From Ancylobacter moscoviensis (GTDB lineage Bacteria; Pseudomonadota; Alphaproteobacteria; Rhizobiales; Xanthobacteraceae): 64,000 bases of DNA. Below, one piece after another: positions 1-64,000 of this stretch (positions are counted from its first letter, which is position 1; every line of letters begins with the position of its first letter). Location of the stretch: the NCBI RefSeq assembly GCF_007559435.1, contig NZ_VMBP01000006.1, forward strand, positions 124,001 through 188,000, in the 5' to 3' direction. The notes beneath the pieces were generated by a model that was not told where the DNA came from, made no database searches, and saw only the letters and a program-made list of their open reading frames with translations. The position numbers and the translations under genes were made by a program.

Positions 1-1
1 T

Positions 2-334
2 TTCCACAGCTATGAGGCCGTACGGCACGATTTCGAGAGCTGGCGGCCCAAGCTTGGCCCGAATGCCGTCGTTCTGTTCCACGACAGCTACGAGTTCCAC
101 CCCGGCTTCGGCGTCTACCAGCTCTTCGCCGAGCTTTCCGAACGGTATCCGCATTTCGAGTTCCACCACGGGCATGGCCTCGGGGTGATCGGCATGTCGG
201 ACCGGGTGCCGGGGCCGCTCGGCGGGCTGTTGCGGCCGGCCGGCTGGAAGAAGGGCCCGTTCAACGGATTCCGTCTTCGCCGCGAGCGTCGTATTCGCGC
301 GCATTTCGCGCGTCTGGGAGGGGCGGTAGGTTGA
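2..334 (+). CDS. C-terminal end of a methyltransferase/glycosyltransferase-type protein (5' end outside window)
   Basis: An open frame enters from the left edge and stops at TGA 332-334, leaving 110 residues. It reads ...GPNAVVLFHDSYEFHPGFGVYQL..., a pattern typical of the end of class I SAM-dependent methyltransferase domains (Methyltransf_24 type) found in polysaccharide biosynthesis proteins, where an HD pair follows a hydrophobic strand. The last 30 residues are rich in arginine. The N-terminal part, including any SAM motif or partner glycosyltransferase domain, lies outside the window, so the substrate cannot be judged. It runs in the same direction as glmM but is separated from it by about 150 bp. 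Confidence 0.6.
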   Translation, partial: FHSYEAVRHDFESWRPKLGPNAVVLFHDSYEFHPGFGVYQLFAELSERYPHFEFHHGHGLGVIGMSDRVPGPLGGLLRPAGWKKGPFNGFRLRRERRIRAHFARLGGAVG

Positions 335-483
335 CCGCCCGTCCGGATGCGGACGAAAGGAACGCTTACACTTTGTGAAACCCTCGCGTGCATGCTGAAT
401 GGTAGAGAGATCGCAACGCGAGCGGGATATCCATGCCGCCGGATTCGCCACGGGCGTCCGGCGGCATCTGCATGAGGCAGGTC

Positions 484-1827
<1,344 letters not shown>

Positions 1828-1842
1828 TCGGGCGCGTGCGCT

Positions 1843-1882
1843 CTCCTCGAGGAGGGTGCCGGCCTCTCCTTTGTGAGGAGAG
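1843..1882. repeat. Two small palindromic hairpins after glmM
   Basis: A perfect 12-bp palindrome CTCCTCGAGGAG (1843-1854) is followed by an inverted repeat with 7-bp arms, CTCTCCT and AGGAGAG, around TTGTG (1864-1882). There is no T-tract, so this is not a canonical intrinsic terminator, although it sits between the convergent glmM and choV ends. The CTCTCC/GGAGAG theme resembles the longer repeat mosaic at 17,414-17,515. Confidence 0.45.
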
Positions 1883-1999
1883 ACCGGTCCGGGCGACCCC
1901 CTCCGCGCCCGAAAGCACTTCCCGAATCGACTGTTGAGGTCCGATCCCAAGGGAAATGCTCACATCCGGCGTGCGTGGCGCGTGCGTCGGTGGGCGGCC

Positions 2000-3193
<1,194 letters not shown>

Positions 3194-3196
3194 GGC

Positions 3197-4048
3197 TTAT
3201 CCCTTTCGCGAGCGCCGCTCGGGCCGCTTGCAGACGCGGTCGAGGACGATGGCCAGCACGACGATGGCGAGGCCCGCCTCGAAGCCCATGGCGATGTTCA
3301 CCGAGTTCAGCGCGCGCACCACCGGCTTGCCGAGCCCGTCGGCGCCGACCAGGGCGGCGATGACGACCATGGACAGGCTGAGCATGATGCACTGGGTGAT
3401 GCCGGCCATGATGGTGGGCAGCGCGTAGGGCAGCTCCACCTTGAACAGCAGCTGGGTCTTGGTCGCGCCGAAGGCCTTTCCCGCCTCGTAGAGCGCCGGC
3501 GGCACCGACGAGATGCCGAGATGGGTGAGGCGGATCGGGGCGGGGAGCGAGAAGATCACGGTCGAGATCAGCCCCGGCACCGCGCCGAGCCCGAACAGCA
3601 CCAGCGTCGGGATCAGGTACACGAAGGTCGGGATGGTCTGCATCAGGTCGAGGATCGGCCGGATGGCGGTGTAGAGCCAGGGGCGGTGCGCGGCGGCGAT
3701 ACCGATGGGCACGCCGACGATGACGCAGACCAGCGTGGCGCAGATGACGAGAGAGAGCGTCTCCATCGTCGCCTGCCAGTAGCCGAGATTGGTGACCAGC
3801 AGCAACGCGCCGACGATGAAGACCACCAGCCCGATCGAGCGGTGCATCAGCCAGGCGCCGAGCCCGAACAGCGCGATGAGCAGGAGCGGGGGCACCCAGA
3901 GGAGGGCGGCGGTGAAGCCCCCGATCAGCGCGCCGAGGACGAGCGAGACGAAATCGAAGAACCCCTGACCGTGCGTGGTGAGCAGGTCGACGAAGTCCCG
4001 CAGCCAGATCCCCAGCGGGATCTTGTGCTCGGTCAGCCAGTCATACAT
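3197..4048 (-). CDS. choW: Choline/glycine betaine ABC transporter permease
   Basis: Inner-membrane permease of 283 aa with several hydrophobic segments and the conserved loop of binding-protein-dependent permeases (EAGKAFGATKTQ followed by a LPYALPTIMAG segment). Start: an ATG at 4048 gives MYDWLTEHKIPLG and is preceded by a GGGAG ribosome-binding site. The frame stays open to 4108 but those codons lack a better site. It lies between the binding-protein gene choX (145 bp gap) and choV (3 bp). The product should form the translocation pore with ChoV and receive substrate from ChoX. Confidence 0.92.
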   Translation of the reverse strand: MYDWLTEHKIPLGIWLRDFVDLLTTHGQGFFDFVSLVLGALIGGFTAALLWVPPLLLIALFGLGAWLMHRSIGLVVFIVGALLLVTNLGYWQATMETLSLVICATLVCVIVGVPIGIAAAHRPWLYTAIRPILDLMQTIPTFVYLIPTLVLFGLGAVPGLISTVIFSLPAPIRLTHLGISSVPPALYEAGKAFGATKTQLLFKVELPYALPTIMAGITQCIMLSLSMVVIAALVGADGLGKPVVRALNSVNIAMGFEAGLAIVVLAIVLDRVCKRPERRSRKG

Positions 4049-4193
4049 GGCGCACTCCCGACGGCGCAGGTGGATGTGTGGTGATGTGCGGGTGGGGCCC
4101 CCGCCCATGCGGTGGCGGGGTCAAAGCCGGTTCTCGCCGCGAAGTTGCCGACCGGGCTCCCGCCGCCGGTGCGGCGGGAGGCCGGCGCGGTCA

Positions 4194-5153
4194 TCAGATC
4201 TTGAGGGCCTTCTTGACCGCCGGCACCGCCGGCTGGCCGTCGATGGTGGTCACGCCGGCGAGCCAGGGCTCCCAGACGGTGGGATTGGCCTTGAGCCACT
4301 TCTCGGCCGCCTTGGACGGCTCCATGCCGTCGAGCAGGATGTAGCCCATCACCACGTTCTCGGTGTCGAGCGAGAACTTCAGGTTCTTGATGAAGGTGCC
4401 GACATTCGGGCAGTCGGTGGCGTAGCCGGCGCGGGTGTTGGTGTAGATGGTCGCGCCGCCGTAGTTCGGGCCGAACACGTCGTCGCCGCCCGAGAGGTAG
4501 CTCATCTTGAACTTGGCGTTCATCGGATGCGGCTCCCAGCCGAGGAAGACGATGGCTTCCTTGCGCTTGGAGGCGCGCTCGACCTGGGCCAGCATGCCCT
4601 GTTCGCTGGATTCGACGAGATCGAAGCCCTTCAGCCCGAACTTGTCGTCCTTGATCATGTCGAGGATCAGACGGTTGCCGTCATTGCCCGGCTCGATGCC
4701 GTAGATCTTGCCGCCGAGCTTGTCCTTGAACTTGGCGATGTCGGCGAAGGACTTCAGGCCTTCCTCGTAGAGATAGGTCGGCACGGCAAGCGTGTACTTG
4801 GCGCCTTCGAGGTTCACCCCGATGACCTCGACCGACTTGTCCTCGCGATAGGGCTTGAGGTCGGCTTCCATGGTCGGCATCCAGTTGCCGAGGAAGACGT
4901 CGATGTCCTTGGTCTGCATCGACTTGTAGGTCACGGGCACCGACAGCACCTGCGTCTTCGGCGTGTAGCCGAGGGCTTCGAGGATCGAGGAGGCGATGGC
5001 GGTGGTGGCGGTGATGTCGGTCCAGCCGACATCGGCGAACCGCACCGTCTTGCAGGCGGCGGGCTCGGCGGCGCGGGCGGTGTCGCGGAGCGTCGGGGCG
5101 GCGGCCAGCGCCAGCCCGAGAGCGGCCGCGGCCGCGAGTTTGAAGGTGCGCAT
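4194..5153 (-). CDS. choX: Choline-binding periplasmic protein of the ABC transporter
   Basis: Periplasmic substrate-binding protein (319 aa from ATG 5153) with a signal peptide in about the first 29 residues (MRTFKL then an alanine/leucine-rich core). The ligand box matches Sinorhizobium ChoX closely. Tryptophans fall at 44 (VGWTD), 91 (GNWMP) and 206 (GWEPHP), tyrosine at 120, aspartate at 46 and asparagine at 157, each one residue later than the ChoX positions I recall (W43, D45, W90, Y119, N156, W205). This supports choline as the main ligand. It is the first gene of choXWV, and its promoter region holds a perfect BetI-like palindrome at 5390-5409. Confidence 0.94.
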   Translation of the reverse strand: MRTFKLAAAAALGLALAAAPTLRDTARAAEPAACKTVRFADVGWTDITATTAIASSILEALGYTPKTQVLSVPVTYKSMQTKDIDVFLGNWMPTMEADLKPYREDKSVEVIGVNLEGAKYTLAVPTYLYEEGLKSFADIAKFKDKLGGKIYGIEPGNDGNRLILDMIKDDKFGLKGFDLVESSEQGMLAQVERASKRKEAIVFLGWEPHPMNAKFKMSYLSGGDDVFGPNYGGATIYTNTRAGYATDCPNVGTFIKNLKFSLDTENVVMGYILLDGMEPSKAAEKWLKANPTVWEPWLAGVTTIDGQPAVPAVKKALKI

Positions 5154-5389
5154 CGTTTCTGTTCCCGGTTGGCATCCTGGCAGGATCATGGAACCGGCAT
5201 GGCCTGACGCCAAGTCCGGCACGACCTCAATCGACAAGTCGGAGTCGGATACGTCCCGCCCGCCGCCCGAAAGAGAGCGATGCTGCCCGGAACCCTGTGC
5301 GGGGCCGGACGGAGATGGACGTACTCAACCCTGTCGGCACCTGCGGCGCGCTATGGCACCCGATACCGGATGCGGCCTCTGGAAGGCTC

Positions 5390-5409
5390 TTTTGAATGAT
5401 CATTCAAAA
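5390..5409. promoter_or_regulatory. Candidate BetI operator for choXWV
   Basis: The 20-bp sequence TTTTGAATGATCATTCAAAA is a perfect palindrome about 240 bp upstream of the choX start. TetR-family regulators bind palindromes of this size, and BetI is encoded 196 bp away. The core TGAATGATCATTCA is close to the second site upstream of betI. Assignment to BetI is inference from proximity and similarity. Confidence 0.7.
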
Positions 5410-5566
5410 CATGATCGGGCATTTTGTCACGCGTAATTTTTGCCCAGATTTGCGAATTCTCGTCCCGTTTTGGTGCAGTTTGACCGAATCCGCCATCGTG
5501 CCAGAAGCATTGCGACGTCAGGGGTTGGGATGCGGGAGGCTCTTTGCGGCCCGATTGGATCGATGT

Positions 5567-5584
5567 ATTGTATGTTCATTCAAT
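5567..5584. promoter_or_regulatory. Candidate BetI operator for betI-betB-betA
   Basis: The 18-bp imperfect palindrome ATTGTATGTTCATTCAAT matches its own reverse complement at 14 of 18 positions and ends 20 bp before the GTG start at 5605. It shares the ATTCA half-site and overall spacing with the perfect palindrome at 5390-5409. Its position is suited to repression of the bet genes by BetI, relieved by choline in known systems. Confidence 0.65.
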
Positions 5585-5604
5585 AAGTCGATCAGGAGGG
5601 GCCG

Positions 5605-7770
5605 GTGGCCAGGGCGAATGCGCACGCGCAAGTCCATTCCGACCGGGGCGACGATTCCCTGCACGAGGAGGAGACGCGCCGGCGCGAGCCGGAGGACGTC
5701 CGGCGGCGGCAGCTGATCGACGCCACCATCGAATCCCTCGCCGAGATCGGCTTCAACGCCTCGACGCTGGCACAGATCGCCCGCCGCGCCGGCGTCTCGC
5801 CCGGCCTCGTGGCGCATTATTTCGGCGACAAGGACGGGCTGCTGGAGGCGACGCTGCGCTCGCTCTCGCTGCGGCTCTATCGCGCCACGGCGGCCCGGCT
5901 GGCGATGGCGGGGGACGCGCGCGGGCGCGTGCAGGCGCTGATCGATGCCAATCTGGCGCCGGAGGAGTTCGACCAGCGCACCTCCAGCGTCTGGCTCGCC
6001 TTCTGGGGGCAGGTCCTGCATTCCGAGCGGCTGCGGCGGGTGCAGCGCATCTATCAGGCGCGCATGCTCGCCAATTTGCGCCACGACCTGCGCAGCCTCG
6101 TCGCGCCCGGCGATGTGCACCGGGTCGCCATCACCATCGCCGCCGTCATCGACGGGCTGTGGCTGCGCTCGAGCCTTTCCGCCGCCGGCGAGACCGATTC
6201 CGTGAGCGCCCGCCAGGTCGCCTCGCTCTTCGTCGACGCCCAGATCACCGCCGCCCGGGACTCCCTTTCCGCTCCGGCTCCCGCCACTGATGGATCTCCT
6301 TGCATGACCAGCCGCCCCCCGCTCCACGCCAATCATATCGGCGGGCGCTACCGCCCGACTGGCGGCGCGACCTTCGAGACCCGCAATCCGGCCACCGGCG
6401 AGGTGCTCGCCGAGATCGAGATCGCCGGGGAGCCGGAGGTCGAGGCGGCGGTCGCGGCGGCGCGGCAGGGGCAGAAGCGCTGGGCGGCGATGACCGGCGC
6501 CGAGCGCGGGCGAATCCTCAAGCGCGCGGCGGAACTGCTGCGCGCGCGCAACGATGAGCTGGCGCGGCTGGAGACGCTCGACACCGGCAAGCCGATCCAG
6601 GAGACCAGCGTCGTCGACGTGCTCTCCGGGGCCGACTGCCTTGAATACTATGCCGGCCTTGCCGCCTCGCTGTCGGGCGAGCATGTCGATCTCGGCCCGA
6701 GCGCCTTCGGCTATACGCGGCGCGAGCCGCTCGGCATCGTCGCCGGCATCGGCGCGTGGAACTATCCGCTGCAGATCGCCTGCTGGAAGTCGGCCCCGGC
6801 GCTTGCCTGCGGCAACGCCATGATCTTCAAGCCGGCGGAATTGACCCCGCTCACCGCGCTCAAGCTGGCGGAAATCTACGTCGAGGCCGGCGTGCCGGAG
6901 GGCGTGTTCAGCGTGATGCAGGGCTTCGCCGATACGGGGCGCCTGCTCACCCGGCATCCCGCCGTCGCCAAGGTCTCGCTCACCGGCGAGGTCGGCACCG
7001 GCAAGAAGGTCATGGCGGATGCCGCCGGCACGCTGAAATACGTCACGCTGGAGCTGGGGGGTAAGTCGCCGCTCATCGTCTTCGACGACGCCGACCTCGA
7101 CGACGCCGTCTCGGGCGCGATGCTGGGCAATTTCTATTCGGCCGGCGAGGTCTGCTCGAACGGCACGCGCGTCTTCGTGCATGAGAAGGTGCGCGCGGCC
7201 TTCCTCGACAGGTTGGTCGCCCGTGTGGCGAAGATGGTGGTGGGCGATCCGCTCGACCCGGCGACGCAGGTCGGCGCGCTGATTTCGCCCGACCACATGG
7301 AGAAGGTTCTCTCCTACATCGCCAAGGGCAAGGCCGAGGGCGCCAAGGTGCTGGTCGGCGGCGAGCGCGTGGTGGCGAACGGGCTTGGGAAGGGCGCCTT
7401 CGTCGCGCCGACCGTGTTCGACGGCTGCGCGGACGGCATGAGCATCGTGCGCGAGGAGATCTTCGGTCCGGTGATGGCGGTGCTGTCCTTCACCGACGAG
7501 GACGAGGTGATCGCCCGCGCCAACGACACCGAGTTCGGCCTCGCCGCCGGCGTCTTCACGCGCGATCTGGCGCGCGGCCATCGGGTGATTGGACAGCTCG
7601 AAGCCGGCACCTGCTGGATCAACCACTACAACATCACGCCGATCGAACTGCCCTTCGGCGGGGTGAAGCAGTCCGGCCTCGGCCGTGAGAACGGCAAGGC
7701 GGCGATCGAACACTACACCCAGCTTAAGAGCGTCTACGTCAATCTTGGCCGCGTCGAGGCGCCCTACTGA
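5605..7770 (+). CDS. betI-betB: In-frame fusion: BetI-type TetR repressor joined to betaine aldehyde dehydrogenase BetB
   Basis: One open frame of 721 codons runs from GTG 5605 (AGGAGG at 5594-5599) to TGA 7768-7770. Residues about 35-230 are a BetI-like TetR regulator: a helix-turn-helix around [20 protein letters not shown] and a ligand domain with VWLAFWGQ and DGLWLRS, both typical of BetI. After a proline/alanine-rich linker, residue 234 is the Met that would begin BetB. The following 488 residues are a full-length NAD-dependent aldehyde dehydrogenase, with glutamate in LELGGKSP (BetB residue 250) and catalytic cysteine in GEVCSNG (residue 284). BetB oxidises betaine aldehyde to glycine betaine. 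No clear ribosome-binding site precedes ATG 6304. Normally these are two proteins; a lost stop codon or a single-base sequence error near 6250-6300 is the alternative to a true fusion. Confidence 0.85.
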
Positions 7771-9440
7771 TGCTGAACGGCGCGGGGGAGGCCTTCGACT
7801 ATGTGATCGTCGGGGCGGGTTCCGCCGGCTGCGTGCTGGCCGACCGCCTGAGCGCGGACGGGAAGAACCGCGTCCTGGTGCTGGAATTCGGCGGCTCCGA
7901 CCGCTCCGTGTTCATCCAGATGCCGAGCGCGCTCTCCATCCCGATGAACATGAAGAAATACAACTGGATGTATGAGAGCGAGCCCGAGCCGGGGCTCGAC
8001 GGCCGGCGCATGCACTGCCCGCGCGGCAAGGTGCTCGGCGGCTCCTCCTCCATCAACGGGCTCGTCTATATGCGCGGCGCGCCGGCCGATTTCGACCGCT
8101 GGCAGGAGGAGGGCGCGCAGGGCTGGTCCTATGCGGACGTGCTGCCCTATTTCCGCCGGGCGGAAACGCGCCGCGACGGGGGAGACGCCTATCGGGGCGC
8201 CGACGGGCCGCTCGCCACCCGCTACGGCACGCTGGCCAATCCGCTCTACAAGGCCTTCATCGAGGCGGCGCGCCAGGCCGGCTATCCCGCGAGCGAGGAC
8301 GTCAACGGCTACCAGCAGGAAGGCTTCGGCCGCATGGACATGACCGTCAGGGACGGCGTGCGCTGGTCGGCGGCCAATGCCTATCTCAAGCCGGCGATGA
8401 AGCGGGCGAACCTGAAGGTCGAGACCCATGCGCGGGTCGAGCGCGTGCTGTTCGAGGGGCGCCGCGCCGTCGGCGTCGTCTGGTCGCGGGGCGGCGAGAG
8501 GCACGAGGTGCGGGCGGCGCGCGAGGTCATCCTTTCCGGCGGGCCGATCAACTCGCCCCAGCTGCTCAAGCTTTCCGGCATCGGCAATGCCGACGAACTG
8601 CAGGCGCTCGGCATCGATGTAGTCGCCCATCGACCGGGGGTGGGCGAGAACCTGCAAGACCACCTCGAATTCTACTTCCAGGTCGCCTGCACGCAGCCGA
8701 TCACGCTCTATTCGCAGATGGGACTGTTCGCGCGCGGGCTCATCGGCGCCCGCTGGCTGCTCACCGGCGAGGGGCTCGGGGCGACCAACCATTTCGAGGC
8801 CTGCGGCTTCATCCGCTCGCGCGCCGGCATCGCCTCGCCGGACATCCAGTACCATTTCCTCCCGCTGGCCGTGACCTATGACGGGCAGGGGCTGGCGAGC
8901 GAGCACGGCTTCCAGGCCCATGTCGGGCCGATGCGTTCGAAGAGCCGGGGCTGGGTAAGGCTCAACTCCCCCGATCCGGCCGCGCCCCCGCGTATCCAGT
9001 TCAACTATCTCACCCATCCCGACGACATGGTGGAGTTCCGTGCCTGCGTGCGGCTCACCCGCGAGATCTTCGCGCAGAAGGCCTTCGACCCCTATCGCGG
9101 GCGGGAGATCCAGCCGGGCGCGGAGGTGACCGACGACGCGGCGATCGACGCCTTCGTGCGCGCCAAGGTCGAGAGCGCCTATCATCCCTCCTGCACCTGC
9201 AGGATGGGCGCGGCTTCCGACCCGATGGCGGTGCTCGATCCGCAGATGCGGGTGATCGGGGTGGAGGGGCTGCGCGTGGTGGATTCTTCCGCCATGCCGT
9301 CGATCACCAACGCCAATCTCAACGCGCCGACCATCATGATGGCGGAGAAGGCGGCGGACCATATCCTCGGCAAGCCGCTGCTCGCCCCGTCCAACGCGCC
9401 CTACTACGTCGCGCCGAACTGGCAGGTGGCGCAGCGTTAG
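7770..9440 (+). CDS. betA: Choline dehydrogenase
   Basis: BetA (556 aa) is a membrane-associated flavoenzyme of the GMC oxidoreductase family that oxidises choline to betaine aldehyde. The N-terminal FAD-binding motif [14 protein letters not shown], the GMC segment [14 protein letters not shown], the second GMC signature [17 protein letters not shown] and the C-terminal catalytic region [11 protein letters not shown] followed by NLNAPTIM are all present. The ATG overlaps the betB TGA by one base, implying translational coupling. Length is the usual 550-560 residues. With the BetB domain upstream it makes glycine betaine for osmoprotection or for the demethylation pathway encoded further right. 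Confidence 0.97.
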
Positions 9441-9517
9441 GAGCGCCGGGCACCGCCAAATCGCCGGCGATGCAAGGCAACTGTCAGGCATGGGATTCTA
9501 TGCCGGGTCAGGTTCAT

Positions 9518-10360
9518 ATGTGCGTCACCGACGACGCGACAGATGGGCTGGCGAACCCGGATCGGTCCATGCGTGTTTCGGTTGTGATCCCGGCCTATAA
9601 CGAGGCCGGCAATATCGGGGCTCTCGTTCGCGAGACGCTGGATGTCGTCCCGCCATCCCTGCTCGGTGAGATCATCGTCGTCGACGATTGCAGTGCCGAC
9701 GCCACCGCCGCCGAGGTGGCGGAGGTCGGCGATCCGCGTGTGCGTTGCCTCCGCCACCAGCGCCGCGCCGGCCAGAGCGCGGCGCTGCGTTCCGGCGTGC
9801 GGGCGGCGGTGTTTCCGGTCATCGTGACCATGGACGGCGACGGCCAGAACCCGCCCGCCGACATCGCCGCGCTTGCGGCCCGGCTGGGAGCCGAAGGGCA
9901 GGAGCCGGCGCTGGTCGGCGGCGTCCGGCAGAAGCGTCGGGCGTCCGGCTCGCGGCGCTGGGCCTCGCGCTTCGCCAACGGCCTGCGCGCCCGGCTGCTG
10001 GCCGACGATTGCCCGGACACGGGATGCGGTCTGAAGGCCTTCCACCGCGTCGCCTTTCTCGACCTGCCCTATTTCTCGACCATGCACCGCTACCTGCCGG
10101 CGCTGTTCCTCAGCTACGGCCATCAGCCGGCCTATTTGCCGGTGGGGGATCGCCCGCGGCGCGTGGGGCAGTCGAAATACACCAATCTTGGCCGGGCGTT
10201 GGTGGGCCTCTACGACCTGTTCGGCGTGGTCTGGCTGAGGCGGCGCACGCTGCTGCCGCCGGTGGTCGAGGAGAGGAGCACCAGCACCGTCGCGCCCATG
10301 CCTCTGGCGGCCTCCGCCCCGATGAGCGAGGCTCCGATCCGCCGGGCCATGGCGCGCTGA
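9518..10360 (+). CDS. Family 2 glycosyltransferase, polyprenyl-phosphate sugar transferase type
   Basis: GT2 protein of about 280 aa. The core begins VSVVIPAYNEAGNI, followed by IVVDDCSADAT and the catalytic MDGDGQNPP, the pattern of dolichol-phosphate mannose synthase/ArnC-type enzymes that load a sugar onto a lipid carrier. The C-terminal GLYDLFGVVWLRRR matches enzymes that pair with LAB_N and GT39 proteins. Both partners lie just to the right on the other strand, so a carrier-linked sugar for lipid A or other envelope lipids is likely. Start is uncertain: ATGs at 9470, 9500, 9518 and 9569 are in frame with no strong ribosome-binding site. Its last 151 bp overlap the PAP2 gene antiparallel. 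Confidence 0.8.
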   Translation: MCVTDDATDGLANPDRSMRVSVVIPAYNEAGNIGALVRETLDVVPPSLLGEIIVVDDCSADATAAEVAEVGDPRVRCLRHQRRAGQSAALRSGVRAAVFPVIVTMDGDGQNPPADIAALAARLGAEGQEPALVGGVRQKRRASGSRRWASRFANGLRARLLADDCPDTGCGLKAFHRVAFLDLPYFSTMHRYLPALFLSYGHQPAYLPVGDRPRRVGQSKYTNLGRALVGLYDLFGVVWLRRRTLLPPVVEERSTSTVAPMPLAASAPMSEAPIRRAMAR

Positions 10361-11202
10361 GCGCCGAGACAGGCGAGGACGGCCATGCCGGCTCCGGCGA
10401 GGCTCGCGCGGATGCTACGCCGGAAGGCCGCGCGGCGACCCGCCCAAAGCTCGCCGAACGCGGTGAGCCGCGCCTCCAGCGCCGCGTCGGCGAAGGTCTC
10501 GGCATAATCGACGAAGATCACCCGATAGAGCGCGGCGGCGAGCGTCAGCATCAGCCCGATCGAGATCGTCACGTCCGACAGGAAATGGGCGCCGAAGGCG
10601 ATGCGATTGAGCGACACCGCCGCGACAAGCACGCCCAGGATCGCCGCGACCTGCACCCGCCATTCGCGCGGCACGAACAGGGCGAGCGGCAGAAGGCAGG
10701 CGATGGTGGCGGCCTCGCCGGAGGTGAAGGAGCGGTTGAGCAGCCCTTCCGGGCCGATCACCCAGGCCGGCTGGAATGGCCAGGCGCCGCCGAACTCCTC
10801 GATGTTCACCGGCCGCGGTCGGCCCCAGAAGCTCTTCAGCGCGCCGTTCACCATCAGCCCCGGGCCGATGGAGAACAGGGCGATGAAATAGAGCGAGAAG
10901 CGGGGGGAGACGAGGCTCGGCTTGGCCGGATAGAGCAGCTTCAGGCCGATGGCGAGCGCCAGCAGGATCGGCAGGGCGACCGTCAGGTGCGAGGCGAGCG
11001 TGCGGAAATCGCGCAGGACATCGATGCGCGCTGCCGGGAAGCCCTGCTCATGGACGTAGAAGAGATGCGAGAAGGATCGATCTATGAACGGAAAGAGATA
11101 GAGTAATGCCGAGATAACGAATGTCGAAATAACGCAATAGGAGATAGGGTTATTTGAAATGTAAACCATTTTATTATGAAATATTTTGCCGTTCTTGTTC
11201 AT
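10210..11202 (-). CDS. PAP2-family membrane phosphatase with altered histidine motif
   Basis: This 330-residue membrane protein has about six hydrophobic segments and the three PAP2 signature regions: KSFWGRPRP (motif 1), SFTSGEA (motif 2) and SLNRIAFGAHFLSD (motif 3). Motif 2 normally reads PSGH; here glutamate replaces the histidine usually assigned as general acid. Motif 3 keeps the nucleophilic His with its Arg and Asp. Members remove phosphate from lipid A, undecaprenyl-PP or phosphatidic acid; the neighbouring lipid-modification genes favour an envelope lipid. The first ~35 codons are strikingly A/T-rich for this genome, and the last ~50 codons lie antisense to the GT2 gene, so both termini deserve caution. 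Confidence 0.75.
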   Translation of the reverse strand: MNKNGKIFHNKMVYISNNPISYCVISTFVISALLYLFPFIDRSFSHLFYVHEQGFPAARIDVLRDFRTLASHLTVALPILLALAIGLKLLYPAKPSLVSPRFSLYFIALFSIGPGLMVNGALKSFWGRPRPVNIEEFGGAWPFQPAWVIGPEGLLNRSFTSGEAATIACLLPLALFVPREWRVQVAAILGVLVAAVSLNRIAFGAHFLSDVTISIGLMLTLAAALYRVIFVDYAETFADAALEARLTAFGELWAGRRAAFRRSIRASLAGAGMAVLACLGAQRAMARRIGASLIGAEAARGMGATVLVLLSSTTGGSSVRRLSQTTPNRS

Positions 11203-11300
11203 TTTAATCTGCTTTGCCCCGCCTGCAATGCAGGAAAGCAGAAATCATGAATCGATGACGCCCGAATGAAGGGGTGGAGGCTGGCGAAAATATCCTGTGA

Positions 11301-11624
11301 CTATCGCTCGCCCCGGTCATCGGCGCGCAGGGCGGCGCGTTCGCGGGAGATGAAGTAGATGTTCCGCCCGTAGATGAGCAGGCCCACCGCCTGACCGAAG
11401 ATGAACACCGGGTCCTGCCGGTAGATGGCGTAGGCGAGCAGCGTCAGACCGCCGAGCATCGAGAACAGCCAGAAGGTCGACGGCACCACGCTGCGTCCGG
11501 CCCGCTCGCTGACGATCCACTGGGCGAGAAAGCGCGCCGTGAACAGGCCCTGGCCGACGAAGCCGAGCACCAGCCAGGGATTGATCGCGCCCAGATTGAC
11601 CAGCGCGGCATTGGCGAGCGTCAT
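11301..11624 (-). CDS. LAB_N (lipid A biosynthesis N-terminal domain) membrane protein
   Basis: Small membrane protein of 107 aa beginning MTLANAALVNLGAINPWLV, with three hydrophobic helices and the conserved GQGLFTARFLAQW and FWLFSMLGG segments of the LAB_N family. These proteins are found beside ArnT-like transferases and are thought to support transfer of a sugar from a lipid carrier. The ATG overlaps the stop of the upstream GT39 gene (ATGA, 11621-11624), so the two are almost certainly co-translated. Its own catalytic role is unknown. Confidence 0.85.
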   Translation of the reverse strand: MTLANAALVNLGAINPWLVLGFVGQGLFTARFLAQWIVSERAGRSVVPSTFWLFSMLGGLTLLAYAIYRQDPVFIFGQAVGLLIYGRNIYFISRERAALRADDRGER

Positions 11625-13330
11625 GGCTGGGAACCTTTCTGTTCCGGCGAGACATAGACGTTGAACGACAGGCGCCGGGAATTGGCGCTGTTGATGCCGT
11701 TCGTGGTCGTCGCGACCGTGGGGGAGCGGCCCAGCACCTGGTTGCGGATGTCGAAGAGCTGCTGCTGATGGTCGGCGACCACGACTACGCGGCAACCGGG
11801 CTGGGCGAGGAAGTCGGCCGCTTTCACCCCGTCGCCGGTCTGCGCGTCCTGGCCGAGCACGAACATGACGCTCGGCTCGCTGAAGCCGGCGACCATGACC
11901 TGCGGGCCGGGGCAGGCGACACGGGCGATGGCGGCTTCGAGGCGCGGGGCGATCCACAGCCTGTTCGCCTGCGGCGCGACGAGGCCGAAGAGCAGCAGAT
12001 AAAGGGCGGGTGCCTCGACGAGCAGGACACGAACGGCGGCAGCCACGCCGGAGACGAAGGCCTGCCGGACGGCATAGCCGGCCATGAGGACGACGAGCGC
12101 CGCCACGGCCAGCGGCAGAAGCGGGAGGCGTTGTTCCAGCAGATAGAGCAGCACGGGCCCGGCGATGGCGGTCAGCCCTCCGCCGATGGCGGCCACGGCG
12201 ACCAGCAGGCGGGCCCAGAGCGGATCGCGGCCGGCGCGCGGGGTCGTCAGCCCGCCGGCGGCGAGAAGGGCGAGCGCCGGATAGGCCGGCAGCGTGTAGT
12301 GCGGCAGCTTGGTGGCGATCAGCTCGAACACGATCCAGAACGGCACCAGCCAGGCGACGCAGAAGCGCACGGCCGGGCTGGTGCGGTTGGCCCAGACCCA
12401 TGGCACGGCGATGGCGACCAGAGCGGCGCCCGGCCAGAAGGCGACCCAGAAGGCGGCGAAATGCGCGCCCGGCGGGGCGCCGTGGAATTCCTGCCCCTTC
12501 GCCACCTTGCTGAGCAGATCGACACTGACCGATTCATGGAAGAAGGCCGGACCGGCCTGAACGGCGATGGCGATGAGCCAGGGCAGCACCAGCAGCAGCA
12601 GGAAGGGCAGGCCGATGGCCGGCCGCAGACGCTTCAGCCACGCGGCGCGCCGGTCCCAGAGCGCCAGCGTCACCGCCGTCAGGGCGGCGAGCATCGGCAC
12701 GATGGGGCCTTTGATCAGGATGGCGGCGGCCATGGCACCCCAGAACAGCAGCACCCAGCCCAGGCGCAGGCGCTCCTGCGCGCTGGCGAGGTAGAAGCGC
12801 GCCAGCGCCAGCTGCCCGGCGACGGCGGCTGCCAGCTGGGCGGCATCGGTCTTGGCGAGCCGGCCTTCCACGGCCAGAACGAGGCAGGTGCCGAGCAGCG
12901 CGGCGGCATAGAACGCCGTCCGCTCGTCGAACAGGCGCCGGCCGATGGCAAAGGTGAGCAGCACGGCGAGGAGGGCGGCGGCGAGGCTGGGCAGGCGGAA
13001 CACCCAGATCGGCGCGTCCGCGCCGTGCCCCGTGAGCTTCACGGCGGCGACCTGCAGCCAATAGATGCCGATAGGCTTCTTGAAGCGGTTCGCCTCGCCG
13101 AGGCGCGGCACGACATAATCGCCGCTTTCCACCATCTGCCGCGAGGCCTGCGCGTAGCGGGTCTCGTCGCGGTCGACGACCGGGATGGAGAAGAAGCCCG
13201 GCAGCAGGCTGGCGAGCACGAGGGCGATGAGCAGCAGAAGGCGCCAGCCCGTCGTCATGTCGGCGGCGCGCGACGGCGCGGCATGGGACGGGGAGAGCGC
13301 TTCGGGAGGGGCTCCGATCGCTTCGCTCAT
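11621..13330 (-). CDS. ArnT-like family 39 membrane glycosyltransferase
   Basis: Integral membrane protein of about 569 aa with roughly 11-12 hydrophobic helices. Near the N-terminus the first external loop carries DRDETRYA (about 53-60), the acidic catalytic motif of ArnT/PMT-type GT39 enzymes, followed by GDYVVPRLGEANRFKKPIGIYW, which is highly typical. Such enzymes move a sugar from undecaprenyl phosphate to lipid A or another periplasm-facing acceptor. The downstream LAB_N gene is translationally coupled, and the GT2 gene nearby could supply the donor. Start uncertain: ATGs at 13330 and 13363 are possible, neither with a strong ribosome-binding site. The sugar cannot be deduced. Confidence 0.88.
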   Translation of the reverse strand: MSEAIGAPPEALSPSHAAPSRAADMTTGWRLLLLIALVLASLLPGFFSIPVVDRDETRYAQASRQMVESGDYVVPRLGEANRFKKPIGIYWLQVAAVKLTGHGADAPIWVFRLPSLAAALLAVLLTFAIGRRLFDERTAFYAAALLGTCLVLAVEGRLAKTDAAQLAAAVAGQLALARFYLASAQERLRLGWVLLFWGAMAAAILIKGPIVPMLAALTAVTLALWDRRAAWLKRLRPAIGLPFLLLLVLPWLIAIAVQAGPAFFHESVSVDLLSKVAKGQEFHGAPPGAHFAAFWVAFWPGAALVAIAVPWVWANRTSPAVRFCVAWLVPFWIVFELIATKLPHYTLPAYPALALLAAGGLTTPRAGRDPLWARLLVAVAAIGGGLTAIAGPVLLYLLEQRLPLLPLAVAALVVLMAGYAVRQAFVSGVAAAVRVLLVEAPALYLLLFGLVAPQANRLWIAPRLEAAIARVACPGPQVMVAGFSEPSVMFVLGQDAQTGDGVKAADFLAQPGCRVVVVADHQQQLFDIRNQVLGRSPTVATTTNGINSANSRRLSFNVYVSPEQKGSQP

Positions 13331-13516
13331 TGCCGCCGTTCCAATCGCGTCGTGCCTCTCCATCGGCCGGGTGTGGGGGCAACGCGATCCCGCGCGGAGG
13401 GAGATTCCGCGTTGCGGATGCCCGTGCGTCCACGGCGGCAAACTTGCACGTGCTTCCTGACGGGTTCCTGACAAGCGGGCCGGAATCGGGAGCGGATTGC
13501 GGGTCTGGACGCGGAG

Positions 13517-14275
13517 CTAGGCGAGGACGCCGATTTCCCTGAGATGGGCCAGAATCGCACGCGCGGCGTTGTCGGGCGTGGGCTCGACCAGCAGCTTTCC
13601 CCCGCCGCTCGCCGATTCCGTGGCCGCCTTCAGCCGCTCCGCTGCCGAGGCGCCGCCGGCGGCTTTGGCGATGAGCTTCGGGCGGGGGCGATAGGGACGC
13701 TCCTCCATCTCGGAGGGCGCGCAGGCAGCCGCGATGCCGGGCCGTGTCTCGACATCGCCCCGCCGCGCGGCGGCGAAGGCGAAAGGCAGGGGGGCGGGCG
13801 CAGCCGGATGCACCGTCACCAGCGCGGGCAGACGGATGACGAGCCGGCGGCGGGCGCCGCGCGGCAGCGCCTGCTCGACACGCAGCGTGCCGGGCTGCGG
13901 CCCTTCCGCCAGCGCGACGGCATCCGCGACGATGGGCAGCCCGAGCGTACGGGCGAGCGCGTAGGGCAGGAGGCCGGCATCCTCGCCGCCCTGGCCCGAC
14001 CGCCCGGCGAGCACGAGGTCGAACGCTCCCTCGCGCAGCGCGTCGGCAAGGCTCGGGGCGGGATCGTCGTTCTCTGCGAGACGCAGATGCGTGAGCCGCG
14101 GCAGGCCGTGGCCGAGTGTGTCGTGAAGCGGCCCGATGGCGGGACCGGCATGGAGGCCGAAGGCCTCGCCGCCGAGCTCGGCGGCGAGGCGGATGGCCTG
14201 AAGCTCGACCGGCACGGGGGCGGGATGGGCGGAAACCCGGTGGCGGCCGGCTGAGAGGAGAACAGCGATCCTCAT
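13517..14275 (-). CDS. etfB: Electron transfer flavoprotein beta subunit (DgcAB-associated)
   Basis: EtfB-like protein of 252 aa, starting at ATG 14275 after GGAGGA; the start overlaps the etfA stop (ATGA). Recognisable elements are the N-terminal strand MRIAVLLSAGRHRVS, ALREGAFDLVLAGRSGQGGEDAGLLPYALA and the basic C-terminal part. It forms the AMP-binding half of an ETF heterodimer that carries electrons from a flavin demethylase to the quinone pool. Its place as last gene of dgcB-etfA-etfB matches the dimethylglycine demethylase modules known from Pseudomonas and rhizobia. It is divergent from the housekeeping EtfB sequence. Confidence 0.85.
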   Translation of the reverse strand: MRIAVLLSAGRHRVSAHPAPVPVELQAIRLAAELGGEAFGLHAGPAIGPLHDTLGHGLPRLTHLRLAENDDPAPSLADALREGAFDLVLAGRSGQGGEDAGLLPYALARTLGLPIVADAVALAEGPQPGTLRVEQALPRGARRRLVIRLPALVTVHPAAPAPLPFAFAAARRGDVETRPGIAAACAPSEMEERPYRPRPKLIAKAAGGASAAERLKAATESASGGGKLLVEPTPDNAARAILAHLREIGVLA

Positions 14276-15465
14276 CCGCGCTTTTCCTCCGCGATCAGCC
14301 GGAGCAGGGCCGGCATGACCTCCTGCGCATCGGCGACGATGGCAAGGCCGGCGCGCTCGATCATCGCCGCGTGGAGGTCGGTGTTCACCGCCACCACGTG
14401 CTCGCAGCGGGCCACGCCCTGCAGGTGCTGCGGGGCGCCGGCGATGCCGAGGGCGAAGTAGCAGCGCGCCTCCAGCACGGTGCCGGAGGCGCCGACCTGT
14501 GCGGCGCGCGGCATCAGGCCGGCGTCGCACACCATGCGGCTGGCGCCCGGTGTCGCACCGAGCGCCGCCACGAGAGCGCGGAAGACCTCGAAATCGGTGA
14601 CGCCGTTGCCGGCGGAGGTGACGAAATCCGCCTCGGCGAGCGACACCTTCGCCGGATCGGCCGGAATGTACTCGGCGGAGAGGATGGCCCCGGCCGTGGG
14701 CTCGGGAAAGGCGAATTCGACCGGCAGCGCCTCGTGCAAAGTGCCGGCATGAGGCGCCACTGCGTCGGTGGCGAGGCTGATGAGGCGCGGCGGTGCGCGG
14801 CGCTGCTCGATCCGTCGGCCCTGCGCAGCCCGGGTCACGGCCTTGGCCGACAGGCTTTCCGCGCCGGCGAACAGCGCCTCGCCCGACAGGGCGGCAAGCC
14901 GGCGGGCAAGGTCGCCGCCATCGGCGCTTTCGGGAAACAGGACGTGTCGGACGGCGAGGCCGTCGAGCACGGAGAGGAGGGCGAGGGCCTTCGCCTCGGG
15001 ATCGTAGCCGGAAGCGGGAATCGGCAGCACGCGGTCGGCGCCGGCGATGGCGAGTTCGTCGCTCCAGCTCTCGACGAGCGCGAGCACGGCTCCGCCGTTG
15101 GCATCGGCCAGCAGGCGCGCGGCGCCGAAGAGCTGGCGGTCGTGCGGGGTGAGCCGACCGCCCGGCGCGTCCGGCACCACGGCGACGAGACAGGCCGGCT
15201 CGGGGATCGTTCGCAGCCTCGGAGGCGTCTCCACGGCCGGCGTGGTGGGAGCGGGGAGGGCACCGACGGCCGCGACGCGCTGGGTACGGTCGAGACGGCG
15301 GCGGACGGTGCCGGGTACGAGAGCGAGCCGCTCCTCGGCACGCCGATCGCGGCGCGGACGGCCTGTCGCGGCGGGGGCGGCGGCGAGGTCGAAGCGTGGA
15401 CGGATGCTACCCTCCACGCGATGGGTGGCGCGCTCGGTGCGCGGATCCTTGCGGCTGCGGCTCAT
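14272..15465 (-). CDS. etfA: Electron transfer flavoprotein alpha subunit (DgcAB-associated)
   Basis: EtfA-like protein of 397 aa from ATG 15465, overlapping the dgcB stop (ATGA). The N-terminal ~110 residues are an arginine-rich extension; the remainder holds the ETF alpha fold with the C-terminal FAD-binding domain, seen in GASGTVLEARCYFALGIAG, PQHLQGV and VAVNTD. With EtfB it should accept electrons from DgcAB during dimethylglycine demethylation. Housekeeping EtfA is shorter (about 315 aa); the basic extension is common in the methylamine-associated paralogues. Confidence 0.87.
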   Translation of the reverse strand: MSRSRKDPRTERATHRVEGSIRPRFDLAAAPAATGRPRRDRRAEERLALVPGTVRRRLDRTQRVAAVGALPAPTTPAVETPPRLRTIPEPACLVAVVPDAPGGRLTPHDRQLFGAARLLADANGGAVLALVESWSDELAIAGADRVLPIPASGYDPEAKALALLSVLDGLAVRHVLFPESADGGDLARRLAALSGEALFAGAESLSAKAVTRAAQGRRIEQRRAPPRLISLATDAVAPHAGTLHEALPVEFAFPEPTAGAILSAEYIPADPAKVSLAEADFVTSAGNGVTDFEVFRALVAALGATPGASRMVCDAGLMPRAAQVGASGTVLEARCYFALGIAGAPQHLQGVARCEHVVAVNTDLHAAMIERAGLAIVADAQEVMPALLRLIAEEKRG

Positions 15466-17384
15466 GCGACCGCCTCCGCTTGCCGGCTCGCGGCCGTCTC
15501 CACCGCCATCAGCACCAGTTCGGCGATGTCGTGGACGGCGGGGCGCTCGCCGGTGACGCCCTCCAGCATGGCCGAGCACTGCGGACAGGCGACCGCCACG
15601 ATGGCGGCGCCGGTGGCCGCGGCCTGATTCATGCGGAGGTCGGGGATGCGATGGTCGCCCTCGATGTCGCTCACCGGCGCCCCGCCACCGCCGCCGCAGC
15701 ACATGGAGCGCTTGCCGGAGCGTTCCATTTCAAGGCGTTGCAGCCCCAGCCGGTCGAGGAGGCGGCGGGGGGCGTCGGTCTCGCCATTGTAGCGTCCGAG
15801 GTAGCAGGGGTCGTGATAGGTAGCGCTCACGTCGCGCAGCGTGGCGACGGGAAGCCGGCCCGCGGCCACCAGTTCGTCGAGGAAGGCGGTGTGGTGGACC
15901 ACCTCGTAATCGCCGCCGAAGGGGCGGTACTCGTTGCGCAGGACGTGGAGGGCGTGCGGGTCGGCGGTGAGGATGCGCCCGAAGGCGTAGCGCGCGAGGG
16001 TCGCGACGTTCTCGCGGGTGAGGCGCTGGAAGGTGGCCTCGTCGCCCAGCCGGCGGGCGAGGTCGCCGCAGTCGCGCTCCTCCTCGCCCAACACGGCGAA
16101 GTCGACACCGGCCTTCTGCAGGAGGGTGACGAGGGCGCGCAGGGTGCGGCCGTAGCGCAGCTCATAGGCGCCCTCGCCGAGCCAGAGCAGCACCTCGGCC
16201 TTGCCCGTGGCGGAGATCAGCGGCAGGGTCAGGCCGGCGGCGAAATCGGTGCGGGCCTTGAGCGGGCGGCCGCCCGGCTCGTCGGCATAGCGCATCTCCA
16301 CCAGCGGGGCGGCCGCCTTGGGCGGCGTGGCGCCGAGCTCCAGCGTCTGGAAGCGGCGCAGCTCCACGATGGCGTCGACATGCTCGATCATCATCGGGCA
16401 TTCCTCGACGCAGGCCCGGCAGGTGGTGCAGGACCACAGCGTGTCCGGATGGATCATCGCGCCCGCGCCGACGATCGGCCGCTCCGGTCCGCCCACGCCC
16501 GCCACCTCGCGCGCATGTGGATAGGGGCTGCCGGCATAGGCGGCGTTGGTGGCGCCGGGCTGGAGGCTGGCGGCGAGGTCCTGAATGAGGCGCTTGGGGT
16601 TCAGCGGCTGGCCGGCGGCGAAGGCGGGGCAGGCGACCTCGCAGCGCCCGCACTGGATGCAGGCATCGAAGCCGATCAGCCGGTTGAAGGCAAAGTCGGC
16701 CGGAGTCGCGACACCGAGGCGTGGGCTATCGAGGTCGAGCGGGAGCAGGGCGGTGGCACGTTGCCCCTCGAAGCGGCTGGGGCGGGGATGGGCGACGAGA
16801 TGCGCCGCGCCGGCGAAGGCATGGCGCATCGGGCCGCGGTCGATCTGCAGCACGAGGCCGAGGCCGCCTGCCGCCGCCAGCGCCAGCCCGGCCCAGGCGA
16901 GGGGGCCGAGGATGCCGCCCAGCGTGGCGTCGAGGGCGACGAGCAGGGCACCGCCCGAATAGGCGGCGAGAAGGAAGGGCAGGCGCTGGAAGCGCCCGCC
17001 GGAGAGCCGGGCCGGCCTCACCGGCAGGCGCCGCCGCCCGACCATGGTGCCGCCAATGAAGGCGACGGCGAAGGCGAGCGCGACGATGGCCCAGACGAGG
17101 CGCAGGCCGCCGAGCGGAGGGACGAGGGCGAGAAGCGCGAGGACAGAGCCGCCGAGCAGCCCGCCGGCGGCCAGCGCATGCATGCGTGCCGCATAGGGAT
17201 CACGGCCGACGACATGGTGCACGTCGACGAGATAGCGCTTCGGCAGCGCCATGAGCCCGGCCAGCCAGTCGACGCTGGCCGGACGGCCGATGCGCCAGAG
17301 CCGGGCGCGGCGGACCATCATCGCCGCCGCCATGAGCGCGAGGGCGAGGATGACGAGCGAGAGACCGGGCGCGGCGTTAGTCAT
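15462..17384 (-). CDS. dgcB: Dimethylglycine demethylase iron-sulfur subunit
   Basis: 640-residue protein with a membrane-embedded N-terminus (several hydrophobic helices within the first ~190 residues). Two ferredoxin-type clusters follow, CIQCGRCEVACP and CTTCRACVEECP, then a C-terminal CCG domain pair (YHDPCYLGRYN, MCCGGGGG, ACPQCS). This is the architecture of DgcB, which passes electrons from DgcA toward ETF and the membrane. It lies downstream of dgcA on the same strand but is separated from it by 440 bp of repeat sequence, and it overlaps etfA. The product is probably anchored in the cytoplasmic membrane. Confidence 0.92.
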   Translation of the reverse strand: MTNAAPGLSLVILALALMAAAMMVRRARLWRIGRPASVDWLAGLMALPKRYLVDVHHVVGRDPYAARMHALAAGGLLGGSVLALLALVPPLGGLRLVWAIVALAFAVAFIGGTMVGRRRLPVRPARLSGGRFQRLPFLLAAYSGGALLVALDATLGGILGPLAWAGLALAAAGGLGLVLQIDRGPMRHAFAGAAHLVAHPRPSRFEGQRATALLPLDLDSPRLGVATPADFAFNRLIGFDACIQCGRCEVACPAFAAGQPLNPKRLIQDLAASLQPGATNAAYAGSPYPHAREVAGVGGPERPIVGAGAMIHPDTLWSCTTCRACVEECPMMIEHVDAIVELRRFQTLELGATPPKAAAPLVEMRYADEPGGRPLKARTDFAAGLTLPLISATGKAEVLLWLGEGAYELRYGRTLRALVTLLQKAGVDFAVLGEEERDCGDLARRLGDEATFQRLTRENVATLARYAFGRILTADPHALHVLRNEYRPFGGDYEVVHHTAFLDELVAAGRLPVATLRDVSATYHDPCYLGRYNGETDAPRRLLDRLGLQRLEMERSGKRSMCCGGGGGAPVSDIEGDHRIPDLRMNQAAATGAAIVAVACPQCSAMLEGVTGERPAVHDIAELVLMAVETAASRQAEAVA

Positions 17385-17824
17385 GGGCGTACCCGGAGAG
17401 CGCCGTCGGGCGGCCCCTCACCCGGCCCTTTGGGCCGACCTCTCCCCGACGAGGAGAGGTTGAGAAAGGATCGTTCTCTCCAAAACTCTCTCCTCAACGG
17501 GGAAAGGGGAGGGTGCATGGACGAACCCAGTCCGATGGCCGGTTCGCGTTCGATGGCCGTCATGGCCGGGCTTGTCCCGGCCATCCATGTCTTTCGCGGG
17601 CGAAGGAAGTCGTGGATCCCCGGGTCGAGCCCGGGGATGACGGCGTTCAGGTGTGGCACCGTCATCCCGGACCGCCGGCAGGTCGATCCGGCATCGTCCG
17701 CGGAACGGGAGGGTGATCCCGGCCCTGCGCTTCGCTTCGGCGGAGATGACGTGTTTGAGGCGAGCATCCTCCGAGGCTCACTCCGCTCGCACCTCAGGAT
17801 GACGGCGTTCATGATCGGATCGCC
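17385..17824. repeat. Mosaic of three intergenic repeat types between dgcB and dgcA
   Basis: No gene is seen in these 440 bp. Three dispersed-repeat types familiar from Hyphomicrobiales genomes can be read side by side. About 17,414-17,515 is a GGCCCTTTGGGCC palindrome joined to CTCTCC/GGAGAG arms. About 17,555-17,690 is a TCATGGCCGGGCTTGTCCCGGCCA-type inverted repeat and its partner around GGATCCCCGGGTCGAGCCCGGGGATG. About 17,755-17,810 is a GAGCATCCTCCGAGGCTCA...CTCAGGATGA element. Translated, the last two give the well-known spurious peptides PGLDPGIH and RCERSEPRRM. They may act as mRNA-stabilising hairpins inside the dgcA-dgcB transcript. Confidence 0.75.
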
Positions 17825-19864
17825 TCACAGATCCTTGCAGAGCCGCAGCGAGTCGTAGATCGCGGCGTGGATGTTGCGGCCGGTCCAGGCGTCGCCGACG
17901 CGGTAGAGGGCGAAGCCGGGCTGGCCGGTCCAGCGCTGCGGGCGGCCGGCGACCAGCGCTTCGAGGTCCGTCTCGCCGTCATTCACCGACGAACCGCGCA
18001 GCGCCTCGAACAGGCTGTCGACGGGCAGCGTGCCGTAATCGACGACCACGCGGTCGATCACACGCTCCTCCTCGGCGTCGGTCATGGTGTTGCGCAGCGC
18101 TGCGACGAGGCGGTTGCCCTCGGGGTAGATCTCGATCAGCTCGGTGTTGGGGGTCATCACCACGCCGAGCTTGTAGAGCTCGCGCAGATGCACCGGCTTG
18201 TTGGTGGTGCCCACTTCCTGCGCGACCTGAAGATCGTGCGTCACCATCTCGACGAGGCAGCCCTTCTTCGCCAGCACCTCGGCGGTGGAGGCGGCGTTGT
18301 GGCCGCCGATCTCGTCATAGAGCAGTACCGAGCCGGTGGGCTCCACCTTGCCCGAGAGCACGTCCCAGGTGGTGACGGCATGCTCGTGGCCTTTCGCGTG
18401 GCCGGTGATCGGCAGGCCGCCCGTCGCTATGATGACGACGTCCGGTGCTTCCGCCAGCACGTCCTCCTGCGTGGCTTCCCGGCCGAGGCGGATGTCGACA
18501 CCCTTCTTTTGCGCCTGCGCGTAGAGCCAGCGCGGAATGCCGGACAGCGCCTCGCGCCATGTCGCCTTCGCGGCAATGTTGATCTGGCCGCCGACGACCG
18601 GCTCCTTCTCGAACAGCACCACCTTGTGGCCGCGCTCGGCGCAGACGCGGGCCGCCTCCAGCCCGCCAGGACCGGCGCCGATGACCACCACCTTGCGCGC
18701 CAACTCCGCCTTCGGGATGACGTGCGGCATGGTCGCCTCGCGGCCAGTGGCCGCGTTCTGGATGCACAGCGCGTCGCCGCCGACATAGATGCGGTCGATG
18801 CAGTAGCCGGCGCCGACGCACTGGCGGATGTCGTCGTCGCGGCCTTCCATCAGCTTCTTGACGAGGTGCGGGTCGGCGATGTGGGCGCGGGTCATGGCGA
18901 TCATGTCGACATGGCCTTCCGCCACGGCGCGGGCGCCGGTGGCGAGGTCGGTGATGCGCTGGGCGTGGAAGATCGGCACGTCCGCCTCGCGCTTGATGGC
19001 GCTCGGCAGGAACAGGAAGGGCGCGACCGGGAAGGACATGTTCGGCAGGGAAATGGCGTGGGACATCTCGTCCCGCGCCTGGCCGCCGATGATGTTGAGG
19101 AAGTCGACGAGGCCGGCTTTCGCGTATTCCGAGGCGATGGCCACGCAATCCTCATGGCTGAGGCCGTCGGCGATCATCTCGTCGCCGGACATGCGCATGC
19201 CGATGACGTAATCATCGCCCACCGCCTCGCGCATGGCGCTGAGCACCTCGATGCCGAAGCGCATGCGGTTCTCGAGGCTGCCGCCATATTCATCGGTCCG
19301 CTCGTTGACCGACGGCGACCAGAACTGATCGACGAGATGACCGTGGGCGGCGGAGATTTCGCATCCGTCGAGCCCGCCTTCCTTGCAGCGACGGGCGGCC
19401 TCCGCGAAGGACTTCACCACGCGGCGGATGTCGTTCCTGTCCATCGCGCGGGGGATGGTGCGCGAGGCCGGCTCGCGCCGGGGCGAGGAGGAGAGGGTGG
19501 GGAACCAGTTCTCCGTGTCCCACTTCGTGCGCCGGCCCATATGGGTGAGCTGGATCATCAGCTTCGCGCCGTGGGCGTGCACTCGCTCGGCGAATTGCTG
19601 GAAATAGGGAATGACGCTGTCGTCGGCGACGGAGATCTGCGCCCAGGGCGCGGCCGGGCTGTCGATGGCGACGGAGGAGGAGCCGCCGAACATGGTGAGC
19701 CCGATGCCGCCCCGGGCCTTCTCCATGTGGTAGAGCTGGTAGCGCTCCTGCGGCTTGCCGTCCTTGCCGTAGCCGGGGGCGTGCGAGGTCGACATCACCC
19801 GGTTGCGGATGGTGAGGCCCTTGATGGTCAAGGGTTTCAGCAATGCCTCGGCATTGGCGATCAT
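17825..19864 (-). CDS. dgcA: Dimethylglycine demethylase flavoprotein subunit
   Basis: 679 residues with the two-part structure of the Old Yellow Enzyme/2,4-dienoyl-CoA reductase family. The FMN-binding TIM barrel (about 1-370) shows RNRVMSTSHAPGYG, AAHGHLVDQFWSP and NERTDEYGGS. A cysteine cluster (CVGAGYC, then C in GGDALCIQN) follows, then an NAD/FAD-type Rossmann domain (VVVIGAGPGGLEAARVCAERG). DgcA removes a methyl group from N,N-dimethylglycine to give sarcosine. It is upstream of dgcB-etfA-etfB with the repeat block between. A related demethylase acting on another methylated amine, such as stachydrine, is possible from sequence alone, but gbcAB and soxBDAG nearby favour dimethylglycine. 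Confidence 0.92.
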   Translation of the reverse strand: MIANAEALLKPLTIKGLTIRNRVMSTSHAPGYGKDGKPQERYQLYHMEKARGGIGLTMFGGSSSVAIDSPAAPWAQISVADDSVIPYFQQFAERVHAHGAKLMIQLTHMGRRTKWDTENWFPTLSSSPRREPASRTIPRAMDRNDIRRVVKSFAEAARRCKEGGLDGCEISAAHGHLVDQFWSPSVNERTDEYGGSLENRMRFGIEVLSAMREAVGDDYVIGMRMSGDEMIADGLSHEDCVAIASEYAKAGLVDFLNIIGGQARDEMSHAISLPNMSFPVAPFLFLPSAIKREADVPIFHAQRITDLATGARAVAEGHVDMIAMTRAHIADPHLVKKLMEGRDDDIRQCVGAGYCIDRIYVGGDALCIQNAATGREATMPHVIPKAELARKVVVIGAGPGGLEAARVCAERGHKVVLFEKEPVVGGQINIAAKATWREALSGIPRWLYAQAQKKGVDIRLGREATQEDVLAEAPDVVIIATGGLPITGHAKGHEHAVTTWDVLSGKVEPTGSVLLYDEIGGHNAASTAEVLAKKGCLVEMVTHDLQVAQEVGTTNKPVHLRELYKLGVVMTPNTELIEIYPEGNRLVAALRNTMTDAEEERVIDRVVVDYGTLPVDSLFEALRGSSVNDGETDLEALVAGRPQRWTGQPGFALYRVGDAWTGRNIHAAIYDSLRLCKDL

Positions 19865-20035
19865 GATGGCCGCGCGCTCCTTCGACCATGGGTCCGGGGC
19901 CGGCCCGGTTCCCGGCCCGATGGTCGCACGATAGGTCGCGCGCGCCTATGCCGAACAGAAGATTTGCGCCATCGCGCCGGAAGGCTTGCGACCGTCCCCC
20001 GGGTGAAAGAAGTCAGGCCGGCGAAAGCGGGCGTT

Positions 20036-20821
20036 TCAGCGCGCGAGGATGCGCAGCGCCGAGGGGCCGGCGAGCGCGAAGACCAGCAGCGACAGCGGCA
20101 CGGCGAAGACGAAGCCGGCATAATTGAAGCCGATGGCGCCGACGATGCCGCCGCCGAAGAAGCTGAACAGGAAATAGGCCAGCAGCTTCAGCTTCTCGCG
20201 GTCGGCCAGCACCAGCGGCACATCGGTGCCGCGGCGGCGGCGGTTGGAATAGAACAGCTTGCCGAGCTCGATGCCGATATCGGTGACGATGCCGGTCATG
20301 TGGGTGGTGCGGATCTTCGCGCCGGAGAGCTTGGTCACGGTGGCGTTCTGCAGGCCCATGATGAAGCACAGCACCGCGACCTCCATGCCGAGGGCGATGC
20401 TGGAGCGGTGGGTGTAGAAGCCGAGCAGGCCGAAGGCCAGCAGCAGACACGCCTCCAGCGCCAGGGGCAGGGAATATTCGCGGCCCGCATAATGCCGCCG
20501 GCCCCAGTTGACGAGGATGGCGGAAGTGGCAGCGCCGAGGACGAAGGCGACGAGCGCGCCGCCGCCGGCCAGCACGAGGTCCATGGCGCCGAGGACGGCG
20601 TTGTCCGCCGCCGCCGAGATGATGCCCGACATGTGCGAGGTGTACTGGCCGACCGCCAGCAGGCCGCCGGCATTGGTGGCGCCGGCGACAAAGGTCATGG
20701 GCAGGCCGAGCCACGCGTCCGCGAGCGGCGTGCGCTCGGGCGCCAGCATGTCGGCAGTCAGGTGCGTGTAGCGTTCCGCCAGATGGCGGCGGTAGCTGGT
20801 CGGCTTGAGAGGCGCATTCAT
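20036..20821 (-). CDS. DUF1275 (YoaK family) membrane protein
   Basis: 261-residue membrane protein with six or so hydrophobic segments. Family hallmarks are GLPMTFVAGATNAGGLLAVGQ, TSHMSGIISAAADN, FIMGLQNATVTKLSGAKIRTTHMTGIVTDIGIELG. DUF1275 proteins are widespread inner-membrane proteins of unknown function. The ATG at 20821 is preferred over an in-frame TTG at 20878. Nothing ties it directly to methylamine catabolism except its position between dgcA and a GlxA-type regulator. Confidence 0.85.
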   Translation of the reverse strand: MNAPLKPTSYRRHLAERYTHLTADMLAPERTPLADAWLGLPMTFVAGATNAGGLLAVGQYTSHMSGIISAAADNAVLGAMDLVLAGGGALVAFVLGAATSAILVNWGRRHYAGREYSLPLALEACLLLAFGLLGFYTHRSSIALGMEVAVLCFIMGLQNATVTKLSGAKIRTTHMTGIVTDIGIELGKLFYSNRRRRGTDVPLVLADREKLKLLAYFLFSFFGGGIVGAIGFNYAGFVFAVPLSLLVFALAGPSALRILAR

Positions 20822-20952
20822 GTCAGTGGCGCGGCGAAGGCCGTGTCCATCGGGCGGTATGATATGCAGAAAACGCAATCGGACGGTGTGTATTTAATAC
20901 CAGATGTTGCGTCGCGCCATAATAAACAACGCTTACGTGGCATGCGAACACT

Positions 20953-21924
20953 TCACGCTTTCGCGGCATCGCGGGAGGACGCCGCCCGTTCGCGGCTCGG
21001 CGGGCGGCCGAAATGGCGGGCATAGGCGGTGGAGAAATGCGCCGCCGACTGGAAGCCGCAGGCAAGGCCGACGTCGGTGACCGGCAGCGGCGACAGGCGC
21101 AGCAGTTCGCGCGCCCGCTCCAGCCGCAGCGCCAGATGGTAGGCGGCGGGCGTGACCCCGAGATGGCGCCGGAACAGCCGCTCCAGATGCCGGGGCGAGA
21201 CGTCGAGGCGGCGGGCGATGGCGGCGATGCCGGGCGGCTGCTCGATGGCGGTCTGCATCATCTTTACCGCGCGGGCGAGCGTCGGATCGGGCAACGCCGG
21301 GCGCGGGCGGGCTTCGACCTTGGCGTGCGGCGGGCGGGCGCGGTCGACGATGAACTGTTCCGACACCTTGTCGGCCAGCGCGCGCCCGCCGCGCGCCTCG
21401 ACCAGCGCCAGCATCATCTCCAGCGGCGCCACGCCGCCGGTGCAGGTGAGGCGGTCGCGGTCGATGACGAAGGCTTCCTCGACGAAGGAGATGTCGGGGA
21501 ATTCCTCGCGGATGGCGGAGAGGTTCTCCCAGTGCACGGCGCAGCGGTAGAAGTCGAGCAGGCCGGCGTCGGCGAGCACGAAGCTGCCGGTGCACAGCGC
21601 GCCGAGCGCGACGCCGCGCCGGGAGAGCCGGCGCAGCGCGTCCTCGATGGGCGGGGTGGCGGCGTGGCGCACGTCGATGCCGCCGCAGACCAGCAGCAGG
21701 TCGAGCGGCCCCGCCTCGTTCAGGGCGAGGGTGGGCGAGAGGGTGAGGCCGTTGGAGGCGGTGGCGGGGGCGCCGTCCAGCGTGAGGATGCGCCAAGAAT
21801 AGATCTCGGCCTCCGCCACATAGTTCGCCATGCGCAGCGCCTCCAGCGCGTTGGCGCAGGCGATCATCGAGTGGTTCGGCAAGGTCAGGAAGCCGATGCG
21901 CGTGAGCGAGGCGAGATCGAGCAC
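20953..21924 (-). CDS. GlxA-family AraC transcriptional regulator
   Basis: 323 residues. An N-terminal DJ-1/PfpI-like domain (IGFLTLPNHSMI, VCGGID, GALCTGSFVLADAGLLDFYRCAVHWE) is followed by a C-terminal AraC domain with two helix-turn-helices (IAAIARRLDVSPRHLERLFRRHLG; VTDVGLACGFQSAAHFSTAYARHFG). The sequence resembles GbdR and CdhR, the regulators of glycine betaine and carnitine catabolism, particularly in EALRMANY and SWRILTLDG. It starts at GTG 21924. Given its place between gbcAB and dgcA it probably activates part of this pathway. Two GlxA-type regulators in one locus make it unclear which is the functional GbdR. Confidence 0.85.
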   Translation of the reverse strand: MLDLASLTRIGFLTLPNHSMIACANALEALRMANYVAEAEIYSWRILTLDGAPATASNGLTLSPTLALNEAGPLDLLLVCGGIDVRHAATPPIEDALRRLSRRGVALGALCTGSFVLADAGLLDFYRCAVHWENLSAIREEFPDISFVEEAFVIDRDRLTCTGGVAPLEMMLALVEARGGRALADKVSEQFIVDRARPPHAKVEARPRPALPDPTLARAVKMMQTAIEQPPGIAAIARRLDVSPRHLERLFRRHLGVTPAAYHLALRLERARELLRLSPLPVTDVGLACGFQSAAHFSTAYARHFGRPPSRERAASSRDAAKA

Positions 21925-22086
21925 GATGGAGCCGAAGACTGTTGCGTTGCCGAATGTTGCGACGGTCCATCTTCGGACAACATCGCGCAGAAATACCTAG
22001 CCTTTGTCACGGGCCAGCGCGAATGGTGCCGCAAATTTGTCGCCGGAACAGGGGGAAATGACCTCGAAACAGAGAGGTATCCTTCC

Positions 22087-22752
22087 ATGCGGTCCCGTAC
22101 GACCTTGCTTTCCGGCTTTCGCGGCTCACTGCCCGGCCGCGTCATGCTGCCGGTCGGCTTCGCCCTCATCCTCGCCGCCGGCACCTATATGGTGGCCGAG
22201 AGCGAGGGTTACCAGCGCGGCAAGACCGACCAGGCCAACGCGCAGGAGAGCGTCAAGAACCTCGCCCGCCTCGTCGCCCAGCCAATCGAGCTCGACGCCG
22301 AGCCGACCGAGAAGGGCGACCAGCTCGATATTCCGAAGATGATCCGCGCCATCGAGCCCAGCGCCGTCTATCGCCCGACCGAGAAGGCAGCGGCGAAGCC
22401 GGCCAGGCCCGCCGGCACGGTCGCCACGGCGATGCCGGTGTCGCTGCCGGTCGGCGTGGAGCGCTTCGACCGCTGCGAGGGCAACTGCGACACGCGCGAT
22501 CCGATGATCACGCACAGCTCCTATCCGGTGCTGGTGTCGACCTCGGCTCCCGCTCCGGCGGCGAGCGCTCCGGCGTCCGGCACCCCGGCACCTACGGCTC
22601 CGCAGGCGCGGGCGGAGGAGGACGAGAGCTTCCTCAGCCTGACCTTCCTGCCGTCGGCGGGCGAGATCGTCGACCGCACGGTGCAAGGCGCCAGCGCCAC
22701 CTACGACACGATGAAGCAGGCGGTGAGCGGCGCGATTGACTTCCTGCGCTGA
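22087..22752 (+). CDS. Membrane-anchored protein of unknown function
   Basis: I do not recognise this 221-residue protein. The N-terminus has one hydrophobic segment (MLPVGFALILAAGTYMV, about residues 19-35) followed by a polar and proline/alanine-rich region (roughly 85-180), so it is probably a single-span periplasm-facing protein. An AGAGAGG ribosome-binding site precedes ATG 22087. It is the only plus-strand gene between 10.4 and 33.4 kb and is convergent with gbcB, whose stop lies 13 bp away. The two cysteines in RCEGNCD could form a disulfide or bind metal. Composition fits the genome, so it is not obviously foreign. Confidence 0.6.
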   Translation: MRSRTTLLSGFRGSLPGRVMLPVGFALILAAGTYMVAESEGYQRGKTDQANAQESVKNLARLVAQPIELDAEPTEKGDQLDIPKMIRAIEPSAVYRPTEKAAAKPARPAGTVATAMPVSLPVGVERFDRCEGNCDTRDPMITHSSYPVLVSTSAPAPAASAPASGTPAPTAPQARAEEDESFLSLTFLPSAGEIVDRTVQGASATYDTMKQAVSGAIDFLR

Positions 22753-22765
22753 CGCCGCCTGTGCT

Positions 22766-23947
22766 TCAGCGGTCGACGACCAGGTTGCTCGTCGGCTTCG
22801 AGCAGCACAGCAGCGCCATGCCAGCGTCGATCTCGCGCTGGCGGATGCCGCCGCCGTGCTTCATGTCGACCGTACCCTCGATGAGCTTCGACTTGCAGGT
22901 GCCGCACAGACCCTTCGAGCAGGAGGAGGGCAGGCGCACGCCGGCGCGGCGGGCGGCGTCGAGCACGAAGGTGTCGGAGCGGCACTCGATGGTGCGCTTC
23001 TGCTTGGCGAATTCGATGGTGTAGGTCGCGACCTCCGGAGCGGCGACCGCCTCCTGAACCGCCTGCACGCCTTCCGCCAGCTCGACCTCGGCCGCGACCT
23101 CGGGCTCCGCCCGGGCCAGCTCGGCGAAATCGAAGCTCTCCTCGTGATGCCGGCTCATGTCGAAGCCGGCGCCCTTCAGCATCTCGCGCACCGCCGCCAT
23201 GAAGGGGGCGGGGCCGCAGACGAAGACCTCGCGCTGCTTGAAGTCCGGCGCGATGTGGTTGAGCACGCCGAGATTGAGCCGGCCGCGCAGCCCGTGCCAC
23301 GGGTCGCGCGGGCCGTCCGCCTCGCAGACCGGCGCGAAGCGGAAGCTGGCGGGCTGGTTGCGCGCCATGAGTTCCAGCTCGCCGCGGAAGATGATGTCGG
23401 CCGGCGAGCGTGCGGCGTGGACGAACACGATGTCGCGCGGTTCGCCGAGGTCGTGGAAGGTGCGGGCCATCGACATCAGCGGGGTGATGCCGCTGCCGCC
23501 GGAAAGGAACAGATATTTCGGCGCCGAAGCGGGATTCGGGCTGGGCGTGCCCTGCATGAAGCAGGAGAAATCGCCCATCGGCCCGATGGCGTGCAGCACC
23601 GAGCCGACCTTCACCTGATCGTGGAGGAAATTCGACACCGGGCCGCCGGGCACGCGCTTCACCGTGATGGAGAGGGTGTGGGGGCGTGCCGGCGTGGAGG
23701 CGATGGTGTAGCAGCGGTTGATGCTCTCGCCGCCAATGTCGAGATCCAGCGTCAGGAACTGGCCCGGCTGGTAGCGGAAGACGCAGGGCTGCTTCGGCGC
23801 GAGGACGAAGGTCTTCACGTCGGCCGTCTCGTCGCGGATCTCGCGGACGATGAGGGCGTCGTCGGCCTCCGGGTTCCATTCCGGCAGGGCGCCGGACAGG
23901 CGCAGGGCGGCGGGATCGGGCGATGCCATCGGGCTCAACGCGTCCAT
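22766..23947 (-). CDS. gbcB: Glycine betaine monooxygenase reductase subunit
   Basis: 393 residues: an FAD-binding ferredoxin-reductase domain (RCYTIASTPARP for flavin; GGSGITPLMSMAR for nucleotide; FVCGPAPFM) followed by a C-terminal plant-type 2Fe-2S ferredoxin (CSKGLCGTCKSK with a further Cys near LLCCSKP). GbcB passes NAD(P)H electrons to the Rieske oxygenase GbcA, which demethylates glycine betaine to dimethylglycine with release of formaldehyde. It starts 2 bp after the gbcA stop, so the two are an operon. ATG 23947 is chosen; a second ATG six codons later is possible. Confidence 0.94.
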   Translation of the reverse strand: MDALSPMASPDPAALRLSGALPEWNPEADDALIVREIRDETADVKTFVLAPKQPCVFRYQPGQFLTLDLDIGGESINRCYTIASTPARPHTLSITVKRVPGGPVSNFLHDQVKVGSVLHAIGPMGDFSCFMQGTPSPNPASAPKYLFLSGGSGITPLMSMARTFHDLGEPRDIVFVHAARSPADIIFRGELELMARNQPASFRFAPVCEADGPRDPWHGLRGRLNLGVLNHIAPDFKQREVFVCGPAPFMAAVREMLKGAGFDMSRHHEESFDFAELARAEPEVAAEVELAEGVQAVQEAVAAPEVATYTIEFAKQKRTIECRSDTFVLDAARRAGVRLPSSCSKGLCGTCKSKLIEGTVDMKHGGGIRQREIDAGMALLCCSKPTSNLVVDR

Positions 23948-23949
23948 CG

Positions 23950-25209
23950 TCAGCGGCCGAGATGCTCGGCCATGCGGCCGACGTACCAGTTGCAGAACTT
24001 GTCCACGAGCATCTCGGTGTGCGGCGAGTAGGGGCCGGGCTCGTAGGCGGGCGAGCGGGCGCCTTCCTGGCAATAGCCGACGAGGGTCGAATCCTGATCG
24101 TTGGTGGCGTCCCACACGGCGACGAGGTTCTCGACGTCGTAGTCGACGCCTTCGACCGCGTCCTTGTGCACCAGCCACTTGGTACGCAGCAGCGAGCGCT
24201 CGGCGTCGAGCGGCAGCACCGAGAAGACGACCGCGTGGTCGGACATGAAGTGGTGCCAGGAGTTCGGCTGCGTCCAGAAATGCAGCGCGCCGTGCTTGGG
24301 ATCGTTGATCCGGCCGAGCAGCTTGCGGCACGCCGCCCTGGTGTCCGAGGTGTGGCTCTCGCCGTCGCCGGCCAGCGGCAGGCGCTCGGTACGGAAGCCG
24401 GTCACCATGTCGTCGAGATGCTCGATCATCTCCGAGGGGAAGCCGCAGCTTTCCCATTCGCGGTGGCTGGCCTTGAGCAGCTTGTCGTAGCTCTCGGCTT
24501 CGGCGCGCTCATGCTCGTCTAACTCCTCGGGGGCGAAGCCGAAGCCATAGGCGAAGAGCGGCACGGTGAGCTCGGGATGGTTGCCCGCGCAGTGATAGCA
24601 CTCGCGGTTGTTCTCCATGGTGAGCTTCCAGTTGCCCGGCTCGATGATGTCCTTCTCGAAGGCGACCTTGGCGTTCTTCAGGTCGTGCGGGGCGAGATAG
24701 GGCGCCATCTTCGCCGCCATGACGTCGAAGTCGGCCGGCGGATCGTCGGACAGGCAGACGAAGATCAGCCCTTCCAGCGAGCGCACATGCACGGGCTTGA
24801 GGCCGTGGCAGGCGGCGTTGAAGCCCTCGCCCATGTGCTCGGCGAAGAGCAGCTTGCCGTCGAGGCCGTAGGTCCAGGAGTGATAGCGGCAGACGAGGTT
24901 GCCGACCGTGGTCTTGTAGTCGAGCACGAGCCGCGCACCGCGGTGGCGGCAGACATTGTGGAAGGCGCGGACCTCGTTGTCGTCGTCGCGCACGACGATG
25001 ATGGCGTTCTTGCCGATGTCGAGGCTCATCGCGTCGCCCGGCTCGGGAATGTCGGGATCGACGCCGACGAAAATCCAGTGCCGGCCGAAGATGACCTCCA
25101 TGTCGGCGTCGAAGATCTCGGGGCTGGTGTAGAACGGGGCTTCGAGGCTGTAGCCCGGCTTGCGACGGCGAAGCAGCGCCTTGAGCGGCGTATCGGTGGT
25201 GTCCAGCAT
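23950..25209 (-). CDS. gbcA: Glycine betaine monooxygenase oxygenase subunit
   Basis: Rieske non-heme iron oxygenase alpha subunit, 419 aa. The Rieske cluster is CRHRG...CRYHSW (Cys87, His89, Cys107, His110) and the mononuclear iron ligands sit in ENNRECYHCAGNHPE (His206, His211) plus a downstream acidic residue. These motifs and the length match GbcA/BmoA. It catalyses the first demethylation of glycine betaine. Upstream, at 25,259-25,317, lie an inverted repeat and two direct repeats that could be regulator sites, and the GlxA-type regulator gene is immediately upstream on the same strand. Confidence 0.95.
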   Translation of the reverse strand: MLDTTDTPLKALLRRRKPGYSLEAPFYTSPEIFDADMEVIFGRHWIFVGVDPDIPEPGDAMSLDIGKNAIIVVRDDDNEVRAFHNVCRHRGARLVLDYKTTVGNLVCRYHSWTYGLDGKLLFAEHMGEGFNAACHGLKPVHVRSLEGLIFVCLSDDPPADFDVMAAKMAPYLAPHDLKNAKVAFEKDIIEPGNWKLTMENNRECYHCAGNHPELTVPLFAYGFGFAPEELDEHERAEAESYDKLLKASHREWESCGFPSEMIEHLDDMVTGFRTERLPLAGDGESHTSDTRAACRKLLGRINDPKHGALHFWTQPNSWHHFMSDHAVVFSVLPLDAERSLLRTKWLVHKDAVEGVDYDVENLVAVWDATNDQDSTLVGYCQEGARSPAYEPGPYSPHTEMLVDKFCNWYVGRMAEHLGR

Positions 25210-25258
25210 CGGTCTGTTCTCCCTCGCGGGTCCCGGCCCGCTTGTCGTCTGGAATTGT

Positions 25259-25317
25259 TCGACGGAAGCGTTCCGTCGACTTTCACCGAAGCGACAGGAA
25301 GTTTGCGGGAAGCGACA
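25259..25317. promoter_or_regulatory. Candidate operator upstream of gbcA: inverted repeat plus 21-bp-spaced direct repeats
   Basis: Two elements sit in the 129-bp gap upstream of gbcA. The first is an inverted repeat with perfect 9-bp arms, TCGACGGAA and TTCCGTCGA, around a 3-nt centre (25,259-25,279). The second is a direct repeat, GAAGCGACA at 25,288-25,296 and again at 25,309-25,317, start to start 21 bp apart, i.e. two helical turns. The direct-repeat spacing is typical of sites for AraC-family proteins such as GbdR. Function is inferred. Confidence 0.55.
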
Positions 25318-25338
25318 TTCGCCGCTTCCCCGGACCGC

Positions 25339-26415
25339 CTATTCGAACAGGCGGTGGCCGGCGACGCTCTGGGCGGCCGGGCCGGGGGCACGGGCGCGCG
25401 CGTCGGACGGGGTGAAGCCGTGCTGGGCCTTGAACTGGCGGGAGAAATGCGCGCAGTCCGAGAAGCCGGCCTCCAGCGCGATGTCGGTCACGGAACGGCC
25501 GGTCGTGTCGAGCAGGAAGCGGGCGTAGCGCAGCCGCAGCCGCCGATAGAATTCCGCCGGGCGCTGGCCCATGATGGTCTGGAACAGCCGCTCCAGCTGG
25601 CGGGTGGAAAGCTGCAGCCGCCGGGCGATGTCGGCGATGGGCAGCGGATCGGCGAGATGCTGCTCCATCATGAGCAGGGCGCGGCGCACGCGGTCGTCCG
25701 CCACCAGATCGGCGATGGGCGGGTGCGGCTGGGATTCGGTGCCCGGGCGCTGGCGGTCGAGCAGCAAGACGTGGCGGCTCTTCTGGGCGATGGAGCGGCC
25801 GAGGAACTTCTCCACCAGCGCGGTGGCGAGGTCCGCCGCGCCGCCGCCGCCCGCACAGGTGATGCGGTCGCCGTCGATGACATAGAGCCGGTCAGCCACA
25901 GGCGTGTGGTGCGGGAATTCCTCGAGGAAGTCCTGGTAGTGGTACCAGGAGACGCAGCAGCGCCGGCCGGTCATCAGCCCGGCGCGGGCGAGCACGAAGC
26001 TGCCGGTGCACACGCCGACCAGCGACACGCCGACCTTCGCCGCGCGCTTGAGATAGGCGACGCTTTCCTCGTCGAGCTGCTGGCCGCCATGCAGCAGGCC
26101 GCCCACGACGACGATGTAGTGGAAGTTCGAGGGGTCGGCGAGCGGGCCGGAGGGCGAGACGGTGACGCCGCAGCTCGCTCGGATCGGTTCGGGCCGGGAG
26201 GACATGACCTGCCAGCGGGCGAGGATCGGCCGCGAGCGGTCGCCGTCATCGGCGGCGAGGCGCAGCTGATCGACGATCAGCGAGAAAGCCGAGAGGGTGA
26301 AATTGTCGGCGAGGATGAAGCCGACATTCAGCACCGGCGCGGCGGCGGCCGCGTTGCCGGAGGCTGGCGAGCCGAGGGGCGAGGGTCCGGCGGGTATAGG
26401 ACGCTGCTGGTTCAT
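25339..26415 (-). CDS. GlxA-family AraC regulator, probable activator of glycine betaine catabolism
   Basis: 358 residues with an N-terminal DJ-1/PfpI-like sensor domain (NVGFILADNFTLSAFSLIVDQLR, VVVGGLL, VGVCTGSFVLARAGLMTGRRCCVSWYH) and a C-terminal AraC domain (IADIARRLQLSTRQLERLFQTIMGQ; VTDIALEAGFSDCAHFSRQFKAQHG). It is transcribed toward gbcA, 129 bp upstream of it, and is the better positional candidate for a GbdR equivalent. ATG 26415 is used; the first ~25 residues are alanine/proline-rich. Effector and targets are inferred from position only. Confidence 0.85.
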   Translation of the reverse strand: MNQQRPIPAGPSPLGSPASGNAAAAAPVLNVGFILADNFTLSAFSLIVDQLRLAADDGDRSRPILARWQVMSSRPEPIRASCGVTVSPSGPLADPSNFHYIVVVGGLLHGGQQLDEESVAYLKRAAKVGVSLVGVCTGSFVLARAGLMTGRRCCVSWYHYQDFLEEFPHHTPVADRLYVIDGDRITCAGGGGAADLATALVEKFLGRSIAQKSRHVLLLDRQRPGTESQPHPPIADLVADDRVRRALLMMEQHLADPLPIADIARRLQLSTRQLERLFQTIMGQRPAEFYRRLRLRYARFLLDTTGRSVTDIALEAGFSDCAHFSRQFKAQHGFTPSDARARAPGPAAQSVAGHRLFE

Positions 26416-26509
26416 GGCGTGCTCCGACGGGCAGCATAGCAAATTTGCCGCTTCCGGTAGCAAGGATGATGCCGTTCCCGTGGGTCATGTCCTCGTATCG
26501 GCCTTCGGT

Positions 26510-27874
26510 TCAGCATTCGGGCAGGTTCACCGCGAGGCCGCCGAGCGAGGTTTCCTTGTATTTCGAGGCCATGTCGCGCCCGGTCTCGCGCATGGTGGCG
26601 ATCACCTTGTCGAGCGAGACGATGTGCGTGCCGTCGCCATAGAGCGCCAGCGAGGCGGCGTTGACGGCGCTGATCGCGCCGAAGGCGTTGCGCTCGATAC
26701 AGGGCACCTGCACGAGCCCGCCAATGGGGTCGCAGGTCATGCCGAGATGATGCTCCATGCCGATCTCGGCAGCGTTCTCGACCTGCGCGTTGGTGCCACC
26801 CAGCGCCGCCGCGAGCCCGCCCGCCGCCATGGAGCAGGCGACGCCCACCTCGCCCTGGCAGCCGACCTCGGCGCCGGAGATCGAGGCGTTCATCTTGAAC
26901 AGTGCGCCGATTGCGGTGGCGGTGAGCAGGAAAAGCCGCATGCCGGCGGCGGTGGCGCCGGGGCAGTGGTCGCGATAGTAGCGCAGCGTCGCGGGAACGA
27001 CGCCGGCTGCGCCGTTGGTGGGAGCGGTGACGACCCGCCCGCCGGCCGCGTTCTCCTCGTTCACCGCAATGGCGTAGAGGCTCACCCAGTCCATGATCTC
27101 GTGCGGGGTGCGGGCGTTGCGCGCCAAAAGGCTCTCGCGGATCGCCTTCGCGCGGCGGCGCACCTTCAGCCCACCGGGCAGCTCGCCGGAGGTGGCGATG
27201 CCGCGGTCGACGCAGGCCATCATGGCGTCGATGACGCGGTCGAGATGGGCGTCGACCTCGGCGGCGGGCCGGCGGGCCCGCTCGTTGGCGGCGACCAGTT
27301 CGGCGATGGTGAGGCCCGCCGCCTCGGCCAGCGTGAGCAGCTCGCGCGCGTTGCGGAAGGGGTAGGGCACGGCGCTGTCATCGGCCCGCGCCGGCTGGCC
27401 GACCTCCGCCTCCGGCACGACGAAGCCGCCGCCGATGGAACACCAGCGGGCCTCGGCGAGCGGTTCGCCATCGGCAGCGAAGGCGCGGAAGGCGAGGGTG
27501 TTGGGGTGCGCGGGGGTGGGGGAGACGCCGTCGAAGACGATGTCGCGCTCCGGCTCGAAGCGCACGCCGTGACGCCCGCCGAGCGACAGGCGGCGGTCCT
27601 GCGCTGCCTCGGCGACGAGGGTGTCGGCGCGGTCGGGGTCGATGGTCTGCGGACGCTGCCCGGCGAGGCCGAGGACGACCGCCTTGTCGGTGCCGTGGCC
27701 CTTGCCGGTCCAGGCGAGCGAGCCGTAGAGCACGGTCTCGACGCGGGCGACGCGGGGCAGCAGCTCCTGCGTGGCCAGCTCGTCGACGAAGGTGGCGGCG
27801 GCCACCATCGGCCCGACGGTGTGCGACGAGGAGGGGCCGATGCCGATCTTGAAAAGCTCGAACGCGCTGATCAT
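26510..27874 (-). CDS. sdaA: L-serine dehydratase (iron-sulfur type)
   Basis: 454-residue single-chain L-serine ammonia-lyase that deaminates serine to pyruvate. Both domains are present: the N-terminal beta domain starting [22 protein letters not shown] and the C-terminal alpha domain with [12 protein letters not shown], the cluster cysteines in [16 protein letters not shown] and [12 protein letters not shown], and the C-terminal tail ending in Cys (NLPEC), as in characterised enzymes. ATG 27874 fits the family start. It lies downstream of soxG on the same strand, so serine formed from sarcosine-derived glycine can be funnelled to pyruvate; the glycine hydroxymethyltransferase step is not encoded here. 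Confidence 0.95.
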
Positions 27875-28012
27875 GGGCGCATCACATTCCCTCGGTCGCG
27901 CAGGCGGGTGAGGCGTGCGGCCGGACGATTCCTCTGGCAGGACCTTTGCGGCCCCTTCTTCTTGTCGCATGTCTGGCACGTCCCCCGGTCTGGCACCGGG
28001 GGACGGCAAATC

Positions 28013-28612
28013 TCAGGCCAGCTCGCGCCGGCCCTCTTCCAGCAGTTCCCAGACATAGGGCGCGAAGGAGCGCCAGACGTCGATGTGGAAGGTCTCCGGC
28101 GCGACGCGCGAGAGCACGATCTCGGCCTTATGGAAGACGGTGCGCGTGCACATGCCGACCGGGAAGCTCTCAAGGGACAGGTCGAGCGGGTTGCCCTGAT
28201 TGAGCACGAAGGCGGCCCGGGGACCGGAGATCTCGATCCCCACGCTGCGCGAGGACACGTCCACCAGCGAATGCGGCAGGCCGGCGGCGGCGCTGTCGAT
28301 CGCCGCGAAGAGCGGCGCGGGATCGGCGCCGGGAGCGAGCAGGATCCACTCGTCCGGGCCGAGCCAGAGCGCCGCGCGCCCGTTCGCCTCAGCGCGCCGG
28401 CAGGCCTCGCGCGGAAGGGCGACGCCGAAAGCCTCCCCGACCGGGCCGATGGCCGCCTCGCGGCCCCGGAAGGCGAGGCGCGCGGCTGGGCCGAGCGGGA
28501 CAAGTCGCGCAGCTGCGACGTCATGCGACGCGGCGGCGAGCGCGTGCAGCGGATTGACCGAAACGGCGGCAGCCGTGGTGGCGGGGGCGGTGATCGAAGC
28601 GATCTCATCCAT
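28013..28612 (-). CDS. soxG: Sarcosine oxidase gamma subunit
   Basis: 199-residue SoxG, the small structural subunit of heterotetrameric sarcosine oxidase. Conserved segments include NPLHALAA, ALWLGPDEWILLAP, DVSSRSVGIEISGP and VGMCTRTVFHKAEIVL, with the C-terminal FHIDVWRSFAPYVWELL typical of the family. It overlaps the end of soxA by 8 bp, showing translational coupling. The enzyme oxidatively demethylates sarcosine to glycine, passing the methyl group to tetrahydrofolate or releasing formaldehyde. Confidence 0.93.
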   Translation of the reverse strand: MDEIASITAPATTAAAVSVNPLHALAAASHDVAAARLVPLGPAARLAFRGREAAIGPVGEAFGVALPREACRRAEANGRAALWLGPDEWILLAPGADPAPLFAAIDSAAAGLPHSLVDVSSRSVGIEISGPRAAFVLNQGNPLDLSLESFPVGMCTRTVFHKAEIVLSRVAPETFHIDVWRSFAPYVWELLEEGRRELA

Positions 28613-31600
28613 TGAGACGCTCTCCCTTCGGATCGTAGAAGACGGGTTCCACCACCTCGACCTCGATGGCGTGGGTCTCCATCGGCACGGTCAGCTTCTG
28701 GCCGATGCGTGCCCGACCGCCCTTGATCATGGCGAGGGCAATGGAGCGGCCGAGCACGGCGCTGTTGTAGGACGAGGTCACGAAGCCGAGCATCGGCACC
28801 GGGATCGGCGCGGAAGGATCGGTGACGATCTGCGCGCCTTCCTCCAGTACGACCCTGGGATCGGTGGTTCGCAGGCCGACGAGCTGCTTGCGGTCGGGCG
28901 CGGAGAAGGCGGCGCGGGCGAGCGAACGCTTGCCGACGAAATCCTTCTTCGCCTTGCCGACCGCCCAGCCGAGGCCGACATCGTCCGGTGTCGCGGTGCC
29001 GTCGGTTTCCTGGCCGACGATGATGTAGCCCTTCTCGGCGCGCAGCACGTGCATGGCTTCGGTGCCGTAGGGCGTGATGCCGAACCTCTCGCCGGCGGCA
29101 TAGACGGCTTCCCAGACCGAGCGGCCATATTCGGCCGGCACGTTGATCTCGAAGCCCAGCTCGCCGGTGAAGGAGACGCTGAACAGGCGCGTGGGGACCC
29201 CGCAGATGCGGCCCTCGCGCACGCTCATATGGGGGAACGCCTCCTTCGAGAGGTCGATGCCCTCGATAAGCGGGGCGATGACCTCGCGGGCCTTCGGACC
29301 CTGCACGGCGATGACCGCCCATTGCTCGGTGGTCGAGGTCAGCCACACGTCGAGGTCCGGCCACTCGGTCTGGAGGAAGTCCTCCATATGGGCCAGCACG
29401 CGCGGGGCGCCGCCGGTGGTGGTGGTGACGTGGAAGCGATCGGGCGCGAGGCGGCCGACGACGCCGTCATCCATGACGAAGCCGTCCTCGCGCAGCATCA
29501 CGCCGTAGCGCAGCCGGCCGGGCTCCAGCTTCGCCCACGCATTGGTGTAGATGCGGTTCATGAACTCGGCGGCGTCCGGCCCGACCACCTCGATCTTGCC
29601 GAGGGTGGAGGCGTCGAAGAGGCCGACCGAGGCCCTGACCGCCTTGCACTCGCGCGCCACGGCCGCATGCATGTCCTCGCCGGCCCTGGGGAAGTAGTGG
29701 GCGCGCTTCCAGAGGGAGACGTCCTCGAAGGCGGCGCCGTGCTCGGCGGCCCAGTCGTGGATCGCGGTCTTGCGCAGCGGATCGAACAGGTCGCCGCGCG
29801 CCTCGCCGGCGAAGATGCCGAAGGTGGTCGGCGTGAAGGGCGGGCGGAAGGTGGTGAGCCCGATCTGCGGCACCGGCGTGTCGAGCGCCTCGGAGACGAT
29901 GCCGAGGGCGTTCATGTTCGACGTCTTGCCCTGGTCGGTCGCCATGCCCGTGGTGGTGTAGCGCTTCACATGCTCGATGGAGCGAAAGCCTTCGCGGGTG
30001 GCGAGCTTGATGTCCTTGGCGGTGACGTCGTTCTGCCAGTCGACGAAGGCCTTCACGAAGGCCGGGTTGCGGCTGTGCGGGGTGGCGCCGATGAAGCCGT
30101 CCGTGCCGAGGTCCTCGGCGCTGGCGGGGATGCTGCGCGAGGATTCGGCCGGAGCGGGCGTCTGGCCGCGCGCCGGGGAGGTGAAATCGCGCGCCGCCTT
30201 CGCCGCCGCCTCGCCCTGCGCATAGCCGTCTTCCAGCACGCGCTGCAGGCCCGAGAGGCCGCGCGAGGCGCCGGCCGAACGCTCGCGCTCGACCGAGGTG
30301 CCCGGCAGATAGGCGCCCGCCGCGCCATCCCAGACCAGCTTGCCGCGCGACTGCGAGAACAGGTGCACACTCGGCGTGAAGCCGCCGGACATCAGCACGA
30401 CGTCGCAGGCGACGCTCTCGGAGGGGCCGACAGTGCCGTGCTTCACCTTGGCGAGGCTGGCGCCGCTGACGCGCAGGCGGCCCGACGTGCCAGTGACGAC
30501 CGTGGAGGGGCGCACGTCGATGCCGGCCTTGAGCGCATGGGTGGGCAATTCACCCGTCAGCTCGGAGCGCAGATCGGCGATGGCGGCGATGGCGACGCCG
30601 CCGGCCTTGAGATCGAGCGCGGCGCGGTAGCCGGCATCGCAGGCGGTGAAGATGACGGCGCGCTCGCCGGGCCGGACGCCGTAGCGGTTGAGATAGGTGC
30701 GACCGGAATCGGCGAGCAGCACGCCCGGCCGGTCATTCTCCGGGAATACCAGCGGGCGCTCCAGCGCGCCGGTGGCGAGCACGACCTCCTTCGCCCGCAC
30801 CTGCCACAGCCGCTCGCGCGGCAGGTCGGCGCCGGGGGCGGCGAGGTGATCGGTGACGCGTTCGGCGAGCGCGATGAGGTTGTGCGGGAAATAGCCGAAG
30901 GCGGTGGTGCGCGGCAGGAGCGTCACATTGTCCTTCGCAGCGAGATTCGCCAGCGTGTCCGCGAGCCAGTCCGCAGTGGGCTTGCCTTCGATGATGGCGG
31001 TGGTCTCGGAGAGCAGCGAGCCGCCGAACTCGGCCTGCTCGTCGACGAGGATGACCTTCGCGCCGCTCGAAGCCGCCGCCAGCGCCGCCGCGAGGCCGGC
31101 CGGGCCGGCGCCGACGACGAGCACGTCGCAATGGGCATAGTTCTGGGTGTAGCGGTCCGGGTCCGGCAGGGTGGGGGCGACGCCGAGGCCCGCCATGGCG
31201 CGGATCTTCGGCTCGTAGAAGCGCTTCCACGCGCCCGCCGGCCACATGAAGGTCTTGTAGTAGAAGCCGGACGGCAGGAAGGGCGAGAACAGGTCGTTCA
31301 CCGCGCCGGCGTCGAAGCCGAGCGAGGGCCAGCGGTTCTGGCTCTCGGCTTTCAGCCCTTCATAGATCTCGACCTGGGTGGCGCGCAGGTTCGGCGCCTG
31401 ACGGGCGCCGTCGCGCACCACGTTCACCAGCGCGTTCGGCTCGTCCGAGCCGGCGGAGATGAAGCCGCGCGGGCGGTGATACTTGAAGGAGCGGCCGACG
31501 AGATGCACGCCGTTGGCGATGAGCGCCGAGGCCAGCGTGTCGCCGCGATAGCCGGTGAAGGTCTTGCCGTCGAAGCGGAAGGAGACCGGCGTGGCGCGGT

Positions 31601-31640
31601 CGATGCGCCCGCCGGAGGGGGTGCGGAAGCGGTTGGTCAT
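28605..31640 (-). CDS. soxA: Sarcosine oxidase alpha subunit
   Basis: SoxA, 1011 aa. It has an N-terminal ferredoxin-like segment with FDGKTFTGYRGDTLASAL, a Rossmann domain for NAD (VLVVGAGPAGLAAALAAASSGAKV), and a long C-terminal aminomethyltransferase (GcvT-like) domain from about residue 600, recognisable in FDASTLGKIEVVGPDAAEFMNRIYTN and EDGFVMDDGV. This is the standard SoxA layout and length. ATG 31640 lies 1 bp after the soxD stop. The alpha subunit binds NAD and folate and forms the enzyme with SoxB, SoxD and SoxG. Confidence 0.96.
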   Translation of the reverse strand: MTNRFRTPSGGRIDRATPVSFRFDGKTFTGYRGDTLASALIANGVHLVGRSFKYHRPRGFISAGSDEPNALVNVVRDGARQAPNLRATQVEIYEGLKAESQNRWPSLGFDAGAVNDLFSPFLPSGFYYKTFMWPAGAWKRFYEPKIRAMAGLGVAPTLPDPDRYTQNYAHCDVLVVGAGPAGLAAALAAASSGAKVILVDEQAEFGGSLLSETTAIIEGKPTADWLADTLANLAAKDNVTLLPRTTAFGYFPHNLIALAERVTDHLAAPGADLPRERLWQVRAKEVVLATGALERPLVFPENDRPGVLLADSGRTYLNRYGVRPGERAVIFTACDAGYRAALDLKAGGVAIAAIADLRSELTGELPTHALKAGIDVRPSTVVTGTSGRLRVSGASLAKVKHGTVGPSESVACDVVLMSGGFTPSVHLFSQSRGKLVWDGAAGAYLPGTSVERERSAGASRGLSGLQRVLEDGYAQGEAAAKAARDFTSPARGQTPAPAESSRSIPASAEDLGTDGFIGATPHSRNPAFVKAFVDWQNDVTAKDIKLATREGFRSIEHVKRYTTTGMATDQGKTSNMNALGIVSEALDTPVPQIGLTTFRPPFTPTTFGIFAGEARGDLFDPLRKTAIHDWAAEHGAAFEDVSLWKRAHYFPRAGEDMHAAVARECKAVRASVGLFDASTLGKIEVVGPDAAEFMNRIYTNAWAKLEPGRLRYGVMLREDGFVMDDGVVGRLAPDRFHVTTTTGGAPRVLAHMEDFLQTEWPDLDVWLTSTTEQWAVIAVQGPKAREVIAPLIEGIDLSKEAFPHMSVREGRICGVPTRLFSVSFTGELGFEINVPAEYGRSVWEAVYAAGERFGITPYGTEAMHVLRAEKGYIIVGQETDGTATPDDVGLGWAVGKAKKDFVGKRSLARAAFSAPDRKQLVGLRTTDPRVVLEEGAQIVTDPSAPIPVPMLGFVTSSYNSAVLGRSIALAMIKGGRARIGQKLTVPMETHAIEVEVVEPVFYDPKGERLNG

Positions 31641-31641
31641 C

Positions 31642-31959
31642 TCACTTGTCCCCGCCGATGCTGGCGCCATCGACATCCGGGCCGAGGTTTTCGGGTCTCT
31701 GCTCGCCGGCCTTGTAGGTGACGACGAAGAAGTCGCTTACCGTGTCGCGCACGGCGTTGAAGTAGCGGCCGCAGCCATGGATGTGGCGCCAGCGCTCGGC
31801 GTGCAGACCCTTGGGGTTGGTGCGGTTGTAGAGGAACTCCGCCCATTCCTCGTCCGAAAGGGCGGAGGGGTCGGCCGGGCGGGCGATGTGCGCCTCGCCG
31901 CCGTAGCGGAATTCGATTTCGGGCCGCTTGCCGCACCAGGGGCAGTCGATGATGAGCAT
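31642..31959 (-). CDS. soxD: Sarcosine oxidase delta subunit
   Basis: SoxD, 105 aa, the zinc-binding small subunit of heterotetrameric sarcosine oxidase. The zinc ligands are visible in CPWCGKRPEIEF near the N-terminus and in the HGCGRYFNAVRDT segment. The C-terminal tail (residues after about 85) is longer than in Corynebacterium SoxD but normal for alphaproteobacteria. It lies between soxB (12 bp upstream) and soxA (1 bp downstream). Confidence 0.95.
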   Translation of the reverse strand: MLIIDCPWCGKRPEIEFRYGGEAHIARPADPSALSDEEWAEFLYNRTNPKGLHAERWRHIHGCGRYFNAVRDTVSDFFVVTYKAGEQRPENLGPDVDGASIGGDK

Positions 31960-31971
31960 GGATCGCCCTCC

Positions 31972-33222
31972 TCAGTGCGCGACGGCGGCGGCCGCCGCCT
32001 CGTCGATCAGGAACCCGTCGCGGAAGCGCTCCAGCGTGAAGGGCGCGTTGATCGGGTGCGGGGCGTCGCGGGCGATGGTGTGGGCGAAGACGTTGCCCGA
32101 GCCCGGCGTCGCCTTGAAGCCGCCGGTGCCCCAGCCGCAGTTCACGTAGAGGCCGGGGACGGGGGTTTTCGCGATGATCGGCGAGCGGTCGGGCGTCACG
32201 TCGACGATGCCGCCCCAGTTGCGCAGCATGCGCAGGCGCCGGAACTGGGGAACCAGCTCGCAGATGGCGTCGAGCGTGTGGGTGGTGATGTGCAGCGCGC
32301 CGCGCTGGGAATAGGAGGTGTAGGCGTCGGTGCCGGCGCCGATGACCATCTCGCCCTTGTCGGACTGCGAGATGTAGGCGTGGATGGTGTTGGACATCAC
32401 CACGGTCGGGAAGGCCGGCTTCACCGGCTCCGACACCAGCGCCTGCAGCGGGTAGCTCTCCAGCGGCATGCGCAGGCCCGCCATGGCCATCACCACCGAG
32501 GTGTGGCCGGCGGCGGAGACGCCGATCTTCTTCGCGCGGATGAAGCCCTTCGTCGTCTCGACGCCCTCGACCGCGCCGGAGGGGCCGCGGCGGATGGCCT
32601 TCACCTCGCAGTTCTGGATGATGTCGACGCCGCGCGCGTCGGCGGCGCGGGCGAAGCCCCAGGCCACCGCGTCGTGGCGGGCCGTGCCGCCGCGCCGCTG
32701 CAGCGCGCCGCCGATGATCGGGTAGCGCATCGAGGTGATGTTGAGCGGCGGGCAGAATTCCTTCACCTGCTCGGCGGTCAGCCATTCATTGTCGACGCCG
32801 TTGAGGCGGTTGGAATGGACGTGGCGCTTGAAACTGATCTCGTCGTGATGATTGTGCGCCAGCATGAGCACACCGCGCGCCGAGTACATCACGTTGTAGT
32901 TGAGGTCGGCGGACAGGCCTTCCCAGAGCTTGACCGCGTGCTCGTAGAGCGCGGCGCTCTCGTCGAACAGGTAGTTCGAGCGCACGATGGTGGTGTTGCG
33001 GCCGGTGTTGCCGCCGCCCAGCCAGCCGCGTTCGATCACCGCGACATTGGTGATGCCGTGTTCCTTGGCGAGATAATAGGCCGCGGCGAGGCCGTGCCCG
33101 CCGGCGCCGACGATGATCACGTCGTACTCGGCCTTGGGCTCGGGACTGCGCCATTGCGGCTGCCAGCTCTTGTGGCCGCCGAGAGCCCGGCGAAACAGCT
33201 CGAAGCCGGAGAATTTCTGCAC
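31972..33222 (-). CDS. soxB: Sarcosine oxidase beta subunit
   Basis: SoxB carries the covalent FMN and FAD of sarcosine oxidase. It has the FAD motif [18 protein letters not shown] and [18 protein letters not shown], and ends in the expected DINAPF-like region. GTG 33222 is chosen because it is preceded by GGAGGCGAAG at correct spacing and yields the usual 416 residues ([14 protein letters not shown]...). An ATG at 33330 would add 36 basic residues with no ribosome-binding site. It is first gene of soxB-soxD-soxA-soxG, followed by sdaA. Confidence 0.93.
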
Positions 33223-33463
33223 CTTCGCCTCCGACGGGGATGCGCCCCGCTTTCGTGATGTCGCATGCTTGCGCGGCGGCACCATGGAAGCGAGCACTGT
33301 TTCGGCGCTGGCGTTGTACGGATGCGACATGAAAAGCGACAGTGATGTGGAGCGCGTCGCGCGCTGACATCTGCGTGCGCTGACTTGCGCCGGACATGAT
33401 CGGGCCGTTTACTCCCTGGGAACGGGGACAGCGAGCCTCGGCGACAAGGAGCGGAGTGCAGCG

Positions 33464-34873
33464 ATGAGCAACGGACGCAATTTCGACGCAGGGCAGCTCG
33501 TCGACCAGCTGCTCGGCATGAGGTCGGGCGGCGGTGGCGCGGGCAACAATCCGCTCGGCGACCTTCTCGGCGGTATCCTGGGAGGTGGTGCGCGGCAGGG
33601 TGGGGCGCCGGCGGGCGGCGCTCCGGCCGGCGGCCAGCCGGGAGGGATTTCGCTGCAGGACCTGCTCGGCGGGATTCTCGGCGGCGGTGCCGGTGGCCGC
33701 GTGGCCCAGCCGAGCGATGCCTCGCTTCCCTCGGGCGGCGCGCCCTCGGGTGGTCAGCCCGGCGGGATTTCGCTGGAAGACCTTCTGGGTGGGATTCTCG
33801 GCGGCGGCGCGGCCGGTGGTCGCGTGTCGCAGCCGGGCAACACCGCGCCTCCCACCGGCGGCGCGCCTTCGGGCGGCGGCGGTGGGTTGCCCGGCGGCAT
33901 CTCGCTGGAAGACCTTCTGGGCGGCCTTCTCGGGGGCGGGGCCGGACGCGCGCCGCAGCCGGGCGGCGGCTCCGCTTCCGGCGGTGCGCCTTCGGGTGGC
34001 GGCGGCGGGCTGCCCGGCGGCATCTCGCTGGAAGACCTTCTGGGCGGCATCCTCGGCGGTGGCGGCGCGGCCGGTGGTGGACGCGCGCCACGGGGCTCGG
34101 GCGACGATTCGCTCGGCGATTTCGCGGCGGACGCGCTGGCCGGGCGCCGTGGCCAGACCCCGGCGCAGCTCGGCGATTTCGGCGGCGGCGCGCCCACCGG
34201 GCTGACGAGCGAGATCGCCGGCAATCCCGATGTGGTGAACGCCATCAAGGACTATCTCTCCCGCAATGGCGGTGTGCTGGCGGGTGGTGCCGCGGCCGGC
34301 TCGCTGGCGACGCTTGTGCTCGGCAGCAAGGGCGGGCGCAAGCTGGCCACGAACGCGGTGGCGCTGGGCGGCATCGCGCTGGTCGGCACGCTCGCCTACA
34401 AGGCCTACCAGAACTATCAGCGCGGGCAGGCGCCGCAGGACGTGGCGACCCCGCCTGAGCCGGCGCAGCTTCCCCCGCCCCAGTCGCCATTCCACCCGGC
34501 CCAGGCCAGCCAGACCGAGCTGCCGGTCGTGATCCTGCGCACTATGATCGCGGCGGCGCTGGCGGACGGGCATGTCGACGATGTCGAGCGCGCGGCGATT
34601 GGCGCCAAGCTCAGCGAGGACGGCGCCCAGCTCGACGCGGCCGAGCGCTTCCTGAGCGAGGAGCTGGCCAATCCGGCGACGGTGGAGGAGATTGCGAGCG
34701 AGGTCACCGCCCCCGAGGCGGCGGCGGAGGTCTACATCGCCGCGCTGCTCGCCATCGACGCCGACAACACCGCCGAGCGGGCCTTCCTCGCCCGCCTGGC
34801 GACGGCGCTGAAGCTCGATCCGGCGCTGCTGCCGCATCTTGAAGCCGCCGCGCATGCGGCACGGCAGGTCTGA
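33464..34873 (+). CDS. DUF533 protein with glycine-rich internal repeats
   Basis: 469 residues, unusually long for the YebE/DUF533 family (about 220 aa). The N-terminal half consists of about five copies of a motif reading roughly PGGISLEDLLGGILGGG separated by glycine/proline/serine linkers (about residues 50-205). The C-terminal half has a hydrophobic stretch (about 265-310) and the TerB-like helical domain (ILRTMIAAALADGHVDDVERAAIGAKL). Function of the family is unknown; members are usually membrane-associated. It starts at ATG 33464 after AAGGAG and diverges from soxB. Repeat copy number is likely variable among relatives. Confidence 0.85.
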   Translation: MSNGRNFDAGQLVDQLLGMRSGGGGAGNNPLGDLLGGILGGGARQGGAPAGGAPAGGQPGGISLQDLLGGILGGGAGGRVAQPSDASLPSGGAPSGGQPGGISLEDLLGGILGGGAAGGRVSQPGNTAPPTGGAPSGGGGGLPGGISLEDLLGGLLGGGAGRAPQPGGGSASGGAPSGGGGGLPGGISLEDLLGGILGGGGAAGGGRAPRGSGDDSLGDFAADALAGRRGQTPAQLGDFGGGAPTGLTSEIAGNPDVVNAIKDYLSRNGGVLAGGAAAGSLATLVLGSKGGRKLATNAVALGGIALVGTLAYKAYQNYQRGQAPQDVATPPEPAQLPPPQSPFHPAQASQTELPVVILRTMIAAALADGHVDDVERAAIGAKLSEDGAQLDAAERFLSEELANPATVEEIASEVTAPEAAAEVYIAALLAIDADNTAERAFLARLATALKLDPALLPHLEAAAHAARQV

Positions 34874-34941
34874 CGCCGGCTGTGCCGAGGTTTACCTGCC
34901 CGAGACGCTCGGGCAGGCCATGCGGCGGCAGGCAAACGTGG

Positions 34942-34969
34942 TTAATCGTTAAGGTTAAGCTCGCCTTAA
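34942..34969. promoter_or_regulatory. Candidate CtrA binding region
   Basis: Four TTAA tetramers occur within 28 bp in an otherwise GC-rich gap. On the minus strand the last two read TTAAGGCGAGCTTAAC, an exact match to the alphaproteobacterial cell-cycle regulator consensus TTAA-N7-TTAAC (34,954-34,969). The downstream gene on the plus strand is the outer-membrane protein at 35,042. Regulation by CtrA is inferred from the consensus alone. Confidence 0.5.
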
Positions 34970-35041
34970 GCACTCGCGGCTAAGGTCACGGCGATCGAGG
35001 ATTGCCGGGACTCTCTCCCGGCATGTCTGAAAGCCGGGTCC

Positions 35042-35746
35042 ATGCGTCGCGTCGCGTCTTGTCGTAAGTCTTCCCGCTACGGGGCGTTCGCCCTGATGAC
35101 GGGGCTCCTGGGCGCCAGCCTTCTCGCGGGTCATTCCGCGCGGGCGGACGAGGCGGGCCTCTCGATGGACGACGACGATCTGCTGGCGAAGGCGCCGAAG
35201 ATCGAGGACACCAGCGGCTGGTATCTGCGCGGCGATGTCGGCTACGTCTTCAACGAGACGCCCGACGGCCTGCGCCCCGGCTTCGGGTTGCGGGATTCTT
35301 CCCTCGACGACGCCTGGCTGGTCGGCATCGGCGCCGGCGTTCGGCTGAACGACATGTTCCGCGTCGACGTGACGGCCGACTACCGCACCAGCGCCGACTA
35401 TGCGGCGACCGGCGTGACCGCCGACTTCAGCGCCACCACCGTGCTCGCCAATGTCTATGCCGACCTCGGCACCTGGCACGGCATCACGCCCTATGTCGGC
35501 GCGGGAATCGGCGGCGGCTATGTTTCCGCCGGCGACATCCGGCTGTTCGGCCTTCCCGCCGGCGACAGCAGCGGCTGGGGCTTCGCCTGGGCCCTGACGG
35601 CGGGCGCCGCGGTGACCGTGGCGCCGAACTGGCAGGTCGATGTCGGCTACCGCTACATCAACCTCGAAGAAGCGGGCGGCGGCCGGTTCGATTTCGGCCA
35701 GAGCACCCACGAGGTGCGCATCGGCCTTCGCTACCTGATCGATTGA
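35042..35746 (+). CDS. Outer-membrane beta-barrel protein
   Basis: 234 residues with a signal peptide (basic start MRRVASCRKSSR, hydrophobic core FALMTGLLGASLLAG, cleavage after ARA near residue 36). The mature part is an eight-stranded OmpW/Opa-like barrel: alternating aromatic strands such as GWYLRGDVGYVF, GITPYVGAGIGGGY, WQVDVGYRYINL, and a C-terminal strand VRIGLRYLID ending near the last residue. Alphaproteobacteria commonly encode several such 25-30 kDa porin-like proteins with unknown ligands. A CtrA-like box lies about 70 bp upstream. Confidence 0.85.
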   Translation: MRRVASCRKSSRYGAFALMTGLLGASLLAGHSARADEAGLSMDDDDLLAKAPKIEDTSGWYLRGDVGYVFNETPDGLRPGFGLRDSSLDDAWLVGIGAGVRLNDMFRVDVTADYRTSADYAATGVTADFSATTVLANVYADLGTWHGITPYVGAGIGGGYVSAGDIRLFGLPAGDSSGWGFAWALTAGAAVTVAPNWQVDVGYRYINLEEAGGGRFDFGQSTHEVRIGLRYLID

Positions 35747-35762
35747 AGGCCGCCGCGCCGGG

Positions 35763-36188
35763 TCAGCCCTTCAGCAACTGCTCGGCTTCGTCGAGGGCGC
35801 GCATGCAGGTGGCGCTGTCGCCGGCCTGATCGGCGGTCTTCGCCCGCTTCAAAGCATCGCTGAGCTGCATGGCGGCCGAGGCGCCGCCCTGCGCCGCCGT
35901 GCCGGAGCCGCTGGTCTGCGCGCGGACGTCGGCGGGCGAGGTCGCGCGGTTGCCGACCGTGGCGTTCATGCCGGCGGTGCCGCCCGTGCCGGGCGTTTCG
36001 CCAGCCCTCGGCACGCTCTCGTTCGGCGCCGTGGTCGGCATGTCGGTCGAGCGGGTCGGGCCGGAGCCGGCATCGCTGGTCGACAGCGATTTCTCCAGCG
36101 TGGTGATGCGTTCGGTGCACGGACCGGCCCAGGCGGCGCCCGCGACGCCGGCAAGAGCCGTTCCCAGAACGATTGCGGTCATCTTCAT
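35763..36188 (-). CDS. Small secreted periplasmic protein of unknown function
   Basis: 141 residues from ATG 36188 (GGGAGAG ribosome-binding site), with a clear signal peptide MKMTAIVLGTALAGVAGAAWA and two cysteines in the mature protein (GPCTERI and SATCMRAL), so a disulfide is possible. The middle is a serine/threonine/glycine-rich disordered stretch; the C-terminal ~40 residues form a helix pair with LSDALKRAKTADQAGDSATCMRALDEAEQLL, similar to small helical periplasmic proteins of rhizobia. No function known. It is convergent with the outer-membrane protein gene (16-bp gap). Confidence 0.75.
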   Translation of the reverse strand: MKMTAIVLGTALAGVAGAAWAGPCTERITTLEKSLSTSDAGSGPTRSTDMPTTAPNESVPRAGETPGTGGTAGMNATVGNRATSPADVRAQTSGSGTAAQGGASAAMQLSDALKRAKTADQAGDSATCMRALDEAEQLLKG

Positions 36189-36323
36189 GACGCTCTCCCG
36201 TTTTTGCAACGACATGGGAGAACGACTTTGCGATCCGATACGTTCCACTGAGGAATACTGTACCTCGCGCCAGGTATTATCTGGAGGTCCGGACAATTCC
36301 GAAGCCCCTTGCGTTCGGTTCGG

Positions 36324-36367
36324 GACGGGAGTACATCCCCGCTCGGGCTACCCCTCCCCACCGAGGG
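36324..36367. repeat. attL, left 44-bp direct repeat
   Basis: Identical over 44 bp to 48,487-48,530. At this end the host side is on the left and the phage side begins at 36,368 with the integrase gene 30 bp further on. The copy lacks the last G of the hairpin found in the serC-proximal copy (GAGGGT instead of GAGGGG), consistent with this being the detached half of the leader. Confidence 0.9.
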
Positions 36368-36396
36368 TAGTGGGTATTAAGCTGAAACAGTTGATA

Positions 36397-37380
36397 TTAA
36401 ACGGTTTTTCGGTGCACCTTTGGGCGTTGTGCCACTGGTGTGTCAATTATTCGATTTGTGACTGTCTCATCCTCCATCGCATGACCGTAGGTCGCGAAGA
36501 CGTGTTGCACGTTTTTCCATCCGCCGCGTTTAGCGACGGTCACCGGGTCAATGCCGGCATGTAGCATCGCTGTCGCGAATCCGTGCCGGCAGGCGTGCGG
36601 CGACAGATGAGCGATCCCGGCGCGTTTGATCGCGGCATCCCATGACTTCCGGACGCTATCGCGCTCCACATACCGGAACACCGTGTCCCGATCACGCGGG
36701 CAATTCGCCATCGCCACGATGAGGGGTGGCGGGAGGTGCGCAAAGCGCTCTTCACCATAAAGCTTGCTTTGTCGAATTCGCGCTTTCTGCGTAGTGAAGT
36801 CAACGTCGTCCCAACGCACGGCGAGCGCTTCTGATATGCGAGCGCCGGTCAGGAACATGAAACATGCCAGCGCTCCAAGATGCGCCGGAGAATGCTTCAT
36901 GAACGACTGAACCCATCCCCAACTCGCGGGGGTCTTCTCCACCCTCGCTACTTTAAAACGAGGCACCGTGATGCGTTGGCATTTCTTGAGGCTCGCCGCG
37001 TGGTTGATGATCGCCTGCGTCGGCACGATCACTTCTCGATTCCGGGTAGCGGACTTGGCCTTTGGATAGAGCGTAACTGCGGCCTGTCTTACAGCCCCCT
37101 CGTTGATATCCTTCACGAGGGTCGTCTTCCAATAGTCCATCATCCGCAGCGTCCGGTGGTCACCCTTCCCAGATATAGTGTAGAGCGCAGCGGCCTGTGC
37201 GAAGGTCAGGACTGACTCTGGGCCATCAAGATGACCCTTCCACGCCGTGGCCTCTCTCTCGGCGGCGATGCGTTGCGCAACTGCTTTGTCACTCGAGCCC
37301 GTAGAGCCTCGTAGTCGCCTTCCGGCAACCGTGCCTCGGTAGTGCCAGACATCGCCTCGCTTGTAGATCTTGAGGGGCAT
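36397..37380 (-). CDS. int: Tyrosine-type site-specific integrase
   Basis: 327-residue phage integrase. The catalytic domain shows the first Arg in FLTGARISEALAVRWDDV, HACRHGFATAMLHAG (His-x-x-Arg), a His/Trp pair near GGWKNVQHVFATYGH and the nucleophilic Tyr in that last segment. The N-terminal part begins MPLKIYKRGDVWHYRGTV, an arm-type DNA-binding domain. It reads toward attL and stops 30 bp from it, the usual arrangement. Its 5' 175 bp overlap the upstream excisionase gene in another frame. It should catalyse insertion into the 44-bp serC leader site. Confidence 0.95.
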   Translation of the reverse strand: MPLKIYKRGDVWHYRGTVAGRRLRGSTGSSDKAVAQRIAAEREATAWKGHLDGPESVLTFAQAAALYTISGKGDHRTLRMMDYWKTTLVKDINEGAVRQAAVTLYPKAKSATRNREVIVPTQAIINHAASLKKCQRITVPRFKVARVEKTPASWGWVQSFMKHSPAHLGALACFMFLTGARISEALAVRWDDVDFTTQKARIRQSKLYGEERFAHLPPPLIVAMANCPRDRDTVFRYVERDSVRKSWDAAIKRAGIAHLSPHACRHGFATAMLHAGIDPVTVAKRGGWKNVQHVFATYGHAMEDETVTNRIIDTPVAQRPKVHRKTV

Positions 37381-37541
37381 GGCCGTGACGCCTCCAGAAT
37401 GGCGCTGACATCTGCTTCGGTGAGCAGCATAGTCTTGCCGATCAGGCGGCAGGCGCCAAGCCGGCGAGCGAGGGAGCGAAGGTGACGCTCAGAGCAGTGC
37501 AACTCGGCTGCCACCTCGGACGGTAATCTAAGTCCAGCCAT
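37206..37541 (-). CDS. Excisionase-like helix-turn-helix protein
   Basis: 111 residues. The first ~50 form a MerR/Xis-type winged helix: LPSEVAAELHCSERHLRSLARRLG followed by the wing KTMLLTEADVSAILEA. The remainder, rich in Arg and Ser, is encoded in a frame overlapping the start of int by 175 bp; similar CPSRST...SGT tails are familiar from excisionase-like genes upstream of rhizobial prophage integrases, so the overlap is probably genuine coding in two frames. It likely directs excision or controls int expression. Confidence 0.75.
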   Translation of the reverse strand: MAGLRLPSEVAAELHCSERHLRSLARRLGACRLIGKTMLLTEADVSAILEASRPCPSRSTSEAMSGTTEARLPEGDYEALRARVTKQLRNASPPRERPRRGRVILMAQSQS

Positions 37542-37632
37542 GGGACCACTCCCATAACGCCGCCCCAGCCACGAGCACGGCAGCGAACACGATCTTGATG
37601 AACCAGCTACGCCCGGTGCGTTCGGGTGTCAT
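37528..37632 (-). CDS. Possible 34-residue single-span membrane peptide
   Basis: A short frame starts at ATG 37632 and stops at TAG 37528. Its start overlaps the stop of the upstream 66-codon gene (ATGA) and its end overlaps the excisionase start by 14 bp, so it fills the gap in an otherwise fully overlapping operon. The peptide begins MTPERTGRSW and has one hydrophobic helix (FIKIVFAAVLVAGAALWEW). Reality rests on translational coupling and hydrophobicity; no homologue is recognised. Confidence 0.5.
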   Translation of the reverse strand: MTPERTGRSWFIKIVFAAVLVAGAALWEWSHGWT

Positions 37633-37829
37633 GGGCGGCTCCCCAAGAATGAAACCCGGATATGGTCCGGGCCGCCCCACACCGCAGCCTTCACGCTGTC
37701 ACCATAGATCACGCAGTTGCGCGGCCGCGGTCGACTGCCGTCATCGTAGCCAGACTTTCGATACTCGCGGACGAAGACGGTAGCGAATATCAGATCCTCA
37801 GGCTTCCCATTGAGGATGGTGAGCTTCAT
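37629..37829 (-). CDS. Small phage protein of unknown function
   Basis: 66 residues from ATG 37829, preceded by GGAGGAG and overlapping the stop of the upstream gene by one base (TAATG). The sequence begins MKLTILNGKPEDLIFATVFV and includes a basic patch (YRKSGYDDGSRPRPRN). Not recognised. Its tight packing with neighbours on both sides supports real coding in the early operon. Confidence 0.6.
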   Translation of the reverse strand: MKLTILNGKPEDLIFATVFVREYRKSGYDDGSRPRPRNCVIYGDSVKAAVWGGPDHIRVSFLGSRP

Positions 37830-38077
37830 TACTCCTCCCCCTCGTTCAGAGCGGCTAGCGCGGCGCGGTCGGCGGGGGTGCGCTCCCGTAGAGGCCCGGT
37901 GAATTGGTCTGCAAACTCGGCCGCGCGCATGACGAACGGCATGCATCCGAGGCGGCGCGCCATGACATAGCCTTCGGCAACCGCCATGACGCGAACGATT
38001 TCGAGCCTCGTGCCGAGCGAATAATCTCCGCGCGTGTCCCGCCACTTCTGGCCGGCGCGTGCCGCCTCACCCGCCAT
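37829..38077 (-). CDS. Small phage early protein of unknown function
   Basis: 82 residues from ATG 38077 (GGGAGGGAA ribosome-binding site); an ATG at 38095 is less likely. It begins MAGEAARAGQKWRD and has a helical middle section (EIVRVMAVAEGYVMARRLGC) and an acidic end (NEGEE). The start overlaps the upstream DUF551-like gene by 11 bp. Function unknown; short proteins with KWRDTRG openings occur in rhizobial phages. Confidence 0.6.
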   Translation of the reverse strand: MAGEAARAGQKWRDTRGDYSLGTRLEIVRVMAVAEGYVMARRLGCMPFVMRAAEFADQFTGPLRERTPADRAALAALNEGEE

Positions 38078-38606
38078 TCTTCCCTCCCTCGTCATCGCCA
38101 GCCGGCGGGGCAGGAAGCGGCATCCAGTGGGTGGCCTCGCCGTGCCTCGACATCCTAGACGCTACCTCATTGCGCCAGCCCCAAGAGGCCTCGCCGGCTT
38201 CCATCCTCCACTGTCCCGGCAAGGACCAGTCTCGCCACGCGAGCAATACGTTCACTTCGTGCGGCGCCGTCTCGATAGGCCGCCAGTCGTCAGCGGGCCG
38301 CGCCTCCCGGCGCACCGCGTCGGTGGAGGGGGTGAGTGGGGCAGCTAGCGCCAAAACTGACTGTGCGTCGCTGAGACAGCCGCAGTATCCTTCTCCGTTC
38401 CGCTCGCAATCGCGGTCGCAGCCGCAACCGTTGGCGATGATCTCCTTGGCTCCCGCCACCACCTCAGCGCCAGCGGGAGAGGCGGCCTTATCCCACATGG
38501 CGCGCCAGATGGCGCCTATGTTCTGCGTCGAAGGCACAGCATGATCGCGACCAGCCGTCAGCATTTCCTCAGTCGGCTCTCGCCCGACCGTCTTCACGCT
38601 ATCCAT
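38067..38606 (-). CDS. DUF551-type phage protein
   Basis: 179 residues. The C-terminal half shows the DUF551 signature DDWRPIETAPHEVNVLLAW and ends ATHWMPLPAPP, a pattern common in phage accessory genes. The N-terminal half contains a cysteine-rich stretch (CGCDRDCERNGEGYCGC) that may bind metal. It is the first gene of the minus-strand early operon leading to int. Its start at 38606 lies close to the point where the truncated virion gene begins on the other strand. Confidence 0.75.
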   Translation of the reverse strand: MDSVKTVGREPTEEMLTAGRDHAVPSTQNIGAIWRAMWDKAASPAGAEVVAGAKEIIANGCGCDRDCERNGEGYCGCLSDAQSVLALAAPLTPSTDAVRREARPADDWRPIETAPHEVNVLLAWRDWSLPGQWRMEAGEASWGWRNEVASRMSRHGEATHWMPLPAPPAGDDEGGKNGG

Positions 38607-38693
38607 GGCGCGCTCCTTCCGTGTGCTGGCGCATGTTCTCCTGGCCTTCCGGGGAGATTAGAATCTGGCCACGCCACCAATCGCGGTGAACCG

Positions 38694-39125
38694 TCTCTGC
38701 TCAACAAAGCGCTTGAACTGAACAAGACGGCGTTTTCCGGCCCGACCGCATCCGTTCAGGCTATGGCCGGCAACAATTTGCCCGACTGGCTGGCGCCGGG
38801 AAGCCCGGAGGCAGCGCAGGCCACCACAGAGCTGGATAATGTCGTACAGACCCAAGCCCTTACGCAGTTGAAGGCTATCTTCGGAGCCGCTCCGACCGAA
38901 GGCGAGCGTCAGATCCTGCTCGACATTTCCGGTTCGTCCCGGCTCCCGCCGAAAGTGAGAGAGGGCATCTACAATCGGGCGCTTGATGCGGTGAACCGCC
39001 GGCTGAGCTTCTACAGCCAGCGCGCCAATGCGATGCGCGGCGGCGATTATTACAAGCCCGGCGGCTCCGGGACGCCGCCAGCGCCTGACGCCACGACTGT
39101 TCCCGATCCTCTGGGGCTGCGCTGA
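38694..39125 (+). pseudogene. C-terminal part of a phage virion/ejection protein, apparently truncated
   Basis: About 143 residues of phage-like sequence (NKALELNKTAFSG...LPDWL, QLKAIFGAAPTEGERQILL, NRRLSFYSQRANAMRGGDYY) of the type seen at the end of podovirus internal proteins. The frame is open back to 38541, but the residues before about 38,694 lack any phage character and no credible start or ribosome-binding site is visible. The 5' part was probably lost by deletion. The stop overlaps the next ATG by one base (39125), preserving the ancestral gene junction. Confidence 0.6.
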
Positions 39126-39868
39126 TGCCGACTATAGCTGAAGTCCGCCAGAAGTTCCCGCAGTACAATGACCTGTCGGACACGGAGCTTGGTGACGCGC
39201 TCTACAGCAAGTTCTACTCGGATATGGACCGAGGGGACTTCAATCGGCGCATCGGGCTCGATAACCCCCCCAAGCAGGACCCGGCTGGCGTTCGCCCTGC
39301 GAATGACGCACCGAACCCCTATGGCTTCATGGATGAGAGTGTGAACGCCTTTGCCCGCGCGATGAAGGATAAGCTCTATACGAACGATATGCGCGACGCG
39401 ACGGCCTCGGTTTGGAACAGGCGCACGCGCGAGGTTTTCAACGAGCTGTTCCGCACGCCGCAGGACCGAGCCAATTTCGAGCGGTTCATGTCGGCGGAGC
39501 GCGGCCAGATCGCCACGCGCAATGCCGTCAGCGGCAATTCGACGACCGCCGCGCAGTTGGCGGATATGGCCGAGGAACAGGGCGGCGGGCAAGGAGCGGC
39601 CGGGTATCTGCTCGACCAGTTCCGGGGCGGTGCCGTCTCCGGCGTCGCGAATATCGCGCGTGATGCTCTCGGCCGAGCCGGCGGGCTCAATGAACGGTCG
39701 GGTGCGGAAATCGCCCGCCTGCTATTGGGGCAGGCGCCGGACGCTCAGGCGGCCATTCTCCGGTCGATTGCCGAGAGGCAGGCATCGCAGCAGGCATCGG
39801 CGCAATCGCGCGCGGCTCTTGGGCGGCTGCTCTCGCGGGGGCTTATTGCTGGAACAGTCCCACAATAA
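39125..39868 (+). CDS. Phage internal virion protein, probably internally deleted
   Basis: 247 residues. The first ~45 (MPTIAEVRQKFPQYNDLSDTE...) match the N-terminus of large phage internal/ejection proteins, while the second half (NFERFMSAERGQIATRN, NSTTAAQLADMAEEQGG, SGAEIARLLLGQ) resembles their extreme C-terminus. Such proteins are normally many hundreds of residues long, so I infer that the middle has been deleted in frame. Coupled to the preceding gene by an ATGA overlap. A naturally short paralogue is the alternative. Confidence 0.55.
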   Translation: MPTIAEVRQKFPQYNDLSDTELGDALYSKFYSDMDRGDFNRRIGLDNPPKQDPAGVRPANDAPNPYGFMDESVNAFARAMKDKLYTNDMRDATASVWNRRTREVFNELFRTPQDRANFERFMSAERGQIATRNAVSGNSTTAAQLADMAEEQGGGQGAAGYLLDQFRGGAVSGVANIARDALGRAGGLNERSGAEIARLLLGQAPDAQAAILRSIAERQASQQASAQSRAALGRLLSRGLIAGTVPQ

Positions 39869-40058
39869 GGGCGTCCAACCATCTCCAGAATGAGTTGAGG
39901 TGCGGCGCCGCCAGTACTGCGAATGTTGCCGACCCGACGATGAAGGCAAGCACACCCCAGCGCACCGACCACGATCTATCTGCGGGGCCGTGCTGAATAT
40001 CAGCTACGCGCCGCGCCCATTGCTCATCCGTCATGCTTGCGGGTTTTCGCCAGATCAT
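39843..40058 (-). CDS. Small phage membrane protein
   Basis: 71 residues on the minus strand, overlapping the end of the previous gene by 26 bp. N-terminal part MIWRKPASMTDEQWARRVADIQHG is polar, then one hydrophobic helix (VLAFIVGSATFAVLAAPHLN) and a second weaker one (LDALIVGLFQQ). Function unknown; superinfection-exclusion proteins in prophages have similar form, but that is conjecture. Confidence 0.5.
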   Translation of the reverse strand: MIWRKPASMTDEQWARRVADIQHGPADRSWSVRWGVLAFIVGSATFAVLAAPHLNSFWRWLDALIVGLFQQ

Positions 40059-40104
40059 CCGCCAGAAATAACACGCCCGCGATCATCCCGCGAGGCCCTG
40101 TCAG

Positions 40105-40130
40105 AGCCGCCCCACAAGGGCGGCTTTTTT
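40105..40130 (+). terminator. Rho-independent terminator inside the prophage late region
   Basis: Arms AGCCGCC and GGCGGCT around a short CCACAAG loop are followed by a run of T residues (to 40,130). It would stop rightward transcription of the virion-remnant genes just before the tail-fibre gene. Confidence 0.8.
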
Positions 40131-40143
40131 CATGGAGCCGTGC

Positions 40144-40694
40144 ATGCCCGGTCAGTCCCAGTGGTCTTTCTGGCGAGCGCTTCAGAACGGCGAACCCGTG
40201 CCGGGAGCGCTGCTCTACATCTACGAAGCCGAGACCAGCACGCCCAAGAGCGCCTATGCGGAATACTCGCTGGCGACCAAGCTGACGAACCCGCTGGTAG
40301 CGGATGGGAATGCCGTGTTCCCGTCCTTCTGGCTCGATGACAGCGCGTCTGCCTTCTATCGCGTCCGCATCACCGATCCAGACGGCGTGTCGCTGGTCGA
40401 TATGACCACCTGTCAGGTGTTCGGCGTGGCGGCCGGCAGCGAGACGCCCCCCGAGCCTATCGACGTGACCGCCATTCCCAAGACCGGGGATCTGAAGGCG
40501 CGCTATGACACCAACGAAATCGACGGATGGCGCATCTGCAACGGCAAGTCTGTCGGCAGCGCCACATCGGGCGCCGACTATGCCAACTCCAACGCGCAGG
40601 CGCTACCCACGGCGGAACGGTCGGGAATGCTGACCCGGATGCCTTCTCGATCATCCCGCCGACTGCCGGCATCACGATCTACATCAAGCTGTGA
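40144..40694 (+). pseudogene. Phage tail-fibre/collar-type protein with broken reading frame
   Basis: From ATG 40144 (GGAG six bases upstream) the frame gives MPGQSQWSFWRALQNGEPVPGALLYIYEAETS..., a typical tail-fibre opening, and continues to IDGWRICNGKSVGSATSGADYANSN, the start of a tail-collar domain. Near 40,600 the family-like sequence changes frame: the original frame turns into arginine/serine-rich nonsense to 41,049, whereas the frame one base earlier reads THGGTVGNADPDAFSIIPP...YIKL and stops at 40,694, overlapping the next gene's GTG. This suggests deletion of the collar interior with a frameshift. A programmed frameshift is unlikely but untested. Confidence 0.65.
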
Positions 40695-41416
40695 CCTTCC
40701 CCTTCCCCGTCATGCTCAACGGGATCGAGTGGGGCAACTCGATCTGGACGGACTTCCGGGACAAGTGGGCAGGCGAAACCTACCTCGGCTCCTATTCGGC
40801 CGGTTCGTTCATGCCGGATTGGTCGCTGGTCTATGGCTCCGGCACCGCGACGGCCGATATCATCGCCATCCCCGGCGCCATCAGCGGGCAGGCGTTCCGG
40901 CATGCCAACACGGAGTCGGTCGGCTCCGTCGACATGTACCGCTGGGACACGCTGCCGACAGCCGTGAACATGGATGTCCTGATGGGCGGCTTCGTCCTTC
41001 AGGCAAACGACACCTCGGAAAAGATCGTCGGCCCACTGGCGACGCTTAGCGCATCCAGCACCTTCAACGGCGCCTATCTGAACGCATCCGACGTTCTGGG
41101 AGACGAGTTCCGCATCTGGTCGCAGAACGGTGGCGTCCCGTCCGTCGCGTCGCTGAGTGCCCCTTGGGCGCCCCTTGTCTGGTACTGGTTCCGAATAAAC
41201 GTCAACGGCTCGACCATCCGCGCGAAGTATTGGCAGCGTGGATCTACTGAACCGTCCGGATGGACCCTTACACTTCCGTCTGGAACAGCGCCATCAGCGC
41301 CGGGTAGGGCCGGCGTGATCATGTCCGCCGAGGTAACTCTTGGCGGGCCGTCCTCTCATTACATCGATTTCTTCTCTGTCTGCATGGATGGGAACCCCGC
41401 GTGGGGCCCGGTCTAG
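40691..41416 (+). CDS. Phage virion-associated protein of unknown function
   Basis: 241 residues from GTG 40691, overlapping the TGA of the broken tail-fibre gene (GTGA). It begins [22 protein letters not shown] and looks like a compact beta-rich, lectin-like fold with many aromatic residues ([21 protein letters not shown] at the end). Position between tail fibre and tailspike suggests a virion surface or baseplate decoration. Not recognised as a named family. Confidence 0.65.
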
Positions 41417-41424
41417 GGCGAGTC

Positions 41425-43668
41425 ATGACCTATCATCAGCATTATCATCACCATCACGACCACGAAGACCGCATTGTGATCTACCGGGGCACGAACGCGC
41501 CTTCGGTGCGCATCGTGTTCAAGGGACAGGATCTCACCGGCTCGCTGATCGAGTTTGTTGTCTCGCCCGCCGCGAGCGTGTCCACGACTTTCACGACAGA
41601 TGACGGGTCGGTCGTGCTGGAAGACGAGAAGACGACCGTCTGGACCTATGGGCGGGCGTTCGCGGACGCTCTTTCTCCCGGCATGTCGGCCAAGCTCGAC
41701 GTGTTCCGCACGCTGGGCGGCAAGCGCGAGAAGATCGGGGCGTTTGATCTCCTGATCGGCGGCATCGGCGACTACTTCGAGCCAGATTGCCATGTCGTGC
41801 AGGTGCCGGGCATTCAGGGCCCGACCGGGCCGCAGGGCCCCGTTGGTCCGCAGGGTATTCAGGGGCCGCAGGGGGTCATTGGCCCTCAGGGCGAACAGGG
41901 CATTCAAGGCGAGCAGGGGCCGCAGGGCGATCCGGGCTTGGTGCAGTCCATTGTTGCCGGCTCGAATGTCTCGGTTGACGACACCGACCCGGCTAATCCG
42001 TCTGTGTCGGTCGATTTCTCCGGGCTTGTTCCAGCTACCCGCCAAGTCGCCACGCAGCACAGTTTGCAAGGCGGCGGGGACCTTTCTGCCAATCGCGCGC
42101 TCTCACTTGTCAACGACACCGCCGCCCCCGGCAACAACAAGCTCTATGGCACCGACGGCGCGGGCGCGCGCGGCTGGTACGACATCCCCATCACCTCCGG
42201 GGTAGAGGTCAGCCTGCTCGCGACCAGCATCGCCTCGACGATCATCCCCGGCACGATCTCCACGATCCGCACCATCGGCTATTCGGTTGTCGGCGATCGC
42301 GGTCAGGGGGCGATCTACAAGAAGGCAGTGAGCGAGCCGACGCACCCCGGAAAGGCTCAGTCGGCTGATGGCCAGTGGTGGGAGCTGACGAACACCGTCG
42401 TCACGCCTGAGATGTGGGGGGCGGTCAATTCAAGCGTGGTGAGTTCGCAGGCGGCTTTTGACGCGATGCGGCTGTATGTTGATGCGCATACTGGATGCAC
42501 CTGCATCTGCGCGTCTTCTTATTATCTGCCAGACGGTTGTGTGGCATCTCCCTATACGACCTACGACGGTCAGGGTAGTGGGGCGCTATATACTGATGGA
42601 ACGCCTTCGTCTCCTGAAGGTCCGAACGCCGGATTTTATGGGAGGGGTGCTCATAATTTCAAGATAAAAGATATCTACATTGAGCTGCCGTCTAGCCTAA
42701 TTAGAGGCGATGATATGGCGGCTATATTCTTTATTTCGTGCAATAATTTGGTATTCAATAGAGTTACTACTAATTACGCAAATGGCATTTGGTTTTATAA
42801 TTGCCATGATGCGCTTATTCAAAATTGTCAATCGCTAAACAGTCAAGCTGACGGAATTCATTTTGCGCGGTGCATTCGTCCGATTGCAGTCGGATGCAAG
42901 GTGATCGGATGCAATGACGATGCCTTCGGCGCAACTCCGGGCGATGCAGTAAATGCATCAATGGATGTTACATTTATCGACTGTCACAGCTATGACGCCC
43001 CGCGTTGGGGAGGTGGGTTTGCGTTCTACAGCGTGAAACGCGGGATTATTGCCGGGTGCTCTGTCAAGGGTATTTCTGGGCCGGCGGTAAAGCTGGCTGA
43101 GTATGTTGGGGCAGGCCCTTGCCAAGACATCACCATAAGCGGGATTCAGGCTACGGAAATAACCATGCCCGCCGTCATTCCGAACAATTTCTGGTATGGG
43201 ACCTCTGACGAAGCGAATACATTCGTAACAGGGGCGCTTGATTTTACGCTTGCATCTGATGTCGTAGTCACCGCTGCTCAAATTAGGAGCGTCGCAAATC
43301 TATCCGGAACCACGTCCGGACATGGCGTTGTAATCGGTGGCTGCACAAACGTTACAATAAGCGACTGCGAAATAAACGGAGTGGCGGCTCACGGAGTTCA
43401 GTTCCCCGCTTCGCTGCCGGCGTCCGGGTTCGTCACCATTAGGGGGTGCTTGTTCAACAATGTCACATCTAATGGGATACGTCTGGCTAGAAGCACGTCA
43501 GGCGGTATTGTCATTCAAGGCAACACCATTGCATCGGTAGGGGATCCGATATTCGTATCTAGTACGACAGCGCGCGTTTTTATGGTGAACAACATGTCAT
43601 TGTCTTCTGGGCCTTTTACTGATGGCGGTGGTAACTCCGATCTGATCATGCTCGACAATTACGCTTAG
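41425..43668 (+). CDS. Phage tailspike with His-rich N-terminus, collagen-like stalk and beta-helix
   Basis: 747 residues from ATG 41425 (GGGCGAG upstream). Order: a histidine cluster (residues 4-13 hold eight His); a small beta domain to ~125; about fourteen Gly-X-Y triplets (residues 129-171, [11 protein letters not shown]...); a linker domain with [15 protein letters not shown]; then a long right-handed beta-helix of the pectate-lyase type from ~330 to the end, with rungs such as [20 protein letters not shown]. This is the structure of trimeric receptor-binding tailspikes that recognise or cut surface polysaccharide. The beta-helix coding DNA (42.6-43.67 kb) is much more A/T-rich than the rest, pointing to module exchange. 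It appears intact, unlike its neighbours. Confidence 0.88.
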
Positions 43669-43669
43669 G

Positions 43670-45250
43670 TCATGAATTGTTATTTATTTGTGACGACAAA
43701 ATACGACACCCCTCATGCCTCCACACTTGTTCCCGGTTGGCTAAAAACCTCTCCACCAGCGGCATGGAGCGCTTGTAGTCCTTCAGCCCAGCGTCGCACA
43801 CGACAATGGCACCCAATGTATTGTTTCCGAGGAACCGCTGAGGATCGCTGAAGATCTGCTCGGCAAGCTCTGGTGGCGTCCATCCCGGGATCGTCAGTGT
43901 CTTGCGCTTCGAGTAGTAGGCGACTGCTGACGACCAATCGTCCCCCAGCACGATAAGGCTTTGCTCCGGCCCGGTGATACGGTGGGCCATGGTCGCGGCC
44001 TGCCATAGCCAATTCGGGCGCTGGTCCGTCTCCACGATGGGTTTGTAGGCGGTGACGAAAAGGGAGATCTGGCCAGCGGCGATCAGGGCAAGAAAGGTGG
44101 CCGCGACCGCGTAGTTGCCTCTGTCGAAGATGATGCCAAGGCACACGCCGACAGCGATTGCCAAGAATACCGCGTTCGCGACCTGATAGTAGGTGTGCAC
44201 CATGTGAAGATTGGTGAATGCCAATATCGAGGCCAGAAAGCCGATGACGGAGACCGTTGCGATAGCGATGTTGCGGGTACAAGAGAAGGCGACAATCGCG
44301 ACGGCCAGACCCAGCAGGTAGAGGTATCCCATCGCGTCGGGGATGATGCGCCCGGCGATGATATTGACCCATAGGTCACGGCTGAGCTTCTGGGAGATGC
44401 TGCCGAAATTCCATGCCGATAAGGCGGACGATGTGAGGTGCTGTCCTAGCGGATTGGCGGATTTGACGCTGTCCGTGTACCCGACCCAGAGAAGGCCTAT
44501 CACGAACGGGATGGCGACGAGCAGGAGCGAGAGCGCCGTCAGTTTGATCAGCGAGCCGACAGGAGCGCCGGCACGGAGCCGCGATACGAGCACCCACAAC
44601 ACACCGAGGCCGCCCACTAGCGCGAACGCAGGGAACGTCGTGGCCTTCGCGAGGATGGCGAGCGACCCGGCCACGATCATTCCGACTGCTGAGCCCTTGT
44701 TCCCGCTCTGAACGAAGCGCGCCAGACAGGCGAGCCATAGAACGGAGAAGAAGAGGGCGCAGCTCTCAATGAGGAATGTCCGGCTCCAATACAGGTAGGT
44801 CGGAGAGAGGACGTAGAGGATCGCCGTAGCGAGATAGCTTGCGCGGCTGAGACCGAGCGTCTGAGCCAACATGCCGAGCGGCCAGAGTGTCGCAATATAG
44901 AAGGCGAAGTTCACGCTTCGGCCAGCTACGTCGAGATGAATTCCGAGTGACGCGACCGCCGCAGTTATCAGTTGAAAGACGGGGAATTCAAATGGAATGG
45001 ACCATGGATAGCCTAGCACGGGCGTCTCGTAGGCGAGCCATGGCCCTCCCTGCGTCAGCCAATACGTGGTGAGCGCGGTCTGTGTCTGGCGGAAATAGAA
45101 ATTGTCGAGGATTGGTGTCTTTATGCCGATCAGAAGGACATACAATGCGAAGCAGATGGATGCTCCCAGAGCCATCCATAAGGCACCATCGACATGGCGA
45201 CTGACGGCGGCAGCTCGGCTTTCTGGCGTGCTGGTTTTGTTGATGTCCAT
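43670..45250 (-). CDS. Prophage-encoded multi-span membrane glycosyltransferase
   Basis: 526 residues from ATG 45250, with a G-run (GGGGGG) as ribosome-binding site. About 11-12 hydrophobic helices; the first periplasmic loop has TPILDNFYFRQTQTALTTYW, like the loop of GT39/GT83 and RgtA-type lipid-carrier-dependent transferases, and a soluble C-terminal domain of about 110 residues follows. It is encoded on the opposite strand to, and 1 bp from, the end of the tailspike gene. Phage genes of this kind modify host LPS or O-antigen (serotype conversion), often hiding the receptor of the same phage. Sugar and acceptor unknown. Confidence 0.8.
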   Translation of the reverse strand: MDINKTSTPESRAAAVSRHVDGALWMALGASICFALYVLLIGIKTPILDNFYFRQTQTALTTYWLTQGGPWLAYETPVLGYPWSIPFEFPVFQLITAAVASLGIHLDVAGRSVNFAFYIATLWPLGMLAQTLGLSRASYLATAILYVLSPTYLYWSRTFLIESCALFFSVLWLACLARFVQSGNKGSAVGMIVAGSLAILAKATTFPAFALVGGLGVLWVLVSRLRAGAPVGSLIKLTALSLLLVAIPFVIGLLWVGYTDSVKSANPLGQHLTSSALSAWNFGSISQKLSRDLWVNIIAGRIIPDAMGYLYLLGLAVAIVAFSCTRNIAIATVSVIGFLASILAFTNLHMVHTYYQVANAVFLAIAVGVCLGIIFDRGNYAVAATFLALIAAGQISLFVTAYKPIVETDQRPNWLWQAATMAHRITGPEQSLIVLGDDWSSAVAYYSKRKTLTIPGWTPPELAEQIFSDPQRFLGNNTLGAIVVCDAGLKDYKRSMPLVERFLANREQVWRHEGCRILSSQINNNS

Positions 45251-45446
45251 TTGTCCCCCCGGCAATGTTCGGAAACGGTAGCAGAGGGCGGCGCCAAGTC
45301 GAAGCCCCGTAGAGACACCTAGCCCCCTCCGGGCGGCTTTTTCATTTCCGCGCGCGGGCCGGGCGACCGTGCAATCCCTGGCGGGTAGCCACCCGGCCCA
45401 TACCAGCGCCGGTACAGCGAAACCATAGCACAATCTGGAGACTGCG

Positions 45447-46139
45447 ATGAACCGCACGGTCCTGTTCGACCGGGTGCGAGCGAAGCCGTTCGGCGGTTCG
45501 CTTACCCAAACTCAGGTCAACGGCATCAATGCCATCCTTGACGCTGCCGGGACCTACGGCGTGAAGGATGTGCGGCACCTCTCCTATGCGCTGGCGACGG
45601 CCTATTGGGAGACCGCGCGGACCATGCAGCCCATTGCCGAGTATGGCCGGGGCAAGGGCCGGAAGTACGGGGTGAAGGGCAAGTACGGTCAGGTTCCTTA
45701 TGGCCGGGGATATGTGCAGCTCACTTGGGACGAAAACTACGAGCGCGCCGACCGCGAGCTAGGGCTGAACGGGGCGCTGCTGAAGAACTTTGACCTTGCG
45801 CTCAAGCCCAACATCGCCGCCGCGATCATGTTCCGAGGCATGGCCGAAGGCTGGTTCACCAGCAAGAGGTTGAGCAACTATTTCAGCGGCACCAAGGACG
45901 ACCCGACAAACGCTCGCCGCATCATCAACGGCACGGACAAGGCCAGCACCATCGCCGGTTATCACCGGGACTTCCTCGCCGCACTGAAGGCTGCTGGATG
46001 GACGCCCGGTGTCGCCAAGCCAACCGAAACGGGGATTCCCGCAACGGAGCCGGCGACAGGACCGGCCGCGCCGAAATCCTCCTTCTGGGCCGATCTCATC
46101 GCCGGCCTGATCGCGATCTTTCGGAGGGACGCGAAATGA
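45447..46139 (+). CDS. Phage endolysin, GH19-like
   Basis: 230 residues from ATG 45447 (GGAG upstream). The N-terminal ~180 residues are a glycoside hydrolase family 19/lysozyme-like domain: SYALATAYWETARTMQPIAEYGRGKGRKYG with the catalytic Glu, YGRGYVQLTWDENYERA, FSGTKDDPTNARRIING. The C-terminus has a proline-rich linker and a hydrophobic helix (SFWADLIAGLIAIF), so it may be a membrane-tethered signal-arrest-type endolysin. Its stop overlaps the next start (ATGA), heading the lysis cassette. Confidence 0.88.
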   Translation: MNRTVLFDRVRAKPFGGSLTQTQVNGINAILDAAGTYGVKDVRHLSYALATAYWETARTMQPIAEYGRGKGRKYGVKGKYGQVPYGRGYVQLTWDENYERADRELGLNGALLKNFDLALKPNIAAAIMFRGMAEGWFTSKRLSNYFSGTKDDPTNARRIINGTDKASTIAGYHRDFLAALKAAGWTPGVAKPTETGIPATEPATGPAAPKSSFWADLIAGLIAIFRRDAK

Positions 46140-46339
46140 TCGGCCCGTTTTCACGCATCGCCCTGCGCTATGTCGCGGGCTTCCTCGTAGCCAAGGGGCT
46201 TCTATCCGGCACTGACGGCGACTTCCTGTCGTCGGACCCGGACGTGGCATTCGTGGTCGAGGCGGGGGCGGGCTTCGCTCTTGGTTTCGCCGTGGAAGGC
46301 TTCTACTGGCTCGCCAAGCGGATGGGGTGGCGGACATGA
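46136..46339 (+). CDS. Small phage membrane protein in lysis cassette
   Basis: 67 residues from ATG 46136 with GGAGG upstream; overlaps the endolysin stop and the following start. Two moderately hydrophobic helices (IALRYVAGFLVAKGLL and VVEAGAGFALGFAVEGFYWL). Probably a holin partner or antiholin; this is inferred from position and topology. Confidence 0.65.
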   Translation: MIGPFSRIALRYVAGFLVAKGLLSGTDGDFLSSDPDVAFVVEAGAGFALGFAVEGFYWLAKRMGWRT

Positions 46340-46737
46340 TCGCAACCATACTCGGCTGGCTCACCGGCGGCACGTTGAAGCAGATCACATCATCGCTCTC
46401 GGATGCCTACAAGGCCAAGCTGGCAGCCCAGAATGACACACAACGCATGGAGGCCGATCTTGTCATCTCCAAGCTGGAGGCGGCGCGTGACATCGCCCTT
46501 GCCGAGGCGTCCGACCGCTGGTCCGCGACGCGTCTCGGGCGCCTCCTGATCGTGGTGCCCTTCTCGCTCTGGTGGACGGCTATCTATCTCGTGCAGATCG
46601 TCAACCCGTGGTTCGGGCTGACGCTGACCGTGGTGGACGTGCCGCCGCACGTCAACGACATGGCCCGAATCCTTATCCCGGCGATCATTCTCGGGGATGC
46701 CGGCGCCCTGATCGCCCGCAAGATCGGGGGCCGCTGA
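46336..46737 (+). CDS. Holin-like phage protein (3TM type)
   Basis: 133 residues from ATG 46336 (ATGA overlap; an in-frame GTG at 46327 is possible). After an amphipathic coiled-coil-like region (LSDAYKAKLAAQNDTQRMEADLVISKLEAARDIALAEASDRW), two to three transmembrane helices follow (LIVVPFSLWWTAIYLVQIV, ARILIPAIILGDAGALIA). This is the form of three-TM phage holins that open the inner membrane for endolysin. Confidence 0.72.
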   Translation: MIATILGWLTGGTLKQITSSLSDAYKAKLAAQNDTQRMEADLVISKLEAARDIALAEASDRWSATRLGRLLIVVPFSLWWTAIYLVQIVNPWFGLTLTVVDVPPHVNDMARILIPAIILGDAGALIARKIGGR

Positions 46738-47003
46738 TGGGACCGACAGTGCCAGAAAGGCTCGCCACCGTGGAATCTGAAGTGCGTCACCTCACCGAGA
46801 AGCATGAGGAATTCCGTGACGAGGTTCGAAGCGAGTTCAAGGCCGCAAAGGCCGACATTGCGGAGATCAAGGCGATCCTCACCCAGGCTCGCGGAGGCTG
46901 GCGCACCATGGTCGTTATCGGCGGCGCGCTCAGCGTGATCGCCACGGCGGCAAGCTATGTCTGGGACTGGCTCGCCCCGTTGTTCAGGGCTCTCCCTCGA
47001 TAA
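46737..47003 (+). CDS. Phage coiled-coil membrane protein (holin accessory type)
   Basis: 88 residues starting at ATG 46737, overlapping the previous stop (TGATG). A coiled coil (VESEVRHLTEKHEEFRDEVRSEFKAAKADIAEIKAI) is followed by one C-terminal transmembrane helix (MVVIGGALSVIATAASYVW), like XhlA or other holin-associated proteins. Last gene of the four-gene lysis cassette. Confidence 0.7.
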   Translation: MGPTVPERLATVESEVRHLTEKHEEFRDEVRSEFKAAKADIAEIKAILTQARGGWRTMVVIGGALSVIATAASYVWDWLAPLFRALPR

Positions 47004-47050
47004 TTCCTGAGGGCCGCATCGTCCGCGACGCCAAGTCGGGCATCATCATC

Positions 47051-47197
47051 GTGCAGAGCGGCCATCTCCGCGTGCATGGGTATGCTCACCAGCTAAACGC
47101 CTTTGCCGCCCTGCTGATCCGAGCGGCCTATGAAGCCCCGAAGGGAATGCACGACGGGGCGCCGCTGCCAAAGAGCGATTGGCGACCGGCGGATTGA
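47051..47197 (+). CDS. Possible small phage ORF
   Basis: A frame ending at TGA 47195-47197 reads VQSGHLRVHGYAHQLN...PKSDWRPAD and stays open back to about 47,000 without an ATG. GTG 47051 is the only conventional start and has no clear ribosome-binding site. Composition is protein-like but evidence is thin. Confidence 0.3.
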   Translation: MQSGHLRVHGYAHQLNAFAALLIRAAYEAPKGMHDGAPLPKSDWRPAD

Positions 47198-47229
47198 CTC
47201 CCGTCCAAGTTTGTTCTCATTCTGTTCCT

Positions 47230-47541
47230 ATGCAGGGCAAGCCGCCAGACGGGAACATTTACAGCATGATCCACCAGCATCAGGTGCTGGGGGTGGAGTG
47301 CCCGCTGTGCAAGCACCGAAAGGTCTTCCGGCCGGCCGATCTGATCGACTCCACCAACGTTGGCGAAATGGCGTCTCTGGCGGCCCTCTTGCGCCGCATG
47401 CGCTGTGCATCGTGCGGAGCGCGATACCCGGATGGGATGGTGCTGCCGGGGGCGGACGGGGAAGAATGGGCTAAGGGGCGGGTAGGCGATGACGACGCGC
47501 TATTTCCAAATCTGCTGCTGCCATTGCCCCCATGGCGCTAG
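47230..47541 (+). CDS. Small zinc-ribbon-like phage protein
   Basis: 103 residues if ATG 47230 is used. Two CxxC pairs (VECPLCKHRK and MRCASCGARYPDG) about 40 residues apart suggest a zinc ribbon, often seen in phage regulatory proteins. Ribosome-binding site is weak; ATG 47266 is an alternative start. Its last ~70 bp overlap the minus-strand gene at 47,471-47,692. Confidence 0.5.
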   Translation: MQGKPPDGNIYSMIHQHQVLGVECPLCKHRKVFRPADLIDSTNVGEMASLAALLRRMRCASCGARYPDGMVLPGADGEEWAKGRVGDDDALFPNLLLPLPPWR

Positions 47542-47692
47542 TGTATTCAGCAGCGCGGGCCGCTTGGCTCTGCTGGTCGAACAAAAGAACGCGCCCATCT
47601 TTCGTTTCTCGGACCAAATATTGACCCTTGGTCCAGTCTCGTGACCCTATCAAATAGTCATAGCTCATTTCCCAAACGGCATCATTGCCCAT
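47471..47692 (-). CDS. Small phage protein of unknown function
   Basis: 73 residues beginning MGNDAVWEMSYDYLIGSRDW, with a short beta section (QYLVRETKDGRVLLFD) and a helical C-terminus. Last gene of a tightly packed minus-strand cluster. Its start overlaps the upstream stop by 11 bp. Not recognised. Confidence 0.5.
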   Translation of the reverse strand: MGNDAVWEMSYDYLIGSRDWTKGQYLVRETKDGRVLLFDQQSQAARAAEYTSAMGAMAAADLEIARRHRLPAP

Positions 47693-47882
47693 CCAATGCC
47701 TCCGTGGCCAGCCGCCGCATATCCTCTACTGTGAGGTCGGGGCGTTCGATTATCGCCCGCAAGGTGGCCTCCAGCCGCTCGGCACGCTGGAGCATATTCT
47801 CCTGCACCGGCATATACCCTTGGAACTGCGCTAACCGCAGCATGTCCTGATCGCCACCATTCCCCAAAAGCCAGTTCAGCAT
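47682..47882 (-). CDS. Small phage protein of unknown function
   Basis: 66 residues, MLNWLLGNGGDQDMLRLAQF..., mostly helical, with RAERLEATLRAIIERPDLTVEDMRRLATEALDG. The AALRAIIER-type segment recurs in the upstream neighbour (ALRAIIERADNG...RYIAVKALEG), so the two genes may be diverged duplicates. One base separates it from the upstream gene stop. Confidence 0.55.
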   Translation of the reverse strand: MLNWLLGNGGDQDMLRLAQFQGYMPVQENMLQRAERLEATLRAIIERPDLTVEDMRRLATEALDGQ

Positions 47883-47883
47883 C

Positions 47884-48177
47884 TCACCCCTCCAAAGCCT
47901 TCACCGCAATATAGCGCATATCCTGCACCTTGGACGATCCGAGAGAGCCGTTGTCGGCGCGTTCGATGATGGCGCGGAGGGCGGCGGCGTACTTGGCGCC
48001 GTTCGCTTGATCGGTCGTCAGATGGTCATTGCGTGGCATCTGATCTACTGTGAGCGCGTGCCGCTGCAATTCCATGACCGTGTTGTAGGGAAGCGGCTTT
48101 GCCCCATCTGCCCCGAAAGTCGCGATTTCCAGAGCGCGAAGCCGGCGCTCGTGATTGTCGTTCAGAATCTCAGTCAT
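47884..48177 (-). CDS. Small phage protein of unknown function
   Basis: 97 residues beginning MTEILNDNHERRLRALEIAT; helical, with a C-terminal part (AALRAIIERADNGSLG...MRYIAVKALEG) similar to the downstream gene. Packed 3 bp after the upstream frame, 1 bp before the downstream gene. Unknown function. Confidence 0.55.
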   Translation of the reverse strand: MTEILNDNHERRLRALEIATFGADGAKPLPYNTVMELQRHALTVDQMPRNDHLTTDQANGAKYAAALRAIIERADNGSLGSSKVQDMRYIAVKALEG

Positions 48178-48180
48178 CGT

Positions 48181-48450
48181 CTATTTCTCCATCTCCTCAC
48201 CCGCCACGCACACCGCGTGCCTGTACGGCACGCCGGCCTCGCGTCGGCAGGTTGGTCTCTCAGGGGCAAGCATCAGGATCGCCACTATCAGAATGATGGT
48301 CACAGCCGTGATGGATAGGGCGAGGAGGGCGCTTCCATCCGGAACGGCACCAGAACGGCCCTGTGTCAGTTTTGTGCCACTTCCTGACACGCGTTCCCGA
48401 CTCGTTCCTGCACTCAAACTGCATTCGTCGCGTTCCGGAAAATCCCGCAT
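48181..48450 (-). CDS. Small phage membrane protein near attR
   Basis: 89 residues if ATG 48450 is right; a single hydrophobic helix ([21 protein letters not shown]) and three C-terminal cysteines. It is the first frame of the minus-strand cluster and starts only 36 bp from attR. Start choice is uncertain because the first ~40 residues are unremarkable. Confidence 0.45.
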
Positions 48451-48486
48451 ACCTTGGAAACCCTTTTCCTGTTGCGCTTTCCGAAC

Positions 48487-48530
48487 GACGGGAGTACATC
48501 CCCGCTCGGGCTACCCCTCCCCACCGAGGG
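48487..48530. repeat. attR, right 44-bp direct repeat
   Basis: Identical to attL at 36,324-36,367. To its right the host sequence continues immediately as the last bases of the serC leader and the serC ribosome-binding site. To its left is phage DNA, so the DNA now upstream of serC differs from the ancestral DNA left of attL. Confidence 0.9.
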
Positions 48531-48546
48531 GCACCCATCTGGAAGG
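48487..48546 (+). ncRNA. Probable serC leader RNA motif (3' part reconstituted at attR)
   Basis: The 44-bp repeat plus flanking bases can fold into a GGGA/TCCC hairpin (48,491-48,503 region) and a CCCCTC/GAGGGG hairpin around CCCACC (48,514-48,531), ending ten bases before the GGAAGG ribosome-binding site of serC. A competing CTCGG/CCGAG pairing is also possible. A conserved structured element called the serC motif is known upstream of alphaproteobacterial serC genes, and this position and hairpin layout fit it. The family assignment is from memory of the motif, not from a model search. Confidence 0.6.
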
Positions 48547-48555
48547 ATGGCTAAA

Positions 48556-49731
<1,176 letters not shown>

Positions 49732-49881
49732 TCCTTTCCGCGCGTTCCCCCGCCGCTGACGCGAGGGGACGGCGAAGGGGCCGCTTCCGGCTCGACGGCG
49801 AATTGGCTCTCTCCTCCCGGCCGCGTCTCGCCGTCGAACCTTTTTCCGAGCATGCGCCCGACGAACGCTTCGTCGTCCCCT

Positions 49882-49923
49882 CCCGCCAGCGGCGGGACCC
49901 TTTGCCCTCCCGCCAGAGGCGGG
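49882..49923. repeat. Two tandem hairpins in the serC-serA gap
   Basis: Two near-identical units, CCCGCCAGCGGCGGG (49,882-49,896) and CCCGCCAGAGGCGGG (49,909-49,923), each fold into a 6-bp stem with a 3-nt loop. They lie about 30 bp upstream of serA. They could stabilise or punctuate the serC-serA transcript; there is no T-tract. Confidence 0.55.
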
Positions 49924-49954
49924 TCGACATCAACCGTCTGACTGGACGAAAACC

Positions 49955-51541
49955 ATGGCTCCCCGCGTTCTGATTTCCGATGCCCTTTCGCCCGCCGCCG
50001 TGCAGATCTTCAAGGATCGCGGCATTGAGGTGGATTTCCAGCCGGCCCTCGGCAAGGACAAGGACAAGCTCGCCGAGATCATCGGCAATTATGACGGTCT
50101 CGCGATCCGCTCGGCGACCAAGGTGACGCCGAAGATCCTCGAGAACGCCACGCGCCTGAAGGTGGTCGGCCGCGCCGGCATCGGCGTCGACAATGTCGAT
50201 ATCCCGGCCGCCACCGCCAAGGGCGTGATCGTGATGAACACGCCGTTCGGCAACTCCATCACCACTGCCGAGCACGCCATCGCGATGATGTTCGCGCTGG
50301 CCCGCGAGATCCCCGCCGCCGACGCCTCCACCCAGGCCGGCAAGTGGGAGAAGAACCGCTTCATGGGCGTCGAGCTGACCGCCAAGACGCTCGGCGTCAT
50401 CGGCTGCGGCAATATCGGCTCCATCGTCGCCGACCGCGCCCTCGGGCTGAAGATGAAGGTCATCGCCTTCGACCCGTTCCTCTCGTCCGAGCGCGCGCTC
50501 GACATCGGCGTGGAGAAGGTCGAGCTCGACGACCTGCTGGCCCGCGCCGACATCATCACGCTGCACACGCCGCTGACCGACAAGACCCGGAACGTCCTCT
50601 CCGCCGAGGCGCTTGCCAAGACCAAGAAGGGCGTGCGCATCATCAACTGCGCGCGTGGCGGCCTCGTCGACGAGGCGGCGCTGGCGGCGGCGCTCGATTC
50701 CGGCCAGGTCGCGGGCGCGGCCTTCGACGTGTTCTCCTCCGAGCCGGCGACCGAGAACGTGCTGTTCGGCCACCCCAACGTGATCTGCACCCCGCATCTC
50801 GGCGCCTCGACCACCGAGGCGCAGGAGAACGTGGCGCTGCAGGTGGCCGAGCAGATGAGCGACTACCTGCTGCGCGGGGCGATCTCCAACGCGGTGAACT
50901 TCCCCTCGATCACCGCCGAGGAAGCCCCGAAGCTGAAGCCCTTCATCGAGCTCGCCGAGAAGCTCGGCTCGTTCGCCGGCCAGCTCACCGACACCGACAT
51001 CAAGACCGTGCGCATCACCTATGACGGCGCGGTGGCGGGGCTGAAGATCAAGGCGCTGACCTCGGCGGCGGTGGCCGGCCTGCTGCGCCCGGCGCTGCAG
51101 GACGTGAACGTCGTCTCCGCCCCGAGCATCGCCAAGGAGCGCGGCATCGTGGTGGAGGAGACCACCCGCGAGATCGCCGGCGACTATGAGAGCCTGGTGA
51201 CGCTGACGGTGGTGACCGAGAAGATGGAGCGCTCGATCTCCGGCACGGTGTTCGCCGACGGGCGCCCGCGCATCGTCGATATCAAGGGCATCAAGGTCGA
51301 CGCCGAGTTCGCGCCGTCCATGCTCTACGTCACCAACGAGGACCGGCCGGGCTTCGTCGGCCGTTTCGCCAGCCTGCTGGGCGACGCCGGCATCAACATC
51401 GCCACCTTCGCGCTCGGCCGCGACCGCCAGGGCGGCGACGCCATCGCGCTGGTCGAGGTGGACGGCAAGGTGCCGGCGGAACTGCTCGACAAGGTGCAGC
51501 AGATCCCCTCGGTCAAGCAGGCCAAGCCGCTGGTGTTCTGA
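49955..51541 (+). CDS. serA: D-3-phosphoglycerate dehydrogenase
   Basis: SerA, 528 aa, first enzyme of phosphorylated serine synthesis. N-terminal substrate domain, NAD-binding VIGCGNIGSIVADRALGLKM, catalytic Arg/Glu/His region (INCARGGLVDE; TPHLGASTTEAQ), an intervening ASB domain, and a C-terminal ACT domain (YVTNEDRPGFVGRFASLLGDAGINIA) that senses serine in related enzymes. Length is typical of the long form. It follows serC on the same strand and ends before a bidirectional terminator. Confidence 0.97.
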   Translation: MAPRVLISDALSPAAVQIFKDRGIEVDFQPALGKDKDKLAEIIGNYDGLAIRSATKVTPKILENATRLKVVGRAGIGVDNVDIPAATAKGVIVMNTPFGNSITTAEHAIAMMFALAREIPAADASTQAGKWEKNRFMGVELTAKTLGVIGCGNIGSIVADRALGLKMKVIAFDPFLSSERALDIGVEKVELDDLLARADIITLHTPLTDKTRNVLSAEALAKTKKGVRIINCARGGLVDEAALAAALDSGQVAGAAFDVFSSEPATENVLFGHPNVICTPHLGASTTEAQENVALQVAEQMSDYLLRGAISNAVNFPSITAEEAPKLKPFIELAEKLGSFAGQLTDTDIKTVRITYDGAVAGLKIKALTSAAVAGLLRPALQDVNVVSAPSIAKERGIVVEETTREIAGDYESLVTLTVVTEKMERSISGTVFADGRPRIVDIKGIKVDAEFAPSMLYVTNEDRPGFVGRFASLLGDAGINIATFALGRDRQGGDAIALVEVDGKVPAELLDKVQQIPSVKQAKPLVF

Positions 51542-51607
51542 GAACGCCGGCGTGCCGGACGGTCATGGCCGCGGGTCTCCCCGGGGCGATGACCGTGAAG
51601 CCAGAGA

Positions 51608-51643
51608 AAAAGCCCGGCCGCGTGTACGCGCAGCCGGGCTTTT
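51608..51643. terminator. Bidirectional terminator between serA and eda
   Basis: Arms AAAGCCCGGC and GCCGGGCTTT flank a GC-rich loop, with A residues on one side and T residues on the other, so it can end both the rightward serA transcript and the leftward eda transcript. Confidence 0.88.
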
Positions 51644-51667
51644 CGTTTGCGAAGGGGTCGGAAGCGG

Positions 51668-52315
51668 TCAGAGCGGGAAGGAGGCCCGGTGCAGTTTCGA
51701 GGCCGCCTTGGCCAGCGCCACGATCTGCTCCCAGTCGCCCATGTTCACCGCCTCGCTCGGCGCCACCCACGAGCCGCCGACGGCGAGGATGTTGGGCTGG
51801 GCGAGGTAGGAGCCGACGTTGGACGGACCGATGCCGCCGGTCGGGCAGAAGCGCAGGTCCGGCAGCGGGCCGGCGAGGGACTTGATGAGGCCGACGCCGC
51901 CGACCGATTCGGCCGGGAAGAGCTTGAGCACCGGGAAGCCCAGGGCGTGCAGCGTCATCGCCTCGGTGGCGGTGGCGCAGCCGGGCATGACCGGCACCGG
52001 CGCCTCGGCCAGCGCCTCGGCCAGCGCGGTCGGGCAGCCGGGGCTGACGAGGAAGCGCGCGCCGGCGTCGATCGACTTCTGGATCAGCTCCGGCCGCGTC
52101 ACCGTGCCGGCGCCGACGATGGCGTCCGGCACCTCGGCGGCGATGGCGGCGATGGCTTCGAGCGCCGCCGGCGTGCGCAGCGTGACCTCGATCAGCGGCA
52201 GGCCGCCTTCCGTCAGCGCCCGGGCGAGCTTGACGCCAGTCGCCACGCTGGGGACGGTGACGACGGGAACGACCGGGGCGCGGGCGAGGAGAAAGCTGGG
52301 ATCGGGAAGCGACAT
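51668..52315 (-). CDS. eda: KDPG/KHG aldolase
   Basis: 215-residue class I aldolase that splits 2-keto-3-deoxy-6-phosphogluconate into pyruvate and glyceraldehyde-3-phosphate (Entner-Doudoroff pathway). Catalytic Glu in LIEVTLRTP and Schiff-base Lys in PVLKLFPAE, with GAGTVTRPE and CPTGGIGPSNV for phosphate. ATG 52315 gives MSLPDPSFLL. Other Entner-Doudoroff genes are not nearby, so it stands alone. Confidence 0.94.
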   Translation of the reverse strand: MSLPDPSFLLARAPVVPVVTVPSVATGVKLARALTEGGLPLIEVTLRTPAALEAIAAIAAEVPDAIVGAGTVTRPELIQKSIDAGARFLVSPGCPTALAEALAEAPVPVMPGCATATEAMTLHALGFPVLKLFPAESVGGVGLIKSLAGPLPDLRFCPTGGIGPSNVGSYLAQPNILAVGGSWVAPSEAVNMGDWEQIVALAKAASKLHRASFPL

Positions 52316-52489
52316 CGGGCACCTTGGTGACTGTTCCGGCCCATCAAGACCACCAGGAGCCGGCTTGTCGAGAGGACCAAGCAAGATTTATGCGACAAGG
52401 GCGGGATAATGTTCCGCCCCTGCCTGTAACGCATTAGCCTGACGGACGGACGACGTTCGTTCCGCTTCCACCCGCCGAGTACGCTTCGC

Positions 52490-53407
52490 ATGTTCAAGAT
52501 CGATTCCGCCTATCCCCGCGACATGATCGGCTATGGCCGCAATCCGCCGGACCCGAAATGGCCGGGCGGCGCGCGGATCGCGGTGCAGTTCGTGGTCAAT
52601 TACGAGGAAGGCGGCGAGAACTGCATCCTGCATGGCGACGCGGCCTCGGAGGCGTTCCTTTCGGAGATCGTCGGCGCCCAGCCCTGGCCGGGCCAGCGGC
52701 ACATGAACATGGAGTCGATCTACGAGTACGGCTCGCGCGCCGGCTTCTGGCGGCTGTGGCGGCTGTTCACCGCGCGCGGCTTGCCGGTGACGGTCTACGG
52801 CGTCGCCACCGCTTTGGCCCGCAACCCGGAAGCGGTGGCGGCCATGAAGGAAGCGGACTGGGAGATTTCCAGCCACGGGCTGAAATGGATCGACTACCGC
52901 AACCATTCCCATGCGGCGGAGAAGGCGGATTTCGAGACGGCGATCCGCCTGCACACCGAACTCGTCGGCGAGAGGCCGCTCGGCTGGTACACCGGGCGCA
53001 CCTCCGAGCATTCGCGGCTTCTGGTGATGGAGGAGGGGGGCTTCCTCTATGATTCCGACATTTATTCCGACGACCTGCCGTTCTGGGTCGAGGGGCCGCG
53101 CGGGCCGCATCTGAGCATTCCCTACACGCTCGACACCAACGACATGCGCTTCGCCACGCCGCAGGGCTTCAATTCCGGAGACCAGTTCTTCGCCTATCTG
53201 CGCGACAGCTTCGACGCGCTTTATGCCGAGGGGGCGGAGGCGCCGAAGATGCTGAGCATCGGTCTGCACGGGCGGCTCGTCGGGCGGCCGGGGAGGATCG
53301 TCGGCCTGCAGCGCTTCCTCGATCATATCGAGAAGCACGACCGGGTGTGGGTGCCGCGCCGCATCGACATTGCCCGGCACTGGCACGCCCACCACAAGCC
53401 GGAGTGA
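52490..53407 (+). CDS. puuE: Allantoinase-like polysaccharide deacetylase family protein
   Basis: 305 residues of the NodB/PuuE family: begins SAYPRDMIGYGRNPPDPKWPGGARIAVQFVVNYEEGGE, with the typical SSHGLKWIDYRN and GWYTGRTSEHSR and a C-terminal IGLHGRLVGRPGR. PuuE-type enzymes hydrolyse allantoin in purine degradation without metal. No other ureide-pathway gene is in the window. The protein starts 174 bp from the divergent eda gene. Confidence 0.9.
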   Translation: MFKIDSAYPRDMIGYGRNPPDPKWPGGARIAVQFVVNYEEGGENCILHGDAASEAFLSEIVGAQPWPGQRHMNMESIYEYGSRAGFWRLWRLFTARGLPVTVYGVATALARNPEAVAAMKEADWEISSHGLKWIDYRNHSHAAEKADFETAIRLHTELVGERPLGWYTGRTSEHSRLLVMEEGGFLYDSDIYSDDLPFWVEGPRGPHLSIPYTLDTNDMRFATPQGFNSGDQFFAYLRDSFDALYAEGAEAPKMLSIGLHGRLVGRPGRIVGLQRFLDHIEKHDRVWVPRRIDIARHWHAHHKPE

Positions 53408-53427
53408 GGCTGAGATGCCGGGAGCTC

Positions 53428-53883
53428 TCAGGTCTCGTTGTCGCTCTTGCTTTCGATCCGGCTGTGGGCGATGCGCGGCAGGTGGCCCTGCAGCACATAG
53501 ATGAGCAGCGCCGTCGACCAGCCGAACATGAGGATGCCGCTGCCGGCGGTCATGGGGCCGAGCAGGCGCGTGCGGGTGCCCTGCAGCACGTCGCCGTAGC
53601 CGAGCGTCGTGTAGTTGACGAAGGCGGAGTAGTAGGCATCGGCCGGATCGGCAACGAGATCGCGAATAGCATAGACGGCGGCCCAGAGGCCGACCTCCAC
53701 CATATGGGCCGCGAGCAGCACGATGTTGACGATGATCAGCGCCACCATGAGTCGCAGATAGGGGCGTTTCACCAGCCATTTCTCGAAGGGAGTGACCATC
53801 AGAATCAGCAGGATGGTGGCGCTGAGGTGCACGAGCATCACCAGAAGATTCATGACGATGCCGACGATCATTTCATTCAGCAT
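53428..53883 (-). CDS. Two-TM potassium channel family protein
   Basis: 151 residues with four hydrophobic stretches and the selectivity-filter motif TTLGYGD preceded by a pore helix (YYSAFVNY). Two helices before the pore and one after give an Ion_trans_2-type channel with an extra N-terminal span. No cytoplasmic RCK domain, so gating is unclear. GGGAG ribosome-binding site before ATG 53883. It is convergent with puuE and divergent from the GNAT gene (35 bp). Confidence 0.85.
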   Translation of the reverse strand: MLNEMIVGIVMNLLVMLVHLSATILLILMVTPFEKWLVKRPYLRLMVALIIVNIVLLAAHMVEVGLWAAVYAIRDLVADPADAYYSAFVNYTTLGYGDVLQGTRTRLLGPMTAGSGILMFGWSTALLIYVLQGHLPRIAHSRIESKSDNET

Positions 53884-53918
53884 GATGGTGCTCCCATAAC
53901 GAATCGGCGGCGCGCGCC

Positions 53919-54758
53919 ATGACCGGCACGATCACTATCCGGCCTCTCGGGGCGAACGAAATATGCCTCGCCGTCGACTGGGCGGCGCAGGAGGGGTGGA
54001 ATCCCGGTCTCGCCGACGCGGCCTGCTTCGGCGCGGTCGACCCCGAGGGCTTCCTTCTCGCCGAGCTCGACGGCGAACCCGCGGCGACCATCTCGGTGGT
54101 GAACTACGACGCGCGCTTCGCCTTTCTCGGCTTCTATATCGTGCGCCCGGACCTACGCGGGCGCGGCATCGGCTGGAAGCTCTGGCAGGCGGGCCTCGCC
54201 CACGCGGGCGGGCGCAACGTCGGGCTCGACGGCGTGCCGGCGCAGCAGGCGAACTATGCGAAGCAGGGCTTCGCGCTCGCCTACCGCAACATACGCTTCG
54301 CCGGGAACCCGGCCGCCGGCGAGGCAGGGGACACGGCCGATCTCGCGGACCTGCCCTTCAGCCTCATCGAGGCGAGCGACGGCGAGATCTTTCCGGCGCC
54401 GCGCGCCGCCTTCCTGAAGGCGTGGCTTTCGGCGCCGGGGCATATCGGACGCGGGCTGCTGCGGGGCGACAGGCTCGCGGGCTGGGGCGTGGTGCGTCCG
54501 GCGCGGGCGGGCCGGAAGATCGGGCCGCTGGTCGCCGAGGACGAGGCGGCGGCCGAGGCGGTGTTTCGCGCGCTGCGGGCGGCGGCGGGTTCCGACGACA
54601 TCGTGCTCGACGTGCCCGAGCCCAACCCGGCGGCCCTGGCACTGGCCCGGCGCCACGGTCTTGCTCCGGTCTTCGAGACGGCACGGATGTACAGGGGCGC
54701 TGTCCGGCCGGTGGCGCTGGAGAAGCTCTACGGCGTCACGAGTTTCGAGCTGGGCTGA
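53919..54758 (+). CDS. GNAT-family acetyltransferase
   Basis: 279 residues: an N-terminal GNAT domain with the acetyl-CoA loop VRPDLRGRGIGWKLWQAGLAHA, and a C-terminal half containing a second, degenerate GNAT-like domain (DUF1248/YitH type, RGLLRGDRLAGWGVVRPAR). Substrate unknown. Its last 23 bp overlap the convergent EamA transporter gene. Confidence 0.82.
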   Translation: MTGTITIRPLGANEICLAVDWAAQEGWNPGLADAACFGAVDPEGFLLAELDGEPAATISVVNYDARFAFLGFYIVRPDLRGRGIGWKLWQAGLAHAGGRNVGLDGVPAQQANYAKQGFALAYRNIRFAGNPAAGEAGDTADLADLPFSLIEASDGEIFPAPRAAFLKAWLSAPGHIGRGLLRGDRLAGWGVVRPARAGRKIGPLVAEDEAAAEAVFRALRAAAGSDDIVLDVPEPNPAALALARRHGLAPVFETARMYRGAVRPVALEKLYGVTSFELG

Positions 54759-55653
54759 TGCGCCTGGGTGACCAGAGGGTGGCGATCACCACGCCGAGGA
54801 GCACGAGCGCATAGCCGACCGCGTGGTAGAGAAAGGGCTGCTCCCCCAGGAACACGATCGCCAGCGCCGAGCCGAACACCGGCATGAGGTGGAAGAACGG
54901 CGCGGCCCGGTTCGGCCCGACGAGCTGGATGCCGCGGATGAAGAACAGATAGGCCAGCACCGAGGGGAAGATGGCGACGTAGATGATGGCGGCGATCGCC
55001 TGCGCGTCGAAGGTGACGGGCGGGCTGACCATGCGTTCGGCGACGAAAAGCGGGGTGAGCAGCAGCGCGCCGATGGCGAGGCTGTAGCCGAGGAAACCGA
55101 GCTGGGAAAAACCGGGGCGGCGGGCCAGCAGCGCGGAATAGATGCCGTAGATGATCATCGCCGCGATCATCCACAGGTCACCCTGGTTGAACTCGATGTT
55201 CGCCAGTACCGCCGGATCGCCCCGGCAGATGATGGTGAGCACGCCCAGCAGGGACAGGCCGATGCCGGCGGCCTGTCCGGCCGAGAGCCGATCGCCGTTC
55301 AGCACCAGCGCCCAGAAGGCGATGAGCAGCGGGCCGGTGGACTGGATGAGCAGCGCGTTGAGCGCCGGGGTGAACTCCAGCGCGTGGTACTGCATGGTGT
55401 TGAACAGCGTGATGCCGGTGAAGGACAGCACGCCGACCAGCAGCCAGTGACGGCGCACCAGCGGCCATTCCGTGCGCATCGCCCGCCAGGCGAAGGGCAG
55501 CAGGATGAGCACGGCCAGCACCCAGCGCAGCCAGGCGAGCGTCGCCGGCGGCACATGCCCGGCGATGTGCCGGCCGAGCACGATGTTGCCCGCCCAGAAC
55601 AGCGGTACCAGGGTGAGCAGCAAGTAAGGCGCGTCCAGCAGGCGGCGGAACAT
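54736..55653 (-). CDS. EamA/DMT-family transporter
   Basis: 305 residues from ATG 55653 with ten hydrophobic helices in two EamA repeats, for example FWAGNIVLGRHI near the start and VLAYLFFIRGIQLVGPNRAAPFFHLMPVFG in the second repeat. Drug/metabolite exporter of unknown substrate. An upstream frame open to 55776 is not used because it lacks membrane character. Confidence 0.88.
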   Translation of the reverse strand: MFRRLLDAPYLLLTLVPLFWAGNIVLGRHIAGHVPPATLAWLRWVLAVLILLPFAWRAMRTEWPLVRRHWLLVGVLSFTGITLFNTMQYHALEFTPALNALLIQSTGPLLIAFWALVLNGDRLSAGQAAGIGLSLLGVLTIICRGDPAVLANIEFNQGDLWMIAAMIIYGIYSALLARRPGFSQLGFLGYSLAIGALLLTPLFVAERMVSPPVTFDAQAIAAIIYVAIFPSVLAYLFFIRGIQLVGPNRAAPFFHLMPVFGSALAIVFLGEQPFLYHAVGYALVLLGVVIATLWSPRRISPARNS

Positions 55654-55786
55654 GGCGGGACCGGGTGCGAGGTCGTTGGCGCGCAAATGCTCTAGAGCAT
55701 TTCCACGTTCTGTGGCACCGGCCGATCCATGAATTAATCTGATTGCCCGGCGCGGGCGGCTTATGACGCGCCGCACGCGCCCGGTT

Positions 55787-56692
55787 TCAGACGCGGCTCA
55801 GCACATGCAGGCGGGTGCCCCAGGGATCGGCGATGGCGAAGCCGCCTTCCACCGGCACGACGCTCTCTCCGGCCGCGAGGATGCGCGCGCGCAGCGCCTC
55901 GACCGCCGTGGCATCGGGAAGAACCACCTCGAAATGAACGAGACCGACGCTGCCGGCGGGAGCCGGCCCGCCGCCCCGGCTCTGCCAGATGTTGAGGCCG
56001 AGATGGTGGTGGTAATGGCCGGCGCTGACGAACAGCGCGCCCGGATAGCGATCGGTCGTCAGCTCGAAGCCGAGGAGGTCGACATAGAAATGACGGGCAC
56101 GGGCGATCTCGCCGACCTGCAGATGGACATGGCCGACGCGGGTTCCGGCGGGCATGGGCGTCCCGACAGTCGCCGTGGCAGGGAGATCGGCGAGCAGGCC
56201 GCGCAGGTCGAGCGGGTAGGTCGCCATCTCGACCGTGCGGCCGTCCCAGTTCCATTCGTCGGCCGGGCGATCGCGGTAGATCTCGATGCCGTTGCCGTCC
56301 GGATCGTCGAAATAGAGCGCCTCGCTGACCAGATGGTCGGACGCGCCGATACGTACGCCCTGCGCGATCAGGCGATTGAGGACGACGGCGAGGGACGGTC
56401 GGTCCGGCACGAGGATGGCGACGTGGAACAGGCCGGTGGTGCCGCGCGGACGTGGACGCGCCTCGGGCGCCTCCTCGAGTTCGACGACGACCTCGTCGCC
56501 GGCGCCGAGGCGCACGATGCCCTCGGCGGTCCTACCGAGAAGGGTGAGGCCGACCGTGCCGGTGTAGAAGGCGATGGAGCGCGCGGCATCACGCACCCGC
56601 AGGCGCACGGCACCCATGTGCAGGGTGGCAGGCAGGGAGGGCGCCTCGGCGAGGGGCGCGACGATTCCGGCATCGGCGGTGATGGTGGTCAT
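55787..56692 (-). CDS. Two-domain VOC protein, extradiol-dioxygenase-like
   Basis: 301 residues from ATG 56692 (GGAAGGAGCC ribosome-binding site). Two vicinal-oxygen-chelate halves: the first with MGAVRLRVRDAARSIAFYTGTVGL and ALYFDDPDGNGIEIYRD, the second with VGHVHLQVGEIARARHFYVDLLGFEL and GHYHHHLGLNIW. The metal-ligand His/Glu positions appear kept (FHVAIL, HVHLQV, GIEIY). Similar proteins are annotated as catechol 2,3-dioxygenase, but aromatic-degradation genes are absent here. Confidence 0.82.
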   Translation of the reverse strand: MTTITADAGIVAPLAEAPSLPATLHMGAVRLRVRDAARSIAFYTGTVGLTLLGRTAEGIVRLGAGDEVVVELEEAPEARPRPRGTTGLFHVAILVPDRPSLAVVLNRLIAQGVRIGASDHLVSEALYFDDPDGNGIEIYRDRPADEWNWDGRTVEMATYPLDLRGLLADLPATATVGTPMPAGTRVGHVHLQVGEIARARHFYVDLLGFELTTDRYPGALFVSAGHYHHHLGLNIWQSRGGGPAPAGSVGLVHFEVVLPDATAVEALRARILAAGESVVPVEGGFAIADPWGTRLHVLSRV

Positions 56693-56888
56693 GACGGCTC
56701 CTTCCGGCGGAAGTTCCGCCGTTTGCATAAAGTTGTGCGGGACGGGCCCGTGCGCAATCGTCCGCCGCTTGCGCGGGTGCAATTGCCTCCTGTCGTACCT
56801 GCCGACCCGGTTGATCTCCCGGTTGCGGCCTGCCGTCGCGGATGGGCTGTCCTTGCCTGACCCGGAGTCATCCCTTAAGACGATGCAG

Positions 56889-56917
56889 CCCCGGTCGGAC
56901 CGTTTCGCCGGGGTTTT
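56889..56917 (+). terminator. Terminator-like hairpin upstream of purA
   Basis: Arms CCCCGG and CCGGGG are followed by TTTT on the plus strand, with a small alternative CGGT/ACCG hairpin in the loop. It lies 60 bp before purA and no plus-strand gene precedes it closely, so it may be an attenuator in the purA leader or a leftover terminator. Confidence 0.5.
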
Positions 56918-56976
56918 GTCTGTGCGGCGGGCACGGCACCATGCCGGCCCCCGGCTCGCAATCAGGAGCGTGGCTC

Positions 56977-58269
56977 GTGGCGAATGTGGTCGTCGTCGGT
57001 TCCCAGTGGGGCGACGAGGGTAAGGGCAAGATCGTCGATTGGCTCAGCGAACAGGCGGACGTCGTCGTTCGCTTCCAGGGCGGCCATAATGCCGGGCATA
57101 CGCTCGTGGTGGGCAATACCACCTACAAGCTTTCCCTTCTGCCGTCGGGCCTCGTGCGCGGCGCGCGGCTCTCGGTGATCGGCAACGGCGTCGTGCTCGA
57201 CCCGTGGGCGCTGGTGGACGAGATCGGCCGCATCCGTAACCAGGGCGTCGAGGTGAGCCCCGAGCGGCTGCGCGTGGCGGAGAACGTCGCGCTCATCCTG
57301 CCGCTGCACCGCGAGCTCGACGCGATTCGCGAGAATGCGAGCGCCGGCACCAAGATCGGCACCACCAAGCGCGGCATCGGTCCCGCCTATGAGGACAAGG
57401 TCGGCCGGCGCGCCATCCGCCTGATGGACCTCGCCTTCCCCGATTCGCTGGATGCCAAGATCGAGCGGCTGCTGGCGCACCACAACGCATTGCGGCGCGG
57501 GCTTGGTATCGATGAGGTGGACGGGGTGCGGCTGCGCGCCGAACTGCTGGAAGTGGCGCCCAAGGTGCTCCCCTTCATGGACCGGGTGTGGGCGCTGCTC
57601 GACGATGAGCGCCGGCACGGCTCCAAGATCCTGTTCGAGGGCGCGCAGGGCGCGCTGCTCGATGTCGATCACGGCACCTATCCCTTCGTGACCTCTTCCA
57701 ACACGGTGGCGGCGCAGGCGGCGACGGGCTCGGGCCTTGGGCCGGGCGCGATCGGCTACGTGCTGGGCATCACCAAGGCCTACACGACCCGTGTCGGCGA
57801 AGGGCCGTTCCCGACCGAGCTGCACGACGACACCGGCCGCCGGATCGGCGAGCGGGGCCACGAGTTCGGCACCGTCACCGGCCGTCCGCGCCGCTGCGGC
57901 TGGTTCGACGCCACGCTGGTGCGCCAGACCGTGCGCACTTCCGGCATCAACGGCATCGCGCTGACCAAGCTCGACGTGCTCGACGGCTTCAAGGAGCTGA
58001 AGGTGTGCACGCGCTACCGGCTCGACGGCCAGGAGATCGACTACTTCCCTGCCGGCCAGGATGCGCAGGCACGGGTCGAGCCGGTCTACGAGACGCTCGA
58101 AGGCTGGACCGAATCCACCGCCGGCGCCCGTTCGTGGGTCGACCTGCCGGCCGAGGCTATCAAATATGTGCGCCGCATCGAGGAACTGATCGGTTGCCCG
58201 GTGGCGTTGTTGTCAACCAGCCCGGAGCGTGATGATACGATCCTGGTGCAGAATCCCTTCGAATCGTGA
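56977..58269 (+). CDS. purA: Adenylosuccinate synthetase
   Basis: PurA, 430 aa, makes adenylosuccinate from IMP, aspartate and GTP. The N-terminal P-loop [24 protein letters not shown], the [10 protein letters not shown] loop, [13 protein letters not shown] and [12 protein letters not shown] are all present. GTG 56977 is taken as the start (AGGAG upstream) because it aligns with the family N-terminus; the frame is open to 56842 without similarity. Length normal. Confidence 0.97.
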
Positions 58270-58301
58270 TCGCTCCCTGATCCCCGCCAGCTGATTGCAT
58301 T

Positions 58302-59603
58302 ATGGCCGACTATTACCCGCTTCTCGCACGCGCCATCGGCGGCCTTCCCGACAAATCCGGGGAGGCGCGCAAGGCCGTTTATGAGCGGGCGCGCCGGGCG
58401 CTGCTCGCCCAGCTCCGCGCGGTCGATCCCCCGCTGCCGGAGGACGATGTCCATCGCGAGCAGCAGGCGCTGGAGAATGCCATCGGCCGGCTGGAGGCGG
58501 AACATGCCGGCAGTGGGGAAACGGTTTCCTCGCCCGTCGTGCCTCCGGTTCCACCGGTGTCGCGGCCGGCGCCCGAGGTCTCCGCCGCGAAGCCCGCTCC
58601 GGAAGGCGCAGAGGCGCCAGAGGTCGGGGCGGGCGGGCGCCATGACTGGCGCAGCGACGCGGCGCGCATGGTGCGCGCCCGCGAGGCCAGCGCAACGGAA
58701 TACGCCGATGAAACCGAGGCAGCCGAGAACGACATCGGCGAGCCTCAGCAGGAAGAAGCGGCGCCCGCCCGCGGCGGTCGCGGCAAGCTGGTCGCGCTTC
58801 TTGCCTTCCTGCTGCTGCTGATCGCGGCTGGCGCGGTCGGCTACACGCAGCGCGAGACCATCCTCGCGCTCGTCGGCGGCCAGACGGCGCCGCGTCCGAC
58901 CGCGCAGGCGCCGGCGCGCCCGGCCACGCCCGAGACGCAGAAGTCGACCGACCGCATCACGCAGGCGCCCGACTCGTCGCGTCCCGCGATGAGTGCCCCC
59001 AGCAATGCCCCCAGCGAGCAGGACATCAACGCGCCGCAGCGCGCGGTGCTGTTCGAGGAGAGCCCGGGCGGCGGCGAGCAGGGGCTGCAGCAATATGTCG
59101 GCACGGTGAAGTGGAGCACCGAGACCAGCCCCGCGAGCAACGGGCAGGCGCCGGATATCGGCATTCGCGGTGATATCACCATTCCGGCCCGCGACATCGC
59201 GGTGACGCTGACGCTGCGGCGCAACCAGGATCCCAGCATTCCGGCGTCGCACATCATCGAGGTGCAGTTCCGCCTGCCGCAGAACTTCGACCTCGGCAAT
59301 GTGTCGAACGTGCCGGGCATGCGGGCGAAGGCTTCGGAAGGCGCCCAGGGCGCGCCGCTGGTGGGCCTCGCGGTGCGGGTGGCGCCGGGCTTCTTCCTGA
59401 TCGGTCTTTCGGCGCTCGATGCGGATATCCAGCGCAACCTCGCCTTCCTGATCACGCGGAACTGGCTCGACCTGCCGATCGTGTTCGAGAACGGGCGCCG
59501 CGCCATTCTGGTGCTGGAGAAGGGGGCCGCGGGCAACGCCGCCTTCCGCAAGGCCTTCACCGAGTGGGGGCTTGCCGTGCCGCCGGAGCAGGAAAACAAC
59601 TGA
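58302..59603 (+). CDS. Conserved membrane-anchored protein of unknown function
   Basis: 433 residues. The N-terminus (MADYYPLLARAIGGLPDKSGEARKAVYERARRALLAQLRA) is a conserved helical module seen at the start of several Hyphomicrobiales proteins. A proline/alanine-rich stretch follows, then one transmembrane helix (LVALLAFLLLLIAAGAVGY, about 165-185) and a periplasmic domain (about 255-420) with VKWSTETSP, VTLTLRRNQDPSIPASHIIEVQF and a C-terminal VFENGRRAILVLEKG. Function unknown. It starts 32 bp after purA and may be co-transcribed. Confidence 0.75.
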   Translation: MADYYPLLARAIGGLPDKSGEARKAVYERARRALLAQLRAVDPPLPEDDVHREQQALENAIGRLEAEHAGSGETVSSPVVPPVPPVSRPAPEVSAAKPAPEGAEAPEVGAGGRHDWRSDAARMVRAREASATEYADETEAAENDIGEPQQEEAAPARGGRGKLVALLAFLLLLIAAGAVGYTQRETILALVGGQTAPRPTAQAPARPATPETQKSTDRITQAPDSSRPAMSAPSNAPSEQDINAPQRAVLFEESPGGGEQGLQQYVGTVKWSTETSPASNGQAPDIGIRGDITIPARDIAVTLTLRRNQDPSIPASHIIEVQFRLPQNFDLGNVSNVPGMRAKASEGAQGAPLVGLAVRVAPGFFLIGLSALDADIQRNLAFLITRNWLDLPIVFENGRRAILVLEKGAAGNAAFRKAFTEWGLAVPPEQENN

Positions 59604-59769
59604 CGCTCCTGCGGCGTCGGTTGGCGCCGTCGACGCTTGCGAGATTCAGCCCCGCTTCATGTCCTTTGCCATGCGCGACGCGCAGGGGCACCATCTGGCA
59701 TTAGGTATACCAGATACCCGAGGCCTCCGTTACGTTGCACTGCAACAGACGGATGATCGGAGAAAGCGC

Positions 59770-59898
59770 ATGTTCGAGACGGTGTTTCCCGTCCTGCCGC
59801 TGCTCATCGTTTGCCATGCGTGGATGACGATCCTGATCGCCGAAACGCTTGAGAACGAAGAGACCGCAGGCCTTCCACCGGAATGCTACCCGGCCTGA
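59770..59898 (+). CDS. Possible 42-residue membrane peptide
   Basis: ATG 59770 is preceded by GGAGA at good spacing and followed by 42 codons: MFETVFPVLPLLIVCHAWMT begins a single hydrophobic helix, then an acidic tail (ETLENEETAG). A terminator follows 6 bp after the stop. The tidy ribosome-binding site, hydrophobic helix and terminator make it credible as a small protein gene. Confidence 0.5.
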   Translation: MFETVFPVLPLLIVCHAWMTILIAETLENEETAGLPPECYPA

Positions 59899-59904
59899 AA
59901 CGAA

Positions 59905-59935
59905 AAGCCCCGCGGCATCGCTGCCGCGGGGCTTT
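59905..59935. terminator. Bidirectional terminator beyond sucD
   Basis: AAGCCCCGCGGCA and TGCCGCGGGGCTT pair around a short TCGC loop, with A residues before and T residues after. It can end leftward sucCD transcripts and the rightward small ORF. Confidence 0.88.
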
Positions 59936-59967
59936 CTGTTAGTGGTGTCGGCCTGGAGGCCGCAGCG

Positions 59968-60863
59968 TCAGGCCGCGACGCGCTTGTTGAGCACGTCGAC
60001 CAGCGTCTTGCCGAGACGGGCCGGGGAGGGGGAGACCACGATGCCGGCCTCTTCCATCGCCGCGATCTTGTCCTCGGCGCCGCCCTTGCCGCCGGAGATG
60101 ATGGCGCCGGCATGGCCCATGCGGCGGCCGGGAGGGGCGGTGCGGCCGGCGATGAAGCCGACCATCGGCTTCTTGCGGCCGCGCTTGGCCTCGTCCTTGA
60201 GGAACTGGGCCGCTTCTTCCTCGGCCGAGCCGCCGATCTCGCCGATCATGACGATCGACTCGGTGGCGTCGTCCGCGAGGAACAGCTCCAGCACGTCGAT
60301 GAACTCGGTGCCCTTGACCGGATCGCCGCCGATGCCGACGGCGGTGGTCTGGCCGAGGCCTTCCTGCGAGGTCTGGAACACCGCCTCATAGGTCAGCGTG
60401 CCCGAGCGCGAGACCACGCCGACCGAGCCCTTCTTGAAGATGTTGGCCGGCATGATGCCGATCTTCGATTCGCCAGCGGTGACGATGCCGGGGCAGTTCG
60501 GGCCGACGAGGCGCGACTTCGAGCCGTCCAGCGCGCGGCGCACCTTCACCATGTCGAGCACCGGAATGCCCTCGGTGATGCAGACGATGAGCGGGATCTC
60601 CGCCGCGATCGCCTCGCAGATGGCATCGGCCGCGCCCGGGGGCGGCACGTAGATGACCGAGGCGTCGGCGCCGGTCTTCTCACGCGCCTCGGCGACGGTG
60701 TCGAACACCGGCAGGCCGAGATGGGTGGTGCCGCCCTTGCCCGGCGAGGTGCCGCCGACCACCTTCGAGCCATAGGCCAGCGCCTGCTCGGAGTGGAAGG
60801 TGCCGTTCTTGCCGGTGAAGCCCTGGGTGATGATCTTGGTTTCCTTGGTCAGCAGAACCGACA

Positions 60864-60864
<1 letters not shown>
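59968..60864 (-). CDS. sucD: Succinyl-CoA synthetase alpha subunit
   Basis: SucD, 298 aa. CoA-binding N-terminus ([24 protein letters not shown]), [10 protein letters not shown], the catalytic His in the C-terminal [12 protein letters not shown] segment. It pairs with SucC to make succinate and GTP/ATP from succinyl-CoA in the TCA cycle. The ATG overlaps the sucC TGA by one base and has a GGAGG ribosome-binding site. Confidence 0.97.
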
Positions 60865-62063
<1,199 letters not shown>

Positions 62064-62189
62064 TAAATCCGCTCCTCCACAACCGGACGGCCGGGAGGGC
62101 ATAGGGCCTGAAGCGCATGGCGCGAAGCCCCTGGCCTTCCCGTCGATTGGCGTATCCTATTTCCCTATAGGCGCTCGCGCGCCGGGGCG

Positions 62190-62963
62190 CTACTGCACGA
62201 AAGTGTTGCTGAGCGTCCCGATGCCCTCGATCACGATTTCAACCGTGTTGCTCGGGGCCTTCATGGTGCCAACGCCGATCGACGTGCCGCAGCAGATGAC
62301 GTCGCCGGGGTTGAGTGTCATGTCGTGCGAGATGCGGCTGACCAGCCGCTGCGCGGGAAACACCATGTCGCTGATCGGGTAGCGCTGGCGCTCCTCGCCG
62401 TTGAGCACGGTGCGTACGACGAGGCTGGCGGGGTCGACATCGGTCGCCACCACCGGGCCGAATGGGCCGAAGCCGTCGAAGCTCTTGGCCCGCACCCACT
62501 GCGCGAAGGTGGCGTCCTTGTTGATGATGTCGGCGGCGGTGATGTCGTTCACGCAGGTGTAGCCGAAGATGTAGTCGCCGGCTTCCTCCTCGGACACCGC
62601 GGTCGCCTTGCGGCCGATCACGATGCCCAGTTCGCCCTCATAGACGATTTTGCCGTCATAGGAGGCCGGCCGGCGTACGGTGGCGCCGGGGCTGGTGAGG
62701 CTGGAGCCGGCCTTCAGCAGATAGAGCGGATCGGCCGGCACCGGCGAATTGAGCTTCGCGGCGAGGGCGTGGAAATTGTTCCACAGCGCGATGACCTTGG
62801 TCGGTTCGGTGGGGCTGAGCAGCTCGACCTCGGCGAGCGCGACGCGCTCCCCGGTCGGCGTCGCGCCGTTGAACATGTTGCCGCTGTGAACGGTGATGGT
62901 GTCGCCCTCGAGCGTGCCGAAGCCGGCCGCGCCCGAGCGCTGGAAACGAACCCAATGTGCCAT
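62190..62963 (-). CDS. Fumarylacetoacetate hydrolase family protein
   Basis: 257 residues with the FAH/HpcE fold: KVIALWNNFHALAAKL, LKAGSSLTSPGATV, YDGKIVYEGELGIVIGRKA (metal-binding Glu pair), GYTCVNDITAADI, KSFDGFGPFGPVV, DMVFPAQRLVSRISHDMTLNPGDVICCGT. Family members hydrolyse or isomerise acylpyruvates or oxaloacetate; substrate unknown. It is 12 bp downstream of the ketopantoate-reductase-like gene, likely one operon. Confidence 0.9.
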   Translation of the reverse strand: MAHWVRFQRSGAAGFGTLEGDTITVHSGNMFNGATPTGERVALAEVELLSPTEPTKVIALWNNFHALAAKLNSPVPADPLYLLKAGSSLTSPGATVRRPASYDGKIVYEGELGIVIGRKATAVSEEEAGDYIFGYTCVNDITAADIINKDATFAQWVRAKSFDGFGPFGPVVATDVDPASLVVRTVLNGEERQRYPISDMVFPAQRLVSRISHDMTLNPGDVICCGTSIGVGTMKAPSNTVEIVIEGIGTLSNTFVQ

Positions 62964-62975
62964 TTTTCGTCGAAC

Positions 62976-63953
62976 TCAGTTGTAGCAGCCGGCGATCTGC
63001 GCGCGCTGGCGGACCAGGCTGAGCACGACGTCGATGGTCGGGGTCGGGATGCCCGCGAGACGGCCCATCTCCTGCACCACGGTGACGAGCGGGTCGATCT
63101 CCATGGCGCGCGAACGCTCCAGGTCCTGCAGCATGGAGGTCTTGTGCGCGCCGACCGCACCGGCACCGTCGATGCGCCGCTCGACGCCGACGCGGAAGTT
63201 CACGCCGGACTGGACGGCGATCTCCTGCGCCTCGAGCATCATCGCCTTGGCGACCGCGCGGGTGCCCGGATCGGAGGCGATCACGTCGAGGGTGGCGTGG
63301 GTGAGCGCGCTGATCGGGTTGAAGCAGAGATTGCCCCACAGCTTCAGCCACAGTTCGTCGCGGATGTTCGGCAGTACCGGCGCGCGCATGCCGCCGGCGG
63401 CGAAGGCCTCGGACAGCTTGGTGGCGCGCTCGGTGATCTCCCCGGAGGGCTCGCCCAGCGGGAACTTGTCGCCGTAGACGTGCTTGATGACGCCCGGCTC
63501 GATCACTTCGGTCGCGGGATAGACGATGCAGCCGATGGCGCGCTCGGGGCGCAGGCCGTTCCACTGCTTGCCGCCCGGATCGACGCTCTCCAGCGTGCGG
63601 CCTTCGAGCTGGTCGCCGTGCTTGTAGTAGTACCAGTACGGCACGCCGTTCACCGCGGTGACGACAGCGGTGTCGTTGCCCAGCAGCGGCTGCATGGCGT
63701 CGACGACGCCCGGCACCGAATGGGCCTTGAGCGCCACGATGACGTAATCCTGCGGGCCGAGGTCGGCCGGGTTGTCGGAGCAGGGAATGTGCTCGACACG
63801 CTCCTCGTCGTCGATGAGCAGCTTGAGGCCGTTGCGCTTCATCGCTTCGAGATGGGCACCGCGGGCGACGAGGCTCACGTCGACACCCGCCCGCTTGAGC
63901 TGGACGCCGACATAGCCGCCGATCGCGCCGGCACCGTAGATGCAGACCTTCAT
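62976..63953 (-). CDS. 2-dehydropantoate 2-reductase-like protein
   Basis: 325 residues of the PanE/ApbA family. N-terminal NADP motif GAGAIGGYVGVQLKRAG, VALKAHSVP with the catalytic Lys, VNGVPYWYYY, NIRDELWLKLWGNLCFNPISALT, and a C-terminal helical domain. Panthothenate synthesis is possible, but the pairing with an FAH-family gene, seen in catabolic operons, suggests it may reduce another 2-oxo acid. No pan genes are nearby. Confidence 0.85.
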   Translation of the reverse strand: MKVCIYGAGAIGGYVGVQLKRAGVDVSLVARGAHLEAMKRNGLKLLIDDEERVEHIPCSDNPADLGPQDYVIVALKAHSVPGVVDAMQPLLGNDTAVVTAVNGVPYWYYYKHGDQLEGRTLESVDPGGKQWNGLRPERAIGCIVYPATEVIEPGVIKHVYGDKFPLGEPSGEITERATKLSEAFAAGGMRAPVLPNIRDELWLKLWGNLCFNPISALTHATLDVIASDPGTRAVAKAMMLEAQEIAVQSGVNFRVGVERRIDGAGAVGAHKTSMLQDLERSRAMEIDPLVTVVQEMGRLAGIPTPTIDVVLSLVRQRAQIAGCYN

Positions 63954-64000
63954 GGGACTCCCTCCTGCGTCCGGGCTACCCCCGCGGTGCCCGGAACTTG

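Follow-up and report, generated by a model that had tools for sequence, protein, structure and literature searches.

A conserved reading frame joining the repressor BetI to betaine aldehyde dehydrogenase, with paired operator-like palindromes upstream, in Ancylobacter and related bacteria

The DNA analysed here (the window) is a stretch of 64,000 nucleotides from the Ancylobacter moscoviensis contig NZ_VMBP01000006.1, in which betI and betB form a single open frame on the forward strand, running from a GTG at 5605 to a TGA at 7768–7770 (721 codons, or 727 from stop to stop). The frame is flanked on one side by the divergently oriented choXWV genes (2000–5237, reverse strand) and on the other by betA, whose ATG overlaps the stop codon of the fusion by base 7770 (Table 1). 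A 731-codon open frame also lies antisense across the fusion (5518–7713, reverse strand), and it is probably an effect of the high G+C content.

Table 1. Coordinates in the window of the fused gene, its parts and signals, and the neighbouring genes
Feature	Position	Strand	Basis or remark
betI-betB fusion	5605..7770	+	One open frame, 721 codons + TGA
BetI part and start of linker	5605..6303	+	TetR_N residues 37–82, TetR_C_6 residues 106–214
BetB part	6304..7770	+	Profile scores; N386, E483 and C517 conserved
AGGAGG ribosome-binding site for the fusion start GTG 5605	5594..5599	+	Strong
Linker, residues 215–240	6247..6324	+	Mean identity to the window 16% (80-row alignment); residues 223–235 with pLDDT < 50
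Weak Shine-Dalgarno-like triplet GGA, 9 bases upstream of the internal ATG	6292..6294	+	25 of the 26 genus genomes keeping the internal start
ATG of Met 234, inside the frame; probable start of free BetB	6304..6306	+	Start kept in 26 of 30 genus genomes
O1, operator-like palindrome directly upstream of the fusion gene	5565..5586	.	Palindrome search, re-estimated motif
O2, operator-like palindrome on the choX side	5389..5410	.	Palindrome search, re-estimated motif
betA, choline dehydrogenase	7770..9440	+	Above NCBIfam cut-off
choX, choline ABC transporter binding protein	4194..5237	-	Divergent; above NCBIfam cut-off
choW, permease	3197..4108	-	Above NCBIfam cut-off
choV, ATP-binding protein	2000..3193	-	Above NCBIfam cut-off

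A first-pass annotation of this DNA had proposed that BetI and BetB are encoded as one 721-residue protein without an intervening stop, and in fact the frame is open throughout and both halves score above the cut-offs of their families. The BetI part alone passes the NCBIfam equivalog threshold of TIGR03384 (203 bits, cut-off 201.3) and that of PRK00767 (195.5 bits, cut-off 118), and the whole fusion protein passes both BetB models, NF009725 (815.1 bits, cut-off 593) and TIGR01804 (707.2 bits, cut-off 668.6). A Pfam search at E ≤ 0.001 returned only TetR_N, the BetI-type TetR_C_6 and, at residues 254–710, Aldedh, with ribbon-helix-helix and proline dehydrogenase domains absent from the fusion. 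The residues N386, E483 and C517, which we take to be the catalytic Asn, Glu and Cys of aldehyde dehydrogenases, are invariant in 80 of 80 aligned rows from related loci, and so are the BetI hallmarks that were inspected, with the exception of Y72 (79 of 80); the annotation was thus right in stating that both halves keep their characteristic residues, as it was in placing the Met of the usual BetB start at residue 234. Elsewhere in the same genome (E ≤ 0.001) no further match to the BetB part exceeds 45% identity and none to the BetI part exceeds 42%, the best of the latter extending over 53 residues, and each genus genome holds only one BetI-grade match (E ≤ 1e-30). An AlphaFold model of the fusion built with 59 rows has a mean pLDDT of 84.0 and a pTM of 0.67, and its domains are mostly confident; the joint between them falls below a pLDDT of 50 (residues 223–235), as do the stretches 367–370, 670–686 and 696–704 in the enzyme half. 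The best 50 matches to the fusion in the PDB are all aldehyde dehydrogenases, and in a sequence search none of the best 60 of 252 chains had its best stretch before residue 225.

A recent indel or a sequencing error could have joined two separate genes, as the first-pass annotation had itself suggested from other-frame stops sitting where betI normally ends, and the two TGAs in question (6288–6290 and 6305–6307) are both present. Comparison of the junction in related genomes refutes this explanation, to which we now give practically no weight. The closest named relatives are Ancylobacter species, and in all 30 genomes of the genus the BetI match lies inside a frame of 696–831 codons that reads through into BetB; furthermore, 79 of 80 related loci are fused in frame, although these were found with the whole fusion protein as query and ranked by similarity, so that the sample favours fusions. 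The sole unfused one is L086 (Aquibaculum), with a stop between the genes. An accident of this kind is also hard to reconcile with the lack of any usual start codon for BetB in 8 of the 80 loci. These data support the view that the fusion is, as judged from sequence, real, old and conserved, and that it unites a repressor with an enzyme of its own pathway, both of them apparently intact.

Fused forms are less frequent in samples drawn evenly from the class and the phylum. In a sample of 385 genomes of the class, the BetI query matched 29 at E ≤ 1e-30, three of them with BetI fused to a full BetB (G000, G503 and G504) and one, G414, with BetI fused to a decayed BetB; the BetB query matched 40 at E ≤ 1e-180, three of which are fused. 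In the phylum sample, 107 of 398 genomes matched the BetI query at E ≤ 1e-25 and five were fused (G000, G022, G504, G805 and G819), a count that leaves out G663 (744 codons, one TAG inside) and G599 (682 codons, one TGA inside). Long frames in G176, G149 and G326 resembled fusions and turned out not to be fused. By name, fused loci occur in Xanthobacteraceae, Kaistiaceae, Aurantimonadaceae, Pleomorphomonadaceae, Caulobacteraceae, Acidocellaceae and Rhodomicrobium, and also in metagenome-assembled genomes labelled Gammaproteobacteria, including Steroidobacteraceae. On the Komagataeibacter saccharivorans plasmid NZ_CP023037.1 (L218, 6013–8043) the fused frame is annotated as a single CDS, 'betB', and in this one annotated fused record that was examined the product name hides the repressor half. 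In 54 plasmid records a single place spans 80% or more of the query, and most of the 40 records listed annotate betI and betB separately; two were examined, of which H2 is fused and H1 has stops between the genes.

Trees were built from 131 rows, reduced to 119 (87 fused, 32 unfused) by dropping 12 duplicates. In the BetB tree 86 of the 87 fused rows fall in one clade (SH-aLRT 99), the exception, L149, being a long branch, and in the BetI tree, which has several long branches, a single branch parts all fused from all unfused rows (SH-aLRT 98). When seven unfused BetBs were added to the FastTree tree (six from the best 17 of 40 BetB places in the class and one, L237, ranked 18th), the number of changes rose from 2 to 4. 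One of them, L231 (G487), joins the fused L051 on a starred though long branch, and another, L224 (G275), has fused rows as its nearest neighbours. Neither locus has a BetI beside its BetB, and the two genomes, which are incomplete (83% and 74%), gave weak TetR hits only. Unfused BetBs lying among or next to fused ones and lacking an adjacent BetI indicate that some lineages have probably lost BetI from the fusion, and the history that these sequences suggest is probably that of a single old fusion event with later BetI losses.

Several loci depart from this pattern. In L154 and L218 the BetI half is 41–44% identical to that of the window and the BetB half 69–74%, which suggests either a fast-evolving or an exchanged repressor half. 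In the G414 locus (L119, 604–2100, reverse strand) an open frame of 501 codons joins BetI to a shrunken aldehyde dehydrogenase remnant, and betA begins directly after it. The remnant, probably inactive, scores 67 bits against Aldedh over profile positions 26–195, and the region of the catalytic Cys is missing from the alignment. The locus keeps two operator-like sites, and the other matches to the BetB part in this genome (E ≤ 1e-60) reach at most 45% identity. This protein, seen in one genome, is possibly a pseudoenzyme regulator or a decaying fusion. A locus of the same genus, L186 (G907, 1474–3560), was considered as a second case of a decayed enzyme; it turned out to be a BetI-BetB fusion whose frame breaks towards the end of betB (residues 4–346 and 331–488 of BetB match in different frames), so that L119 stands alone.

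The segment joining the two domains is poorly conserved (Table 1), and in the 80-row alignment the stretch bounded by residues 214 and 258 is 21 to 44 residues long, depending on the row. In spite of this variability, a start codon is found at the old BetB start in 26 of the 30 genus genomes (25 ATG and 1 GTG), and 25 of these 26 have a GGA upstream, at a distance of 9 bases in 23 genomes and 6 bases in two. GGA makes up only 4.2% of the glycine codons in the fusion frames of the genus (87 of 2090), and of 61 glycine columns the one before Met 234 is the only one with a GGA majority, the next best having 11 of 26. As a control, eight other conserved ATG columns have GGA upstream in 0–6 of 26 genomes, as against 24 of the 25 ATG rows at Met 234. 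This conservation at silent sites, before a start codon and in a poorly conserved linker, makes internal initiation of free BetB likely, and we consider that in Ancylobacter free BetB is, from this sequence signal, probably made beside the fusion. The first-pass annotation had found no good ribosome-binding site before the internal ATG; the site is indeed weak, with a Shine-Dalgarno energy of -3.1 kcal/mol as against -10.8 for the GTG at 5605 and -5.9 for betA, but the judgement overlooked that the GGA is conserved at the synonymous level in the genus. This second start is not general, as four genus genomes (L214–L217) have no start codon in the linker. Among the 80 related loci, eight have no in-frame ATG, GTG or TTG between the two parts, so that BetB is hardly likely to be made there in any form but the fused one, and 36 have GTG or TTG only.

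Between the fusion and choX lie the two operator-like palindromes O1 and O2, 176 bp apart and built of ATTGA/TCAAT-like half-sites. These half-sites resemble those of the Ruegeria betI box, given as ATTGACG*CGTCAAT in the accessible part of its description (PMC12442346), although the spacing between half-sites differs. A sigma-70 promoter scan of 5230–5640 found none. In 28 of the 30 genus genomes both O1 and O2 are among the top three hits within ~430 bp, L205 and L206 having only one inside that range, and two named Ancylobacter loci with longer upstream DNA, L011 and L031, have both sites, 189 and 188 bp apart. The O1 match is weak in L214–L217 (9–10 of 14 positions, where the shuffled maximum averages 8.3–8.4).

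For a comparison over all loci, an operator model derived from 58 genus sites was re-estimated with 207 sites taken from all loci, and it leans towards the sites on which it was partly trained. With the re-estimated motif at 12 bits, at least two sites were found in 72 of 83 fused loci (those of 85 fused candidates with enough upstream DNA) and in 0 of 48 unfused loci, the latter including BetI-like genes without an adjacent betB, near-copies from one genus and three loci without any site. The contrast holds where choX is divergent, with two sites in 54 of 59 fused loci and in none of 22 unfused ones, 21 of which have one site and the remaining one none. Shuffled upstream regions, preserving single-base composition only, gave 0.15 hits per kb at a threshold of 6 and 0.07 at a threshold of 8. 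The fused and unfused groups reflect few evolutionary events, so the p-values of this contrast should not be taken at face value; the stronger point is that fused loci retain both sites through spacings of 41–206 bp.

Not all fused loci follow this layout, and 11 of the 83 have one site, five of them caulobacterial. Of six two-site fused loci without choX that were checked, four have instead a divergent DAO or amino-acid permease gene (L045, L059, L081 and L085), L044 also has a permease and L080 an ABC gene; in L036 no family was recognised. In three one-site fused loci that were checked (L043, L048 and L039) no such divergent gene was recognised. According to this, a second site may tend to occur where a divergent gene is co-regulated. 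Helical phasing of the site spacings, considered as general support for DNA looping, finds some support among the Ancylobacter-like loci (10 distinct spacings, p ~0.02) and none when all fused loci are taken (44 distinct spacings, p ~0.36).

Betaine aldehyde dehydrogenase normally forms tetramers, and the DNA-bound form of TetR proteins is a dimer. Taken together, these two properties mean that an assembly of the fused protein could carry two DNA-binding dimers, which fits the paired operators. Our overall reading of the sequences, to which we assign a probability of about 0.6, is that one gene encodes a bifunctional repressor-enzyme, able in principle to hold two operators as a tetramer, with free BetB made in addition in Ancylobacter. 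The fused protein itself is almost certainly made. Its BetI half would dimerise and, without choline, would repress the betIB-betA operon and the divergent choXWV genes at O1 and O2, and its BetB half would be a working betaine aldehyde dehydrogenase on a flexible linker. Binding of the fusion to both predicted palindromes is quite likely. With two BetI dimers on one tetramer, both operators might be held at once, possibly as a DNA loop, and we put the chances of such bridging or looping a little below even. The weak second start of Ancylobacter would supply free BetB, which would raise the enzyme above the repressor and leave fewer DNA-binding halves in mixed tetramers. More tentative still is the idea that joining to a tetrameric metabolic enzyme gave the repressor its operator pairing, with the nested start tuning the number of repressor heads per tetramer.

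Three other explanations of an intact fusion deserve consideration, and the closest competitor is that the two operators serve the two divergent promoters independently, without bridging, the joining of the proteins being neutral or only stoichiometric. It agrees with this that O2 is the palindrome nearer to choX and O1 the one nearer to betI, and that two sites occur in some fused loci where a transport or DAO gene is divergent and one site in some where no such gene was recognised. Against it, the 22 unfused loci in which choX is divergent in the same way never have two sites, and we regard this explanation as quite possible, with odds somewhat under even. A different proposal is that the protein works as a flux sensor in the manner of PutA, in which the enzyme half would read betaine aldehyde or NAD(H) and alter DNA binding by the BetI half, so that catalysis switches the operon. 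Two intact halves in one chain would allow it, and PutA offers an earlier example of an enzyme repressing its own genes. Nevertheless, the joint is hypervariable (both in length and in sequence) and modelled as flexible, which favours valency over tight allostery, and BetI already responds to choline, as stated in the accessible part of PMC7876524. We therefore find a flux sensor unlikely, and the comparative evidence from these sequences seems to point first to two operators instead of one as the correlate of fusion, before flux control.

It could also be that Ancylobacter makes mainly free BetB from the internal start, the fused form being a minor and unimportant read-through product. In its favour, GGA is strongly kept at silent sites ahead of a conserved ATG although the linker is variable, but a ribosome that completes BetI runs into no stop codon ahead of BetB, the internal site is far weaker than the upstream one, and the linker has no start codon in 4 of the 30 genus genomes and 8 of the 80 related loci. 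This makes it rather improbable, and a bifunctional repressor-enzyme, accompanied in Ancylobacter by some free BetB, remains the reading that we prefer.

PutA also joins a DNA-binding domain to a catabolic aldehyde dehydrogenase of the pathway that it regulates, and its DNA-binding part is a ribbon-helix-helix, accompanied by a proline dehydrogenase. The BetI-BetB fusion has this combination in one chain too and may work like PutA; unlike in PutA, its DNA-binding domain is of the TetR type and comes with a ligand domain of its own, and it has neither a ribbon-helix-helix nor a proline dehydrogenase. Trigger enzymes and enzyme-regulator fusions such as NadR, BirA and MocR likewise combine catalytic and gene-regulatory domains in one protein, although they belong to other families and pathways, and the correlation with operator number is a new point here. 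LacI is a tetrameric, loop-forming repressor, and two DNA-binding dimers per assembly with two operators within ~200 bp would match its layout; in contrast to LacI, a metabolic enzyme would supply the tetramer here, and looping is a proposal for which the overall phasing gives no support.

With unfused betIBA systems (E. coli, Vibrio and the two BetIs of Ruegeria pomeroyi) the locus shares the BetI-type TetR domain, betB, betA and a palindromic operator, and it differs from them in that repressor and enzyme form one chain, that most loci have two operators and that there is a likely nested BetB start. In characterised cases BetI has choline as effector and a palindromic operator, according to the accessible parts of PMC7876524 and PMC12442346, the latter of which also discusses two BetIs and choXWV neighbours. 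No BetI-BetB fusion was found reported in the titles and abstract openings listed by searches of the PMC literature, a collection outside which most subscription papers lie. In the accessible part of PMC12442346 the matches to 'fus' concern fusion PCR, and that of PMC7824335 mentions fused methyltransferases and no fused BetI.

If our reading is right, a well-studied regulator of osmoprotection exists in a taxonomically broad fused form. As fused and unfused relatives are found side by side, the effect of the joining on valency, on operator layout and on the balance between repressor and enzyme becomes directly testable, and the same comparison also allows a test of whether two starts are used within one frame. 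If bridging by the tetramer and the nested start both proved true, enzyme supply, repressor valency and DNA looping would be set by one gene.
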